59,036 bases of DNA from Thiomargarita sp. Lineage in GTDB: Bacteria; Pseudomonadota; Gammaproteobacteria; Beggiatoales; Beggiatoaceae. The translations under genes and the position numbers were made by a program. Each line of letters starts with the position of its first letter. Within the stretch, counting starts at the first letter, position 1. The notes below the pieces were generated by a model. The model was not told the DNA's origin and searched no databases. It was given only the letters and a program-made list of their open reading frames with translations. Shown here piece after piece: positions 1 to 59,036 of the stretch. Location: the NCBI GenBank assembly GCA_020720115.1, contig DYPD01000005.1, positions 1 through 59,036 of the forward strand, written 5' to 3'.

Positions 1-58
1 CGTGAGGCGTGAGGCGTGAGGCGTGAGGCGTGAGGCGTGAGGCGTGAGGCGTGAGACG
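1..58. repeat. Heptanucleotide tandem repeat (GTGAGGC)n
   Basis: About eight head-to-tail copies of the 7-mer GTGAGGC run from the window edge to about position 55, the last copy degenerate (GTGAGAC). The array probably continues outside the window. Arrays of this kind can change length by replication slippage. Confidence 0.9.
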
Positions 59-92
59 TGCTCGCGTCGGTGAACAATGGGTATTTTAAACA
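1..92 (-). CDS. Partial small ORF running into the heptamer array
   Basis: An ATG at 92 follows a good Shine-Dalgarno (AGGAGAA, 5 bases upstream), and the frame stays open to the window edge. It begins MFKIPIVHRREHV and then enters the heptamer array, which in this frame gives a 7-residue period (SRLTPHA). A 7-base unit changes the frame whenever a copy is gained or lost, so a translated product would be length- and frame-variable. No homology is recognised. The ribosome binding site is real in the sequence, but whether a protein is made is uncertain. Confidence 0.25.
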
Positions 93-103
93 TCAGGATT
101 CTC

Positions 104-292
104 CTAAAAAGATGGGTTCATGGATATGCCCACTGAGGTATGACGCAGTTCAAACAGCTCTCCTGTGTAGGTATCCAGTGGGCTTGTCCCTTCTAATACA
201 AATGCTTTTTGCTGAGAACAGCTAAGCGATAGTTGGCAGTAACAACCCGCCGGAAGGTTTTTGTTTTTTCGCGCCAATACGCCGCGCCGCAT
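104..292 (-). CDS. Hypothetical small protein (62 aa)
   Basis: A 62-codon ORF ends 11 bases before the ATG of the downstream ORF at 92, so the two could be co-transcribed. It has three cysteines (CYC near residue 17 and a later SCSQQ) and no signal peptide or membrane segment. There is no convincing ribosome binding site before the ATG at 292, and I do not recognise the family. It may be a relic or chance ORF in a region of broken genes and repeats. Confidence 0.22.
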   Translation of the reverse strand: MRRGVLARKNKNLPAGCYCQLSLSCSQQKAFVLEGTSPLDTYTGELFELRHTSVGISMNPSF

Positions 293-330
293 TGCGTAGT
301 AGCTGGCATGAGGAAATCTGGGAGCGGCTT

Positions 331-388
331 GACGGCTACGTCAGCCAAAACGCCGCATGGCGGCGTGGCTAAGCAGGCGCTTAGCCAC
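331..388. repeat. Cluster of three inverted repeats
   Basis: Three palindromes stand side by side: GACGGCTACGTC (331-342), ACGCCGC-atg-GCGGCGT (350-366), and GTGGCTAAGC-aggc-GCTTAGCCAC (365-388) with a perfect 10-bp stem. There is no T-run, so this does not look like a terminator. It lies directly downstream of the transposase relic and may mark the end of an inserted repeat unit. Confidence 0.6.
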
Positions 389-498
389 TCCCAGCGTTAG
401 CCGTTCCCAGCTAAATAGCCCATGTAGGTCGCATAAGCGAGCGTTTTGCGAACAAACCGCCCTAAAGACTGACGGAGCGTATTATTCCAGCGTTCTAC

Positions 499-522
499 AC
501 TTCGACAAGCTCAGTGCATCGC
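499..522. repeat. REP-like palindromic insert 3 in transposase relic
   Basis: A 24-bp insertion with core CTTCGACAAGCTCAG separates the AH and VERWNNTLRQ blocks of the IS1-type transposase. It is identical over about 27 bp, including flanks, with the copy near 14027. The stem is CACT/AGTG around a TCGACAAGCTC loop. Confidence 0.8.
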
Positions 523-597
523 ATGGGCTGTTTCGCCGGTTTCTTTGCCAACAGACTGGTGTGTTTCTGCTGGGAAAACCGCTTCGTATGCTTTCCA

Positions 598-621
598 GAA
601 CTTGTACTGAGCGAAGTCGAA
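598..621. repeat. REP-like palindromic insert 2 in transposase relic
   Basis: A 24-bp insertion sits between the codons for FSDY and WKAY of the transposase. On the gene strand it reads FDFAQYKF with no stop. It is a variant of the same element (TACT/AGTA arms around GAGCGAAGTCGA). Confidence 0.8.
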
Positions 622-721
622 GTAATCGCTGAATGTAAACGCCTTTTTATAGTCATCTCGGATTTTATTCCACAATTTGCGGCAGGTTTCAATTCCCCGT
701 TCACCAATGACAAAAGCGACT

Positions 722-742
722 ACGCTTCGACAGGCTCAGTGC
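722..742. repeat. REP-like palindromic insert 1 in transposase relic
   Basis: A 21-bp insertion sits between the RQAV and VAFVIGE codons of the transposase. It has core CTTCGACAGGCTCAG and AC repeated on both sides, compatible with a 2-bp target duplication. It creates the in-frame TGA at 736-738. Confidence 0.8.
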
Positions 743-1183
743 ACCGCTTGGCGAGTACGTCTACAAAGTGCTATCCACAGCCAACGCTTGTTACTTTTCG
801 TCAGCACGAAACCGCACAATTCGTCCAATTCAAGTGCATCCCTCGATTCGTAAGGCAGCACAGTTTCTTTCAGCGACGGCAACTGAGTGGTGTCTTGCTT
901 AAGCCACGCCGCGACGGTTTGTCGGCACGTCATGAAAATCCTTTCGACACTTCCGCAAACCGTGCATCTGTGAATAATTGTTTCGGATATCATAGGATAA
1001 TTCCTCCTTAGGTTATTTTTTTCTGGGAAATTATGTCTGTATCACTAACTATTTAACCACTACCGCGCTGGTTAATGAGAGATGGAATATTTGCCGCAAT
1101 AAGGGGGGTTTTCCTAACCTTTTTTTGGGCTATCTGTGCAATACTGGTGGCGGATTTTTACCACTACACAAGGAGAAACTCTA

Positions 1184-2317
1184 ATGCTGAAATCTGTTAA
1201 TACACTGTTGTTTTCTGTTTATGCGCTGGCGGGCTGGCAGGCTGTGAGTGCCGAGCAGATTCCCATGACGCCGGAACATTGGGAGATGTCGTCGCAGGCA
1301 TTTAGCTTTGAGAAATATCTGGAGCGCGATGCGTTGCGCCTGGAGTCTGGCGGTAGCGAAACGCTTGGATTGGTGAAGGACTTGGTAGCACAGGATGGCA
1401 CTTTAGAATTTGATGTGGCTTTCCCAGAAATGCGGGCTTTTATTGGGACTATTTGGCGTTTGCAATCGAATTTTGCAGACAGCGAGTTGTTTTACTTGCG
1501 TTCGCATCAATCGGGCAATCCTGACTCGATGCAATACATGCCCATTTACAATGGGTTAGATGCTTGGCAACTGTATAGCGAAGTGGGGCATTATGCGCAG
1601 GCGATGCCCTTTGATTTTAATCAGTGGACGCATGTTAAGTTGCAAGTGGCAGGCAATTTGGGCGAAATTTATGTGAAGGATATGGATAAACCCAAGTTGG
1701 TGATGCCTTTGCACCATAAGCCACAAGCCGGTATTTGGGGCTTGATGGTGGGGAGTGTGGAGAACCCTAAAGCTGCGGCGTATTTTTCTAATGTGAGCTT
1801 CACCGCAGGTACGCCTCAGTTGCACACTGCGGCGTTGCCGGTGGTGACGCCGGTTAAAGGCACTGTGATTGAGTGGCAAGTGTCTGATACTTTTGCGGAA
1901 AAAGATTTGGTTGGGACTCAATTGCCGGCTGCGCTGCAAAAAGCCTTAAAATGGCAGAAAGTTGGAGTGGAAGGTGATGGTTTGCTGAATCTGGCGAAAG
2001 TGCAGGGCTTGGCAGAAGATAAGGATACGGTGTTTGTGAAAGTGACTTTGCACGCTGATAAAGCGGTGGTAAAGCGTTTGGATGTTGGTTTTAGCGACCG
2101 CGTGAAGCTGTATTGCAATGGGCAGCTTTTATTTAGTGCGGATGATGCTTATAAATCCCGCGATTACCGTTTTCTAGGCTCTATCGGTTATTTTGATAGC
2201 CTGTATTTGCCGCTACAGCAGGGTGATAATGAAGTGTGGCTGGCGATTTCAGAAAGTTTTGGCGGCTGGGGCGTGAAAGCGAAACTGGAAGATATGCAGG
2301 ATGTGCGCTTTAAGTAA
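1184..2317 (+). CDS. Secreted concanavalin/LamG-fold protein
   Basis: The product is 377 aa from an ATG preceded by AAGGAG, which I prefer over an upstream start because it opens a clean signal peptide (MLKSVNTLLFSVYALAGW, cleavage after AVSA). Residues of about 60-210 look like a concanavalin A-like lectin/glucanase sandwich, with a DGTLEFDVAF strand, WTHVKLQVAG and GLMVGSVENPKAA. This is the layout of DUF1080/LamG carbohydrate-associated domains. The C-terminal 100 residues (KLYCNGQLLFSADD, GDNEVWLAISESFGGWG) resemble the jelly-roll module of glycosidases. I see no catalytic residues, so carbohydrate binding is inferred. The gene is monocistronic, ending at a strong terminator. Confidence 0.75.
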   Translation: MLKSVNTLLFSVYALAGWQAVSAEQIPMTPEHWEMSSQAFSFEKYLERDALRLESGGSETLGLVKDLVAQDGTLEFDVAFPEMRAFIGTIWRLQSNFADSELFYLRSHQSGNPDSMQYMPIYNGLDAWQLYSEVGHYAQAMPFDFNQWTHVKLQVAGNLGEIYVKDMDKPKLVMPLHHKPQAGIWGLMVGSVENPKAAAYFSNVSFTAGTPQLHTAALPVVTPVKGTVIEWQVSDTFAEKDLVGTQLPAALQKALKWQKVGVEGDGLLNLAKVQGLAEDKDTVFVKVTLHADKAVVKRLDVGFSDRVKLYCNGQLLFSADDAYKSRDYRFLGSIGYFDSLYLPLQQGDNEVWLAISESFGGWGVKAKLEDMQDVRFK

Positions 2318-2348
2318 GGGCTTTGAAGTTTTATAAGTTGGTTTTGCA

Positions 2349-2378
2349 TAACACCCCATTTTGGGGTGTTATCTTTTT
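2349..2378 (+). terminator. Rho-independent terminator
   Basis: AACACCCC and GGGGTGTT form a perfect 8-bp stem (2350-2357 with 2363-2370), followed by ATCTTTTT. It closes the lectin-fold gene. Confidence 0.9.
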
Positions 2379-2423
2379 AAAATTCAATCTATTAATCAAG
2401 ATAACCGGTTGGGAATTTCGCTT

Positions 2424-3350
2424 ATGCAGGCAACATTAAAAGACTCTGTTATTCTCTCTGCCAAAGGTTTTTGTATGGGCGCAGCCGATGTTGTGCCTGG
2501 CGTCAGCGGCGGTACTATGGCGCTGATTTTGGGCATTTACCAACGCTGGTTATTGGCAATTCAATCCTTTGATAGTATTTGGTTGCAGCATGTGCTACGG
2601 CTGCATTGGCGGGAAATGGTGACTTATCCGCATCTGCATTTTTTGTTGCCATTGGTGGTCGGAGTTTTTACTGCGGTGGTATTTTTTACTCGCGTGATTC
2701 CATTGCCAACTTTGCTGCACACGCATCCTGAGCCGATTTATGGTCTGTTTTTTGGTTTAATTGTGGGTTCGATCATTACGCTGCTGTGGGAAATTGAGCG
2801 GTTGGATTGGTCGGCTTATGCTTTTATGTTGGTCGGCACTTTGCTGGGTTGGTGGATTGTCAATCTTGTACCGATGACGACGCCGGATGCGCCCTGGTTT
2901 ATTTTTCTGTGCGGTTTTGTGGCAATTTGTGCTCTGCTGTTGCCAGGCATTTCTGGCTCTTTTATCCTGTTGATTTTACGCAAATACGATACTGTGATGA
3001 ATGCTGTCGGGCAGTTGGATTTCGCGGTAATTATCCCTTTTGCGCTGGGTGCTGTGACGGGTTTAGTGGTTTTTAGTCGCTTGCTGAGTTGGCTACTGGC
3101 GCATTATTATCGCCAAGCGTTGCTGCTGATTATCGGGATTTTGACCGGTTCGCTGTGGGTGATTTGGCCCTTCCAGCAGCGCACCTACACCTTAGCACAC
3201 GGCAAAGAGCATCTGATTGCCTCGCAACCACAGTTGCCTGTAGACTGGACAGCACAAAGCTGGTTGGTGTTGGGGCTGGCGCTTGGCGGATTATTGCTGG
3301 TGCTGTGGCTGCACCGCCTATCAGCTTCTCAAACTCACTCCTCTGAATAA
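2424..3350 (+). CDS. popT: PopT (DUF368) polyprenyl-phosphate transporter
   Basis: This 308-aa multi-pass membrane protein carries the DUF368 signature near the N-terminus (GAADVVPGVSGGTMALILG) and the second, related motif ALLLPGISGSFILLILRKY. These are the inverted-repeat P-G-[IV]-S-G motifs of the family. DUF368 proteins were recently identified as PopT, which returns undecaprenyl phosphate across the inner membrane for reuse in envelope glycan synthesis. I chose ATG 2424 over 2361 because the earlier ATG lies inside the upstream terminator hairpin and the DUF368 fold begins right after 2424. tolQ starts 13 bases after its stop, so the two are probably one transcript. Confidence 0.85.
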   Translation: MQATLKDSVILSAKGFCMGAADVVPGVSGGTMALILGIYQRWLLAIQSFDSIWLQHVLRLHWREMVTYPHLHFLLPLVVGVFTAVVFFTRVIPLPTLLHTHPEPIYGLFFGLIVGSIITLLWEIERLDWSAYAFMLVGTLLGWWIVNLVPMTTPDAPWFIFLCGFVAICALLLPGISGSFILLILRKYDTVMNAVGQLDFAVIIPFALGAVTGLVVFSRLLSWLLAHYYRQALLLIIGILTGSLWVIWPFQQRTYTLAHGKEHLIASQPQLPVDWTAQSWLVLGLALGGLLLVLWLHRLSASQTHSSE

Positions 3351-3362
3351 CCTGAACTAACT

Positions 3363-4076
3363 ATGTCTATTGAGTCACCTTTTCTTACGCTTATCCTAAA
3401 CGCCAGCTTGCTGGTGCAACTGGTCATGCTGCTGCTGTTGCTCATGTCCCTGTTTTCTTGGTATCTGATTTTTCGCAAATCGCGCAAACTCGCTTCCGCG
3501 CAACGCGACGCGCAAGAGTTTGAACAGACCTTTTGGCAAACGCAAAATCTGAACAACCTCTATGCCGGACTTGCCGAAAGCCGCGAGCCTTCTGAATTAG
3601 CCGCGATTTTCCAAGCCGGCTATGGGGAATTTATGCGCTTACGCAAAGTGGGTAGCACAGTGCCGACAGATTTAGTCGAAGCGGCACAACGCGCCATGCG
3701 CGTGGCACATAATCGTGCTGCCGAAGTGCTGGAAGCCGATTTAAGCACGCTTGCCACTATTGGCTCGATCAGCCCCTACATCGGCTTGTTTGGCACCGTG
3801 TGGGGCATCATGCACTCGTTCCATGCGCTGGGCGATGTGCAACAAGCCACTTTAGCCATGGTCGCCCCCGGCATTTCCGAAGCCTTGATTGCCACCGCTT
3901 TGGGCTTGTTTGCAGCCATTCCGGCGGTTATGGCGTACAACAACGCCATTGCTGGCGTGGATCGCTTGCTCAACCGTTACGAAGCCTTTAGCGAAGACTT
4001 CTCCAGCTTGCTACAGCGTCAGGCGTATCAATTCAGTAATCCCGTTGCGCTGCCTGAAAAAAGCACTATAAGCTGA
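3363..4076 (+). CDS. tolQ: TolQ-type proton channel subunit
   Basis: This 237-aa member of the TolQ/ExbB/MotA family has an N-terminal membrane helix (residues 10-35), a cytoplasmic loop, then two helices containing LATIGSISPYIGLFGTVWGI and ALIATALGLFAAIPAVMAY. The TVWGIMHSF, QQATLAMVAPGISEAL and LFAAIPAVMAYN wording matches TolQ better than ExbB. TolQ with TolR forms the proton-driven motor that energises TolA-Pal during outer-membrane constriction. Here no tolR, tolA, tolB or pal follows; the next gene is convergent rlpA, 3 bases away. It may be an extra copy working with a TolR/ExbD encoded elsewhere. Confidence 0.8.
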   Translation: MSIESPFLTLILNASLLVQLVMLLLLLMSLFSWYLIFRKSRKLASAQRDAQEFEQTFWQTQNLNNLYAGLAESREPSELAAIFQAGYGEFMRLRKVGSTVPTDLVEAAQRAMRVAHNRAAEVLEADLSTLATIGSISPYIGLFGTVWGIMHSFHALGDVQQATLAMVAPGISEALIATALGLFAAIPAVMAYNNAIAGVDRLLNRYEAFSEDFSSLLQRQAYQFSNPVALPEKSTIS

Positions 4077-4079
4077 CCT

Positions 4080-4559
4080 TTAATTGGATTTTTTTCGGTT
4101 TTTGTTAGACCGAATGAGTTCCAATCTGACTGGGGCAATGCCTTGTTGCAACATACCCAAGGTCGTGGCGGCTTGTTTCGATAAATCAATCACCCGCCCA
4201 CGACGCGCAAGGCAGCGGTCATTAATCTTCACCTCTACCGAACGATTATTCCCCAAATGCGTGACCCGCACTCGACTGCCCAGCGGCAATTTGGGGTGCG
4301 CAGCGGTCAACTTATGGGCTGCGTAGGTTTCTCCGTTGGCAGTGCGCCGCCCACGAAATTTATCCGCATACCAACTGGCTTTGCCTTCTTCCACATAATG
4401 GCTTTTCTGGCGGGATACTGCCAAAGTCTGCAACCTGGCTAAACTGCTGCTGATCGCTAAGGGCGCACTATGCAGAGGATTTGAGAGCGCATTTTGCCCA
4501 CTTAGGTTGACTAGAAATAGCCCAACAACCGCGATACCGCTTTTTTTCAATAAACGCAT
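4080..4559 (-). CDS. rlpA: RlpA-like septal lytic transglycosylase / DPBB protein
   Basis: The 159-aa product starts MRLLKKSGIAVVGLF, a signal peptide without an obvious lipobox. An upstream ATG at 4601 would add 14 residues before the signal and is less likely. The mature part holds the double-psi beta-barrel of RlpA, with GKASWYADKFRGRRTANGE, LPLGSRVRVTHLGN and VKINDRCLARRGRVIDLS. The family cleaves denuded peptidoglycan strands at the septum. There is no C-terminal SPOR domain, unlike E. coli RlpA, so septal targeting would need another signal. It is convergent with tolQ, and both products would act in envelope constriction. Confidence 0.82.
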   Translation of the reverse strand: MRLLKKSGIAVVGLFLVNLSGQNALSNPLHSAPLAISSSLARLQTLAVSRQKSHYVEEGKASWYADKFRGRRTANGETYAAHKLTAAHPKLPLGSRVRVTHLGNNRSVEVKINDRCLARRGRVIDLSKQAATTLGMLQQGIAPVRLELIRSNKNRKKSN

Positions 4560-4702
4560 AATGAAGAGTTCCAATGATTTTGAGGGTAGATTTTTCTGCA
4601 CGCTTCTAGCAAACTAGCCTGAAGAGTTATGGTAGCTTACCGATGTTTTCAACTTTAAGACGTTGCACTTGCACTACGCATTGACCTGATTTACCCAAAC
4701 TT

Positions 4703-5824
4703 ATGCACGCAGAATTTCAGCTTGAACCTGGTTTAATCTACCTTAACCACGCCGCAGTGGCGCCCTGGCCCCAGCGTACTGCACAGGCGGTAGCGCGTTT
4801 TGCCCAAGAAAACCTGCACTCTGGCGCCCGCTATTATCCACAGTGGCTAGAGCGCGAAACCACTTTGCGCGAACAAGTGCGCGAATTACTCAATGCGCCA
4901 GATAGCCAAGATATTGCCCTGCTGAAAAACACCTCAGAAGCCCTGTCAGTCGTGGCTTACGGCTTATCCTGGCAAGCTGGCGACAACATTGTAAGCAGCC
5001 GACAAGAATTTCCCTCCAATCGCATCGTCTGGGAATCCTTACAAACGCAAGGCGTTGAATTGCGCCTCGCAGACCTTGCTCATTGCGCTGATCCTGAAGC
5101 GGCGATTTTTGCCCAAGTCAATCAACAGACGCGCCTCATTGCCATCAGCGCCGTGCAATATGCCGATGGCTTGCGTCTGGATTTAGAAAAAATCGGCGCT
5201 TTTTGCCAAGCCCACCAAATTTTATTCTGCGTAGACGCGATTCAGCACCTCGGCGCTTTACCTCTGGATGTGCAAGGCATTCACGCCGATTTTGTCATGG
5301 CAGATGGGCACAAATGGCTACTTGGCGCAGAAGGTTTAGCCATTTTCTATTGCGCCACCCAGCACCGAGAACAGCTACAACTCAAGCAATTTGGCTGGCA
5401 TATGGTGGAAGATTACCTGAATTTTGACCGCCACGATTGGCAAATTGCCCACAGCGCACGACGCTTTGAATGCGGCAGTCCCAACATGCTCGGTATTCAC
5501 GCGCTCAGTGCCAGCTTGTCGCTATTACTCGAAATCGGCATGGAACAGGTACAGCAAGCCTTGCAAGCAAAGATCGCTTATCTTTTAGAACAATTACAAC
5601 AGTCTGAGCGCGTAGAAATTCTCTCACCGCAACAGCCCGCACGCTATGCCGGAATTGTCACTTTTCGTCTGCGCCAAATAGACAACAAGCTGCTATTCAA
5701 ACACTTGCAGGATAGTCAAATCATTTGTGCCCAACGTGGCGGTGGCATACGTTTTTCACCACATTTTTATACGCCCAAAACCGATCTGGATAAAGCAGTA
5801 GCACACATATTTGCGCTACTCTAA
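4703..5824 (+). CDS. Class V aminotransferase (cysteine desulfurase-like fold)
   Basis: This 373-aa PLP enzyme of the class V aminotransferase/SufS-CsdA/isopenicillin-epimerase superfamily starts with YLNHAAVAPWP, the usual N-terminal substrate strand. It carries KNTSEALSVVA for cofactor phosphate binding, FCVDAIQHLGALPLDV with the PLP-binding Asp, and ADGHKWLLGAEG with the Schiff-base lysine. The near-C-terminal block GIVTFRL and RGGGIRFSPHFYT agrees with the family. I see no clear mobile-loop cysteine of the kind that accepts sulfur in SufS, so cysteine desulfurase activity cannot be claimed. It stands alone between the divergent rlpA and the following secreted protein. Confidence 0.8.
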   Translation: MHAEFQLEPGLIYLNHAAVAPWPQRTAQAVARFAQENLHSGARYYPQWLERETTLREQVRELLNAPDSQDIALLKNTSEALSVVAYGLSWQAGDNIVSSRQEFPSNRIVWESLQTQGVELRLADLAHCADPEAAIFAQVNQQTRLIAISAVQYADGLRLDLEKIGAFCQAHQILFCVDAIQHLGALPLDVQGIHADFVMADGHKWLLGAEGLAIFYCATQHREQLQLKQFGWHMVEDYLNFDRHDWQIAHSARRFECGSPNMLGIHALSASLSLLLEIGMEQVQQALQAKIAYLLEQLQQSERVEILSPQQPARYAGIVTFRLRQIDNKLLFKHLQDSQIICAQRGGGIRFSPHFYTPKTDLDKAVAHIFALL

Positions 5825-5907
5825 ACCCAGGTTTCCTTTCAGCAAAACTGCCTATTTTCATCTCAATTCAGCTATTTTCTCTCAACAACGTAAAGGAGCA
5901 GTTCCTT

Positions 5908-7446
5908 ATGAAACAGCCGTACTTAAATATCAGCAGCAGTTTAGTGCTATGTTCTTTACTAGGATTGTACGCACCCGCCTACGCAGAAGCACCCGCTCCT
6001 GCCACAGCGATTGAAGAACCACAAGCAACGCCCGAAGAACAACCGAGCCAAGCCACTGCTGACAGTGATGCGCAAGAAGAACAAGCCGCTGCTGAAGCAG
6101 AAACCAGCGACATTGAACTCAGTTATACAATCAATGATGGCGCTATGCAGAGCGTCAGTGCTCCTATTGAACAACTCTTCAAATCGCTATTGGAGATTGT
6201 CAAAGCATCCATTGCTGAAGCAGCTAAAACTCCAGATCAAAGCGTAGCCACGCAAATCCTGTTGCCTTATCCAGAAGACATGACAGAAAGCGTTGAAGAT
6301 GATTTACCCAATTTATCCCTACAAACCAAAGTGGGTGCAGATCAAAAAGGCGAAACCCAATTTACCATTGAAGCCTTTGAAAGCGACATCAGCAAAGAAG
6401 AGGAAGAGGTTAAAGGTAAACTCAGTTGGTTGGGTTTAACCGGCAATATGACCTATACAGGTGCGCTAGAATCACCTGCAGGCAGCTTTAAAGCGCCCGG
6501 ATTAACCATTGGCATGGGTAAAGAAGGCAGCCTAAAACTGGAAGCCCTGAGTGTATCTGGCAGCTTAGACAAATACTTTGAACCCCTGACCTTAGATTTC
6601 AAATTGCCGCAGTTCAAATTTGATTCAGAGGAAGTCAAAATCCTAGTGGATAATTTCTCAGGAATGCTCAACCTGACAGAAGCAAAAGACGGCGTAAAGC
6701 TTGGTAGCGCAGAATTTAAGCTGAAAGACATGCAGTTTAATGTAGAACAGCAACTGATTGCAGTTAAAGATATTAATTTCAATGCCACCAGCGCAATGCA
6801 GAATGAAACCCTGCTGAAACAAAACACCCAGTTAAATATTGGTAACATCATTTTGCCAAAAGACGCACAAAATGAAATGGGCGGCTTAAATGATCTGAAA
6901 ATGCAATTGAAACTTGACATAAGCAATATTGATGCAGCAACGGTGGCAAGCATTCAAACCACTATGCGCCAATTAGAAGCTCAAGGCATGGCAGCAGAAA
7001 TGATGGGCATTGCCATGATGGGTAAATTCATGGAAGCAGGTCCAGCCTTGCTGAAACAATCTCCCAAAATTGCTATTCAACCGCTAGAAATCAATACCAA
7101 TCAAGGTAAAGTAACCGCAAGTTTGAATCTGAGTTTTGATGGTAGCCAACCAGTGACTTTTGAAAAGCCAGAACAGCTTGTACAAGCAGTTCTGGGCGAT
7201 GCCAAGGTGCAAATTTCTAAAGAGTTGCTGAAGAAAATGGTGCTAGAACAAGTGCGCGGTCAAATGCCAGAGGGTGCAGCGGAAAATCCAAACGCACCTA
7301 AACCAGAAGATATGGCAGAAATGCAAATTCAAGCCTTCATACAGCAGAAGTTTTTAGTAGATTCAGGTGAAACCTATACTATGGAAGCCAACCTGAAAGC
7401 GGGCAAACTGTTAGTTAATGGTCAAGAAACTCCTTTGCCTTTCTAA
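5908..7446 (+). CDS. Secreted DUF945 (YdgA-like) protein
   Basis: The 512-aa product starts at ATG 5908 after AAAGGAG. It has a signal peptide (cleaved after PAYA), then a low-complexity segment rich in Ala, Glu, Pro and Gln (residues 25-70) and a long beta-rich body. Alternating strands such as FKAPGLTIGMGKEGSLKLE, FKFDSEEVKILVDNFSG and LKMQLKLDISNIDAATVASI are the style of YdgA/DUF945 periplasmic proteins, whose function is not established. The tail QFLVDSGETYTMEA-like block and LLVNGQETPLPF also fit that family. It is a single gene ending at a hairpin terminator. Confidence 0.55.
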   Translation: MKQPYLNISSSLVLCSLLGLYAPAYAEAPAPATAIEEPQATPEEQPSQATADSDAQEEQAAAEAETSDIELSYTINDGAMQSVSAPIEQLFKSLLEIVKASIAEAAKTPDQSVATQILLPYPEDMTESVEDDLPNLSLQTKVGADQKGETQFTIEAFESDISKEEEEVKGKLSWLGLTGNMTYTGALESPAGSFKAPGLTIGMGKEGSLKLEALSVSGSLDKYFEPLTLDFKLPQFKFDSEEVKILVDNFSGMLNLTEAKDGVKLGSAEFKLKDMQFNVEQQLIAVKDINFNATSAMQNETLLKQNTQLNIGNIILPKDAQNEMGGLNDLKMQLKLDISNIDAATVASIQTTMRQLEAQGMAAEMMGIAMMGKFMEAGPALLKQSPKIAIQPLEINTNQGKVTASLNLSFDGSQPVTFEKPEQLVQAVLGDAKVQISKELLKKMVLEQVRGQMPEGAAENPNAPKPEDMAEMQIQAFIQQKFLVDSGETYTMEANLKAGKLLVNGQETPLPF

Positions 7447-7473
7447 CCAACCTGATACTTCGCATTCCCATCA

Positions 7474-7514
7474 CGCCGAGATAATTTATTCCATGAATTT
7501 ATCTCGGTGTTTTA
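7474..7514 (+). terminator. Rho-independent terminator
   Basis: CGCCGAGATAA (7474-7484) pairs with TTATCTCGGTG (7499-7509, one G-T pair), an 11-bp stem followed by TTTTA. It closes the DUF945-like gene. Confidence 0.75.
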
Positions 7515-7858
7515 GGAAAATAAGAGCAAGCGCAAATAAATCCGTCTTCTTAACGAAAATGCACGAATCCTGTATTTGCAACAATGGATAATTTGTGCAG
7601 CGTACACAGAAGATGCTCGGTTGCTCAGGGTGTTGCTTCAAGCCCGATTAGGGTGATTTTGCATGTCGGCGTTAATGCAGCCACTTGGAGTGATGAGCTG
7701 TTTTATCTCAATGAAAATCTGTACTGCGAAACGCTTTTTCAGGGGAATGCGCTTTTTTTTCAGCATTAAACGCTTAAAAACTGCTAAACCAGCGTATAAT
7801 AGCCGCTTCTTTATCTGCTATAAGCAGCCTGCTGTTTTTTCATCCCTGAGAATTTCCG
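7515..7858 (+). promoter_or_regulatory. Leader and promoter region of the RNA helicase gene
   Basis: This 344-bp stretch holds no convincing gene. A perfect -10 box TATAAT lies at 7795-7800, with only a weak -35 (GCTTAA) upstream. The roughly 50-nt leader contains CTGCT-ata-AGCAG (7815-7827), then a second CTGCT and a T6 run (7829-7840). AGCAG could therefore pair with the first arm, and the T-run resembles a weak attenuator. DeaD-type helicase messages are often controlled through their 5' leaders; the control suggested here is inference. Confidence 0.45.
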
Positions 7859-9706
7859 ATGTCATCCACAAATCCTGTTCCCTCATTTTCCCAACTTGGA
7901 CTCTCCTCGTTTGTGCTGCAAGCAGTGCAAGACGTGGGTTATGAAGCGCCTTCCCCGATTCAGGCAGAAAGTATTCCGCCCCTATTGGCTGGCCGTGACC
8001 TTATCGGTCAAGCGCAGACCGGCACGGGTAAAACCGCCGCTTTTGCGTTACCTCTACTGAGCCGCCTTGACCTGAGTATGCGTATGCCGCAAGTGCTGGT
8101 ATTGACCCCCACCCGCGAACTGGCTTTGCAGGTTGCTGAAGCTTTCCAGCATTACGCGCACTATTTGCCCGATTTCCATGTGCTGCCGGTATACGGCGGG
8201 CAGGGCATGGATTTGCAATTGCGCCAGTTACGACGCGGCGTGCATGTGGTGGTAGGGACTCCAGGACGCATCATGGATCATCTGCGGCGCAAAAGTCTGT
8301 TGCTGAATAACTTGAAAGCAGTGGTGCTGGATGAAGCGGATGATATGCTGCGCATGGGTTTTATTGAGGATGTTGAATGGATTCTTGAACATACACCCAG
8401 CACGCGCCAAGTTGCCTTGTTTTCAGCCACCATGCCCGCGCCCATCCGCAAAATTGCTGAACGTCACCTGCGCAATCCGCTGGAAATTCAAATCCAGACC
8501 AAAACCACCACGGTCAGCACTATTAGCCAGTATTATTGGGAAGTCACTAGCGCCCACAAACTGGATGCGCTGACGCGGATTTTGGAAGGGGAAGACTTTG
8601 ATGCCATGATTATTTTCGTGCGCACCAAAACCGCCACTGCAGAACTTGCCGAAAGACTCGAAGCACGCGGCTATGCCTGCGGTGCATTAAATGGTGACAT
8701 GGCGCAAACACAGCGCGAAAAAACCATTGAGCGTCTGAAAAAAGGTGACTTAGATATAGTGGTTGCCACCGACGTTGCTGCTCGCGGATTGGATGTTGAA
8801 CGCATCAGCCACGTTTTCAACTACGACATTCCTCACGACACAGAAGCCTATGTGCATCGCATCGGACGTACCGGGCGTGCTGGACGCACCGGAACGGCAA
8901 TTTTATTCGTTTCACCCAGAGAAAAGCGCTTGCTACGCGCTATTGAACAAGCAACCCGTCAGCCGATAGCTCTGTTGCGACCGCCGACTCACGCCGATAT
9001 TGCTGACCGTCGTCAGGAACGCTTCAAACAACAAATCAGTGAAACCATCGCCAGCCAAGAGCTTGGCTTCTTTGAAGAAATGCTGGAAGAATTTCAAAAC
9101 GAACACAACATTGCCATGAGCGAGATCGCCGCTGCACTGGCTTATCAGCTTCAACGTGAACGCCCACTGGTGCCGGATCGCAATGCGGTTGCTCCGCCCG
9201 AACCCGCCCGTGACGAGGGCTATGAACGCGAACGTGGTGAACGCGGCGAGCGCGGTGGTGAACGCCCACAACGTAACCGTAATCCGCGCAAAGAGAATGC
9301 ACGCGAAGCCTCTTCCACCGAGGCTGGCATGGTACGTTACCGCATGGATGTAGGGCGTGAACACGGTGTGCAACCTAAACACATTGTCGGCGCTATTGCC
9401 AACGAAGCAGGACTTGACAGCCGCCACATAGGACGCATTGAACTCCATGATGCTCATAGCACGGTGGATTTACCTGAAGGAATGCCGGAAGAACTGTTCA
9501 AACACCTACAGCATGTTTGGGTGTGCAATCGCAAGCTCAACCTGCGTCGTGCCACTCAAGAAAGTAGCAATGGACCACCGCCTTCCACGGCACGCAAAGA
9601 AACTCTGCGTCGTCAGACACAGATACGCACTAAACCTAAAACGCCTGACACAAACCGCGACAAAAACCCAAGCCAAAATCGTCGCCGAGGCAGAGGTAAA
9701 GATTAA
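7859..9706 (+). CDS. deaD: ATP-dependent DEAD-box RNA helicase DeaD/CsdA
   Basis: The 615-aa product shows every DEAD-box motif in order: Q motif (PSPIQ), AQTGTGKT (52-59), PTRELALQ, TPGRIMDHL, DEAD (158-161), SAT (189-191), IIFVRTK, ATDVAARGLD and HRIGRTGRAGRTG. After the helicase core comes a charged linker with repeated RGERGERGGER. It is followed by a DbpA-type RNA-binding domain (YRMDVGREHGVQPKHIVGAI through LNLRR) and a basic Arg/Lys tail. This is the DeaD (CsdA) arrangement that unwinds RNA in ribosome assembly and cold-shock mRNA metabolism. Its length is close to E. coli DeaD (about 630 aa). It is a single gene with its own promoter and terminator. Confidence 0.95.
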   Translation: MSSTNPVPSFSQLGLSSFVLQAVQDVGYEAPSPIQAESIPPLLAGRDLIGQAQTGTGKTAAFALPLLSRLDLSMRMPQVLVLTPTRELALQVAEAFQHYAHYLPDFHVLPVYGGQGMDLQLRQLRRGVHVVVGTPGRIMDHLRRKSLLLNNLKAVVLDEADDMLRMGFIEDVEWILEHTPSTRQVALFSATMPAPIRKIAERHLRNPLEIQIQTKTTTVSTISQYYWEVTSAHKLDALTRILEGEDFDAMIIFVRTKTATAELAERLEARGYACGALNGDMAQTQREKTIERLKKGDLDIVVATDVAARGLDVERISHVFNYDIPHDTEAYVHRIGRTGRAGRTGTAILFVSPREKRLLRAIEQATRQPIALLRPPTHADIADRRQERFKQQISETIASQELGFFEEMLEEFQNEHNIAMSEIAAALAYQLQRERPLVPDRNAVAPPEPARDEGYERERGERGERGGERPQRNRNPRKENAREASSTEAGMVRYRMDVGREHGVQPKHIVGAIANEAGLDSRHIGRIELHDAHSTVDLPEGMPEELFKHLQHVWVCNRKLNLRRATQESSNGPPPSTARKETLRRQTQIRTKPKTPDTNRDKNPSQNRRRGRGKD

Positions 9707-9707
9707 A

Positions 9708-9750
9708 CGCAAAGGCTTGGCAGGTTTTTAGAACCTGCCAAGCCTTTTAG
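9708..9750. terminator. Bidirectional terminator / long perfect inverted repeat
   Basis: Arms of 16 bases (9711-9726 and 9733-9748) pair around a short loop (TTTTAG). T-runs appear on both strands, so it can end deaD (+) and the NuoH-like gene (-). The central AGGTTTTTAGAACCT is nearly shared with the palindrome at 29204-29236. Confidence 0.85.
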
Positions 9751-9780
9751 GAAAACAGATAGAGATAATGCGTTTGTTTT

Positions 9781-10674
9781 CTAACGCACAATAACAAAAG
9801 CCAATCCCAACAGAGCAATAAGGGTTGGCCATTTCCACAACCAGCGAATAGCGTCTTCAGTGCGGTAGCGACCAAATACATTGGTAATGGCAACAGAGAA
9901 GAAGACTACTGCAAAGACTTTAGGTAAGAATGCCAGCCAATGAGCGCCTCCACCGAGAAACAAGGTGGTGTAGAGCACACCAATGGTATACAACTGGAAG
10001 CACTGCATCACAAACAAAGCCCCCATATATTTACCGCTCATTTCCACCATTGGACCTGTGGCAATTTCTGCTGGCGCGACATAGATTTCAAAGGGTTCTT
10101 TGCCCATCATGGCGTGCATGGCAAGCAAACCGCCGATAGCAAGCAAAGGCATTTGCACCAAGCCCCAGCTCTGTTGCTGTTGAATATTCACAATATCCAC
10201 CAGATTGGTTGTGCCGTAAGTCATTGCCGCGCCCGCTACCACGATGACGAAAGGCACGTCATACGCCAGCATTGCCGATAAAGCGCGAGAAATGCCGATA
10301 GAGCCGTTAGGATTCGCGGTTTGCCCAACTCCCAACGCCATGCCGAGCATCGGCACCATCAGCAAGTACATCAAAGTAATCAAATCCGCTTGCGGTGCAA
10401 GCCCGTCCATACCAGGAACGGGAATGAAAATTTCCGCAGCGATATAGCCGCCAATCAGCATCATCACCGCAACATCGTGCATATAACCGTGAGAAATCTG
10501 CGTTTCTTTGCTATACAGTTTAACGATGTCGTAAATCGGCTGTAGCAACGGCGGTCCCACGCGGCGTTCAATGCCCGCCCGCACACGGCGCATCATCAGC
10601 ACCAGTGCCAATCCCACCATAAATGCCACCAACGGCATCAATACCATCTCTAGGAATAATACGCCCATGTCCAT
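9781..10674 (-). CDS. NuoH-family subunit of MBX/MBS-like complex
   Basis: This 297-aa, roughly eight-helix protein belongs to the respiratory-complex-I subunit 1 (NuoH/HyfC/MbhM) family. Marks include RVRAGIERRVGPPLLQPIYD, the KLYSKE loop, GISRALSAMLAYDVPF and KEPFEIYVAPAEIATGPMVE, whose acidic residues face the quinone/proton region in complex I. It is shorter than NuoH (about 325 aa), as in hydrogenase and MBX/MBS complexes. In those systems this subunit anchors the peripheral NuoB/C/D/I-like arm, but no such genes follow: deaD is convergent 75 bases away. The antiporter genes on the same strand lie 3.4 kb upstream, beyond a repeat/toxin island. Confidence 0.85.
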   Translation of the reverse strand: MDMGVLFLEMVLMPLVAFMVGLALVLMMRRVRAGIERRVGPPLLQPIYDIVKLYSKETQISHGYMHDVAVMMLIGGYIAAEIFIPVPGMDGLAPQADLITLMYLLMVPMLGMALGVGQTANPNGSIGISRALSAMLAYDVPFVIVVAGAAMTYGTTNLVDIVNIQQQQSWGLVQMPLLAIGGLLAMHAMMGKEPFEIYVAPAEIATGPMVEMSGKYMGALFVMQCFQLYTIGVLYTTLFLGGGAHWLAFLPKVFAVVFFSVAITNVFGRYRTEDAIRWLWKWPTLIALLGLAFVIVR

Positions 10675-10813
10675 GTTTTAAGTCCCTTAAAGTAATAACT
10701 GGTTGTTTAAGTCATCGTCTTGGGTAAATTTACTCGTTTACCTTCGATTTCTCTACATTTAGACGGCATATTTTTCTACCGTTGAAATCAATTGGTTTTT
10801 GATACCCCTTTTT

Positions 10814-10923
10814 CACAACCCAAAAAACCCAATAGCGGGTAGTCTGACGAAAACATGTTGCATACAAGACACGATCCCCTACGAGAAATGCTGGGCAACG
10901 ATAAAGATGTTGCCTACCCTACC
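10814..10923. repeat. Composite dispersed repeat (blocks A, B, C)
   Basis: Three repeat blocks stand together. Block A (10814-10845, beginning CACAACCCAAAAA and ending AGTCT) recurs at 11576-11607. Block B (10852-10885, beginning AACATGTTGCATACAAG) recurs at 12044-12078. Block C (10888-10923) is an imperfect palindrome, GGGCAAC-gataaagat-GTTGCC followed by ACCCTAC. Such material fills much of 10.8-12.8 kb. Confidence 0.75.
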
Positions 10924-10962
10924 GGACTACACGGCTTCTGCCGAATGGTGCGGGGGAAATGG

Positions 10963-11226
10963 TTATTTGTAAACATCGCCTCTTGGACCGATATAATCCA
11001 CATAAACAGTCATTGAAGATTCATCTACCCAATAAATCACCCGCCAATTACCGACCCGTAAACGCCGATAACCCGCTCATTCCCCAAGCATAGGCATGGA
11101 ATGAGCGACATTCGCCGGATCAGTGCCCAATTGCCGAATAGCCGTTTTGATATGATCCTTCTGTCCAGTCGGCAGGCGTTGGAGATATGCCCCAGCGCGC
11201 TTATGGACAATAATGCGGTAACTCAT
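10963..11226 (-). pseudogene. RelE/ParE-family toxin with in-frame TGA
   Basis: The ATG at 11226 overlaps the antitoxin stop (ATGA). The frame runs 87 codons to TAA 10963 but is broken by TGA at codon 50 (11077-11079). Before the stop: MSYRIIVHKRAGAYLQRLP and HIKTAIRQLGTDP. After it: AGYRRLRVGNWRVIYWVD and VYVDYIGPRGDVYK, the typical C-terminal half of a RelE-type ribosome-dependent mRNA interferase. The codon affected probably once read TGG (GEWAGYRRLRVG). Because both halves keep the frame and good similarity, the stop is recent or a sequencing error. As it stands the toxin would be truncated and inactive. Confidence 0.8.
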
Positions 11227-11426
11227 AACGCATCTAAATCCACATACGCTTCCACATTACCGCATTCCCTGTCGCGGCGGGCTTCGCGTAAACATGACAG
11301 AGTGTCTTCGTCCAAGTCCCAGTCCAGGCGTTCAAGAATCTCCAAATACTCTTGCCAGGGTAAAATTACCTCTGTCGGCTGTCCTTGTGGATTGACAATA
11401 AATCTGGGGTGAATGGCTGCTTGCAT
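11223..11426 (-). CDS. Antitoxin of RelE-type pair
   Basis: This 67-aa acidic protein starts at ATG 11426, 7 bases after AAGGAAA. An upstream frame to 11492 lacks a binding site. The sequence begins MQAAIHPRFIVNPQGQPTEV and continues as an amphipathic, acid-rich helix region (WQEYLEILERLDWDLDEDTL). This is the pattern of antitoxins whose C-terminus wraps a RelE/ParE toxin. Its stop TGA overlaps the toxin ATG by 4 bases, so translation is coupled. The reading frame is intact although the partner toxin carries a stop codon. Confidence 0.7.
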   Translation of the reverse strand: MQAAIHPRFIVNPQGQPTEVILPWQEYLEILERLDWDLDEDTLSCLREARRDRECGNVEAYVDLDAL

Positions 11427-11538
11427 GTTTTTTTCCTTTCCCTCGTTCCCGTCGGGATGATGAGATCGAGAAAATTTACCGTACCAAGTCATCGGGTCAG
11501 GTCAGGGGGATTCGCATGGTTGATCCATATCATTGTAC

Positions 11539-11568
11539 TGTGGATAACCTCTTTTCGTCGCCCACCAT
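11539..11568. repeat. Block C dispersed palindrome, inverted copy
   Basis: On the minus strand it reads GGTGGGCGACGAAAAGAGG followed by TTATCCAC, the same palindromic unit as at 11612 and 12707 but in the opposite orientation. Block A (11576-11607) follows directly. Confidence 0.65.
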
Positions 11569-11575
11569 TATGTGA

Positions 11576-11665
11576 CACAACCCAAAAACCCTAATGGCGG
11601 GCAGTCTTTTAAGGTGAGCAATGAAAAGAGGTTGCACACCCTACACGGCTATCGCTTATGCGACC
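11576..11665. repeat. Composite dispersed repeat, second copy
   Basis: Block A (11576-11607) is followed by block C (11612-11645, GGTGAGCAATGAAAAGAGG then TTGCACACCCTAC). Next comes the trailing unit CGCTTATGCGACCTACGCG, which also ends the IS1 relic (as GCTTATGCGACCTACATG on its strand) and is found near 14075. Confidence 0.7.
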
Positions 11666-11687
11666 TACGCGGGCTTGGCTTATAGAT

Positions 11688-11909
11688 TCACACAAATTTA
11701 CGCCCTTCGCGGATAAAGCCGACAATCTCATCTGTGCTTAAATTTAATGGAATACTTTTTATATCCAAAGGCGATTTTTGGGCGTGTAACGGAGTCAATA
11801 TAAAAACCTGCCCATTTTCGCCGGTAATTTGTACACTGCCTTCTAAAGCAGCTTATGCAAAGATAACGGCTAAATTTTGTTGTATTTCTGCAAAGTTATA
11901 CACTTGCAT
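11688..11909 (-). pseudogene. Phd/YefM-type antitoxin with in-frame TAA
   Basis: The frame from ATG 11909 to TGA 11688 encodes a complete Phd-like antitoxin, interrupted by TAA at codon 19 (11853-11855). The N-terminus MQVYNFAEIQQNLAVIFA is the prevent-host-death start. After the stop the frame continues ALEGSVQITGENGQVFILTP, SPLDIKSIPLNLSTDEIV and FIREGRKFV. The family is a DNA-binding antitoxin for Doc, RelE or PIN-type toxins. No partner toxin lies downstream, only repeats, so this is the remnant of a lost pair. Confidence 0.75.
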
Positions 11910-11964
11910 AAGCGTTACTCCAAAACAGTGATACCGAGCGATTTTGCTGCATGTATTAATCCTG

Positions 11965-12110
11965 AAATGGTGAGCAACGAAAAGAAGTTGCACACCCTAC
12001 ACGGCTATCTATTTTTTGGTAAGTTGTTGTTTATGGAGACTAAAACATGTTGCATACAAGACACAATCCCCCTGCGAGGGCTAAACACGAAATGGTGGGC
12101 TACTAGGTGT
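11965..12110. repeat. Dispersed repeats, third composite copy
   Basis: Block C (11965-12008) is followed by unrelated sequence, block B (12044-12078), GGGCTAAACACGAAATGGTG and a truncated block C (12090-12100). The cluster ends a few bases before the stop codon of the intact RelE-like gene. Confidence 0.65.
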
Positions 12111-12380
12111 TCATGGAAATTTTTTATAAAAGCCTTCACGACTGCCGACACGCAAAAATTCAATAACCTCTCCGTCACAATAAATTCCAATACGGTAACG
12201 ATAATCAAATTTAATTCTGTAGTAATGAGGATAACCACTCATTTCTTCTAAGTTATCAATACTTGACAAACTTTCAATCACTTGCGCCTGAATCAAAACC
12301 TGCTGGATTTTTTCTTTGATTCGCTTATCGTTAATCGCAAGTGCTTCTTTTTCAAAACGCTTGCTAATCTTTATTTTCAT
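12111..12380 (-). CDS. RelE/ParE-family toxin
   Basis: This intact 89-aa, strongly basic protein begins MKIKISKRFEKEALAIND. It carries the RelE/ParE scaffold: a helical hairpin, IDNLEEMSGYPHYYRIKFD and YRYRIGIYCDGEVIEFLRVG followed by REGFYKKFP. The R-Y-R-I-G strand and C-terminal basic residues fit toxins that cleave mRNA on the ribosome, although ParE-type gyrase inhibition cannot be excluded. Its ATG overlaps the stop of the upstream antitoxin gene by 4 bases. This is the only toxin-antitoxin pair in the island with both frames whole. Confidence 0.8.
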   Translation of the reverse strand: MKIKISKRFEKEALAINDKRIKEKIQQVLIQAQVIESLSSIDNLEEMSGYPHYYRIKFDYRYRIGIYCDGEVIEFLRVGSREGFYKKFP

Positions 12381-12601
12381 TGCGCCAAACTTTGAATAAA
12401 CGCTTGTGTTTCTTTTTCGCTTAGAAACTCGTTTTCGTCTTTTGCTTGTTTACACGCCAAATAAAAAGCAAATTCTTCAAGTTGTTGGTGTTGTTTTTGC
12501 CACAACTCATTGAGAAATTCACGTTGCACGGCATCAGGTAATGTCTCATAAAGTGCGTAAAGACTATGAGCAATATTGGCGTTAGCTTGCAGAACAGTCA
12601 T
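12377..12601 (-). CDS. Antitoxin of intact RelE-type pair
   Basis: A 74-aa, mostly helical acidic protein (MTVLQANANIAHSLYALYE, then FLNELWQKQHQQLEEFAFYL and AKDENEFLSEKETQAFIQSL) is coupled to the toxin by ATGA overlap. Position, size and charge mark it as the antitoxin. I do not see a standard ribbon-helix-helix or Phd fold, so DNA binding is unproven. GAGGAG lies about 10 bases before the start. Confidence 0.65.
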   Translation of the reverse strand: MTVLQANANIAHSLYALYETLPDAVQREFLNELWQKQHQQLEEFAFYLACKQAKDENEFLSEKETQAFIQSLAQ

Positions 12602-12706
12602 TTTTCAACTCCTCTAATCGTTTTAATTTGCCGGATGAGGTATAGCGAATACGGAAAAACCCTCGCATTGCGCTGTTGCTTCATGCGGGCTACTTGCTAA
12701 ACACGA

Positions 12707-12790
12707 AATGGTGGGCAACGATAAAGATGTTGCCCATCCTACACGGCTACACGGGTTACGCAGGATACGAAGCGTCTTTGTGGAACGCGC
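12707..12790. repeat. Block C dispersed palindrome with trailing unit
   Basis: GGTGGGCAACGATAAAGATG followed by TTGCCCATCCTACACGGCTA is the best-preserved palindrome of the family: GGGCAAC pairs with GTTGCCC. It lies in the 281-bp gap between the antitoxin and the HEPN gene. That gap has no other recognisable feature except short hairpins near 12790-12850. Confidence 0.7.
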
Positions 12791-12882
12791 AGAGCGCGAA
12801 AGTCACCGTGCCGCGTAGAACGCTGGCACGAGAAAACAGAATCCCCAGCGTCAGGTACACGCTTTGTTAGGCGGGTTTTGGT

Positions 12883-13820
12883 TTACGACAAGATTTTTTC
12901 ATTGAACCATTGCACCAAAAAATCAATATTATTCATCGCCGAAAATGGTTCATCGTTAACTATACGAAGAATACAATTTTTGGAATATGACCTTATTAAA
13001 CTAATATCCGCGTCAGTGACTTGGTAACTTCCACTGTGTACAATTTTTGACCTGACTTCGTACAATTCCCGAATTTCACTTGATATTTTCATGCGATTTT
13101 CGAGATTGCTACCGAGTAAGTGGGCGACTCTTGTTCGCAATCTGTATCCCAACTCTTCTTTTTCATTATCCAATAGAATCAAACTTTCTAACGATATAGC
13201 GTATAAAAGGAACGCTTCTTCTTTCTTGCCTTCTACAGTTGCTTTACCTGCCCATTGAATTGCTGAGATAATTTTATCTTCTAATCTATTTCGTTTTTTA
13301 GAAAGAAGATTAGCTATTTTTGAGAAACCCCAACTACGTTTTTTATCATTTTCAAGTAATTGAGGAAAAGAAAATGGTATAAGAGGCCCAGCAACTTCCC
13401 TGCTAAAACTTGTATTGGTAGTCCATCCAACGCTAACCCAAAGACAGGATAATACACACTAAAAATTGTTGGCTTAGTTGTAAGAGAATTTTGTAATTCG
13501 TCTATTGCTACCTTGAGCCTTTGCTCAAATGACTTGTCTCTCCGTTTTTCGTGAATATCAAGAGCGGTTAATATTGTTTTTTGATATAGCGTTCCAATGG
13601 CTTTCGGGCTAATGCTTTCATTGCCAATAGTATCAATTAATAATCTCAAGCATTGTCTGTATTGTGTGGCTTCTTTCCCACTTAATAGAAGAGTGCCTTC
13701 GTCTGCTTGCGAAAAGAACAAATCATACTCAGTTTCCCGAGATATTCCTTCAACAATATCCAGTGATTTAATAAACTCCGAAATTTCATTTAGGATGGAA
13801 GACAACTTGTTTTTTGACAT
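12883..13820 (-). pseudogene. HEPN (Apea-like) protein, frameshifted
   Basis: Two minus-strand frames together make one protein of about 312 aa. The first (13820 to about 13400) begins MSKNKLSSILNEISEFIKSL and reaches TIFSVYYPVFGLALDGLP. The second covers the rest, including SWGFSKIANLLSKKRNRLED, AIQWAGKATVEGKKEEAFLL, LGYRLRTRVAHLLGS and ELYEVRSKIVHSGSYQV, and ends at TAA 12883. The last part is an Apea-like HEPN domain; R-x4-H appears as RSKIVH. The total length is not a multiple of three, and the switch falls around 13390-13440. HEPN proteins of this kind are often RNases of defence or toxin systems. This copy is broken, or the sequence has an indel error. Confidence 0.7.
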
Positions 13821-13857
13821 TATATTTACTTACCTATGACTACCGCCTACCTAGAAT

Positions 13858-13902
13858 TAGACACCCTAAAAGGCGTAATTTTTTACGCCTCCTATGTGTC
13901 TA
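13858..13902. repeat. Nested inverted repeat
   Basis: Outer arms TAGACAC/GTGTCTA enclose inner arms AGGCGTAA/TTACGCCT, giving a two-tier stem with symmetric internal bulges just upstream of the HEPN-like gene. A second hairpin GGCGCA/TGCGCC lies at 13968-13985. It could be an end of an inserted element or a regulatory structure. Confidence 0.55.
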
Positions 13903-14026
13903 AATCGAAATAAAACACCCTAACTATCTGTTTGTCAAGGATATAATATTTTTGAATATACCCTTAAGGCGCATCTTTTTGCGCCGTCATCCGCCATGAT
14001 GGAGTTCTCAAATGTCGCATACTTTG

Positions 14027-14066
14027 ACACTTCGACAAGCTCAGTGCATCGCAAGCTCAGCGCAAG
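14027..14066. repeat. REP-like palindrome, intergenic copy
   Basis: CACTTCGACAAGCTCAGTG (14029-14047) forms a CACT/AGTG stem, and with flanks it is identical over about 27 bp to the insert at 499-522 in the transposase relic. It is followed by a second partial AAGCTCAGCGC and then by the CGCTTATGCGGGCTACGCG unit. Confidence 0.8.
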
Positions 14067-14103
14067 TGATGCTATCGCTTATGCGGGCTACGCGGGCTAA
14101 CAT

Positions 14104-15966
14104 CTAAACAATCAACGCCATCGCCAGCACTGTGACCATCAGTAGATAGAGGGCGGGGTGGTTGATTTGATGGAAACGGTAGGATAGTTCGCCGCTCCAC
14201 TGGATGAAGTGGCGGATGCCCATTTCGATGTTGAGGATTTGGTTGCGAAACCAGCCGCCAATGACGCGCATGACTCCAGGGTAGAAGTTGTGCGAGTAGT
14301 GGTAGGGTACGTCGGCGGAGAGGAAGTGTCCGCCCGCGTAGTTGTCCCATTGGTGGGTGATGTGGCGGCGGTTGCCGAAGAAGTAGAAGATGATCGCGCC
14401 GATGGCGATGCCGTAAATGAGAATGCCAACGACCCAGAGCATGTTGAGGCTGCCGGTTGTCCATTCTAAGCCGCCGAGGTGGTGCGGTAGGGGGGCGTAG
14501 CCGAGTGCCATTTGTGCTTTGTCAACGAGGCTGAGGGCTAAGCCGGGCATTAGTCCAGTGATAAAGCCTAGGATGGCTAGGGTGAGCATGGGGAGTAGCA
14601 TGGATAGGGGGACTTCTTTGACTTCGTAGTGTACTTTGCGCAGTTGTCCAAGGAAGATGTTGTGGATGAGTTTGTAGACGCTAAGGATGGTGCCTAGGGT
14701 GCTGATGCTGGCGGCGACCAGTAGCATGGGCATTCCTTGGTCGAGGAGGGATTTGTAGATGAGCCATTTGGAGACGAAGCCGTTCATGGGGGGTAAGCCC
14801 GCTAAGCCGATGATGCCGAGCAGGAGGACGATGTAGGACCAGGGCATTCGGGTGATGAGTCCGCCGAGTTTGTCTAGGTCGGTGGTGCCGGTGCGGTATA
14901 GGACGGCGGTGACGGCGAGGAAGAGGGCGGCTTGGTAGGTGGCGTAGTTGAAGGCGTGGAGTAAGCCGCCGGCTACGCCAAGTGGGGTGCCGACGGTGAT
15001 GCCGAGTAGCATTAAGCCGCCTTGTCCGATGCCGTGCCATGCGAGTAGTAGGCGTGCGTCGCTTTGTTGGAGGGCAATGTAGGTGGGGATGATCGCGGTG
15101 AGTGCGGCGATCCACGCCAGTAAAATGCGGGCATCAATAAAGCTAAATAAAGGTAGCATCAGGTGGTGCAGGCGCTCAATGCCAACAGGTTGCAACAGCA
15201 CCAGAGCTAATGCAAATAATCCCATGCGTGCTGAAATGGCGCTTAAGAAACTGGCATTTGCGCCTGGGGTTTCGGCATAAGCATCTGCCTGCCAAAGATG
15301 AAAAGGCAGAACTGCCATTTTGATGCTGAAGCCAGTGAAAAATAATAACACCAGTAACCATAAAAAACTGTCTGGCAAAGTGGGGATCGCAGCCCAAAAA
15401 TCTTCAAAACGACTAGAACCCAGTTTGACAATAATCAGCACTATGGCTGCAAACAATGCCATCGCCCCGCTCATGGCATAAACCAGGTAACGGTAAGCGG
15501 CATCGGCGGCTTTGCCACCTGCATGAGTCATCATGAAGAAGCTTGCCCAACTGACCAATTCCCAGCCAATAAATAGGCTCAGGAAATCCTGGCTGCATAG
15601 CAAGACCAGCATAGAAAATACGTTTAATGCAAGCACTAGGTGCTGTATACGCATGTCTTTTTGGCTATCTTGCCAATCACCTGCGGCAAACCAACTGGCA
15701 AATAAGGCTGCGCCCGCTGTGATAAGCGCGAAGAACCAACCAATGCCGGACATTCCCCAGCTAAGGTTGAAATCCATAACCATCAGGCGCAAGCCAGCTT
15801 CCAGTACAAGATCATTTTGCATGTCGCCATACAAGCCCGCCAGCATTAAAAGCTGGATACTATAAGCAGCAACGCCGAACCAGCCTGCGTCACGGCGCTG
15901 TCCGTAAAAGTACATGAAGACAACAGTCAGCAGGGATAACAGTAATAAGGCATCCAACAGATTCAT
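14104..15966 (-). CDS. MrpD/NuoL-type antiporter subunit (second; MbxH'-like)
   Basis: This 620-aa protein has about 14-16 predicted helices. Signatures of the proton-antiporter superfamily are GWELVSWASFFM (conserved membrane Glu), FSIKMAVLPFHLWQADAYAE (conserved Lys and the broken-helix motif), LLAWHGIGQGGLMLLG, LHAFNYATYQAALFL and LAGLPPMNGFVSKWLIY. It is longer than the upstream MrpD and has a C-terminal extension of about 120 residues ending in an additional hydrophobic segment. In MBX/MBS and complex I such extensions form a lateral helix clamping subunits together. It starts 12 bases after the stop of the preceding antiporter gene. It likely translocates Na+ or H+. Confidence 0.88.
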   Translation of the reverse strand: MNLLDALLLLSLLTVVFMYFYGQRRDAGWFGVAAYSIQLLMLAGLYGDMQNDLVLEAGLRLMVMDFNLSWGMSGIGWFFALITAGAALFASWFAAGDWQDSQKDMRIQHLVLALNVFSMLVLLCSQDFLSLFIGWELVSWASFFMMTHAGGKAADAAYRYLVYAMSGAMALFAAIVLIIVKLGSSRFEDFWAAIPTLPDSFLWLLVLLFFTGFSIKMAVLPFHLWQADAYAETPGANASFLSAISARMGLFALALVLLQPVGIERLHHLMLPLFSFIDARILLAWIAALTAIIPTYIALQQSDARLLLAWHGIGQGGLMLLGITVGTPLGVAGGLLHAFNYATYQAALFLAVTAVLYRTGTTDLDKLGGLITRMPWSYIVLLLGIIGLAGLPPMNGFVSKWLIYKSLLDQGMPMLLVAASISTLGTILSVYKLIHNIFLGQLRKVHYEVKEVPLSMLLPMLTLAILGFITGLMPGLALSLVDKAQMALGYAPLPHHLGGLEWTTGSLNMLWVVGILIYGIAIGAIIFYFFGNRRHITHQWDNYAGGHFLSADVPYHYSHNFYPGVMRVIGGWFRNQILNIEMGIRHFIQWSGELSYRFHQINHPALYLLMVTVLAMALIV

Positions 15967-15980
15967 GGCAAAGCATCCAA

Positions 15981-17438
15981 TTAATAGTCAAGTTTCCAGG
16001 CAGGCAAGGTATTGTAAATATAGGCTTTGACATCGCTTGCTTGAGTAGCAATAGTGGTTAGATTATGGTTTATAGGATCAATCATTAGCATGACCAACAA
16101 CAACAAAACAGCAACAACAAGCGCCGGCTGTAATTCACGTTTATGCGGCATACTAGGAGGTTGCTCCGCAGAGTTTTGGTATAAAACGCGAATGAAGCGG
16201 AAAAAATAGGCTGCTTCAACCACAATAGACAATAAGAACACAATCATCGCAATTTGATACCAATTGCCCGCTGCAAAACCCGCTTGCAATAATACAAATT
16301 TTGCCCAGAAGCCTGGTAAGGGCGGGATACCAATCATGGACAAAGAAAATACAATCAATAGAAAGCTGGCAAGCGGCGCTTTTTGCGCCACACCGCGCAA
16401 GGAGGAAAAATCACCCCGCCAATTTTCGGCAAGCATAAACAAGCCAGTTTTAACCAAGGCATGATGAAACGCCAGCGCAATGCCACTGAGAATGCCTAAA
16501 GGACCAGGGATAGAAAAAGCAATGGCAATGACGCTGAGTTGTCCAATGGAAGAATAAGCCAGGGTGCGGCGTAAATCCTTAGCATGAAAAGCCGCTAACT
16601 CCCCAGTTACCAAACCCGCTACCCCTATACCAAGCAACAGCATGTAGGCATATTCATGCGAGTACAGCAACAGCAACAAGCGCAGCACCACGACCATCGC
16701 CAACTTGGAAACAATACCTGCCAGCAAGGCAGAAACTCGCACTGGTGCATGAGCGTAAACTTCAGCAACCCAGGTATTGACGGGGAAAAGTTCAGCCTTC
16801 ACAGAAAAACCAATCAGCATCAAAGCAAAGGCGCTTAAGCCAGCAGCGCCCTGTAAAAGCTCAGGCGCTAATAAAGTCAGATGTGACAAATTTAGCGTCC
16901 CTGTTAGGGCGTAAATGATTGAAATGCCGAGTAAAATTAAAGACGAGCCTAGTGATCCAATAAGCAGAAAACGTAGACTGGCTGCGTAACCACAGGCATC
17001 GCCTCGGCGGCTTGCAGACAAACCATAAGAAGCTACGGCAACAATTTCAAAAAACACATAAACGTTAAATAAGTCACCCGATAACACCAGACCGCTACCG
17101 CCACCCACAATCAGTAACAGTAGCATTTCTTCTTTAACCCGCCGATGCCAAGCACCCAACCAGAGCAGCAAACTTCCACTCAGCAATAGCAAAACAAACA
17201 AAAGCGACAAACCATCTATATAAAACACAATACCCAATGGCGCGGTGAAGCCACCCATAGCCATGCTTTGTGCACCAACAACCTCAACGCCATGCCAAAG
17301 CCCAAGGCAAATAATCAAATTAACCACCAAGATAAGGGGCGCAACCCAACTACCCACTTGGGCGTAATGCCGATAAACCATTGGTAGCATAAATGCGCCA
17401 AGAAAAGGCAAAATGACCAACAAAATCGGACCCATCAT
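15981..17438 (-). CDS. mrpD: MrpD/MnhD-type antiporter subunit
   Basis: The 485-aa, roughly 14-helix product has FFEIVAVASYGLSA (membrane Glu), LIGFSVKAELFPVNTWVAEV with AHAPVRVSALLAGIVSKLAM (the conserved Lys and P-A-x-V-S region), LAYSSIGQLSVIA, FHHALVKTGLFM and IGIPPLPGFWAKF. This wording fits MrpD/MnhD. Its ATG overlaps the mrpC stop by 4 bases. In Mrp and MBX complexes it is one of the two large ion-translocating subunits. Confidence 0.92.
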   Translation of the reverse strand: MMGPILLVILPFLGAFMLPMVYRHYAQVGSWVAPLILVVNLIICLGLWHGVEVVGAQSMAMGGFTAPLGIVFYIDGLSLLFVLLLLSGSLLLWLGAWHRRVKEEMLLLLIVGGGSGLVLSGDLFNVYVFFEIVAVASYGLSASRRGDACGYAASLRFLLIGSLGSSLILLGISIIYALTGTLNLSHLTLLAPELLQGAAGLSAFALMLIGFSVKAELFPVNTWVAEVYAHAPVRVSALLAGIVSKLAMVVVLRLLLLLYSHEYAYMLLLGIGVAGLVTGELAAFHAKDLRRTLAYSSIGQLSVIAIAFSIPGPLGILSGIALAFHHALVKTGLFMLAENWRGDFSSLRGVAQKAPLASFLLIVFSLSMIGIPPLPGFWAKFVLLQAGFAAGNWYQIAMIVFLLSIVVEAAYFFRFIRVLYQNSAEQPPSMPHKRELQPALVVAVLLLLVMLMIDPINHNLTTIATQASDVKAYIYNTLPAWKLDY

Positions 17439-17905
17439 GCGGTTTCTCCCTCATTTATCATCTTGCTTTGCAAAGTTAAATTAGTATCCGTTTGGAAGGA
17501 AGCAGGAGAATCGCCAGAAGTTTCAGGTACAGCGGCAATTTTTTTGGCAATTTGACGCACATCTAAAGTACCAAAAGCGCGATATATTTTAATAATCAAC
17601 GCCAAGGCTAAGGCTTGCACACCAACCCCAATAACAATGGCTGTCAGGACTAAAGCTTGAGGGACCGGATCAACCATGCCAATAGTATGTAAGTTGGTGA
17701 GGGCAGGGTCCACTAAAATAGGCGCATCAGCATAAGGACGATAACCTACAGTGACGAGAAACAGATTAACGCCTGATTCCAACAATAATAATCCTAACAC
17801 CATGCGAATGAGGTCATGATAAAACACCATCGCAAATATACCCAAGGTGAGCAACCCAATTGCCCCTAGATAAGCAAAAATGGGAATCCAGGTCACATTA
17901 TCCAT
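17435..17905 (-). CDS. mrpC: MrpC/NuoK-type subunit
   Basis: The 156-aa product has three membrane helices. The NuoK/MnhC pattern is clear: LGLLLLESGVNLFLVTVGY (membrane Glu), DPVPQALVLTAIVIGVGVQA and LALALIIKIYRAFG. A C-terminal hydrophilic tail of about 45 residues (after VRQIAKKIAAVPETSGD) is longer than usual for MrpC. It overlaps mrpD by ATGA and lies 28 bases after mrpB. Confidence 0.92.
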   Translation of the reverse strand: MDNVTWIPIFAYLGAIGLLTLGIFAMVFYHDLIRMVLGLLLLESGVNLFLVTVGYRPYADAPILVDPALTNLHTIGMVDPVPQALVLTAIVIGVGVQALALALIIKIYRAFGTLDVRQIAKKIAAVPETSGDSPASFQTDTNLTLQSKMINEGETA

Positions 17906-17933
17906 TGTTTTTAATCCCTAATTTGAAATCTTC

Positions 17934-18638
17934 TTAGGTCTGGGTAAAACGAGCCAGCAAGCCCGCCAGCTCTGAACCTACTTTAATACCGATAGCTGTA
18001 TACAGCAGTGGCAAGCTGCCAGCCGAAACGAGATCGCCAACAATGCCAGGCGATCCTAGTGGGGCAAGAAAATAGCCCTGTCCAAAAAGCCCCAACAATC
18101 CAATCACGATAAAGCTACCGCCAGCTAAGCCTTCTACTAAACTACTTACATTGTGTGAAAATGGACCTGCGGGAGAAGTCAGTACCGGGATAAAAAATGC
18201 TGCGGCTAATACTGCACCGCCCTGGAAACCGCCGCCCGGTGTCAGGTGACCATGTACAATAATGTAAGCGCCTAGCAGGAGCAAAAAAGGAAACAATAGA
18301 TGCGAAGAGATTTGCAAAACGAAGCCAGCAGCAGGAAAGCGAACTAATGGTTGTAAGTTCTGCGCTTCTTCTTCAGGAGAATTAGATAACACCATGCCCG
18401 CTGCGGTTGCGGCGACAAATAAAATGATGAGTTCACCTAAAGTGTCTAAGCCACGATATGCCAGCACTACTGAAGTGACTATGTTCGCTGTACCCACTTC
18501 TTTTGGCGCAAGCGCAAGGATGCTTTGTCCAATACCATTTAAGCTGCCGTTAGTGTAAGGAAACTCGGTAAGCACTAGAGCGAGTAGAAAAGCCAAACCT
18601 GCTAACAAAGCTAAAGCTGTAATATCTCTAAAGCTCAT
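17934..18638 (-). CDS. mrpB: MrpB-type (MnhB domain) subunit
   Basis: The 234-aa product contains the MnhB domain signature HGHLTPGGGFQGGAVLAAAF at its centre. It is preceded by an N-terminal extension with two helices (GLAFLLALVLTEFPY; LDTLGELIILFVAATAAGMV) that resemble the C-terminal domain of MrpA. The fusion of an MrpA-tail-like part with MnhB mirrors the MbhE/MbhF region of archaeal complexes. It starts 3 bases after the DUF4040 gene stop. Confidence 0.88.
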   Translation of the reverse strand: MSFRDITALALLAGLAFLLALVLTEFPYTNGSLNGIGQSILALAPKEVGTANIVTSVVLAYRGLDTLGELIILFVAATAAGMVLSNSPEEEAQNLQPLVRFPAAGFVLQISSHLLFPFLLLLGAYIIVHGHLTPGGGFQGGAVLAAAFFIPVLTSPAGPFSHNVSSLVEGLAGGSFIVIGLLGLFGQGYFLAPLGSPGIVGDLVSAGSLPLLYTAIGIKVGSELAGLLARFTQT

Positions 18639-18641
18639 AAG

Positions 18642-18920
18642 TTACACCTGGTCTTTTGAGGGAGGAGAAGGAGGATTTTCAATATGCCACAAGCCTACGC
18701 GGCGCAAGGTCAAAACTAATAAAACCCCGCTTAAACCTGAGCCTACTGCGGCTTCAGCCAGCGCCACATCAGGCGCACGCAATAACACAAAAAGGATGGA
18801 CAATGCCAGAGAAACAACGGAAGTTGCAACCACTGCCGCCAGCGTATTACGCAACACCAGTACGCCAATGGCCGCACTCAACATGACCAGCACGGTAGCC
18901 AGTGTCAGCCAAAAAGCCAT
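18642..18920 (-). CDS. DUF4040 subunit (MbxD-like)
   Basis: The 92-aa product has three helices. The DUF4040 motif APDVALAEAAVGSGLSGVLL, which in Mrp belongs to the C-terminal part of MrpA, here stands as a separate gene as in MBH/MBX/MBS operons. It overlaps the mrpG stop by 1 base. A separate DUF4040 gene with no full-length MrpA is a key reason to compare this cluster with MBX/MBS rather than a classical seven-gene Mrp antiporter. Confidence 0.85.
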   Translation of the reverse strand: MAFWLTLATVLVMLSAAIGVLVLRNTLAAVVATSVVSLALSILFVLLRAPDVALAEAAVGSGLSGVLLVLTLRRVGLWHIENPPSPPSKDQV

Positions 18921-19225
18921 TAACCTTCTCCTTTATCTAAAGCGGCACGATAAGGACGCAAGCCAGTTTTGTAAGCCGCCCGCGCCAAAGTGGAAGAAGC
19001 GATGGGGGATGTCAGCAAAATGAATAGCGCAATGAGTAACAATTTAGGCCACCATAGCGGGTAATAGACAGCTATGCCTAGCAAAACTGATAAAGAACCT
19101 AGCGTGGTGGCTTTAGTGCCAGCCTGAATGCGATTATAAACATCTGGCATACGGAACAACCCTAAAGCACCGAGAAATAAAAACGATGTGCCCAATAAAA
19201 TCAAACTGGCGCCAATAATTTGCAT
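18920..19225 (-). CDS. mrpG: MrpG-type subunit
   Basis: The 101-aa product has three helices. The characteristic FLGALGLFRMPDVYNRIQAG followed by TKATTLG marks MnhG/MrpG. It starts 2 bases after the mrpF stop. Confidence 0.92.
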   Translation of the reverse strand: MQIIGASLILLGTSFLFLGALGLFRMPDVYNRIQAGTKATTLGSLSVLLGIAVYYPLWWPKLLLIALFILLTSPIASSTLARAAYKTGLRPYRAALDKGEG

Positions 19226-19227
19226 AA

Positions 19228-19527
19228 TTAATCCGCCTCTTTTTGAGATGAAACCGCGTCAGCCTGCTTCGCATCTGGCTCAATCATCCTTGCAATCACT
19301 ACCACAGCAACAAAAGCCAGAGCGGCATAGACTAGAGCAATATCCAAGTAAATTGAATTGCCAAAGAAAGCCGCCAGCCAGACCAATGCGGCAGTGGTAA
19401 TGATAGCGAGCGTATCTGCTGCAACCACGCGATCAGGTGTCGTAGGTCCAGCAAAAAAGCGCCAGATCGCTAAGGCTAAGGCTGCCAAACCTATTACGAA
19501 GGCGAGCACAATGAGAAAGTTTTCCAT
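19228..19527 (-). CDS. mrpF: MrpF-type subunit
   Basis: The 99-aa product starts at MENFLIVLAFVIG; an in-frame ATG at 19575 would overlap mrpE by 44 bases and adds an unlikely hydrophilic leader. RFFAGPTTPDRVVAADTLAI is the MnhF/MrpF signature, followed by two helices. It begins 4 bases after the mrpE stop. Confidence 0.9.
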   Translation of the reverse strand: MENFLIVLAFVIGLAALALAIWRFFAGPTTPDRVVAADTLAIITTAALVWLAAFFGNSIYLDIALVYAALAFVAVVVIARMIEPDAKQADAVSSQKEAD

Positions 19528-19531
19528 GAGA

Positions 19532-20071
19532 TTATTTAATAAATTTGCTGAGATAGTATTCAAACTGTGCGGCAATAGAAGCTGTCGCGTGTGTCATATC
19601 GCGCCCTGGAGTGCTGTCTATCCAATGGATTTGCAAGCGATCTGCAAACACATCTACGGTTAGAGTACCAGGCGTTAAAGTAATGCAATTGGCGAGTAGC
19701 AGCTTGCCTAAATCAGAACGCAAATGGGTTTCTACTTCGACAATCGCGGGGTTAATGGGTAAACGCGGAGACAGAACGCGGGCAGCGACGTCCAAATTGG
19801 AACGCAACAGCGCCCACAAAAACACCCCGACATAAACCAAAACATACAACGCAATAGCGGGGTGCCATTTAATGGCATCTAGTATGTGTAAATGCGGCTT
19901 GGAAAGCCAAGCTGTCAAAACTGCGATGATCAGCCCGATAGAAAGCTCGGCGGGGTCAAAAGTGCCGACCATCAGGAGCCAAACTGGATATATAAAGGCT
20001 GTAGCGAGCAGGATACGCTGCCAGCCGTATGCTGCTTGAGGCACATTTACTGAGGAGGTATTGGTATTCAT
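19532..20071 (-). CDS. mrpE: MrpE-type subunit
   Basis: The 179-aa product starts at ATG 20071, 5 bases after AAGGA; the longer frame to 20134 has no binding site. Three N-terminal helices are followed by a cytoplasmic domain with LGKLLLANCITLTPGTLTVD, the MnhE/MrpE motif, and IHWIDSTPG. It is the first gene of the antiporter operon, divergent from the phosphatase gene at 20194. The 122-bp gap should hold both promoters. Confidence 0.9.
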   Translation of the reverse strand: MNTNTSSVNVPQAAYGWQRILLATAFIYPVWLLMVGTFDPAELSIGLIIAVLTAWLSKPHLHILDAIKWHPAIALYVLVYVGVFLWALLRSNLDVAARVLSPRLPINPAIVEVETHLRSDLGKLLLANCITLTPGTLTVDVFADRLQIHWIDSTPGRDMTHATASIAAQFEYYLSKFIK

Positions 20072-20193
20072 AATCCTTGATTTACCCAACCAAACTGGAA
20101 AAATCCCTAATCCGGGCTGATGCATTCTCCCCATAGGATAGGAGGAACGTCCTCTAATGTAAACAGCTTCAACCCAAACGTGATAAAGTTTAA

Positions 20194-21513
20194 ATGTTCG
20201 CTACATTTTATGACACGATGGTTACAATCCCCACCAAAACAGGACTAAACATTTTCTCGCAAGCTGCTACGCCTATGCTCCCTACTGAATTTTTACCTTC
20301 CCAACCGATCAACGTGTTGCTCGTGGATGACCAACTCATCATCTATGAGGCGCTAAAACAATTGCTGGCAAGTGAAACAGACCTGAAACTGCATTACTGC
20401 GCCGATCCTTCTGAAGCCATTCCGCTGGCAAATCGCATTTTTCCGACCGTGATTTTGCAGGATTTGGTCATGCCTGGTTTAGACGGCTTGGCGTTGGTGC
20501 GTTACTTTCGTGCCAACACCGCCACTCGCAACGTGCCGCTGATCGTGCTGTCTAGCAAGGAAGACCCAGGCGTGAAAGCCGAAGCCTTTGCCCTGGGCGC
20601 AAATGATTACATGGTAAAGCTACCAGATCGCCTGGAAATTATTGCGCGTCTGCGTTATCACGCACAAGGCTTTATTCATTTTTTGCAAAGAAACGCTGCC
20701 ATGCGCGAACTGGAAGCCGCGAATGCGCAGATTACCGCACTGAATGAAAAACTGGCTTCAGAAAATGTGCGCATGCGTACTGAACTAGAAGTCTCGCGGC
20801 ATTTACAACAGATGCTCCTGCCGCATGACGCCGATCTCCGCGTTGTGCAAGAATTGGAAATCGCCGGCTTTATGCAACCCGCCGACGAAGTGGGTGGCGA
20901 TTATTACGACATCATTCCGACGGACGACGGCGACGTATTTATCAGCATCGGCGACGTGACCGGACACGGCTTAGAAAGCGGCGTGCTGGCGATTATGGCG
21001 CAAATGGGCGTGCGGGTTTTGCTGGCGGCAGGTTATACCCAAGCCAAGCATTTCTTTCCGGCACTCAACACCGCGTTGCACGCCAATGTGCAGCGCATGA
21101 AAAGCAATAAAAACATGAGTTTAGCTTTATTGCGTTACCAGCAAAATCATCTGGAAATCAGCGGTCAACACGAATCCGTGCTGTTGGTTCATAAAGGGCA
21201 ATTGCAAATTGTCGAAACAGACGAATTGGGCTTTCTAGTGGGTTTCATGCAAGACATCACGCCTTATGTGCAGCAAGCGCAGTTGCCTTTTACCGCTGGA
21301 GACGCGCTGGTGCTCTACAGCGACGGTATTGTTGAAGCAGAAAATCCGCAGCGTGAAGAATACGGTTTACCGCGTTTGTGCGAATTATTAAGCAGGCACT
21401 GGCAAAAATCCGCGCAAGCCTTACAAACCGTCATCTTAAATGATGTGCGCCAGCATATAGCCAGTCAAAAATTGTTTGATGATATGACGCTGGTTATCTT
21501 AAAACGGCGGTAA
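20194..21513 (+). CDS. Response regulator-PP2C (SpoIIE-type) phosphatase
   Basis: The 439-aa product begins with a receiver domain (residues 38-160): VLLVDDQ acidic pocket, phospho-acceptor Asp 90 in LQDLVMPGLDG, LSS and YMVKLPD. A coiled coil (170-205) leads into a SpoIIE/RsbU PP2C domain with PADEVGGDYYDI, ISIGDVTGHGLESG, LYSDGIVEAENP and DDMTLVIL, the metal-binding Asp residues all present. It should dephosphorylate a Ser/Thr on a partner-switch protein when the receiver is phosphorylated. The likely kinase for the receiver (22824) and likely substrate (22108) are in the same operon. Other in-frame starts (20218, 20275) are possible. Confidence 0.9.
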   Translation: MFATFYDTMVTIPTKTGLNIFSQAATPMLPTEFLPSQPINVLLVDDQLIIYEALKQLLASETDLKLHYCADPSEAIPLANRIFPTVILQDLVMPGLDGLALVRYFRANTATRNVPLIVLSSKEDPGVKAEAFALGANDYMVKLPDRLEIIARLRYHAQGFIHFLQRNAAMRELEAANAQITALNEKLASENVRMRTELEVSRHLQQMLLPHDADLRVVQELEIAGFMQPADEVGGDYYDIIPTDDGDVFISIGDVTGHGLESGVLAIMAQMGVRVLLAAGYTQAKHFFPALNTALHANVQRMKSNKNMSLALLRYQQNHLEISGQHESVLLVHKGQLQIVETDELGFLVGFMQDITPYVQQAQLPFTAGDALVLYSDGIVEAENPQREEYGLPRLCELLSRHWQKSAQALQTVILNDVRQHIASQKLFDDMTLVILKRR

Positions 21514-21530
21514 ATCTTGGAGGTTAATAC

Positions 21531-22124
21531 ATGACACCGCGCTTTTTGGGCAACTTTATTGAACCCTCAGAACACCAAACCGAATATCTCCATATTGGAT
21601 TTTCGCCCAGTTCTATTCCCCTAAAGCAGCGTTGGCGCAACAACGGTTTATCCGCAGACTTTTTAGCCGATTACCTCAGTGCGTTTTATCCAGGCGAAAA
21701 TACCCAACAACATGAAGAATTGCGTGATTCGGTCAGTCACATCGCCAACGAATTACTAGAAAACGCCATGAAATACAATGATGAAAGCGCTGTTTGCCCA
21801 ATCCATATTCGTTTGCACTTAAATCCTGAGCATTTGCGTATTTATGTCACCAACAGCCTCACCTTTGAACACCAAACACACTTGCAAAAATTTATTGAAA
21901 AACTATTACACTCAGACCCCCAAAGCTTATATTTACAACTCATTGAAACCTCCAGTTTGGACACTTCTTTGGAAACCTCTGGGCTAGGCTTGCTGGGTCT
22001 GTTAGAAGATTACCAAGCGCAACTTGGCTGGAAATTTAGCCAAACAGAGAGCGAAGGTGTCTCAATTTTATTAGTCACCACTATGGCATTACTTCCGATA
22101 GAAAACCATGAACATTCAGGGTGA
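21531..22124 (+). CDS. slr1658-like regulator (HATPase/anti-sigma-kinase-like)
   Basis: This 197-aa protein of the family I know as slr1658-type regulators is related in role to SiaB/DUF6272 kinases. IGFSPSSIPLKQRWRNNGLS followed by ADFLADYL is its hallmark. The ATP-binding N-box analogue is HIANELLENAMKYND (E-x3-N), and SGLGLLGLLEDY supplies the glycine-rich lid. It probably phosphorylates a serine of the STAS-like protein encoded next, opposing the PP2C phosphatase. AGGAGG-like GGAGG lies 9 bases before the ATG, and its end overlaps the next gene by 17 bases. Confidence 0.75.
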   Translation: MTPRFLGNFIEPSEHQTEYLHIGFSPSSIPLKQRWRNNGLSADFLADYLSAFYPGENTQQHEELRDSVSHIANELLENAMKYNDESAVCPIHIRLHLNPEHLRIYVTNSLTFEHQTHLQKFIEKLLHSDPQSLYLQLIETSSLDTSLETSGLGLLGLLEDYQAQLGWKFSQTESEGVSILLVTTMALLPIENHEHSG

Positions 22125-22818
22125 TGGTTACAGCGTGCAATACCATGCCGCAGATGCCAGTCTGCAAATGCAGGGCATCATGCGCCTCAAAGGCGAAGAA
22201 TATGCGCCGCTAGTGGCGCTTTTAGAGCACATTTTGCTCGCCGCCCCAGCGGTTATTCATTTGGATTTACGCCGACTTGATGCCTTAAACAGTTCCGGCA
22301 TCACCACCTTGGCTAAGTTTATTGCTCAAGTAAACCGCTTAAACAATAGTCGCTTAGTGGTGCTGGCTTCGCCCAATAGTGCGTGGCAAAAAAAATCATT
22401 GCATAATTTTCAGCGGCTTATGCCAAATTTGCAGACTAATTACCAACCGGAGCAAAAAATGGAAGTGCGCGGAATGGAAGTGCGCGGAGAGGAGTTTAGC
22501 CTGACCTATGTCACCGACACAGGCGTTATCCATTGCCAAGGCATAGTGCGTTTGCAGGGTGATGAATATCGCTCGATAGCGGCGTTACTGGAACAGGTAG
22601 CAACGCAACCGCCAGCCCGTTTGATGCTAGATTTGCGCGAATTACAAGCACTTAACAGTTCTGGCATTACCACATTGGCGCGTTTTGTAGCAAAACTTAA
22701 TCAGCAAGCCAACTATGCCTTAACCGTGCAAGGTAATCCTCAAATTGCCTGGCAAAAAAAATCTATCAAAAATTTCCAACGCTTAATGCCCACTATTGAG
22801 TTTGATTGGAGCACTTAA
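22108..22818 (+). CDS. Tandem slr1659-type STAS-like regulator
   Basis: The 236-aa product is two copies of one domain of about 105 residues. Copy 1 spans residues 4-110 (GYSVQYHAADASLQMQGIMR, LDALNSSGITTLAKF, WQKKSLHNFQRLMP) and copy 2 residues 127-234 (FSLTYVTDTGVIHCQGIVRL, LQALNSSGITTLARF, WQKKSIKNFQRLMP). The LNSSGI motif corresponds to the phosphorylated DSSG serine of SpoIIAA-like proteins, so each copy offers a phosphosite. The linker has a perfect 15-bp tandem duplication (22459-22488) coding MEVRG twice. Homologues I know have a single domain, so the doubling is unusual. Confidence 0.8.
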   Translation: MNIQGDGYSVQYHAADASLQMQGIMRLKGEEYAPLVALLEHILLAAPAVIHLDLRRLDALNSSGITTLAKFIAQVNRLNNSRLVVLASPNSAWQKKSLHNFQRLMPNLQTNYQPEQKMEVRGMEVRGEEFSLTYVTDTGVIHCQGIVRLQGDEYRSIAALLEQVATQPPARLMLDLRELQALNSSGITTLARFVAKLNQQANYALTVQGNPQIAWQKKSIKNFQRLMPTIEFDWST

Positions 22819-22823
22819 AATTG

Positions 22824-25013
22824 ATGCCAGAACTGCCAGATATTCAGGGGTTGCTACAAGAAATCAGCGAATTGCGTGCGCGGGTTAAACACCTAGAACG
22901 TGAGAAAAGTGAGTTAGAACTCATTTTGAAAATGTCCAATGAACACTCAGATGAAGTTGAATCAAATCTGTATCACCAAACCCAACATTTAAGCGAAGAA
23001 AAAGCCGCGCTAGAAGTGATTCTTGAAATGAGCAATGAGCACTCAGATGCGCTGGAAGCTGATCTCCGTGCGCGTGCTGATGCGGCGGTGCGCAATAATG
23101 AACGCAAATTGCAGCAATTTCTAGAAGCAGTGCCCATTGGCATTTTTGTTCTGGATGCGCAAGGTAATCCTTGTTATATCAATCACACGGGTTTAGCGGT
23201 GTTCGGCATTTCTCCAGCAGAGTCATCGCTGCCTTTGTTGGATGTGGTACGTCGTCAGCATCTATACAAAGCAGGTACAGAGCAACTGTATCCCTTAGAA
23301 GAACACCCAGCAATTTTGGCATTGCGCGGACAACCAACACAACGTGATGATGTAGAACTGCGCTATCGTAAGCAAAAGCTTCCGCTAGAAATCTATGCCA
23401 GTCCCATTTTTGACGAAACGGGCGCAGTGACTTATGCCATCGCCGCTTTTCACGACATCAGCACGCGCAAAAAAACCGAAAGTCTTTTGCGTGATTACAA
23501 CTGCACTCTGCAAACTGAAATTGAAGCTAAAACCCAAGAATTGCACCAGGCAAAGGAACGTGCCGAAGCCGCCAATCAAGCAAAAAGTGAGTTTCTTGCC
23601 AACATTAGCCACGAAATTCGCACGCCATTAAATTCAATCTTAGGTTTTTCCGATATTCTGAATGATTTTATTAAAGAGCCTGCGTTGCAAGAGTATTTGC
23701 GTGCTATTCACACCAGCAGTAAATCCCTGTTACAACTCATTAATGACATCCTCGATTTATCTAAAGTGGAGGCTGGGAAGCTTAAGCTGGAATACCATGC
23801 AGTCAATCCGCAACAGATTTTTGATGAAATAGCACAGATTTTCTTTCAAAAAGTATTCGCCAAAGGTTTAAGCTTTGAATTGGATATAACGCCCGATTTA
23901 CCGCCTCTGTTGTATTTAGATGAAGCGCGTTTGCGGCAGATTTTACTTAATTTGATTGGCAATGCGGTGAAATTCACCGGGCATGGTTTTGTGCGTTTGT
24001 TGGTCACTTGCAAGCCGTTGGATGATGAGCAAATCGCTTTGAGCATGGCGGTACAAGACACAGGTATCGGCATTCCTGAAGATCAGCAAGAGCAGATTTT
24101 TGCCGCCTTTGAGCAACAAAGTGGACAAAGCCACGAACGTTATGGCGGCACAGGTTTAGGTTTGACTATCAGCCGTCGCCTCACCGATATGATGAACGGC
24201 GCTATTCATGTGCAGAGTCAAGTGGGTAAAGGCAGCACTTTCCAGGTCATACTGCATCAGGTGCGCGTTGCGCAAGCGGCTGAACAAACACCGCCCGCTA
24301 TGGATATTGATTTAGGGCGTCTGCGTTTTGCCCCGGCTAAACTCATGCTGGTGGATGATCGCGCACATAACCGCTCTTTGCTGTGTGAATACTTGAAGCC
24401 TTATGATTTAACTGTTATAGAAGCTGAAAATGGGCAAGAAGCCATTGAAAAAATTGAAAATAATCTGCCAGATTTGATTTTAATGGACATCAAAATGCCA
24501 GTGATGAACGGCGAAGCCGCCGCCCACCACCTGAAAACCCAGCCTCACACCGCGCACATTCCCATTATTGCAGTCACTGCTTTGAGCCTAAAAGAACACG
24601 AGGAGCGCATACGCGCTCTGTGTGATGCCTATTTGCCGCGTCCCTTTAATCGCCAAGAGCTGGCTCAAGTGCTACTGCCTTTTCTGTCGCACACCTGGTT
24701 ACCGCAACAAGCCCAGCAAGCGTCGCCTAAAGAGCAGCCGCAGCAGTTCGCCTTAAACGCGCTGCCGGAAGCCTTGCGCATCAGTCTCTATCAAGCCTTA
24801 GAACCTCTGTGGCGTAGGCTCAATCATACTTCTTCTATTAACGAATTTGAGCAATTTGCTGAGCAGGCGCTCTTGATTGCACAACAGCAAACCTGCGTGG
24901 CATTAGAACACTGGGCAACCGAACTGTTTGAACAAGTGCGCTTGTTCAATACGGGTGCTATCGCCAGCTTAATGAAATCGCTGCAAACGGCACTCTCGGT
25001 AAAGCCGTCTTGA
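22824..25013 (+). CDS. Hybrid histidine kinase (coiled coil-PAS-HisKA-HATPase-REC)
   Basis: The 729-aa product starts at ATG 22824, 5 bases after the previous stop; TTG 22806 is in frame but would overlap. A coiled coil holds two copies of an LELILKMSNEHSD-type unit (residues 32-45 and 62-75). It is followed by a PAS domain (about 95-215), then HisKA with NISHEIRTPLNSILGFSDIL (phosphoryl His 263), HATPase (NLIGNAVKFT, DTGIGIP, GGTGLGLTI) and a receiver with Asp 555 in LILMDIKMPVMNG. The C-terminal 120 residues are helical but show no Hpt histidine motif. No membrane segment is seen, so sensing is cytoplasmic. It is the probable input for the phosphatase at 20194. Confidence 0.92.
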   Translation: MPELPDIQGLLQEISELRARVKHLEREKSELELILKMSNEHSDEVESNLYHQTQHLSEEKAALEVILEMSNEHSDALEADLRARADAAVRNNERKLQQFLEAVPIGIFVLDAQGNPCYINHTGLAVFGISPAESSLPLLDVVRRQHLYKAGTEQLYPLEEHPAILALRGQPTQRDDVELRYRKQKLPLEIYASPIFDETGAVTYAIAAFHDISTRKKTESLLRDYNCTLQTEIEAKTQELHQAKERAEAANQAKSEFLANISHEIRTPLNSILGFSDILNDFIKEPALQEYLRAIHTSSKSLLQLINDILDLSKVEAGKLKLEYHAVNPQQIFDEIAQIFFQKVFAKGLSFELDITPDLPPLLYLDEARLRQILLNLIGNAVKFTGHGFVRLLVTCKPLDDEQIALSMAVQDTGIGIPEDQQEQIFAAFEQQSGQSHERYGGTGLGLTISRRLTDMMNGAIHVQSQVGKGSTFQVILHQVRVAQAAEQTPPAMDIDLGRLRFAPAKLMLVDDRAHNRSLLCEYLKPYDLTVIEAENGQEAIEKIENNLPDLILMDIKMPVMNGEAAAHHLKTQPHTAHIPIIAVTALSLKEHEERIRALCDAYLPRPFNRQELAQVLLPFLSHTWLPQQAQQASPKEQPQQFALNALPEALRISLYQALEPLWRRLNHTSSINEFEQFAEQALLIAQQQTCVALEHWATELFEQVRLFNTGAIASLMKSLQTALSVKPS

Positions 25014-25132
25014 GTCTGCTCGCCACTGGAGAAGTCAAACCAATCCTGGCACTATAGGGCGCATTCAATACCTGTCGCATTCTTGCCATAACCTATTCTT
25101 GTTTCAATCATCTTTCGGGAACATCCTAACTC

Positions 25133-26848
25133 ATGCGAACCTCTCAACTGCTCCTTGCTACGCTCAAAGAAGTCCCTTCTGATGCAGAAGTCATCAGCCA
25201 TCAACTCATGCTCCGCGCCGGTTTAATCCGCAAACTCGAAGCCGGTGGCTTGTATACCTGGCTACCGCTGGGCTTGCGCGTGTTGCGCAAAGTTGAGCGC
25301 ATTATTCGGGAAGAAATGGACCGCAGCGGTGCGCAAGAAGTCCTAATGCCTGTAGTGCAACCCGCTGAATTATGGGAAAATTCCGGGCGCTGGGGACAAT
25401 ATGGTCCAGAATTGTTGCGCTTTAAGGATCGCCATGAACGCGAGTTTTGCTTGGGTCCCACCCATGAAGAAGTGATTACCGACCTAGCACGGCGCGAACT
25501 GCGCAGTTATAAGCAATTGCCGGTCAATTTCTATCAAATTCAAACCAAATTCCGCGACGAAATCCGCCCGCGCTTTGGCGTCATGCGGGCGCGAGAATTT
25601 ATCATGAAAGATGCCTATTCCTTTCATTTAGATCATGCTTCTTTAGAGCAAACCTATCAGCTCATGTACGACACCTACACCCGCATTTTCTCGCGCATGG
25701 GGCTAAAATTCCGTGCAGTTATGGCGGATACCGGCAGCATCGGCGGCAATTCTTCGCACGAATTTCATGTGTTAGCCGCTTCTGGCGAAGACGCCATCGC
25801 CTATTGCGAAAACAGCCATTACGCCGCCAATGTAGAACTGGCAGAAGCTCTACCGCCGACTGACGGACGCCTGGCGGCACAAAGCCCCGGCATGGCGGCA
25901 ATCGCCACGCCCAACCAGCACAGCATCGCCGAAGTCAGCAAGTTCCTGCATATCAAAGAAAAACAATGCCTTAAAACCCTGTTAGTAAAAGGCGAAGGAA
26001 ACAGCGTTGTTGCTCTAGTGTTGCGCGGCGATCATCAATTAAACGCCATCAAAGCCGCTAAATTGCCACAGGTTGCCAGCCCGCTCACCTTTGCCGAAGA
26101 AGCAGAAATTCGCCAGGTCGCTGGCTGTTCTGCCGGTTCGATTGGACCTGTCGGCTTAAGCATCCCCATCATCGCCGATCACAGCGCCTTAGCAGTTGCA
26201 GATTTTATTTGCGGCGCAAACCAAGACGGCAAGCATTTAACCGGCGTCAATTGGGGTGTGGATTTACCCGAGCCGGTCGCCGCCGATTTGCGCAACGTGC
26301 AAGACGGCGATCCCAGCCCAGACGGACAGGGCGCATTAAGCATCGCACGCGGCATTGAAGTGGGGCACATTTTCCAACTCGGACAAAAATACAGCGCAGC
26401 AATGGACGCCACTGTTTTAGACGAGCAGGGCAGTTCAGTGGTGATGACGATGGGCTGCTACGGCATCGGCGTAACCCGCGTGGTAGCAGCGGCAATAGAA
26501 CAAAATTACGACGCCAACGGCATCATTTTCCCCGACGCCCTCGCGCCTTTCCAGGTTGCCTTGCTGCCGATGAATATGCACAAATCCGAACGCCTGCAAA
26601 AAGCCGTGGAAAAACTCTATAGCGAATTGACCGAAGCGGGTTTTGAAGTGCTGCTGGATGACCGCAAAGAACGCCCTGGCGTGATGTTCGCCGACATGGA
26701 ATTAATCGGCATTCCGCATCGTCTGGTGCTAGGAGATCGCGGCTTGGATGACGGCACTATCGAATACAAAGGACGGCGCGATAAAGAAGCGCAGATCGTA
26801 CCGAGCGCCGACATTATCCCCTTCTTGCGTCAGCAACCTGTTGCGTAA
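25133..26848 (+). CDS. proS: Prolyl-tRNA synthetase
   Basis: The 571-aa length is typical of bacterial-type ProRS. Class II motif 1 ([20 protein letters not shown]), motif 2 ([20 protein letters not shown]) and motif 3 (GCYGIGVTR) are present. The INS editing domain lies between motifs 2 and 3 (about residues 225-400, with [20 protein letters not shown]). The C-terminal anticodon-binding domain carries [20 protein letters not shown]. The ribosome binding site is weak. It charges tRNA-Pro and is monocistronic; the 119 bp before it hold no other gene. Confidence 0.97.
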
Positions 26849-26902
26849 CTTACCCTTTGCAAAAGCACAACCACGCCTCGCCGCTGGCTCTGTGCTTGAC
26901 GC

Positions 26903-27649
26903 TTAAGGCACTTTATAACCAAAACTTTCAATCAGTTGCCGCGCTTCTGGCGTCGCCAAAAACGCCAGCCAAGCCTTAACCACTGGCTTATCCTTGCCCT
27001 TTTTTAACACCACCATCGCCTGCTCAATCGGCGCATACAAATCCTCCGGCACTTTCCAAAAAGAACCGCCCGATTCCTGCGTATACTGCGACAGCGCAAT
27101 AAAACCCAGTTCCGCATTCCCCGTCGCAACAAACTGATGAGTCTGAGTAATATTCTCACCGCGAACAATTTTTTCCGCCAAACCCGCCCACAGCCCACGT
27201 TTTTCCAACACCTGCTGCGCCGCCGTGCCATAGGGCGCAGTCTTCGGATTCGCAATGGCTAAATGCTTGAATTTATTGCTACTCAACACCTCACCTTGGG
27301 CATCCACCAAAGCCGCATCCGCACCCCACAACAGCAATTGCCCCACCGCATACACCCGCAACGAATCCGCCAGCGCTAACCCCTCATCCACCAACGCCTG
27401 CGGGCGCTCCTTGTCCGCTGACAGCAACACTTCAAAAGGCGCCCCATTTTGGATTTGTGCATACAGTTTACCCGTCGAACCCAAGCTCACCTGCACATCA
27501 TGCCCGCTAGCCGCCTCAAAACGCTGCTCTAATTGCTTCATAGGCGCAGCAAAATTCGCCGCCACTGCCAAATTCAACGTATCCGCCGCACTCTGCGCCG
27601 CCAATCCCCAAAACCCCGCCAACAACACCCATCCAGTTGGTTTAAACAT
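26903..27649 (-). CDS. modA: Molybdate-binding periplasmic protein ModA
   Basis: The 248-aa product starts at ATG 27649, 8 bases after a perfect AAGGAG; a longer frame to 27757 has no binding site and would hide the signal peptide. After the signal (cleaved near AQSAA) the mature protein opens LNLAVAANFAAPMKQLEQRF. Ligand-loop blocks are SLGSTGKLYAQIQNGAPFEV, LSADKERPQ, IANPKTAPYGTAAQQVLE and NAELGFIALSQYT. It captures molybdate or tungstate for an ABC importer. modB and modC are not downstream; proS converges 54 bases away. Confidence 0.93.
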   Translation of the reverse strand: MFKPTGWVLLAGFWGLAAQSAADTLNLAVAANFAAPMKQLEQRFEAASGHDVQVSLGSTGKLYAQIQNGAPFEVLLSADKERPQALVDEGLALADSLRVYAVGQLLLWGADAALVDAQGEVLSSNKFKHLAIANPKTAPYGTAAQQVLEKRGLWAGLAEKIVRGENITQTHQFVATGNAELGFIALSQYTQESGGSFWKVPEDLYAPIEQAMVVLKKGKDKPVVKAWLAFLATPEARQLIESFGYKVP

Positions 27650-27677
27650 CTGATAACTCCTTAATGATTCAAATGAC

Positions 27678-28472
27678 TTATCCATTGACCGCAAGAATGA
27701 CACTGCTGGCTTTAAAAGCACTCCGCAGTTGCATTCCCAATTTGATTTCCAACTCATCCAGAGATTCTTTAGTAATAACCGATTTCAATAAGGTCCCACC
27801 TGGCAGTTGTAAACTCACCTCAGCACTCACAGGTCCCGCCGTAATTTCCACCACTGTTCCATCAAACTGATTGCGTGTACTTAAACGCAATTGTTCTCCA
27901 GCGGGCAATAACAACACCTGAGAAGCTTTCACTAGCGCAAACACCTCGCGTCCATTCTCCAATCCCAAAGTATTCATACTTTCCTGCGTAATCACAGAAA
28001 CCAATTCATCCCCGCCTTTTAAAGCAATGCAGACTTCGCAATGCACCGGACCCGCTTTAACCTGCTTAACCCGCCCAAAAAACTGATTACGCGCACTGGT
28101 TTGTATATTCAGTACATTCATAAAATGCCATACCCCTTGTATTGTGTTAAAACGCTGATTCAGTTGCACTAAAAAACGCTGATGCTCCGCCTCCAACGCC
28201 CGATAAGCAGCAATCAATTGCTCAGCATAAGCAGTCAAATACGCCCCACCGCCACCACGTCCGCCGGTTTCTCGCGTCACCAACAATTTCGGCGACAAAT
28301 TATTCATCGCCTCCACCTGATCCCAAGCTGTTTTATAGCTTATATTCAAGGCTTGTGCGGCTTTAGAAATTGAACCCTGCTGTGCCACCTGCTCTAACAG
28401 ACACAGACGCTGCTGACTGAGAAACTTTTGCTCCGCACGATTCAACCATAATTGGCTTTGCACCTGATCCAT
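27678..28472 (-). CDS. modE: Molybdate-responsive regulator ModE
   Basis: The 264-aa product has an N-terminal LysR-like winged helix (LLEQVAQQGSISKAAQALNI, AWDQVEAMNNL, TRETGGRGGGGAYLT) and two C-terminal TOBE/Mop domains. Each Mop starts with SARNQFFGRV or STRNQFDGTV and includes VSVITQESMNTLGL or KSVITKESLDEL. This is the full E. coli-type ModE architecture: dimer, molybdate bound between Mop domains, repression of mod promoters. GAGGGATG precedes the ATG. It is followed 28 bases later by modA in the same direction. A ModE-type operator covers its promoter. Confidence 0.93.
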   Translation of the reverse strand: MDQVQSQLWLNRAEQKFLSQQRLCLLEQVAQQGSISKAAQALNISYKTAWDQVEAMNNLSPKLLVTRETGGRGGGGAYLTAYAEQLIAAYRALEAEHQRFLVQLNQRFNTIQGVWHFMNVLNIQTSARNQFFGRVKQVKAGPVHCEVCIALKGGDELVSVITQESMNTLGLENGREVFALVKASQVLLLPAGEQLRLSTRNQFDGTVVEITAGPVSAEVSLQLPGGTLLKSVITKESLDELEIKLGMQLRSAFKASSVILAVNG

Positions 28473-28574
28473 AAAGCATCCCTCATAAACGCGCTTCAGC
28501 CATCGTCTGAAACAGCCTTAATCACATCCAATATTTCAGTTTATTTTATAAATTTTTCAAAAACTTACATACTT

Positions 28575-28603
28575 CGTTATAATCTTTACTATATAACGCT
28601 CAA
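28575..28603 (-). promoter_or_regulatory. ModE operator overlapping the modE promoter
   Basis: The near-palindrome CGTTATAA-tctttact-ATATAACG (28575-28598) matches the known ModE box, two CGTTATAT-like half sites. On the minus strand a -35 (TTGAGC, 28598-28603) and -10 (TATAAC, 28576-28581), separated by 16 bp, lie inside or beside it. ModE bound with molybdate would therefore block modE-modA transcription. The start point would be near 28569, leaving a leader of about 97 nt. Confidence 0.75.
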
Positions 28604-28792
28604 GACACTTTTGGCAAAACTGATGCCATGTATCAGATAATCATTAACCAATTGAAACATAATTAATTTATGGAATTGCCCGCAACTCGGAGCAGTGTTT
28701 GAAAAAAACAATCAAACACCCATCACCAGACATTTGTGTGCTTTCAGACAAACATAAAAGCCAGGCAGGGTGGAATAGGTGCGTCCACTGAA

Positions 28793-29188
28793 CTACGGAT
28801 TTGTGATCAGCCGCAGTTCCCGCCCGACAACATCAAATTTAGCCAGTTCACGCAAGGCAAAACTATCATTGATGTCTTTCTTTTTGAAACGCGGAAAACC
28901 GCACTTTTGTTTCAGTTTGATTCGCCGGAAAAAATGAGAAAATGCGTTGTCTAAATCATCAATTGCATTGCGGGTGACGCGGCTTGAAACTTCAGAATAC
29001 CATTGAAATTTTTTGCGAATGATGTTGATATAGTATTGATAAGCGGCTGTTTTCGACCATTTATTTTCAGGTCGGGAGAAATGCGCTAATAATTGATTAA
29101 AGCAATGTCGTTTTGAACCACAGGCTTTGTCTAAATAAACGGCTTGTTCTGGCGTTGGACGCAGTTCAATCTTGTGGGCGAGGAGCAT
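28793..29188 (-). pseudogene. tnpB: IS200/IS605 TnpB, N-terminal fragment
   Basis: 131 codons correspond to the N-terminal helix-turn-helix (OrfB_IS605) part of TnpB: MLLAHKIELRPTPEQAVYLD, AYQYYINIIRKKFQWYSEVS, SRVTRNAIDDLDNAFSHFFR and KCGFPRFKKKD. Family members are about 370-400 aa with a RuvC-like nuclease centre and a zinc ribbon, all missing here. The frame stops after LRLITNP, where the RuvC part should begin. A 10-bp direct repeat AACTACGGAT flanks the fragment (28791-28800 and 29248-29257). No TnpA or recognisable guide-RNA scaffold is seen. Confidence 0.8.
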
Positions 29189-29203
29189 CTTTTTTATTCG
29201 GTA

Positions 29204-29236
29204 TAAACCTTCCAGGTTTTTAAAACCTGGAAGGTT
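29204..29236. repeat. Perfect 16-bp inverted repeat
   Basis: AAACCTTCCAGGTTTT and AAAACCTGGAAGGTTT are separated by one T. The core AGGTTTTTAAAACCT is almost that of the deaD terminator repeat (9711-9748). It lies 16 bases upstream of the TnpB fragment and may belong to that element or to a dispersed palindrome family. Confidence 0.8.
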
Positions 29237-29339
29237 TGTTATATTTTAACTACGGATGCCGTTTATCTAAGGTATGAGGACAATGGCGCCGCTTGTGGCG
29301 GCGGCTGACCCGATTCAAGTTAATGGCAGATGAACTGGC

Positions 29340-30677
29340 TTAGTCGCTCAACACGCAGCCGCGCCCGATGCCGTAGTAGGTGAAGCCTAGGTGTTCTAAT
29401 AGGCTGGGATCAAAGATATTGCGCCCGTCAAAAATCACGGGTTGCTTTAGCGTGTTTTTCATGCTGTCGAAATCAGGACTCCAAAAGACTTTCCATTCGG
29501 TTTGTACGATCAGTGCATCGGCGTTGTGTAGCGTGTTCTGGGTGCTGTCACACAGGGTTAAGTCTTCGCGTTCGCCGTAAATGCGTTGGGCTTCGTGCAT
29601 GGCTTCTGGATCATAGGCTTGCACTTTGGCGCCGGCTGCCCACAGACTTTCCATGAGTGTACGGCTGGGGGCTTCGCGCATGTCGTCGGTTTTGGGCTTG
29701 AACGCTAAGCCCCAGAGCGCGAAAGTTCGCCCTTGTAAATCGCCTTTAAAGTGCTGGTGAATTTTGTGAAACAGCACTTGTTTTTGTTCTTTGTTGACGG
29801 CTTCCACCGCTTGCAGCAGGCGGGCGCTGTAGCCGTAATCGCGGGCGGTGCGTTCTAGGGCTTGTACGTCTTTGGGAAAACAGGAGCCGCCGTAACCTGA
29901 GCCTGGGTAAATGAAGTGATAGCCAATGCGCGGGTCAGAGCCGATGCCTTTGCGCACTTGTTCGATGTCGGCGCCGACTTTTTCTGCTAGGTTTGCCATT
30001 TCGTTCATAAAGCTGATTTTGGTGGCTAACATGGCGTTGGCGGCATATTTGGTAAATTCCGCTGAGCGGATGTCCATTGCCATGATGCGGTCGTGGTTGC
30101 GATTGAAGGGGGCGTAAATGACTTTGAGCAATTCTTGAGTGCGCGGATTGTCTGTGCCTATGACGATGCGATCCGGTTTCATGAAGTCGTCAATCGCTGC
30201 GCCTTCTTTGAGAAATTCTGGATTGGAAACCACGTCAAATTCTAAGGTTGCGTTACGCGCATCCAGTGCGGCTTGTACGGTTTTGCGCACTTTATCCGCG
30301 GTGCCGACGGGTACAGTGGATTTGTCTACTATGACTTTGTAGCCCTGCATGTGTTTGCCAATGCTGTTTGCCACTGCCAACACATATTGTAAATCGGCTG
30401 AGCCATCTTCATCCGGCGGTGTGCCAACGGCGATAAATTGGTATAAACCGTGGGCTACGCCCTGTTCAATATCGGTGGTGAAAAACAACTGATTTTTCTT
30501 GACGTTGCGCTGCACCATCGCGTCTAAACCCGGCTCATAAATGGGCATTTGTGCGTTTTTTAGCATTTCGATTTTGCGCACATCAATGTCTACGCATAGC
30601 ACTTCGTTACCCACTTCTGCCAAGCAAGCGCCGGTTACTAAACCCACATAACCAGAGCCAAAAATGGTAATTTTCAT
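29340..30677 (-). CDS. ugd: UDP-glucose 6-dehydrogenase
   Basis: The 445-aa product oxidises UDP-glucose to UDP-glucuronate. The Rossmann motif is at the start ([20 protein letters not shown]), with [41 protein letters not shown] and the catalytic cysteine in [15 protein letters not shown]. The C-terminal NAD-binding domain has [19 protein letters not shown]. Known use is in acidic capsule, exopolysaccharide or modified lipid A. No glycan genes are directly adjacent, but the deacetylase/glycosyltransferase operon lies 7 kb away. GGAG lies about 12 bases before the ATG. Confidence 0.96.
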
Positions 30678-30747
30678 AAAGACTTATAACTCCGTAGATG
30701 ATTTTTCAGCGAAATGTTTTAAGAGCACTTCTAAGGGTGTGTGCCTA

Positions 30748-31950
30748 TCAGTGGATGCCTTCTAGCGTCGCTACCGTGTGAATGTCCTTATCACCGCGTC
30801 CAGATAAGTTTATGATAATGCTTTGATTTTTTGCCATTTCTGGGGCGAGTTTACGCGCATAGGCGAGGGCGTGGCTGCTTTCTAGTGCGGGAATAATGCC
30901 TTCGGTGCGGGTGAGTTCGTGAAAGGCTTGCAAGGCTTCATCGTCAGTAATGGCGACATAATTCACGCGCCCCTGGTCTTTTAACCAGGCATGTTCAGGT
31001 CCTACACCGGGATAATCTAAGCCGGCAGAAATGGAGTGCGTGCCTAAAATCAAGCCTTGCGCGTCTTCCATCAAATAGGTGCGGTTGCCGTGTAGTACAC
31101 CAGGCTTGCCCGCACACAGGGGCGCTGCGTGTGCGCCTGTTTCCAGCCCGCGTCCGGCGGCTTCAACGCCATAGATTTTGACGCTTGCGTCATCTAAAAA
31201 GGGATAAAACAAGCCGATAGCATTAGAACCGCCGCCGACGCAGGCAATCAGCGCGTCGGGCAAGCGCCCGCTTAACTGTTGTATTTGCTGCCGCGCTTCG
31301 CGTCCAATGACGGTTTGGAAATCACGCACCATGAGCGGATAGGGATGAGGTCCGGCAACCGTGCCGATGATGTAAAAAGTGTTGTCTACGTTAGTTACCC
31401 AGTCGCGCATGGCTTCGTTGAGCGCGTCTTTTAAGGTTTTTGTACCGGAAGTGACGCTACGCACTTCTGCGCCCAGTAAGCGCATCCGAAACACGTTAAT
31501 GGCTTGGCGCTGGATGTCTTCTGCGCCCATGTAGACCACGCATTCCAGCCCCAAACGCGCTGCCACTGTTGCGGTTGCAACGCCGTGCTGCCCGGCGCCT
31601 GTTTCGGCAATAATGCGGGTTTTGCCCAAGCGTTTTGCCAGTAAGGCTTGACCTACGGTGTTGTTGACCTTGTGCGCACCTGTGTGGTTTAAGTCTTCAC
31701 GTTTCAAAAAAATCTGTGCGCCACCCAATTTTTGCGACCAGCGTTCAGCGTGATACAGAGGTGAAGGACGCCCGACAAAATGCTGTAAATCAGCCTCTAA
31801 CTCCGCCTTAAATTCAGCATCATCTTTATATTTTTCATAGGCTTGGCACAGTTCATCTAACGCTGCCATCAGGGTTTCGGAGACAAACATACCGCCATAA
31901 ACGCCGAAATGCCCCTGTGTGTCTGGTAGGCTGCCGATAATTTTTTCCAC
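30748..31950 (-). CDS. trpB: Tryptophan synthase beta subunit
   Basis: The 400-aa product starts at GTG 31950, 7 bases after AGAGGA. The PLP lysine is Lys 94 in [11 protein letters not shown], preceded by IFLKREDL. Also visible are [20 protein letters not shown], the phosphate loop [15 protein letters not shown] and LSGRGDKD. It condenses indole with serine. trpA, normally adjacent, is absent: ugd follows after 70 bases, so TrpA must be encoded elsewhere. Confidence 0.97.
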
Positions 31951-32068
31951 GCAATAAATCCTCTTAGTTTTTTCTTAGAGACGGCTAGTGAGCCGAAAAA
32001 ATGGGTTATTGTAGCCGAAATGCGCAAATACCAGGGGAATTTCAACGCACTTCAGGTTCTTTACGCTA

Positions 32069-32097
32069 TTGTTTATAAAACTCAAATTGCTTATTTT
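32069..32097 (+). promoter_or_regulatory. Candidate sigma-70 promoter
   Basis: TTGTTT (32069-32074), a 17-bp spacer and TATTTT (32092-32097) lie in the otherwise gene-free 629-bp gap between trpB (-) and opgG (+). A hairpin terminator lies about 200 bases downstream. Confidence 0.4.
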
Positions 32098-32103
32098 TAT
32101 GTG

Positions 32104-32328
32104 GTTATGTGGCATTGCACAGCACGGGATATGGCAGGAGGCAAATCGCCATAAAGGCTGACATGGCTGGTAGCAATAAAACAGAGTATGATAAAATCTC
32201 TTGTCACCTGATGTTAGGGAACCTTGGCTTCACCATTAACCCAGCATTAAGACAAGCTTTTGCCCCTGTAGCCTGCTTCAAACCAAGACTACAGAAAACA
32301 CACCCCTTAGCGGGGTGTTATTAGTTTT
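32104..32328 (+). ncRNA. Candidate small RNA with terminator
   Basis: The interval between the candidate promoter and a hairpin (ACACCCC-ttagc-GGGGTGT, 32300-32318, then TTATTAGTTTT) would make a transcript of about 220 nt. A 71-codon ORF (32109-32324) runs through the hairpin and has no ribosome binding site or recognisable similarity, so an untranslated RNA is more plausible. I do not recognise a known RNA family. The 32329-32579 remainder holds only the opgG upstream region. Confidence 0.3.
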
Positions 32329-32579
32329 AAAGTATAAAGGCTTGTTTGTGTTCTAGTGTTTAACATGCTCACAAGCATAAATGAGTTGTAGGATAATTCA
32401 GCTAAAGCATTATTTTCGCTATCTGGCTTGCATCTTTTCCAACTTCATTAGGTTTGCAGCATTTTGAAAATTAACACTGTTTTCTACTCAGGTACAGCAA
32501 AAATTCCTATCCGCCATCAACCTCCTTTGAAAATCAGAAGATGGCGCTGTTATCAAAGTCCCCATTTTTCAGGTGCGTC

Positions 32580-34154
32580 ATGAACTATCAACAGTTGAAA
32601 TGCTCAACGGTTTTGTGTTTGTTGTTTTATGCCATTGGCAATGCAATGCCCACACAGGCAGCGGCTAATTCTCCTCAAGCAGAGGTGATAGCTTCGCCGT
32701 CTGAGCGTTTTGGCTTTGCTGATGTGCGCCGCCGTGCAGCGGATTTAGCGGCAACTGAATATTCTGATCAAGGCGGCGAATTACCGACGATTTTGCAAAA
32801 TCCTAACTTTGGATATGACCAGTACCGCGACATTCGCTACCGCACAGACAAAAGCATTTGGTTAGCGGAAGGATTGCCCTTTGCGTTGCGTTTTTTTCAT
32901 CGCGGTTTTTTGTTTAATCGCAAAGTCAGTATCAATCTGGTTGAAAACGGTGAAGTCAAACCTGTGGTGTATGACAAAGCCTTGTTCGATTTTGGCAAGA
33001 GCACCTTGCCACAAGAACAATTACCTGCCGACTTGGGATTTGCTGGAATGCAGGTGTTTTATCCCCTGCAAGATGATGCGCATTACAATGAAGTGGCGGC
33101 TTTTTTGGGCGCGAGTTATTTCCGTGCGGTAGGACGCCAACAAAATTATGGTCTATCTGCACGCGGGCTGGCTTTGGATACAGGGCTGCCGAAAGGAGAA
33201 GAGTTTCCTTATTTCAGTGAGTTCTGGATCGAAAAGCCGGATAAGGATGCCATTCAGTTGACCATTTATGCGTTGCTGGATAGCCCAAGCGTAACGGGCG
33301 CGTTTCGTTTTCTGTTGCAACCTGGGGATGCGACTGTATTGGATGTGAAATCTGTGTTGTTTTTACGCCGCGATGTGCAAAAGTTGGGCATTGCACCTTT
33401 GACCAGCATGCATTATCACGGCGAATTGCGCGAATCTCTGTATCTGGATTATCGCACGGAAGTACATGATTCTGATGGTTTATTGTTAAATTTTAGTAGT
33501 GGCGAGTGGCTTTGGCATCCGCTGAATAATCCGCGTCAATTGCATATTCACAATTTTGCTGATGCCAGTATGAAAGGCTTTGGATTGTTACAACGCGACC
33601 GTAATTTTGAACATTATCAAGACCTTGAAGCGGTTTATCACAAACGTCCTGGGGCTTGGATTGAAGCGAAAAACTGGGGAGCAGGGCGTGTTGAATTGGT
33701 GGAAATTCCCACGGATGCCGAGCGCAACGACAATATCGTCGCCTATTGGGTGCCCGATCAGGCAGCAGTGGCTGGCAGCGAATTAAATTTTGATTATCGC
33801 TTGCTGTTTGGCGTTGAAACAGTGGATAAAGTGCCAGGCGCACGCACTTATGCCAGCCGCATTGGCGCGGGCGGCAGCGACAGCAAGGACACTGATGTGC
33901 GTAAATTCATGTTGGATTTTACGGGCAGTAATTTGGCAAAATTACCATCAGATACCAAGGTTGAGGCGATTATTTCGTATTCTGCTGGCGAGGTGCGTAA
34001 TAAGATCGCGCAATACAATCCATTCACAAACGGTTGGCGAGTGTTTTTTGAACTCTTTCCTGGTGATGCGGAAGCGGTTGAAATCCGCTGCTTTTTACGC
34101 GCTGACAAGGATGTATTGAGCGAAACTTGGAACTATCACTGGTATAAAAAATAA
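32580..34154 (+). CDS. opgG: Periplasmic glucan biosynthesis protein OpgG
   Basis: The 524-aa product starts at ATG 32580, which opens a signal peptide (MNYQQLKCSTVLCLLF, cleavage near TQAAA); an in-frame ATG at 32541 is also possible. The mature protein is OpgG/MdoG throughout: FGFADVRRRAADLA, YDQYRDIRYRTDKSIWLAEG, FLGASYFRAVGRQQNYGLSA, RGLALDTGLPKGEEFPYFSE and GSDSKDTDVRKFMLDFTGSN. OpgG acts with OpgH to make and branch osmoregulated periplasmic beta-glucans. It is followed by a 160-aa gene and opgH. Confidence 0.95.
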   Translation: MNYQQLKCSTVLCLLFYAIGNAMPTQAAANSPQAEVIASPSERFGFADVRRRAADLAATEYSDQGGELPTILQNPNFGYDQYRDIRYRTDKSIWLAEGLPFALRFFHRGFLFNRKVSINLVENGEVKPVVYDKALFDFGKSTLPQEQLPADLGFAGMQVFYPLQDDAHYNEVAAFLGASYFRAVGRQQNYGLSARGLALDTGLPKGEEFPYFSEFWIEKPDKDAIQLTIYALLDSPSVTGAFRFLLQPGDATVLDVKSVLFLRRDVQKLGIAPLTSMHYHGELRESLYLDYRTEVHDSDGLLLNFSSGEWLWHPLNNPRQLHIHNFADASMKGFGLLQRDRNFEHYQDLEAVYHKRPGAWIEAKNWGAGRVELVEIPTDAERNDNIVAYWVPDQAAVAGSELNFDYRLLFGVETVDKVPGARTYASRIGAGGSDSKDTDVRKFMLDFTGSNLAKLPSDTKVEAIISYSAGEVRNKIAQYNPFTNGWRVFFELFPGDAEAVEIRCFLRADKDVLSETWNYHWYKK

Positions 34155-34170
34155 TCAAGGCATTAAAGGC

Positions 34171-34653
34171 ATGGAAGCAGAGGTTGTAGGATTGGAAGAA
34201 GCCCAGGAAGTAGAGACCGCGCAGCGGATACAAACCTACCTAGTTGCCTGTGGTCTGCCGTTGATCCAGGCGCAAGCATGGCTACCAGAGATTATCGCCG
34301 CTGGCGGCGGACACACCCGCGTGCCTCCAGAGGCTTTGGGCAGTTATTTGTGCGCAGCGCAACAACACCTGACCCATTGGCTCTCCAGTACCCTGGATTT
34401 ATTGCCTGGCGATTGTCGCTTGCTGGTAGCGCAGGCAACCCTGCCTGAATGGTATGGGCAGCAAGCCCAGCGCTCAGATTTTATTGCCGCCTCCGTGAAG
34501 CATACCTGTGTACCCGTATTGCCCTCAGTGGCACCGCTGGATATGCCCATTCAGCCCATTCGCTTGCGCTCTTTGTGGCTGGCGTTGCGCTTTCTCTGTC
34601 GTCCTTGCAAGCCGTTTGGACACCGCTTGTTAGGCTGGCTACACCGTTTATAA
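34171..34653 (+). CDS. Possible detached N-terminal region of OpgH
   Basis: This 160-aa protein lies 16 bases after opgG and 14 before opgH. I recognise no named domain. It is helical and acidic at the start (ETAQRIQTYLVACGLPLIQA) and becomes proline-rich then basic at the end (PVLPSVAPLDMPIQPIRLR, RFLCRPCKPFGHRLLGWL). E. coli OpgH has about 150 extra cytoplasmic N-terminal residues with a similar order: helical segment, proline-rich PEPWR-like patch, basic stretch before the first membrane helix. The downstream OpgH lacks that part, and 160 + 696 aa is close to the 847 aa of E. coli OpgH. A split gene is inferred from position and size, not from clear similarity. Confidence 0.55.
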   Translation: MEAEVVGLEEAQEVETAQRIQTYLVACGLPLIQAQAWLPEIIAAGGGHTRVPPEALGSYLCAAQQHLTHWLSSTLDLLPGDCRLLVAQATLPEWYGQQAQRSDFIAASVKHTCVPVLPSVAPLDMPIQPIRLRSLWLALRFLCRPCKPFGHRLLGWLHRL

Positions 34654-34667
34654 CCCACAGATAGACT

Positions 34668-36758
34668 ATGAAAAATTTTCTTTATCCGGCTCGTTCTCCG
34701 CGTCTGCGGCGGCTGTTTTTCTTTGGTTTAGTGGGCTTGACCACTGTGTTTGCGGTGGGGTTGCTGACCAGCGTTTATCAAAAAGACGGGCTATCTCCCC
34801 TAGAGTTGGCGTTGCTGGCGCTGTATGCGATTTTGAGCGCCTGGATTGCGCTTTCATTTTGGTCTGCCACCTTGGGTTTTTGGATTCAATGGCGGCAAAA
34901 AGATGATTACGCCATCTACGCTTGCGCCCGCCACGCCCAAACTGAAGCGGGCGGCGAGAGCCAAGCGCCGCTGGCGCCGCTACACACCGCCTTGCTAATG
35001 CCGGTGTATAACGAAGACCCCAAGCGTGTCTTTGCTGGATTACATGCCATGTGCGATTCTCTGCTGAACACGGGTGAACAGCAGCATTTTGATATTTACA
35101 TCTTAAGCGATACCCGCGACCCGGAAATTTGGCTAGAAGAAGAACTGCGTTGGCGGCATTTAAGCCGCACTATGCAAGGCAAAATTGCCGTGTATTATCG
35201 CAACCGAGTGCAAAATACCGAACGCAAGGTGGGTAATATCAAAGATTTTTGCATTCATTTTGGTGGGCATTATCGCTACATGCTGGTGTTGGATGCCGAT
35301 AGCCTGATGAGCGGCGAAACCCTGGTAGACATGGTGCGCGTTATGGAGCGCAATCCTAAAGTGGCGCTACTGCAAGTACCGCCAATGCCAGTCAATAAAG
35401 AATCCCTGTTTGCCCGCATTCTGCAATTTGCCGGCAATGTGTATAGCCCGATTTTCACTGCCGGATTAAATTATTGGCAACTGGGCGAAGGTAATTACTG
35501 GGGACACAACGCCATCTTGCGTGTGCAAGCCTTTACCAAAGAATGCGGATTGCCGCGCTTACCAGGACGCGAACCCTTCGGCGGAGATATTTTTAGCCAT
35601 GACTTCGTAGAAGCCGCCATGTTGCGTAAAGCTGGCTGGCAAGTCTGGCTAGCATATGACTTAGGCGGTAGCTACGAAGAATTGCCACCCACGCTGATTG
35701 ACTTTGCTAAGCGTGACCGCCGCTGGTGCCAAGGCAACCTACAACACAGCAGCCTCGTCATGGCGCAGGGCTGGCATCCGATCAACCGCCTGCATTTTCT
35801 CATGGGCATCATGTCCTACCTCGCCTCACCGCTATGGTTACTCTTCCTGATTCTAACCGGCGTAGACGCCTATTTTCGCAGCCAAAGCCTACCAGTCTAC
35901 TTCACTGGCGCGACTCTATTTCCCGTGTGGCCTGCTTCCTACACAGTAGAAATGGCAACTGTCCTAGTCGTCACCCTCTTCATGCTATTTCTGCCCAAAC
36001 TCTTAGCATTAGCCCTATTGCTTAAACAACACACGCTCCCGCTATACGGCGGTGCTCTCAAAGCCGGCTTAAGCGTTCTCTTAGAAACCCTGATTTCTGT
36101 CCTCTTAGCACCCATTCTAATGCTCTTTCAAACCAGCTTTGTGGTAGCCATTCTATTACGCCGCAATATCAGTTGGTCAACCCAACAGCGCGAAGATCAT
36201 CAAACCGGCTTGTTTGAAGCCATCGCCGCACACGGCACCCACACCTTGCTAGGTTTCATTGTTGGCTGGTTTAGCTATCATTACATTAATAATTTCTTCT
36301 GGTGGCTCACTCCCGTACTGGCGGGTTTAGTGCTATCCATTCCTCTCTCCATGCTACTGAGCAACCTATTTCTAGGCATTCGCACCCATCGCATCGGTTT
36401 ATTCCTCACCCCAGAAGAAACCAGTCCACCCTATGTACTCCAGAGATTGCACTATTATCTGGCACAACCTGATCCGCCTTTACTGAGCAACCAATCCAGC
36501 AGCCGCTTTATGCAGGTTCTGCTAGAACCCCCAGCGCATAACCTACACACCGCCCCGCTACCACCTGCCCATCACGGCAAACGCCATCGGCATTATCTAC
36601 AAGGCTTGATTTATCAATTGCTTGAAGAAGGTGCAGAACGACTCAACACAGCGGAAAAACGCGCCCTACTCTCAGATAAAGAAGCGCTACAAACCCTGCA
36701 TATTCTTTTCTGGAGCCAAACGCAGCCGCCGTTTGCGCAGCAAGAACAACAAATTTAG
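34668..36758 (+). CDS. opgH: Glucans biosynthesis glucosyltransferase OpgH
   Basis: This 696-aa inner-membrane GT2 enzyme has two N-terminal helices, then the catalytic domain with TALLMPVYNEDPKRVFAGL, LVLDADSLMSG (the DxD-type acidic pair), FTAGLNYWQLGEGNYWGHNA and SHDFVEAAMLRKAGWQVWLA, and RDRRWCQGN (the Q/R-x-x-R-W product motif). About six C-terminal helices follow. It polymerises UDP-glucose into linear beta-1,2-glucan and exports it. It is about 150 residues shorter at the N-terminus than E. coli OpgH (see the preceding gene). Confidence 0.96.
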   Translation: MKNFLYPARSPRLRRLFFFGLVGLTTVFAVGLLTSVYQKDGLSPLELALLALYAILSAWIALSFWSATLGFWIQWRQKDDYAIYACARHAQTEAGGESQAPLAPLHTALLMPVYNEDPKRVFAGLHAMCDSLLNTGEQQHFDIYILSDTRDPEIWLEEELRWRHLSRTMQGKIAVYYRNRVQNTERKVGNIKDFCIHFGGHYRYMLVLDADSLMSGETLVDMVRVMERNPKVALLQVPPMPVNKESLFARILQFAGNVYSPIFTAGLNYWQLGEGNYWGHNAILRVQAFTKECGLPRLPGREPFGGDIFSHDFVEAAMLRKAGWQVWLAYDLGGSYEELPPTLIDFAKRDRRWCQGNLQHSSLVMAQGWHPINRLHFLMGIMSYLASPLWLLFLILTGVDAYFRSQSLPVYFTGATLFPVWPASYTVEMATVLVVTLFMLFLPKLLALALLLKQHTLPLYGGALKAGLSVLLETLISVLLAPILMLFQTSFVVAILLRRNISWSTQQREDHQTGLFEAIAAHGTHTLLGFIVGWFSYHYINNFFWWLTPVLAGLVLSIPLSMLLSNLFLGIRTHRIGLFLTPEETSPPYVLQRLHYYLAQPDPPLLSNQSSSRFMQVLLEPPAHNLHTAPLPPAHHGKRHRHYLQGLIYQLLEEGAERLNTAEKRALLSDKEALQTLHILFWSQTQPPFAQQEQQI

Positions 36759-36762
36759 CGCA

Positions 36763-36825
36763 TAAAAAAACCTGACAGCGATTTCTTCAACAAAGTTAAG
36801 AAGAATAGACTGTCAGGTAGTTTTT
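36763..36825. terminator. Bidirectional terminator between convergent genes
   Basis: ACCTGACAG (36770-36778) pairs with CTGTCAGGT (36810-36818), with inner pairing of TTCTTCAAC/TTAAGAA. A7 precedes and T5 follows, so it serves opgH (+) and the FKBP operon (-). Confidence 0.85.
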
Positions 36826-36852
36826 ACAACTCAGCTACTGCAAACAAACTGC

Positions 36853-37566
36853 TTATTGAGCAGCATTCATAATATCCAATAACTCAACTTCAAACAATAG
36901 CGTAGATTTAGGCGCAATCTTCGGTGGATGTCCTTCCGCTCCATAAGCCAGTTGATACGGAATAAACAACTGCCATTTTTCACCCACTTTCATTAATTGT
37001 AGCGCCTCAGTCCAGCCCGCAATAACCTGATTCAACGCAAAAGTAGCAGGTACTTTCCGCGCATAAGAACTGTCAAATTCTGTACCATCAATCAAAGTAC
37101 CGCGATAATGTACTTGCACAGTGTCAGTTTCTTTGGGAGATTGACCTTCAGCAACAGCGGTAATCACTTTATATTGCAAACCACTGGGCAAAGTTTTTAC
37201 CCCTTCTTTTGTGGCATTGGCAGCTAAGAAATCTTTGCCCACAGTTTCATTTTTAGCTGCTTCTTCTTCTATACGTTTAGCCCGTTCTTGGATTACACGT
37301 TGCTGAAACGCAGTAATAGCAGCATTCATTTCTTCTGCCGTAAGCAGTGTTTTAGCCCCTTGCCCACCGTCTTTAATACCCTGCAATAAAGCGGCATAAT
37401 TGAGTTCAACCTGCTGTTTACGCAGATTATCTCCAATATTATAGCCAAAGCTATAACTGAGTTTATCATTGTCACTCTGCAATGTAACTGGCGCAGATTC
37501 CTCCGCCACAGCAGTTAAACTGAACGCTAAACTGATACCTAAAACCACCGATTTTTGTTTAAGCAA
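36853..37566 (-). CDS. FKBP-type peptidyl-prolyl isomerase (FkpA/Mip-like)
   Basis: The 237-aa product starts at TTG 37566, 7 bases after AAAGGAG, overlapping the glycosyltransferase stop by 8 bases. A signal peptide (cleaved near AVAEE) leads to the helical dimerisation domain (KLSYSFGYNIGDNLRKQQVE, LTAEEMNAAITAFQQRVIQE) and a C-terminal FKBP domain. The latter has VQVHYRGTLIDGTEFDSSYA, VIAGWTEALQLMKVGEKWQL and IPYQLAYGAEG. It folds proteins in the periplasm. Coupling to glycan genes is unusual and may be just transcriptional convenience. Confidence 0.92.
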   Translation of the reverse strand: MLKQKSVVLGISLAFSLTAVAEESAPVTLQSDNDKLSYSFGYNIGDNLRKQQVELNYAALLQGIKDGGQGAKTLLTAEEMNAAITAFQQRVIQERAKRIEEEAAKNETVGKDFLAANATKEGVKTLPSGLQYKVITAVAEGQSPKETDTVQVHYRGTLIDGTEFDSSYARKVPATFALNQVIAGWTEALQLMKVGEKWQLFIPYQLAYGAEGHPPKIAPKSTLLFEVELLDIMNAAQ

Positions 37567-38788
37567 CGGAAATCTCCTTTAATTGCGCTTGGTAAATGTC
37601 ATATAACTGACGGATGTTTTTTTCAATATCAAATTCTGCCAACACTTTTTCTCTGCCTTTTTTCCCCATTGCAACACGTTGTTCTGGGTTGCTAATGAGC
37701 TTTTTTACCGCATCAGCATAGGCTTGCGGCTGTCTAGCAGGGACTAAATAACCGCTGATACCCTCTTCAACTAATTCAGGAATACCCGTAATGTTTGACG
37801 CCACTATGGGCAGTTCTTTAGACATGGCTTCCATTAACACCACTGGAAGACCCTCACTCACACTGGTCAAAATAAAAGCATCTGCTTGATTATAATATTC
37901 CTGAATACGTTCTTGCAGAACCATGCCGAGCAATTCAATATGCTGCCACAAATCATAGCGATCAATCAGAGCTTCTATTTTTCCCCGTTCTTCGCCTTCT
38001 CCTACCACCAAACAACGAAATTCAATCCCTTCATCGCGTAAAATCCGACAGGTTTCCACTAAATACTGATAGGCTTTTTCCCACACCATGCGTCCAATGG
38101 CTAACAAAGTAAATACCTGATTCTTACGCACAGGAGCAGGCGGAAATCTATTAGGATTCAAACCGCAATGCACTACAAAAACTTTGGCTGCGCATTCTGG
38201 CAACACACTGAGCATGAAGTTTTTATTGTATTGAGAAATAGAAATGACAAACTTAGCATGTTCTAATTTTTCTTTAATCAAAATACGATCTACCAGCAAA
38301 GCCGTGCCATGTCCAGTGACGCTGTAAGTAATGCCAATGAGCTTAGATAAAATAATGCCGATAGTGGCATTGCCCTGAAAGAAATGTGCGTGAACATGCT
38401 GAATCTTTTGCTGTTCAATTTCTTTAGCCAAGTAAATAGCTTCAGCAAAGTGATATAAACTGCGAATGCGATCCCGAAATTTAGTACCGCGTCGAGAAAC
38501 AACATAATACATCCAGTAAAAATATTTGCCCGGCATACGCCACAAAAATTCCCAGTGCGCTTTAATAAACATCAGCAACTTTAAGGGGAAGACATAAAAT
38601 ATCTGATTTTTAAAATGTGCATCTTCTGCAGAAACTTCAGATGCTTTTGGCGCATGAAGAGATAAATGCTTAATTTCTACGCCTAGCTTTGTCAAACCCT
38701 CAACTTCACGCGAAATAAAAGTATGACTGGTTGCAGGAAATTCTGTGTGTAAGTAAGCTAAAGACAATAAGGGATGAGTTTCAGCCAT
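37559..38788 (-). CDS. Glycosyltransferase family 4 (GT-B)
   Basis: The 409-aa product starts at ATG 38788 after TTGGAG, a start I prefer over the frame extending to 38872. It is a GT-B fold. The N-terminal acceptor half opens LAYLHTEFPATSHTFISREV, a block typical of exopolysaccharide colanic-acid-type transferases (WcaL/AmsK style). The C-terminal donor half has LLAIGRMVWEKAYQYLVETC, GEGEERGKIEALI and the E-x7-E region SVSEGLPVVLMEAMSKELP followed by IVASNITGIPELV. It probably adds a sugar to a lipid-linked or exported glycan. Confidence 0.9.
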   Translation of the reverse strand: MAETHPLLSLAYLHTEFPATSHTFISREVEGLTKLGVEIKHLSLHAPKASEVSAEDAHFKNQIFYVFPLKLLMFIKAHWEFLWRMPGKYFYWMYYVVSRRGTKFRDRIRSLYHFAEAIYLAKEIEQQKIQHVHAHFFQGNATIGIILSKLIGITYSVTGHGTALLVDRILIKEKLEHAKFVISISQYNKNFMLSVLPECAAKVFVVHCGLNPNRFPPAPVRKNQVFTLLAIGRMVWEKAYQYLVETCRILRDEGIEFRCLVVGEGEERGKIEALIDRYDLWQHIELLGMVLQERIQEYYNQADAFILTSVSEGLPVVLMEAMSKELPIVASNITGIPELVEEGISGYLVPARQPQAYADAVKKLISNPEQRVAMGKKGREKVLAEFDIEKNIRQLYDIYQAQLKEISVA

Positions 38789-38837
38789 AAAAAAGCTCCA
38801 AAATAATCTAAAGTTGCTAAAGAAAATGCCAGTTGTT

Positions 38838-39713
38838 TTATTCGTGATGTGGTTTAAACCAATAAAACACACCGGTTAATTGGGCAGCTAATTTACTAAT
38901 GCTTGCGCTTTCATTAATATCTAAGGCTTTTAACTTAAACAAATCAGTGTTTAAGGTATTCCAGCCAAAATCCATTGTGCGAGCAGAATGAAAGCCCGCT
39001 TGTTTTAAGTATTGAATATCGCGGTCGCTGTAATCCCCATTGGGATAAGCAAAATGCGCTACCGTGCGCCCTAGCAAATGTTCTAGCTTGTGTCGGCATT
39101 CATTGATTTCTTGCCAACTTTCTTCGGCACTACAATGCGGCAAAATTGGATGAAAGCAGGTATGGGCTTGAAAATCTACGCCTGCTGCTTGCATTTCCTG
39201 CATTTCTTCACGGCTTAGTGCTTGGCGATCAGGATAATTTTTTTTCGGACTATAACCCACTTCATCATGTAGGCGTTGCAGCATTTCTGTGCGTGTCAGT
39301 TGTTTTAAGCTGGCATTATTTGGGTAGCCATTTTTCCACCAAAAATGGCGTTGGGTATCTACAATATGGCTACACACAAAAATCGTAGGTTGTAATTGAA
39401 AAGCACGGATAGTTTCCAACAGCGCATAATTGTTTTTGTGTCCATCGTCAATTGTAATAACTAAGGCTTTGTTTGGAATACTACTCCAGTTTTGCTGATG
39501 AATTGCGTTTACCAGTTGCGACAAACCAATGAAATTATAATGCTTGCTTAAGAAACTAATATGTTTATGAAAGATTTTTGGTTCGGGATCGTGATACACC
39601 ATTATACCGACCTGATTGCGGCGCCAGACTTCTCGAATCAACCAAGGCAAACCAGAGAAACGCACGGCAAGCCACAGTAGGTTTTTAGCAAGCTGTTTGG
39701 CGAAATTGAACAC
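38838..39713 (-). CDS. Polysaccharide deacetylase (NodB domain)
   Basis: The 291-aa product starts at GTG 39713, 8 bases after GGAGG. It is a carbohydrate esterase 4 (NodB) domain. ALVITIDDGHKNN holds the catalytic and metal Asp, FQAHTCFHPILPHC the metal-binding H-x3-H, and HFAYPNGDYSDRDIQYLKQA the substrate-groove motif. The N-terminus is amphipathic rather than a clear signal peptide (LLWLAVRFSGLPWLIREVW). It removes N- or O-acetyl groups from a polysaccharide, and sits first in an operon with a glycosyltransferase and an FKBP isomerase. Confidence 0.9.
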   Translation of the reverse strand: MFNFAKQLAKNLLWLAVRFSGLPWLIREVWRRNQVGIMVYHDPEPKIFHKHISFLSKHYNFIGLSQLVNAIHQQNWSSIPNKALVITIDDGHKNNYALLETIRAFQLQPTIFVCSHIVDTQRHFWWKNGYPNNASLKQLTRTEMLQRLHDEVGYSPKKNYPDRQALSREEMQEMQAAGVDFQAHTCFHPILPHCSAEESWQEINECRHKLEHLLGRTVAHFAYPNGDYSDRDIQYLKQAGFHSARTMDFGWNTLNTDLFKLKALDINESASISKLAAQLTGVFYWFKPHHE

Positions 39714-39807
39714 GGATAACCTCCAGAAATAGGGCGGTGTTGTAAGGAGTCAGATTGCTCACCAGCTAGTATACATCAGCCCATAAAGATACATGGATTT
39801 CAGATTA

Positions 39808-39842
39808 AAACGCCGGATAGCTTTGTTGAAACTATCCGGCGC
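39808..39842 (-). terminator. Rho-independent terminator of DUF302 gene
   Basis: CGCCGGATAG and CTATCCGGCG form a perfect 10-bp stem with an 11-base loop. On the minus strand it is followed by TTTTAATC. Confidence 0.85.
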
Positions 39843-39864
39843 GGTAAAAATGACTTAAAACGGA

Positions 39865-40419
39865 TTAAATATCGCCAGCGGCAGCGGCGTGGATGATGCT
39901 ATCAATATTGTCTCGGACTTTTTTGGCTAAGGCTTGTAATTCAGGACTCAGGCTTGCCATACCCATGACCAGGTCCATGTTTTGTGTTAATAACCAATCT
40001 TTACCTTGGGCATCGGTTACAGCGGCGATGCGACAGGGCAGGTAGGCTGCAAAGGTGAGATCGTAGTCCACCATTTTCTTGGCAATTTGTGCGTCACAGA
40101 ATTGGAAAATTTCCATGCGATACACATTTGGAACACCTTGGGCTTTGAGTTCTTCAGACAAGGGTTGATGTGCAACCAGCTTCATATTCAAGGTGTTAGC
40201 ACGCAATTTCATGGATTCAATGGCTTCATCCATAGACACGCCTTCGGCAACCTCGACTTTCCAGACAGTTTGAGAAAAATCCATCGGCATGGGCGCTGCT
40301 GCGTTTGCGGCGGGCGTTTGCGGCGGTGGAGCGGATGGATTTTCTTTAGCAGCATCAGACGCATAGCTAGGTAGGCTGATAAGTAGGGACAAGCTGACAG
40401 CGGCAAGATGTTTAAGCAT
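39865..40419 (-). CDS. Secreted DUF302 protein
   Basis: The 184-aa product has a signal peptide (cleaved near SYASD) and a Pro/Ala linker (APPPQTPAANAAAP). The DUF302 domain follows, with VWKVEVAEGVSMDEAIESMK, VYRMEIFQFCDAQIAKKMVD, FAAYLPCRIAAVTD and MGMASLSPELQALAKKV. The function of the family is unknown; periplasmic homologues co-occur with sulfur or metal metabolism. Two conserved cysteines (FCD, PCR) could bind a ligand. It is monocistronic. Confidence 0.8.
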   Translation of the reverse strand: MLKHLAAVSLSLLISLPSYASDAAKENPSAPPPQTPAANAAAPMPMDFSQTVWKVEVAEGVSMDEAIESMKLRANTLNMKLVAHQPLSEELKAQGVPNVYRMEIFQFCDAQIAKKMVDYDLTFAAYLPCRIAAVTDAQGKDWLLTQNMDLVMGMASLSPELQALAKKVRDNIDSIIHAAAAGDI

Positions 40420-41027
40420 CTGTAAATACCTCCAGGGTGGTTTTTTAAGTTTAAGGGTGAAGCAAGTTTATGTGGCGACGCCTGTTGGCTAAAAAGCCTT
40501 AAAGTACATCTTTTTATAAAATCAATATTGATATTTTATCGTTACTTTACTTGCAATTATAGCCGTATTGATCTTATAAACCGCGTATTTTTGACAGAGG
40601 TCTGGGGTTACTCAGAAGGGCTAAATCTACAGCGAATTGGATTTTTTTACAATGTGCTGGCAGGTTTGAATAATTATCCCAAGCAGCGCCACGCACATCG
40701 CTTTTGCGCTGTTATTTTTTGCCACAAAAGCCCCATTATAAAGCGATTGCATGTCTTAATTGCCTTGACGGATAGAATAAAAAACCAATTAAAAACAAAT
40801 GGATAATAATCAATCAAAACTTAACAAAAACTTCGATAGCCTCATTAGATAAAGCTTTTTATACTATTACGCTGACTAGCCCGTATGCTTTTGCACATGA
40901 TTTTTGCATTGGTTTTGCGGGGTCTGTTACAGAAAAAAATCACCAGCCGCAGTTACTGACTATGAAAACAAATATAACTGCATAAACCCCTTCAGTTACC
41001 AATCACAACTTGTATCGGAGTGGATAA
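40420..41027. other. Gene-free 608-bp interval
   Basis: There is no convincing ORF; the 92-codon frame at 40528 has no ribosome binding site. CAGCGC/GCGCTG followed by TTATTTTTT (40684-40720) is a plausible plus-strand terminator for a short transcript of unknown origin. The right part should hold the promoter of the gene at 41028. The left part is the upstream region of the DUF302 gene. Confidence 0.4.
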
Positions 41028-41822
41028 ATGAACCCGGTATTAACCTATGCAGAAATAAATGCTCTGCTCAATCGGAGTGCGCCAATTACAGTGCGCCGCG
41101 TTTTGCCTAAAGATTTTATTGAATTCTATGTCCGCCATCATTTGCAAGAGATTGAAAGTATGATGGATTCTTTTAAGGCAATATTGACTTTTCCAACCAC
41201 CGAACGCCAGCTACCGCAATTGATCAAAGTTAAAATTGAATCTCAGTTGCTTAAAGATTTGTCGGAATGCGAAGGAAAAATTAAAGGTGAGGTAAATGAT
41301 TTGTTAAGGAGAACTGCACAGCGAGGCGTATTGCAATCTTCTATTATGCTGAATGTGCTTTCGGCGCGTGCCTTTCCTTTTTGTTTGCTGAATACCATGA
41401 CCTTTGAGCCAGAAACTAAAATCTATATTCCTTGCTATGTGATTTTGTGGGCACAACATGAATCTAAAGATCAACCGATTAAGGTTTGGTTAGAACTAGC
41501 ACCTCGCTATGAAGAGCATTGGAAATATCTACCGCTTTCTCAGCGGCGTTCTACGCAACAAATTGTACGTTTTCCGATGGGACAAGTGGATTTTTGTGCT
41601 TTTAATACAGTAGTTTCGGTGATTTTGCATAATATACCTTCTGACGCTGAAGCGACCCTAAGTGGCAAAAGCCGCAAGCAAATCATGCAGGAATTGGTGG
41701 ATTTGCGTAAGCGTTTGGTGCGTCAAGATGGGCAGAAAGGTAATTTTTTGCACATTACCTGGACTTCTCACGAATTACCTGGCTCGAAATTTCTGCCAAT
41801 TCAGGAAGCAGGTTTTATTTAA
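41028..41822 (+). CDS. Protein of unknown function (264 aa)
   Basis: It starts after CGGAGTGG, 4 bases from the ATG. There is no signal peptide or membrane segment. The first third is helical (FIEFYVRHHLQEIESMMDSF) and the rest mixed alpha/beta (IYIPCYVILWAQHESKDQ, IKVWLELAPRYEEHWKYL, FPMGQVDFCAFNTVV). I do not recognise the family. It is upstream of, and in the same direction as, a second unknown protein, a small GTPase and a roadblock protein. Gaps of 200 and 109 bases mean separate promoters are possible. Confidence 0.7.
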   Translation: MNPVLTYAEINALLNRSAPITVRRVLPKDFIEFYVRHHLQEIESMMDSFKAILTFPTTERQLPQLIKVKIESQLLKDLSECEGKIKGEVNDLLRRTAQRGVLQSSIMLNVLSARAFPFCLLNTMTFEPETKIYIPCYVILWAQHESKDQPIKVWLELAPRYEEHWKYLPLSQRRSTQQIVRFPMGQVDFCAFNTVVSVILHNIPSDAEATLSGKSRKQIMQELVDLRKRLVRQDGQKGNFLHITWTSHELPGSKFLPIQEAGFI

Positions 41823-42022
41823 ACAGTGGTAGCGCAAGCTGCTGGATTTGCTTAAAAAGCAAAAGTATCAATAGGTTAGATTTGGCTTGTTCTGGTTTTT
41901 TGTAGATTAAAACTATACAATTTCCGCTGGCATTGAGTATACTAACCGCCACTTTGTCAGCCGTGACACAGTGCGCATAATGCTTTGTATTAAACAAACG
42001 GCTTGAAGTAGTCTTCCATATC

Positions 42023-43060
42023 ATGCACAACACCTTATCTACATACGCTTTAGAAAAACGCGACAAACTGTTTATCAGTTCCATGCTTGAATTAACCAAT
42101 AAAAAATTTGGTATCAACTGGGCACTGGATGAAACAAACGCTCAGGTTACGCTGGTGGACGTTGATCAGCCCACTGGCGCTAACTTTTGGGAAGCCTATC
42201 AAAGTGAAAAAAAGCTCATTGCTTTTGCCAATACCAATCATCTCCGTGCGTCTTGGTTTTTAGAAAAACCTTTAAGAGTGCAGCCTTTTACTGAATTATT
42301 GAAAAAACTCAGCGAAACCTTGCCATTGGTGGCGACGGAAGAGGTCGGTCGTGCAGAAAAAACCACTGCACAGACGCGGGGCGGTGTTCAGAGAACGCTC
42401 AATGAATCTGCACAGCATTATGATCCAGTTCATTATTTATCCGGGGTTTTACAAACCGCATTGCTTGCACAACAAGCGCAAGTGGTGAGTTTTTCAGGCT
42501 TTGATCCCCTGTACTTAGTGCCGCAGGAAAAGCGTTGCTATACGGTAACCATGAATTTGACGCGGTTAACCCCTGCGCAGAAAACGCTATTTTCTGCGCG
42601 TGCTGAACAGTTATTGCAACGTCCGGTTACGCTTGAGCAAGCGCGTAGTGCAATTGCTGAACAGGAATTAAAACCCTATGATATTTATGCGTTTATATGG
42701 GGCTCTGCATTGTTGTCGGCAGATGGGCGCTTGTTGACAGGGCATTCTATGCAGAGTTTTGTGCGCTTAAAGCAATGGCCAAATTTTACCCATTTGCCCC
42801 GTGAGCCAGCACACATGAAACTTGCGGCTTTTATGTTAAAAAATGCCGCTAATATTCCGCGCATTGCCAGTGCTACGCAATTGCCGCTGGCAACTGTAAT
42901 TGATTTTTTTAATGCTTGTGCGCTGAGTAATTTATTGTTAACGCAGAAAGCCCAGAGTACATCGCCTACGATGAATACCACTCAACTTGTTGATAAACCA
43001 ATTTCCAGCGAAAAACGTGGTCTATTGGGTAATATTTTGCGGCGTTTAGGGCGCACTTAA
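42023..43060 (+). CDS. Unknown protein upstream of GTPase (345 aa)
   Basis: This soluble 345-aa protein has an N-terminal alpha/beta part (residues 1-100) that could be a degenerate receiver-like or regulatory domain (NAQVTLVDVDQPTGANFWEA, KLIAFANTNHLRASWFLEKP, LRVQPFTELLKKL). A variable linker precedes the C-terminal part. That part includes YDIYAFIWGSALLSADGRLL and a winged-helix-like KLAAFMLKNAANIPRIASAT. The tail is basic (RGLLGNILRRLGRT). It carries no catalytic motif I recognise. Position 109 bases before the GTPase suggests it is an effector or regulator of that switch; this is inference. Confidence 0.7.
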   Translation: MHNTLSTYALEKRDKLFISSMLELTNKKFGINWALDETNAQVTLVDVDQPTGANFWEAYQSEKKLIAFANTNHLRASWFLEKPLRVQPFTELLKKLSETLPLVATEEVGRAEKTTAQTRGGVQRTLNESAQHYDPVHYLSGVLQTALLAQQAQVVSFSGFDPLYLVPQEKRCYTVTMNLTRLTPAQKTLFSARAEQLLQRPVTLEQARSAIAEQELKPYDIYAFIWGSALLSADGRLLTGHSMQSFVRLKQWPNFTHLPREPAHMKLAAFMLKNAANIPRIASATQLPLATVIDFFNACALSNLLLTQKAQSTSPTMNTTQLVDKPISSEKRGLLGNILRRLGRT

Positions 43061-43169
43061 TTTAATGCTTAAGTAGAAGCTCATTTGCCGTCTTTTGTTT
43101 ATTCCGAAAGCAACCCATAATCGGAAAGCCTGATTTTTCGTATTTCCAGCAAACTCAAATGATATTCCC

Positions 43170-43700
43170 GTGAAAGAAATTAAACTCGTATTCACCGGCA
43201 GCATGGGCGCAGGCAAGACGACCGCCATCAGCGCCTTGAGCGAAATCCCCGTCATCAACACTGATGTGCGCGCTACAGACGAAGCGGCGCTGCGTAAAGA
43301 GCGCACCACTGTGGCGATGGATTATGGCGAAATGACTTTGTCTGACGGACAAAAACTGCGTCTGTACGGTACGCCTGGGCAAGAACGCTTTTCCTATATG
43401 TGGAAAATCTTAATGGAAGGCGCTTTGGGGTTGATTATTTTGGTGGATAATGCAGGAGAACATCCGCTACAAGATTTAGACCTCTACCTGACGCATTTCC
43501 GTCAATACATTGATTCAACCAGTGCGGTTATCGGCGTGACGCGCATGGATATGGCAGAGCAGCCAGGGCTGGACGAATATTATGATTATTTGGCGCAAAA
43601 AGAGTTACAACTGCCGATTTTTTCCGTTGACGTGCGCGATAGGGACAATGTGGTGATGATGTTGGAAGCCCTTGTCGCTATGCTGGAATTTGCTTACTAG
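43170..43700 (+). CDS. Small Ras-like GTPase (MglA/CvnD-like)
   Basis: The 176-aa product starts at GTG 43170; the ATG at 43160 is in another frame and stops at once. The G1/Walker A motif is FTGSMGAGKTTAISAL, switch I TTVAMDYGEM, G3 LYGTPGQERFSYMWK and the G4-like GVTRMDMAEQP (T-R-x-D in place of N-K-x-D). It is a predicted GTPase of the group found with roadblock proteins in Streptomyces conservons and, more distantly, MglA-MglB polarity systems. The roadblock gene begins 10 bases later. Confidence 0.88.
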   Translation: MKEIKLVFTGSMGAGKTTAISALSEIPVINTDVRATDEAALRKERTTVAMDYGEMTLSDGQKLRLYGTPGQERFSYMWKILMEGALGLIILVDNAGEHPLQDLDLYLTHFRQYIDSTSAVIGVTRMDMAEQPGLDEYYDYLAQKELQLPIFSVDVRDRDNVVMMLEALVAMLEFAY

Positions 43701-43710
43701 GATACATGCC

Positions 43711-44094
43711 ATGCTATCTAATTTGGAAAAAGTACAAACGACTCAATTACTTAAATCACTATTGCAAAACACCAGCGAAATTTGTGCGGCTGTTGTCACT
43801 ACTTTAGATGGTCATCTCTGTGCCAAAGAGCAGCGCGACGAATATGCTTTGGAACGCTTAGCAACCATGGGCAGCACCCTGATGTCGTTAGGCGACACCA
43901 TCACGGCTGAATTGAAAATGGGCGCTTGCCGCAACATTATTTCCGAAAATGAAGGCGGCATTGTTGCCTTTATGCACATTAACCAAGACCTGGTGCTGGT
44001 CACTTTAACTCAGCAACTCAATGCCTTGGGCATGTTGCTGGCACATTCCCGACGCTGTGCTGCGGAAATTGCCAAACTGCTCCACAACACTTGA
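43711..44094 (+). CDS. Roadblock/LC7-domain protein
   Basis: The 127-aa product starts at ATG 43711, after AGGATACATGCC. It is a single roadblock/LC7 domain: LLQNTSEICAAVVTTLDGHL, ALERLATMGSTLMSLGDTIT and IISENEGGIVAFMHI. Such dimers regulate small GTPases (MglB is the GTPase-activating protein of MglA). Pairing with the upstream GTPase is expected. Its stop TGA overlaps the TTG start of the next gene. Confidence 0.85.
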   Translation: MLSNLEKVQTTQLLKSLLQNTSEICAAVVTTLDGHLCAKEQRDEYALERLATMGSTLMSLGDTITAELKMGACRNIISENEGGIVAFMHINQDLVLVTLTQQLNALGMLLAHSRRCAAEIAKLLHNT

Positions 44095-44675
44095 GCGCCT
44101 TTTCACCGCCTCCAAACTCGTCTGCGTCTCCAACGCTTGCCTGGTATAAGCATCTGCTGGGCATCGCGCTTCTCCTCCTCTGTTTCAGTTGGCTATTCCC
44201 GTTAGCTTGGTTTCCCCTTAAGCCGCACAAAAGCCTCAGTCCAGAGCTGCTACCGCGCAATCAGGGGCGCTACGCACTGGTGTTTTTTGGTTTTCCAGGC
44301 TGCACTCAAGTATGCCCCACCAGCTTGCAGGCGCTTGCCCACCTTTATCAGCAGTATCCGCAAGCACGGCTCGATATAGTGTTTGTCAACCTCATGTCCA
44401 GCTTGCCGCCGACTGTGGCGCAAGCTTACGCACAGCAGATTCACCCGGATTTTATTGTTTATCCCGATTCGCCCGCGCACTTGCAAAGTCTGATAGAGGC
44501 TTTCGGTGCGCAGCGTCAAGGCAGCGCAACAGAAATCTGGCAACACAGCGGTTTTATTTATTTGCTGGAAAAAGTTGCCGAAAAGTGGCAAATTCGTGAC
44601 ATTTACCGCGATCCGCCCGCCCTGCTCAATGCTGCTTTGACAGACCTTGCGCAATTGCGTCAAATACAAAAATAA
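44091..44675 (+). CDS. Sco1/SenC-like copper or thioredoxin-fold protein
   Basis: The 194-aa product starts at TTG 44091, overlapping the roadblock stop by 4 bases. One N-terminal membrane helix (YKHLLGIALLLLCFSWLFPL) anchors a periplasmic thioredoxin-like domain. VFFGFPGCTQVCPTSLQALA holds the C-x3-C-P copper site, and WQHSGFIYLLE the position of the conserved distal His. Sco1 delivers Cu(I) to the CuA site of cytochrome oxidase or acts as a thiol reductase. No oxidase genes are adjacent, and coupling to the GTPase genes is unexplained. Confidence 0.85.
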   Translation: MSAFSPPPNSSASPTLAWYKHLLGIALLLLCFSWLFPLAWFPLKPHKSLSPELLPRNQGRYALVFFGFPGCTQVCPTSLQALAHLYQQYPQARLDIVFVNLMSSLPPTVAQAYAQQIHPDFIVYPDSPAHLQSLIEAFGAQRQGSATEIWQHSGFIYLLEKVAEKWQIRDIYRDPPALLNAALTDLAQLRQIQK

Positions 44676-44716
44676 AAAATTTATAAAACAAAGCCTTACT
44701 AAAGGAGAGAGCGCCC

Positions 44717-46090
44717 ATGCTCAGTCAAAAAATCAGCGAAAGTTTTTGCGCACGGGCGCATATTCCCGTATCCAATGCCATCCGCACCGCCCTGAAAGAA
44801 GACCTCTACCAAGCCGATAAAATGCTCATGGGCATCCTAGCGATACACTGGTTGGTCGCCAGCACCCTGATGGCATATAGCTACGGTTTTTATTGGCTCG
44901 GCTTTATTAGCGGCGGACTCATTACCGGCACCGCCTATGTAGGTTATCTATACCTGCGCGGCACTCTGTACTTGCGCTTGATTATGGCGGTCTCGCTGAT
45001 GTTGTTTTCTGCCATTTTCATCCAGCAACATCTGGGGCGCATCGAAATGCACTTCCATGTGTTTCTAGCCATGCCGATTCTGATTCGTTACAAAGATGTA
45101 CTGCCGATTTTCGCCGCTGCGCTCACCATTATTTTGCACCATCTAGTATTCAACTATTGCCAAGAATACAACGTCAGCTTATTTGGCACGCCGCTCCTGG
45201 TCTATAACTATGGGCAGGGTTTAACCATCACCTTGCTGCATGGGGCTTTTGTAGCCATCGCCGCTGCCATTTACATGTTCATGATCCGCGACAACATGCA
45301 GCGTTTTTGCGGATTAATGTACGCACAAGGTGAAAATATCCGCATGGGCGCCGAACTTGACATCACCCGCCGCTTACAAACCATGCTGTTGCCCAAAGAA
45401 ACAGAACTTGAGGCCATCAAAAACCTAGACATCGCTTATTTCATGCAGCCCGCCGCTGAAGTCGGCGGCGACTACCTGGATGTCTTGCGCCAAGGAAATC
45501 AGGTTAAAATCGGCATCGGCGATGTCACCGGACACGGATTGGAAAGCGGCATTCTCATGCTCATGGTGCAAACCGCCGTGCGCACCCTGCTCACGCACAA
45601 AGTCTCAGACCCCAAACTGTTTTTGAATGTCATCAACAAAGTGGTCTACCACAACATGCAGCGCATCTGTTCTGACAAAAACCTCTCTTTAACGCTACTA
45701 GACTACGAAGCCGGGCTATTGCGCCTCAGCGGGCAGCACGAAGAAACGCTCATTGTGCGTAAAGAGGGGCACATCGAACGCATTGACACCTTTTCATTAG
45801 GTTTTATGGTCGGTGTAGAAGAAGAAATCAGCGATTTTGTACAGCATTTAGATATAGAACTCGCCCCGGGTGACGGCGTAGTGCTTTACACCGACGGACT
45901 TACCGAAGCCTTTAGCCCACTCAAAACAGTCTATGGTATTGAACGCCTCTGCACGCTCATTAGCCAAAATTGGCAACGCAGCAGCGCCAAAGAACTCGAA
46001 ACCCTGATTATTCAAGATGTGTATCAGCACATGGGCGAACGCGAACAATTAGACGACATCACCCTGATTATCATGAAACAACTGGACTAA
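44717..46090 (+). CDS. Membrane SpoIIE-type PP2C phosphatase
   Basis: The 457-aa product follows AAAGGAGAG. About six N-terminal helices (residues 35-195) include the His-rich segment LGRIEMHFHVFLAMPILIRY and FAAALTIILHHLVFNYCQE, a pattern also seen in some chemoreceptor membrane sensors. The conserved histidines suggest metal or heme binding. A short coiled coil leads to a PP2C domain with PAAEVGGDYLDV, IGIGDVTGHGLESG, LYTDGLTEAFSP and LDDITLIIM. It is a paralogue of the phosphatase at 20194, with membrane sensing instead of a receiver. Its substrate is unknown; no STAS protein is adjacent. Confidence 0.9.
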   Translation: MLSQKISESFCARAHIPVSNAIRTALKEDLYQADKMLMGILAIHWLVASTLMAYSYGFYWLGFISGGLITGTAYVGYLYLRGTLYLRLIMAVSLMLFSAIFIQQHLGRIEMHFHVFLAMPILIRYKDVLPIFAAALTIILHHLVFNYCQEYNVSLFGTPLLVYNYGQGLTITLLHGAFVAIAAAIYMFMIRDNMQRFCGLMYAQGENIRMGAELDITRRLQTMLLPKETELEAIKNLDIAYFMQPAAEVGGDYLDVLRQGNQVKIGIGDVTGHGLESGILMLMVQTAVRTLLTHKVSDPKLFLNVINKVVYHNMQRICSDKNLSLTLLDYEAGLLRLSGQHEETLIVRKEGHIERIDTFSLGFMVGVEEEISDFVQHLDIELAPGDGVVLYTDGLTEAFSPLKTVYGIERLCTLISQNWQRSSAKELETLIIQDVYQHMGEREQLDDITLIIMKQLD

Positions 46091-46295
46091 TCACCTGCTT
46101 AAAATTCGACGCCATTCAGTTACCGATGGATGCTTTACAGCATACGCTAGAACTGGATACCATAAGCAGGAACAAGTCTTGCCTATCTGCACACAGGCTG
46201 GGCGATTACCTCTGCCAAGGATAACATCCTTGGTTTCTCAAAGCAGTGCGCAAAGGCAGGCAACGCCAACCTGCTGGCATGAACAGGGCATAGCA

Positions 46296-46967
46296 ATGTA
46301 CATTGAATACACCTTCAAAATGGATGATGGCAAGGTTTTGAACTACCGAGTTAAATTTGAGCGTCCGCGAGAAAAACAACTCAACCCGGCTGATTATCCA
46401 ATCTGGACTCAATTAAAATTTCATCAATGTCCTAATTGCCCGTTGCAAACTGACACGCATTCCCACTGCCCCGCAGCCATTGATGCGCAAGAAATCGTCA
46501 TGGGCTTTAATGAAGTGCTCTCGTGTAAAGCCGCAGATATTCATGTGTGCTCTCCAGAACGGGAATATTTCAAGCATACAGATGCACAAACCGGCTTGCG
46601 GGCGTTAATTGGCTTTGTCATGGCAAGCAGCGCCTGCCCGATTCTTTCCACCATGCGCGGTATGGCTTATTTTCATTTACCTTTTGCTTCTATGGATGAA
46701 GCAGTTTATCGCATTACTTCATCCTATTTATTACGCCAATATTTCAAATACAAAAAAAGCGGGAAAATCCCGGATTTTGAATTTGAAGGCTTAAAACAAC
46801 ACTTTCAGGAAATGCAAACTTTAAATTTTCATTTCCTAGAGCGTATTCGGGCTGGCTGTGAGGCTGATTCTAATCTCAATGTGTTAGCCACTTTATTTAC
46901 TATTTCCTCCATGCTGTCTTTATCCTTAGAAAGACACTTAAAAGAAATACAACACCTGTTTGATTAA
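46296..46967 (+). CDS. Cys-rich regulatory-type protein, paralogue 1 (DUF6901-like?)
   Basis: The 223-aa product starts at ATG 46296; the longer frame to 46179 lacks a binding site and similarity to the paralogue. It begins MYIEYTFKMDDGKVLNYRVK, then a Cys motif FHQCPNCPLQTDTHSHCPAA (C-x2-C, later C), then helical blocks PEREYFKHTDAQTGLRALIG, ASSACPILSTMRGMAYFHLP and NVLATLFTISSMLSLSLERH. The four or more Cys/His could bind zinc. I believe it belongs to DUF6901, but I am not certain. It shares about half its residues with the next gene. Confidence 0.72.
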   Translation: MYIEYTFKMDDGKVLNYRVKFERPREKQLNPADYPIWTQLKFHQCPNCPLQTDTHSHCPAAIDAQEIVMGFNEVLSCKAADIHVCSPEREYFKHTDAQTGLRALIGFVMASSACPILSTMRGMAYFHLPFASMDEAVYRITSSYLLRQYFKYKKSGKIPDFEFEGLKQHFQEMQTLNFHFLERIRAGCEADSNLNVLATLFTISSMLSLSLERHLKEIQHLFD

Positions 46968-47002
46968 ACTTCATAATTGCAGTCTTCTACGAGGTAGGCG
47001 TT

Positions 47003-47710
47003 ATGTTAGACCACCAAATGTTTATTGAATACACCTTTAGCATGGAAGACGGCAAAGTGCTGCATTACAACGTCAAATTTGATCGCAGCCAAGAAACGCT
47101 GCAACCAGACAAAAACGCAGCCGCTTGGACTGAACTCGGCTTTCAGCAGTGCAGCAACTGCCCGCTCGACAAAGCAACCTGTAGCCATTGCCCAGTGGCT
47201 GTGGATGCGCAAGAAATTATATTGTCTTTCAATGAGATACTCTCTTTTAACGAGGCTGATGTGCGGGTTGTGACGCCCGAACGCGAATATTTCAAACACT
47301 GCGACGCGCAAACCGGATTGCGTTCATTGATTGGTTTTGTCATGGCAACTAGCGCCTGTCCGTTGCTCTCTCCTTTGCGCGGACTGGCGCATTATCATTT
47401 GCCTTTTGCTTCGCTGGATGAAATCCTATTTCGTTTTGCTTCTTCGTACTTGCTAGTGCAATATTACATTCACCAAGAAGGTGGACAAGCGGATTTAGTA
47501 TTGCGCGGACTTAAACAACAATTCATTGAAATCCAAACACTGAACTATGATTTTCTGCAACGTATTCGGATTGCCAGCCAAGCGGATTCCAGCCTTGATG
47601 TACTGTCCACGCTGTTTTCCATTTCTTCGCTGATTTCGTTTAATCTCGATGAGCATTTGCAAAAATTGAAGCCATTGTTTATGAATGGTTATCCACTCAA
47701 AGCTGCATAA
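47003..47710 (+). CDS. Cys-rich regulatory-type protein, paralogue 2
   Basis: The 235-aa product follows GAGGTAG. It is a tandem duplicate of the preceding gene: MFIEYTFSMEDGKVLHYNVK, FQQCSNCPLDKATCSHCPVA, PEREYFKHCDAQTGLRSLIG, ATSACPLLSPLRGLAHYHLP and DVLSTLFSISSLISFNLDEH. It starts with an extra MLDHQ. Its 3' end overlaps the convergent MocA-like gene by 22 bases. The conserved Cys cluster and the conserved helical body suggest a common ligand or partner. Confidence 0.75.
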   Translation: MLDHQMFIEYTFSMEDGKVLHYNVKFDRSQETLQPDKNAAAWTELGFQQCSNCPLDKATCSHCPVAVDAQEIILSFNEILSFNEADVRVVTPEREYFKHCDAQTGLRSLIGFVMATSACPLLSPLRGLAHYHLPFASLDEILFRFASSYLLVQYYIHQEGGQADLVLRGLKQQFIEIQTLNYDFLQRIRIASQADSSLDVLSTLFSISSLISFNLDEHLQKLKPLFMNGYPLKAA

Positions 47711-48279
47711 TCTTCTGGGCTGTCTATATCCTGAAGCACATGCGCATTCGGCATTGCCACTCGTGTTACATACTGCGGATGTGTAGCGATAAAAGCGCGG
47801 CAGCCACCTTGTTCCCGAAAAGCTAAAACCGCCGCTCGGTGCTGTGCTGATAACAACACCGGATTGCCGCGTTGCCCCTCAAACTCTGGCACTAAAATCC
47901 GCTCTGGTGCGGCTTGTGCGAAAGCCGTCAGCAAAAAATTCACCTCCTCAGCTTGCAACCAGACTTGATCTGCTAAGCACAACAAATAGCCCGCCGCAGC
48001 TGGTGCTTGCTGCAATCCCCAATGTACTGAACTCATGCGCCCGCTCAGGTAATCGGGATTAAATACCTGCGTGACTGGCAGCCCCTGCAACACCTGCGCA
48101 CTGTGCCGCGCCGCATAGCCGAGCACCACTGTTAAACCACTGATTTGGGTGGTCAGCAGCATCTCAGCACGATCTCGCAGCATGGCTTGTCCGCGTACTG
48201 GCAACAGCAGTTTATTCAACTCGCCCATGCGCCGCGAGCTACCGGCTGCCAGCAAGATGGCGTGAATGTTTTTGAGCAT
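47689..48279 (-). CDS. MocA-like nucleotidyltransferase
   Basis: The 196-aa product starts at ATG 48279, 14 bases after the upstream stop; TTG 48297 is in frame but overlaps that stop. The N-terminal NTP-binding motif AILLAAGSSRRMGELNKLLL, then LLCLADQVWL and GQRGNPVLLSAQHRAAVL, match the MocA/MobA-like NTP_transf_3 family. MocA is the molybdopterin cytidylyltransferase for xanthine-dehydrogenase-type enzymes. No such enzyme is nearby, though modA and modE are in the window. Substrate assignment is tentative. Confidence 0.8.
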   Translation of the reverse strand: MLKNIHAILLAAGSSRRMGELNKLLLPVRGQAMLRDRAEMLLTTQISGLTVVLGYAARHSAQVLQGLPVTQVFNPDYLSGRMSSVHWGLQQAPAAAGYLLCLADQVWLQAEEVNFLLTAFAQAAPERILVPEFEGQRGNPVLLSAQHRAAVLAFREQGGCRAFIATHPQYVTRVAMPNAHVLQDIDSPEDYAALSG

Positions 48280-48293
48280 TTCAATTATACAAG

Positions 48294-50936
48294 TCAAATC
48301 TTATTAAAGACGGCTGTCCAAGCGCCCGTACGTTTATCCAGTAGGGCTTGAAAGGCTTTAGTATCCAGTGGATGCCCTAAGAAAAATCCTTGTCCAATTT
48401 GACAACCTTGTTTAATGAGAAAATCTATTTGCGTTTGGTTTTCTATGCCTTCTGCGACAATACCTAAATGCAGGCGTTGTCCTAAGCCGATAATGGCGCT
48501 GACGATTTCTGCATCCTGTTTAACATCTTCTATGTCATGCACAAAAGAGCGATCAATTTTCAATTCAGAAATGGGAAAGCGTTTTAAGTAGCTTAAAGAA
48601 GAATAGCCGGTGCCAAAATCATCTATGGCTAAGGTGACGCCCATACTTTGTAATTCCTGCAAAGTATTAATCACATCATCTTCTTTTTGCAATAAAATGC
48701 TTTCGGTTAATTCTAATTTTAGGAAGGGTGCTTTTAAGCCGGTATCTTCTAAAATAGAAGCGACTTCTTTGGCTAAATCTTGGTGGCTGAATTGGCGGGC
48801 AGATAAATTAACTGCCACTTTGAGTTTATTAAAACCTTGATCGTGCCAAGCTTTGGTTTGCGCACACGCAGTATGCAGTACCCAATGTCCAATCTCTACA
48901 ATTAAATTGCTTTCTTCTGCCAGTGGTACAAACTCGCCTGGAGAAACCATGCCTTGCTGGGGATGAAACCAACGCACTAAGGCTTCCATACCGATGAGGC
49001 GTTGTTTATTCAAATCGAATTGTGGTTGATAATAAACATGCAGTTCTTCGCGTTCTAGGGCGCGACGTAGGCTGCTTTCTAGCAACAGCAGTTCTAAACT
49101 GTGCGCATTCATGGCTTTCATGTAAAACCGGTAGTTGTTTCCGCCATTTTGTTTGGCTTCGTACATAGCAGTTTTGGCGTTTTGAATCAGCACGTCACCG
49201 TTTGCGCCATCGTTGGGAAAGAGGCTAATGCCGATGCTGCCGCTAACAAAAATCTCTTTACCATCAATGATATATTCTTGCTTGAAGACGTTTAGCAGAT
49301 TTTTTGCAATCCAGGTGGCATTATCCACATGGGGAATGTGCTCGACCATGAGGGCAAATTCATCAGCCCCTAGATGCGCAACCGTGTCTTCTGAGCGCAC
49401 TGCGCCCTGTAAGCGCTGGGCAAAACGCTTGATGATATCGTCACCAGTGGCGTGTCCGAGGGTCATATTAATGTCTTTCAGACGATCTAAATCCATCATG
49501 ATCACGGCAATTCGCGCTTGTTCGCGCACCGCTCGCTGGATGGCATGTGCGAGGCGGTCGTTGAGCAACAAGCGATTGGGCAGCCCAGTGAGGTCATTAT
49601 GTTGGGATAAGTAATTGATTTGCGCTTGAGATTTTTTCATGGCGCTAATATCGGAAAAAACTCCAACATAATTGATTGGCTGTTTGAATTCATTAGTGAC
49701 GGTGCTAATGGTGAGCCATTCATGATAAACCTCGCCTGATTTGCGTCTGTTAATGATTTCGCCTTGCCAGCGTCCGCCAGTTTGTAGGCTTTCCCACATG
49801 GTTTGGTAAAAATGCGTATCTTGCAGACCAGATTGCAACAGTGCTGGAGTTTTGCCCTCGACTTCGGCAAATTCGTAGCCAGTGGTGTCGGTAAAGGCTT
49901 TGTTGATTTTCTGGATGCACCCGCGCAAATCGGTAATCACCACACCTTCAGCGGTATTTTCAAATACTGCTGCTGCTTGGTGTAGACGATTTTCGTCGCG
50001 CTTGCGTTCACTGATGTCTAAGCAGGTAAATACCTGATAATGAAGCTGTTGTTGTTTGCCAAATTGTAGGCTACATAGGCAGTCTACGCACAGTAGTGCG
50101 CCGTCTTTGCGCTGCAAGGGAGTTTCGGCGTAACGCAACGGGATAGCGTTTTGTGCATAAGGCGCGGCATCCAGCGTAACTGGTAGTTTGGGTAGCAATT
50201 GTGGCAAAGACAGTTGTTCCAGCTCTTGTGCCACAAAGCCGCTGAGATGGTAAAAACTCTGGTTGGCTTGCAGAATTTTGCCTTGTGCATCCGCCACAAG
50301 AATGATGGCGTGTGTTGCATTGAGCAGGGTATCTGCGAAGTTTTTTTCCTGTTCTAGCACTGCATTGAGTTTTTGTACTTCCGCCAATTGTTCGCGCAAC
50401 GCTTGATCTAAGGGACGCAAGGCAATGCGGCTGAGCAGCAACCACAACACTCCGCTGAGACAAACAAAACTCAGTAAAGAAATAATAAGTAATTGAGTTT
50501 CTTGTTTTTTAAGTGCAACTTTGATGAAGCGAATGTCGACACGCAGTTCTATGTCTAACTGCATATCGTAGGCATTGACGCGGGTATTGACAGGCAAAAT
50601 ATCTTGCGCCGCCAAGTGCTGCGGCATTGTGCGCTGGTAGCTTACCCAGTTAAATAGGTTATCCGCTTGCACTTTGATGCTAAGCACCTGCTCCTGTTGC
50701 GCCGCCCAGTGCAGCAACATAGGTTTGATTTCCATGCCGCGCCTTTGTGCCAGCGAATAGGCTAGAAATTCACCCAATAGTTGTAGTTGCACTTGCATAC
50801 GCTGTTGCTCTTGGTGCAACACAAATTGCGTTTGCTGGTGCAGTATTAACTGGTAAGCCAGTAATAAAAAGCACAAGAGTACGCCAGAGAAAATGCTAAA
50901 CGGGCGTTGGGAAAAAATTTGTGGAGAAGGTTTCAT
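48294..50936 (-). CDS. PAS-PAS-GGDEF-EAL c-di-GMP protein
   Basis: The 880-aa product starts at ATG 50936; GTG 50948 is an alternative. A membrane helix (SIFSGVLLCFLLLAYQLIL) precedes a periplasmic loop of about 125 residues. A second helix (LLIISLLSFVCLSGVLWLLL) and two PAS domains follow (from FADTLLNATHAIILVADAQG; AVFENTAEGVVITDL). The GGDEF domain has the signature HLGADEFAL, with Ala replacing the second Gly. The EAL domain is intact (GMEALVRW, VAVNLSARQF, LELTESIL, IDDFGTGYSSL, VAEGIENQ). Phosphodiesterase activity is likely, and cyclase activity doubtful. Confidence 0.9.
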   Translation of the reverse strand: MKPSPQIFSQRPFSIFSGVLLCFLLLAYQLILHQQTQFVLHQEQQRMQVQLQLLGEFLAYSLAQRRGMEIKPMLLHWAAQQEQVLSIKVQADNLFNWVSYQRTMPQHLAAQDILPVNTRVNAYDMQLDIELRVDIRFIKVALKKQETQLLIISLLSFVCLSGVLWLLLSRIALRPLDQALREQLAEVQKLNAVLEQEKNFADTLLNATHAIILVADAQGKILQANQSFYHLSGFVAQELEQLSLPQLLPKLPVTLDAAPYAQNAIPLRYAETPLQRKDGALLCVDCLCSLQFGKQQQLHYQVFTCLDISERKRDENRLHQAAAVFENTAEGVVITDLRGCIQKINKAFTDTTGYEFAEVEGKTPALLQSGLQDTHFYQTMWESLQTGGRWQGEIINRRKSGEVYHEWLTISTVTNEFKQPINYVGVFSDISAMKKSQAQINYLSQHNDLTGLPNRLLLNDRLAHAIQRAVREQARIAVIMMDLDRLKDINMTLGHATGDDIIKRFAQRLQGAVRSEDTVAHLGADEFALMVEHIPHVDNATWIAKNLLNVFKQEYIIDGKEIFVSGSIGISLFPNDGANGDVLIQNAKTAMYEAKQNGGNNYRFYMKAMNAHSLELLLLESSLRRALEREELHVYYQPQFDLNKQRLIGMEALVRWFHPQQGMVSPGEFVPLAEESNLIVEIGHWVLHTACAQTKAWHDQGFNKLKVAVNLSARQFSHQDLAKEVASILEDTGLKAPFLKLELTESILLQKEDDVINTLQELQSMGVTLAIDDFGTGYSSLSYLKRFPISELKIDRSFVHDIEDVKQDAEIVSAIIGLGQRLHLGIVAEGIENQTQIDFLIKQGCQIGQGFFLGHPLDTKAFQALLDKRTGAWTAVFNKI

Positions 50937-50948
50937 GCGACAGGGCAC

Positions 50949-51278
50949 CAGCCTATCCGTTACGAGGTAAAACAGCGGATACGCACAGTAAAATTAAGCG
51001 GCGGAAAGGCGAATGATGCAACATATACGCCCATAGCACAATGACAAAGCTTTATATTCTAAGTCGCTATGCAGTCAGTCGGATAGGCAAGATACTGTGG
51101 ACACTTAAGCATAGGCGCTTAATGCGGATTTTATAGGCTGGCATTTTTTAATGCGCCTGATCCTGCAACATCCTGCGACGACATTTGCATGAGTCAATAG
51201 CTTAAATTCAGATTGTCAGGCAAAATTACCACATCTTTAAGGCGTCCCATTCCTTTCCCACTGTTCAAGGAGAACTTC
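50949..51278. other. Gene-free 330-bp divergent region
   Basis: It lies between the c-di-GMP gene (-) and the macroglobulin gene (+) and should hold both promoters. I see no clear consensus promoter, operator or strong hairpin. An AAGGAG ribosome site is at 51268-51273. Confidence 0.4.
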
Positions 51279-54200
51279 ATGACCCGCTACCCGCTGCACT
51301 CGCTTCTGTTTTTCATGGTTCTGTTGCTCGCTCATACGTCTGTGCCAGCCGCTTTTGATTCCGCCACTTTTAACAAGGCAGACAAGCCTTTAGAAGTGGT
51401 GAATGTTAAGCCATCCGGTGAGGATGTCTATGCTGGGCGGGAAATTGTTTTCCAATTTAATCAGCCCGTTGTGCCCGTAGGACGCATGGAACGCACAGCA
51501 GCAGAAATTCCGGTGCAGATAACGCCGGCATTGGACTGTCAATGGCGCTGGCTGAACACTTCAGCTCTGTCTTGCCAGTTAAGCGACAGCACGCGCCTTA
51601 AGCTCGCCACCCATTACCAAATTCAAATGCAGCCGGGCATTACCACTGAAGACGGCAAAACCCTGGTAAAACCCCTAGAGCATGGGTTTACAACTCAGTA
51701 TCCCAAAGTCTCTTACCAAAGTTTTGATACCTGGACTGCGCCCGGTAAACCACAGATACGCGTGAGTTTTAACCAGCGTGTGCAGCGAGCCTCGGTCACG
51801 CAAGCCTTATATTTCTTAATTGGGGAACGCCGTTATCCCGTGCAAGTGATCGCCGATAAAGAAGCGCAAGCGGAAGATGATCCTGACGCGGAATACAACC
51901 CAGAAGAAACAGAAGCAGAGCAAGCGCCAGCAGCAGCAAAATCATCAGATTTTCGTAACGCTTGGATAATTGAGCCGCTGAATCTCTTGCCGGAAGATGC
52001 TGAGGTATCCTTGAATGTGCAGCCTGGCTTAGTCGCCGAAGAGGGCGCAGAAAAAGGCGTAGAAAATCGCCTGTTAGTGAACTTTGCCAGCTTTCCTGAA
52101 TTTAGGCTTCTGGGGATAAAATGCACCAACAACGATGAGCAGAGCGTGTCTTATTTGCCTTCGTTAGCGCCTGTACCCGCCTTGAATAAACGCTGTAACC
52201 CTTTGCGTAGCGTAGGCTTAGAGTTTTCCTCGCCAGTGCCGGTAGATATATTGAAAGATCACTTAAAACTGGCGCCTGATTTAGCCGGTGGGCGCAAAGA
52301 TTATGATCCCTGGGAACGTCTGTATCGTGCTGATTTGCTTGATCAACCTCACCAGCGCGGCAATACCTACACTGTTTGGCTGCCGGAATATCTGCGGGCT
52401 TGGCAGAATTATCAGTTGTTTATGCCCACTAAAATCGAAGATGCGTTCGGACGCCGCCTGCCTTTACCCGTGCAAATGCGCTTTGCCACTAACCATCGCC
52501 TGCCGGATTACAGCTTTGAACACAACACTGCGGTGCTGGAATCAGGCGTAGATAGCCAAGTGCCTATCGTTGTCACCAATCTTGAGCGATTGAACCTGAA
52601 TTACCATCTGCTGACCGCCAGTTCTGTGCAGAATAATTTGTTTGGTAACCAACCTTTAGCCAAAGTCATTGATATTGCCTACCGCACACCGCTGGATATT
52701 CGCGCCCTGATTCCAGGTGCTTCCGGCGTGGTACAGGGCACGTTTTCAACCACGCCAGAAGTGCGCCGTGACTGGTCAGATTATTGGTTTTTCACACAAG
52801 TCACGCCGTTTCATGTGGAAGCCAAAGCCGGCTATCACAATACGCTGGTGTGGATGACGGATTTTGCCACTGGGCAACCCGTAGCAGACGCCAATGTGCA
52901 GGTGTACAAAGGGGTTTATGGAGAATTTCCAGCGCAGCCCGAAGTGCTTGCCAGCGCCCGCACCAATGCGGATGGGATAGCGATCTTGCCAGGTTTGAGC
53001 GCGCTTGATCCTGATTTGCGTCTGCAAACCTATAACCGAGACGATCCGCGCTTATTCCTGTATGCCAATAAGCAAGAGGCCATTGCGCTAATGGCGTTGG
53101 ATGAGAATTTTGCAGTAGATATGTACAGTTTGAGCGACGATTATTCGGTATACGGTTATTCGCGTAAAAAATACGGGCATATCCACACTTGGGGCACTAC
53201 GGCGCAGGGTGTGTACAAAGTGGGCGACACAGTGCAGTTTAAGCTGCTGGTGCGTGACCAAAGTAATACTGCTTTCAGTGCGCCGCCCCGCGAAGGCTAC
53301 AAGCTTACCGTGACAGACCCGATGGGTAAAAGCGTGTATGAAGTCGAAAACCTAACGCTTTCAGAATTTGGCGGTTATGCTGGCGAATTTAGCCTCGCTG
53401 ACAGCGCCGCTGTAGGTTGGTATAACTTTGAATTAACTGCAAGTTTTACCGAAGATTCCTGGCAGCCGCTGCGCGTGCTAGTGAGTGATTTCACGCCTTC
53501 GCCTTTCCGTGTGCGTAATAGCTTGAATGGCGAATTGTTCAAAGCCAACGATACCCTGAAAATCGAAACCACAGCCAATCTGCACGCGGGTGGTCCTTAC
53601 GCAGACGCACCCAGCGCTTTAAATGTGTTGCTGGATTGGCAAACACTGCCAGTAGCTGAGCCTGCCTTAAAAGGCTTTTACTTTGATACTTGTTTGAGTG
53701 AAGACAGCTACGATTGCTCCTCCACCAGTTCTTTGCACAGCGTTGAAGGACAAGTAGACAAACAGGGCGTCTGGCACAGCGAATTTGTGCTGACTGATAT
53801 GTCGCCCGTGGTGTATGGCAAATTGATGGTAGAAAGCACAGTGCGCGATGATCGCGGCAAAGATGTCGCCAGCCGCACCAGTGCGCAATATCTAGCACGC
53901 GACCGCTTCGTCGGCTTGCGCCAAACCACTTGGGTGCTGGCAGAAGACGAACCCGCCACAGTGAATCTGATCGTCGTAGACGAACACGGCAAACCCGCTG
54001 CTGGCACAGACATCCACACCCGCATTGAATACCGCGCCACCAAAGCCGCACGGGTTAAGGGCGCGGGCAATGCCTACCTCACCCAATACACGCACGAATG
54101 GGAAGAACGCGCCCAATGCGATAACAGCTCCACCGCCGCGCCGCTGGATTGTCAATTTACCCCCGCCGATCCTGGTTTGTACCGCCTCACCGCACAGATC

Positions 54201-57137
54201 AAAGACACCCAAGGGCGTGAACACTTTAGCCGCATTGACCAATGGGTTTCTGGCAAAGGACAAGTGGTATGGGAAATGGCAGACAACAACGGACTGGATG
54301 TACAGCCAGAAGCCACCAACTACAAAGTTGGCGACAAAGCCCGTTTTCTGGTGAAAAACCCCTACCCAGGCAGCAAGGCGCTGATTACTGTCGAGCGTTT
54401 TGGCGTCATGGATCACTGGGTTGAAACCTTTGACGAAAGCTTGAAAATCCTAGAAATTCCGATCAAAAGCGATTATCTGCCAGGCTTCTACCTGTCTGTT
54501 ATGGTAATGTCGCCACGAGTAGACAAACCCATTGAAAATCAAGTGGATTTAGGCAAACCCGCGTTTCGTATGGGGTATGTCAAAATCGCCGTTGAAGACC
54601 CTTACAAAGAACTGCAAGTCACAGTAAAACCACAAAAAGAAGTCTATCGTCCACGGGATAAAGTCACGGTAGATTTACAGGCAACCGCCCGTTACGCCGA
54701 GCTAAAAAGCCAGCCAGTGGAAATCGCTGTAGCAGTGCTAGACGAATCCGTGTTCGACCTGATTGCCCAAGGGCGCAGCTATTTTGATCCTTACACGGGT
54801 TTTTACAGCCTGGATGAACTGGATGTGAAAAACTTCAATTTACTGCTGAAACTGGTCGGACGGCAGAAATTTGAGAAAAAAGGCGCAAATCCAGGCGGCG
54901 ACGGCGCAGCCAGCAATTTAAGTATGCGTTCCCTGTTCAAATTCGTCAGCTATTGGAATCCGTCCGTCAAAACTGATGCCGAGGGCAAAGCGCAAATTCA
55001 ATTTGATGCGCCAGATAACCTCACTGGCTGGCGCGTGCTGGCAATGGCAGTCACGCCAGAAGACCTGATGGGCTTAGGTGATGCGAATTTCAAAGTCAAC
55101 CAACCCATCGAATTGCGTCCAGTGCTGCCCAACCAATTAACCGTAGGCGATCAAGTACAAGTTGGTTTCAGTGTCATGAACCGCACCGACAAACCGCAAA
55201 AAATCGCCGTGCATATCAATGCCCTGCAAAACAGCGGCGACCGCCAAGAAACGGTAGAAACACTCGATGCGCCGCCGTATGAACGCAAAACCGTGTGGCT
55301 GCCCCTGACCGCGCAAATTGACGGGCAAATTCAGTTGACTGCACGGGCAGAAGGCGAAGATTTTAGCGACGCTTTACAACAAAGCCTAACCGTGTACAAA
55401 CGCCGCTCACTCAACACCAGCGCCACCTATGGCACCACAGTTCTACCGCAAGTCACTGAACGCATTGCCTTTCCCGCCGACATTCACGCAGACAGTGGCG
55501 GCATTAGCCTAACCACTGCACCCAGCATCATTGCCAACGTAGACGGCGCTTTTGAATACATGCGCGATTACCCCTATGCCTGTTGGGAGCAAAAACTCAG
55601 CAAAGGCGTCATGGCTTCACATTACAACAACTTACGCGCCTGGTTGCCCGATAGTCTCATATGGAAAGAAGCCGACCAACTGCCGCTCAACACCCTGCAA
55701 CTGGCAGCCGAATACCAAGCCCCCAACGGCGGCATGGCATTCTATGTACCGCAAAACGAGCGCGTCAGCCCCTACTTAAGCGCCTACACCGCCCTGGCGT
55801 TTAGCTGGCTACGCGACAGCGGGTTGGCAGTGCCAGAAAAAGTCGAAAACCACTTGCACGAGTATCTCAATGAACTGCTACGCAAAGACCTGCTGCCAGA
55901 TTTCTACACCAAAGGCATGGCATCCAGCGTCCGCGCTGTCGCCCTCGCTGCGCTGTCCAAACAAGGCAAAGTCACGCTGGCAGACATCCAACGCTACCAG
56001 CCGCATGTACCAGAAATGAGCCTGTTTGGCAAAGCCCAATTCCTGACCGCAGCGATCAACGTCAAAGGCACAGAAAAAATTCGCCAACAAGTGGTTGACA
56101 AAATATTAGCCCAATCCGTTGAAAGCGGTGGCAAAATCACCTTCAACGAAGTGCTAGATGACAGCTACACGCGCATCCTCGCCACCCCCTTACGCGACAA
56201 CTGCGCTGTACTCAGCAGCCTAACCCAATTTGAAGAAAGCGGACAAACCGTCAGCAGCGGCTTACCTTTCAAACTGGTACGCAGCATCATCGCCGCACGC
56301 AAGAGCCGAACCTATTGGGAAAACACCCAAGAAAACATGTTCTGCATGAACGCCCTGATTGACTACGCACGAGTATACGAAAACGTCGCCCCCGACATGC
56401 AAGTCAAAGTCTGGTTCACCCCCGACGGCGCAACAACTGCCGAAGCCTTGGGAGAAACCAAATTCAGCGACGTGCGCAACCCACCGGTTGTCTTCAAGCG
56501 CGACATGACCTCAACTGATCCAGGCAAATCCGCCAGCATCAAACTAGAAAAACAAGGCGACGGACGCCTCTACTACGGTCTACACATGAAATACGCGCCC
56601 AAACTCGACAATGCCGAAGCCATCAACGCCGGCATGGTCATCAAACGCGAATACCATGTAGAGCGCAACGGCACTTGGCAACTGCTCGATCTCAGCGGCA
56701 AAACCCCGCAATCGCTCAAAACCGGCGAACTGGTGCGCGTAGACCTCTACCTCTCGCTACCCACCGCCCGCAACTTCGTCGTCGTAGACGACCCCGTCCC
56801 TGGCGGACTCGAACCCGTCAACCGCGATCTCGCCACCAGCTCCCAGGTCGCCGCCGACAAAGCCAAATCCGACTACGCTGGCGGCTCACTCTGGTTTGAT
56901 CATTCTGACTGGCAAGAATACGGCTTTAGCTTCTGGAGTTTCTACCACACAGAACTGCGTCACCACGCCGCGATTTTCTACTCAGACTACCTACCTGCCG
57001 GCAACTACCACCTCAGCTACGTTGCCCAAGCCATTGCCCCCGGCAAATTCAGCATCATGCCCACACATGCTGAAGAAATGTACGAACCCGATGTCTATGG
57101 CAAAGGCTTACCCGGCGTCCTAGAGGTAGTGCGCTAA
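51279..57137 (+). CDS. Bacterial alpha-2-macroglobulin (YfhM-like)
   Basis: The 1952-aa product starts at ATG 51279 after AAGGAG; the longer frame begins 66 bases earlier without a binding site. A signal peptide (cleaved near SVPAA) lacks a lipobox Cys, so the protein should be soluble in the periplasm. Many beta-sandwich MG domains follow. The A2M family region is clear: SLFKFVSYWNPSVKTDAEGK and DNLTGWRVLAMAVTPED. The thioester motif YACWEQKLSKG (Cys 1435, C-x-E-Q) begins the helical TED domain (to about 1720). It should trap invading proteases covalently. It is larger than E. coli YfhM (about 1650 aa). No pbpC partner is adjacent. Confidence 0.93.
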   Translation: MTRYPLHSLLFFMVLLLAHTSVPAAFDSATFNKADKPLEVVNVKPSGEDVYAGREIVFQFNQPVVPVGRMERTAAEIPVQITPALDCQWRWLNTSALSCQLSDSTRLKLATHYQIQMQPGITTEDGKTLVKPLEHGFTTQYPKVSYQSFDTWTAPGKPQIRVSFNQRVQRASVTQALYFLIGERRYPVQVIADKEAQAEDDPDAEYNPEETEAEQAPAAAKSSDFRNAWIIEPLNLLPEDAEVSLNVQPGLVAEEGAEKGVENRLLVNFASFPEFRLLGIKCTNNDEQSVSYLPSLAPVPALNKRCNPLRSVGLEFSSPVPVDILKDHLKLAPDLAGGRKDYDPWERLYRADLLDQPHQRGNTYTVWLPEYLRAWQNYQLFMPTKIEDAFGRRLPLPVQMRFATNHRLPDYSFEHNTAVLESGVDSQVPIVVTNLERLNLNYHLLTASSVQNNLFGNQPLAKVIDIAYRTPLDIRALIPGASGVVQGTFSTTPEVRRDWSDYWFFTQVTPFHVEAKAGYHNTLVWMTDFATGQPVADANVQVYKGVYGEFPAQPEVLASARTNADGIAILPGLSALDPDLRLQTYNRDDPRLFLYANKQEAIALMALDENFAVDMYSLSDDYSVYGYSRKKYGHIHTWGTTAQGVYKVGDTVQFKLLVRDQSNTAFSAPPREGYKLTVTDPMGKSVYEVENLTLSEFGGYAGEFSLADSAAVGWYNFELTASFTEDSWQPLRVLVSDFTPSPFRVRNSLNGELFKANDTLKIETTANLHAGGPYADAPSALNVLLDWQTLPVAEPALKGFYFDTCLSEDSYDCSSTSSLHSVEGQVDKQGVWHSEFVLTDMSPVVYGKLMVESTVRDDRGKDVASRTSAQYLARDRFVGLRQTTWVLAEDEPATVNLIVVDEHGKPAAGTDIHTRIEYRATKAARVKGAGNAYLTQYTHEWEERAQCDNSSTAAPLDCQFTPADPGLYRLTAQIKDTQGREHFSRIDQWVSGKGQVVWEMADNNGLDVQPEATNYKVGDKARFLVKNPYPGSKALITVERFGVMDHWVETFDESLKILEIPIKSDYLPGFYLSVMVMSPRVDKPIENQVDLGKPAFRMGYVKIAVEDPYKELQVTVKPQKEVYRPRDKVTVDLQATARYAELKSQPVEIAVAVLDESVFDLIAQGRSYFDPYTGFYSLDELDVKNFNLLLKLVGRQKFEKKGANPGGDGAASNLSMRSLFKFVSYWNPSVKTDAEGKAQIQFDAPDNLTGWRVLAMAVTPEDLMGLGDANFKVNQPIELRPVLPNQLTVGDQVQVGFSVMNRTDKPQKIAVHINALQNSGDRQETVETLDAPPYERKTVWLPLTAQIDGQIQLTARAEGEDFSDALQQSLTVYKRRSLNTSATYGTTVLPQVTERIAFPADIHADSGGISLTTAPSIIANVDGAFEYMRDYPYACWEQKLSKGVMASHYNNLRAWLPDSLIWKEADQLPLNTLQLAAEYQAPNGGMAFYVPQNERVSPYLSAYTALAFSWLRDSGLAVPEKVENHLHEYLNELLRKDLLPDFYTKGMASSVRAVALAALSKQGKVTLADIQRYQPHVPEMSLFGKAQFLTAAINVKGTEKIRQQVVDKILAQSVESGGKITFNEVLDDSYTRILATPLRDNCAVLSSLTQFEESGQTVSSGLPFKLVRSIIAARKSRTYWENTQENMFCMNALIDYARVYENVAPDMQVKVWFTPDGATTAEALGETKFSDVRNPPVVFKRDMTSTDPGKSASIKLEKQGDGRLYYGLHMKYAPKLDNAEAINAGMVIKREYHVERNGTWQLLDLSGKTPQSLKTGELVRVDLYLSLPTARNFVVVDDPVPGGLEPVNRDLATSSQVAADKAKSDYAGGSLWFDHSDWQEYGFSFWSFYHTELRHHAAIFYSDYLPAGNYHLSYVAQAIAPGKFSIMPTHAEEMYEPDVYGKGLPGVLEVVR

Positions 57138-57139
57138 GC

Positions 57140-57176
57140 AAAAACTGCCAAGCCTCCAGGCTTAGCAGTTTGCTTA
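57140..57176 (+). terminator. Hairpin terminator of macroglobulin gene
   Basis: GCAAAAACTGC-C-AAGCCT pairs with AGGCTT-A-GCAGTTTGC, a long stem with one bulge around a CC loop. It is followed by TTATT. The T-run is short. Confidence 0.65.
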
Positions 57177-57209
57177 TTCTGCGCCCTGAGCTTGTCGAAG
57201 GGCGCAGAA
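57177..57209. repeat. REP-like palindrome with 11-bp stem
   Basis: TTCTGCGCCCT (57177-57187) and AGGGCGCAGAA (57199-57209) pair perfectly around the loop GAGCTTGTCGA. The loop is the core of the element found at 14029 and inside the transposase relic, while the arms differ. 57210-57497 holds nothing recognisable and is A+T rich. Confidence 0.85.
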
Positions 57210-57497
57210 AATCAAGCACTTGCATGTTAAAAATATATTGTTACCTACTGATACTCATACCCACCAGAAACTGCATTTTTGTTCTATCCAATTTGATACA
57301 AATCATTGTGTTTTAAGCACTGAATCAATATCCCTGAGAGCAGTTTCAGGCAAAGCGCAGTATGTCTAGTACAAACACCATTCCCTATACGCAATAGTTA
57401 CAAGCCAAGCAACTAAGTATTTGCTTGTTTATAGTAGGATTACTCAATAATTATATTTTTATAATTATTAAGCATATGATTTTATATGTCTTTTATT

Positions 57498-58746
57498 TTA
57501 AATATTCAGTAATCCGACTATAGTTTCTTCAATTAACCGCAAACCACCCTTACCCACCACGGCTGCCATTGATTCACGGCTGAGTTTGGCATTCACGCAG
57601 GCAGTGTGCCAGTGTTCAAAGCATGCCCAAAGATGAGTTGGGTTTACTTCTAAAAACTGGTTTAGCTTTCTTTCTAAAAGACGAATTATCTTTCTTTCTA
57701 GTCGTCCTAGAACCAAGCCTACAATTAAACCGAAGAAAAAACCCACTAGGAAAGCAATAGAAACACTGAGGAGCGGAAGGCTAATAGCTAACCATAAAGG
57801 TAAGTCTTTAGCCAATCCATTGCTCAAAAGAAAAATTGCGACTGCGACTGCGACTGCGACTGCGACTGCGCCTGCGACTGCGCCTGCGACTGCGCCTGCG
57901 CCTGCGACTGCGACTCCGAATACGGCTACGAATGCGACTGCGACTGCGAATACGGCTACGAATGCGAATACGGCTACGACTGCGACTGCGACTGCGACTG
58001 CGACTGCGACTGCGACTGCGAATACTAGATAAATATGGAGTTTCTCTACTACCTTCTCAGGCAAATGCAATGTCAAGCAGTTTAAGATGAAGAGTGCTTT
58101 CTTTGCGATGAAATTGAATTTTTTTCGATACAAAGCCAGCTTGGTTAAAAACAAATTCAAATAAAAACCTAGCTTTCTCTGCATCGGTTTCGCTAGATTG
58201 ATATTGATTTGCCCATTCTGCGGCAAACAGCAGACTTTCTTCTTGCTTTACAAGTGTGCTGAGTTTAAGTTTTAACCGATGCGTTAAGGATTCTGCGCTC
58301 AGTCTTTCTACTTCGGGCAGTGCTTTTCTTACCCAAAACTGCGCAAAGATTTTTCCGGCGAGAAATTCCATAAAAGATTTATGCGCAAATTTGAAACTGC
58401 CGTTGCGGCTGACATCGGATTCTAATAAGCCACAGGTGCGCACGTCGGTTTTGATGCCTTCCAGGGCTTTTTCATAGCCTTCTTTGGCTTCTTGCAAGCG
58501 TTGGCGCAAAGGTAAGCGGCTTTTGCCCGCTAACACATCCCCTTGTTGTGACACGCTGTCGGGAATGCTGTTTACCAGTTGCGCGACCAGTTGCCCAAGC
58601 TGTAGATGGTTGATTTGATTGGGCAGTTTATTGACCAGCATGTACACCGCCACGCCTGCCATGAAGTATTCGCGCTCGGCGGGGTTAAGCTGCATGTATT
58701 GCGCGGGTTGCTCTTTGGCGGCTTGGCGTTCTAGGGTGTGACACAT
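57498..58746 (-). pseudogene. STAND/NACHT NTPase C-terminal part, frameshifted
   Basis: Two overlapping minus-strand frames belong together. The first (58746-58057, 229 codons) resembles the region after the NACHT ATPase core: MLVNKLPNQINHLQLGQLVA, then FKFAHKSFMEFLAGKIFAQF, the winged-helix motif typical of NACHT proteins. The second (58226-57498) continues into a membrane region: a Val-Ala stretch of about 60 residues coded by the hexamer array, LPLWLAISLPLLSVSIAFLV and GFFFGLIVGLVLGRLERKI. It ends in a helical tail. The frames differ, so one indel lies between 58060 and 58226. The P-loop NTPase half is missing. Such proteins act in signalling or defence; this copy is broken or misread. Confidence 0.65.
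57838..58026. repeat. Hexanucleotide array (GCGACT-type)
   Basis: About 31 consecutive 6-base units: mostly GCGACT, with GCGCCT, GCGAAT and ACGGCT variants, partly in higher-order alternation. All frames are open on both strands. In the gene frame (minus) it encodes alternating Val/Ala with occasional Phe and Gly, that is, a hydrophobic membrane stretch whose length changes by two residues per unit. Confidence 0.95.
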
Positions 58747-58816
58747 TTGCGGATTTAACCGATGATTAAAATACTATGAATATCTGTACGTTTTGGCATG
58801 GGGAAATCTTGTTGAA

Positions 58817-59008
58817 TTAGCTTTTGAATTGGGTTTCGTTGAAAACGGCGTTTTTGGTGCGTCTAAATAAAGTTCCACCATAGTTTTCTTTAACTTTTTC
58901 TTGAAGATTTTGCATGTCTTGGGTCATTTTATTTGCGCCGCTATTGTTGACAATGACAGCGTATATTTTTTTCCTTTTGCTATATATAGTGAAATTCCTA
59001 TAAATTTG
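58817..59008 (-). pseudogene. Possible ParA-like ATPase C-terminal remnant
   Basis: An open minus-strand frame without an early ATG reads KRKKIYAVIVNNSGANKMTQ, then DMQNLQEKVKENYGGTLFRR and TKNAVFNETQFKS before TAA at 58817. This order (hydrophobic strand, N-N/S, helix, F-G, then a short NAVFNE block) is like the end of ParA-type ATPases. The only ATG (58927) would give 36 aa. It lies just upstream of the truncated NACHT fragment, in decayed DNA. The identification is weak. Confidence 0.3.
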
Positions 59009-59036
59009 TTATGTTTATTTTAAATACTTCACTGAA

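Follow-up and report, generated by a model that had tools for sequence, protein, structure and literature searches.

The window, i.e., the whole stretch of 59,036 nucleotides from Thiomargarita sp. that was analyzed, carries near its start the relic of an IS1-family insertion sequence (Table 1), whose homology to IS1 extends to about position 1064 and whose 3′ end is lost. The minus-strand translation of 993..397 gives an IS1-type frame of 199 codons with two in-frame TGA, both of which sit within inserts. The original prediction of a transposase frame with three extra palindrome stretches was confirmed by alignment to intact IS1 transposases from a Deltaproteobacteria MAG (L068, 54%) and an Anaerolineales MAG (L069, 55%), together with the family members L040, L042, and L053. 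The Pfam DDE_Tnp_IS1 match of the relic is weak (E 0.005); similarity to the IS1 DDE domain and the end repeats, on which IS1 membership is judged, are both found. The predicted continuity of the frame apart from the inserts held in part, since the inserts are real but about 60 codons near the N-terminus, between the zinc finger and VERIF, are also missing, and positions 397–439 (the last ~14 codons of the frame) are not IS1. Degenerate dispersed repeats (GTTGCACACCCTACACGGCTA and GCTATCGCTTATGCGACCTACGCGGGCT) lie at 10814–12766 and 14071–14098 of the window and also abut the 3′ end of the relic (411–439). Elsewhere in the window, CGTGAGG heptamers stand in tandem at the contig end (1–56), and a TGCGAC/TACGGC hexamer array at 57825–58037 would encode a Cys-Asp rich repeat.

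Relative to the intact IS1 relatives, the relic has three insertions, each of exactly eight codons (24 bp), located in the protein at RRTRQ^VVAF, SD^FWKAY, and TAH^VERW. Lengths of 21, 24, and 24 bp had been expected, and the two of 24 bp stood while that of 21 bp proved wrong; similarly, the boundary AH^VERW was recovered, whereas RQAV^VAF and FSDY^WKAY moved to RQ^VVAF and SD^FWKAY. Inserts 1 and 3 share one orientation and the form CGRTGCA-CTGAGCYTGTCGAAG-YG, and insert 2 is opposite to them with the 16-nt core CTGAGCGAAGTCGAAG. The core, allowing up to two mismatches, is matched four times in the window against 0.36 expected, and a chance origin is excluded. That all insert lengths are multiples of three is true of the three 24-bp inserts here but is no rule, as a different IS1 relic on contig C30 is interrupted at three sites, by a double insert of 48 bp, one of 24 bp, and one of 23 bp that shifts the frame; the multiple-of-three lengths reflect a fixed unit of ~24 bp. 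The 2-bp duplication suggested for the copy at 722 did not prove general, since a TG duplication would fit site 3 alone, where an insert ending in TG explains the sequence equally well.

Table 1. Coordinates of the features in the window.
Feature	Position	Strand	Basis or further copies
IS1-family relic: transposase remnant and upstream end	440..1064	-	Aligned with L068/L069 and with copies C134 and C89
Insert 3, 24 bp, CGATGCA-CTGAGCTTGTCGAAG-TG, target CCATG^TAGAAC	498..521	-	Also in C134 and C89 copies
Insert 2, 24 bp, CTTGTA-CTGAGCGAAGTCGAAG-TA, boundary ambiguous by 1 bp	601..624	+	Also in C134 copy
Insert 1, 24 bp, CGGTGCA-CTGAGCCTGTCGAAG-CG, target CCAAG^TAGTCG	723..746	-	Alignment
Deletion junction GATGCACGGTTTGCGGAAGTGTCGAA, probably the scar of a fourth insert; C134 copy has GATGCACTGAGCCTGTCGAAGTGTCGAA	936..962	-	Alignment; interpretation conjectural
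26-bp terminal repeat of the IS, GGTAGTGGTTAAATAGTTAGTGATAC	1039..1064	-	Also at C134 and C89 copies
Another palindrome copy, nested in an older copy within a dispersed repeat (CTTGCGCTGAGCTTG[CGATGCACTGAGCTTGTCGAAGTG]TCAAAG)	14027..14053	-	
Long-arm palindrome copy, GCGCC-CTGAGCTTGTCGAAG-GGCGC	57181..57205	+	

Two further copies of the same IS were compared with the relic. The C134 relic is 94–96% identical and shares inserts 2 and 3; an 85-bp stretch that includes site 1 is missing from it, and a palindrome lies at its N-terminal deletion junction. C89 is a 3′ fragment of the IS that starts at insert 3. Because C134 shares inserts 2 and 3, those insertions pre-date the spread of the IS copies and happened in their ancestor. 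Other IS copies already holding the inserts had been named as a finding against insertion, and this is half the case, in that C134 holds two of them, yet both are still insertions relative to the family. The N-terminal junctions of the window and C134 relics differ, and the right-hand end GAAGTGTCGAAAGG is common to both. As judged from the sequence, a fourth palindrome probably once sat at G^TCGAAAGG and became the endpoint of two deletions, one presumably at GATGCAC repeats and the other at GAAG repeats.

The source genome (G000) is an assembly of 185 contigs, in which the family core is almost invariant and 15–16 nt long, CTGAGC-(TTG/CTG/NNAG)-TCGAAG. CTGAGCYTGTCGAAG has 172 exact copies in the genome and few or none in most relatives; the 15-mer CTTCGACAAGCTCAG has 120 exact copies against none for the reversed control, and among 144 relatives, it has seven copies in the same-genus genome G001 and 32 in G005 and is absent from most. 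Reading 145 copies with their flanks revealed three main forms, CGRTGCA-core-YG (24 bp), CTTGYR-core-YR (23–24 bp), and long-arm copies, in which the constant core lies at the exact center of complementary, site-specific arms, 20–37 nt at many sites, with no spacer (for instance, L088, L082, L113, and others). Such arms go beyond what simple insertion of a 24-bp unit explains; inverted copying of the flank by template switching is one idea for their origin. Pre-existing hairpins as targets of the long-arm copies were also considered and found unsupported in MetH, where the inserted DNA contains both arms. The genome also has core-based tandem minisatellites. Rfam gave no match in positions 1–3000 of the window, and a literature search for the core sequence returned unrelated papers, none on repeats.

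Copies are nested in one another, with a 24-bp unit set within CTGAGCYTG^TCGAAG at up to five levels, as in the five-level nest at C120:3290. In fifteen nested arrays, a (5,5) and a (3,3) among them, the left and right sides have the same multiplicity, and seven other arrays are clearly unbalanced, which indicates that slippage also acts. In a dispersed host repeat, the inner unit is absent at C115:36709 and present at C24, C138, C43, and C19; a second site in this repeat, GGCGGCGC^AAAAAGACGCG, is unoccupied at C115 and elsewhere holds a 23-bp copy. A MITE would have a target-site duplication and terminal inverted repeats in common with an IS of the same genome; at defined empty sites, no consistent duplication was seen.

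Palindromes also occur in frame within genes other than the IS relic, in the manner of Rickettsia palindromic elements, as had been proposed. Palindrome-built expansions of about 63 residues in LeuRS, about 41 in ValRS, 71 in MetH, and about 23 in PurL are found only in G000, and none of the alignable relatives, among them the same-genus genome, has one; the MetH expansion lies between two domains with both flanks continuous. LeuRS (L078, G000:C11) has tandem palindrome-built TELVEVNELVNSF repeats in its editing-domain region and two further copies. The claim that the palindrome is or was mobile is thus well supported by the insertions, the nesting, the unnested host repeat, and the in-frame gene expansions.

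Movement of this kind might involve no dedicated enzyme at all, if template switching and slippage at hairpins during replication spread the palindromes as a self-templated by-product. We regard this as unlikely: the unbalanced arrays, the minisatellites, the long site-specific complementary arms, and the deletion junctions that end within palindromes all fit it, but the clean 23–24 bp insertions into unrelated sequence, the fixed insertion point in self-nests, and a patchy distribution tied to one gene family do not.

That gene family encodes small GIY-YIG proteins. DNA comparison revealed a ~90-codon GIY-YIG gene between palindromes at C66:17725, bracketed by inverted copies at -53/+28, and this gene also adjoins palindromes in G005 and G079. 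Its protein is a minimal stand-alone domain with conserved Tyr, Tyr-Gly, Arg, His, and Glu. The palindrome-free family members that were searched gave UvrC-type GIY-YIG only or no match, and a DNA search with the C66 region returned only short matches in the same genus. At this locus (L172 1447–2580, G000:C66), the GIY-YIG gene reads in frame through its 3′ palindromes into a Cas4 domain (Pfam Cas_Cas4 E 1e-31, GIY-YIG E 9e-15), apparently a GIY-YIG-Cas4 fusion made by palindrome insertion.

The bracketing extends well beyond the source genome. An exact core lies within 300 bp of the gene in 11 of the 17 palindrome-rich genomes with a GIY-YIG gene, against 0.24 expected, often in plus orientation upstream and minus downstream. 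When the upstream flank was compared with the reverse-complemented downstream flank, 28 of the 32 loci across Pseudomonadota had an inverted repeat score of 29 or more, and 20 had one of 45 or more; four of these genomes supplied 3000 random windows free of N, of which 2.3% reached 29, none exceeded 41, and thus 0 of 3000 reached 45. The same test gave 0/6 for other GIY-YIG genes, 1/24 for IS1, and 6/19 for Y1 genes. The GIY-YIG locus of Methylobacterium bullatum (NZ_LR743510.1:513290-513547) scored 72 against a shuffled maximum of 28, and among the bracketed loci are some from genomes whose palindromes differ, e.g., CCTCATCCTGAGG..CCTCGAAGGATGAGG. Sampled stretches of G325, G230, and G521 did not contain the CCTGAG..TCGAAGG repeat, so the multi-copy status of the bracketing palindrome is established for some genomes only. 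GIY-YIG genes on plasmids adjoin an RNA methyltransferase in Sphingomonas parapaucimobilis (L246) and DISARM drmA in Planktothrix agardhii (L247).

Across 398 genomes of the phylum, a strong GIY-YIG hit (at least 93 bits) occurs in 15 of 24 palindrome-rich genomes (at least five palindromes) and in 12 of 374 others (OR 50, p = 3e-14; p 3e-13 excluding the window's own genome; shared ancestry ignored in both). Nine of the 15 double-positive genomes belong to a single family, and the three loci from which the profile was built were ones already known to lie next to palindromes. The remaining nine of the 24 palindrome-rich genomes have no strong hit, and the same-genus G001, with its exact 15-mer copies, has UvrC-type GIY-YIG only.

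The original prediction had looked to a RAYT as the mover, and the search for a Y1 transposase returned a single unlikely gene, IS200-like and situated away from the palindromes. Classical REPs and REPINs are moved by such RAYT/IS200-type enzymes, and the palindromes resemble REPs in size, hairpin form, and copy number (PMC3733652, PMC3116915); two of the IS1 target sites also read GTAG, and Y1 genes exist in most related genomes. We nevertheless consider a Y1 mover very improbable, as the only Y1 gene of the genome sits in a 3.3-kb locus with no palindromes on a contig of GC 0.35 (window 0.47), Y1 number bears no relation to palindrome number, the GTAG tag is absent from the element foot in the 145 copies inspected, and paired REPIN-like copies are not the rule.

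We lean modestly toward a joint reading, in which each insert is a copy of a very small mobile palindrome (core plus short flanking tails, about 24 bp in all) and the palindromes are mobilized by the small stand-alone Slx1-like GIY-YIG nuclease that inverted copies bracket. The role of the nuclease as mover, its cleavage site, and copying by repair are what we infer from this arrangement. The association itself gives no direction, and the gene could be a target or a passenger. It might belong as cargo to a unit bounded by palindromes, be a place where palindromes frequently land, or encode a repair nuclease whose task is to resolve extruded palindromes, in keeping with the nature of Slx1 relatives as structure-specific repair nucleases (PMC1564403) and with the absence of a strong GIY-YIG hit from some palindrome-rich genomes. 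A linked gene that does not move the palindromes is nonetheless doubtful in our judgment, given that bracketing by inverted copies is conserved across several families, even with quite different palindromes, and resembles an autonomous element with its own recognition ends.

For mobilization by the GIY-YIG nuclease, the following course may be envisaged. The candidate nuclease would act on the extruded hairpin and on G^T(A/C)G targets, either nicking or cutting them, and the palindrome would be copied into the target by repair synthesis. Copies enter DNA with no clear target duplication and, judged from few sites, with a preference for G^T(A/C)G; a site of this type is present in the palindrome apex (CTTG^TCGAAG), and copies therefore nest in one another. 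In dispensable host genes such as IS relics, insertions leave stops or frameshifts, and in essential genes, only in-frame insertions in loops and linkers survive.

In another genome (G064:C57, L168 about 1237–1779), a GIY-YIG gene of a different subfamily overlaps ORFs with peptides such as RHSGVCRNPG and AYAGMTR. Peptides of this type are typical of CGTC/dRS3-like palindromes, for which the G064 GIY-YIG is a possible candidate enzyme too. More broadly, and with confidence that falls just short of even, widespread REP-like palindromes (CTGAG...TCGAAG and relatives) can be seen as a two-part system with a bracketed Slx1-like GIY-YIG enzyme, in which ~24-bp hairpins are moved by cutting and repair with no transposase, and other nuclease subfamilies may serve other palindromes with no known transposase, e.g., CGTC REPs. 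If this is true, some of the smallest mobile DNA that we know of is driven by a nuclease that is not a transposase, and nuclease-driven palindromes add new loops to essential proteins. With a nuclease gene bracketed by inverted palindromes across Pseudomonadota, the question of the mover can be put to a direct test on a single gene and a single hairpin.

In cyanobacteria, the small dispersed repeats of Elhai et al. (2008) are reported to be 21–27 bp long, mobile, and inserted in other repeats and transposon genes; we know of no nuclease associated with them. The prokaryotic Slx1-like GIY-YIG nucleases (COG2827 type) share the minimal stand-alone domain with the protein described here, and nucleases of the Slx1 type are structure-specific (PMC1564403). 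Neither palindromes nor inverted repeats came up in a term search of that paper, and no report linking GIY-YIG nucleases to such palindromes was found in the limited part of the literature searched. Rickettsia palindromic elements (RPEs) are likewise inserted in frame in protein-coding genes (PMC10969869) and are set apart by their description, at ~150 bp compared with ~24 bp here. CGTC-tagged REPs, including RPE-4/RPE-6 and dRS3, are also in-frame genic palindromes whose dedicated transposase is unknown, and the enzyme that spreads them is an open question (PMC3733652); the core here differs from theirs, and the CGTC tag, the 8–9 bp stem, and the CCA tail of that description are lacking. There is also a likeness to REPs and REPINs with RAYT (TnpA-REP), which are short imperfect palindromes in tens to hundreds of copies with a presumed enzyme gene flanked by palindromes (PMC3116915, PMC3733652), and with 172 exact cores, the present family agrees with the description of a REP as an imperfect palindrome of 20–40 bp in high copy. 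In contrast to that system, the bracketed gene here encodes a GIY-YIG nuclease and not a Y1 transposase, there is no GTAG tag, and the copies are common within genes and nested in each other. REPs with RAYT, CGTC REPs with no known transposase, and in-frame RPEs have thus been described already, and the GIY-YIG nuclease is a new candidate mover.
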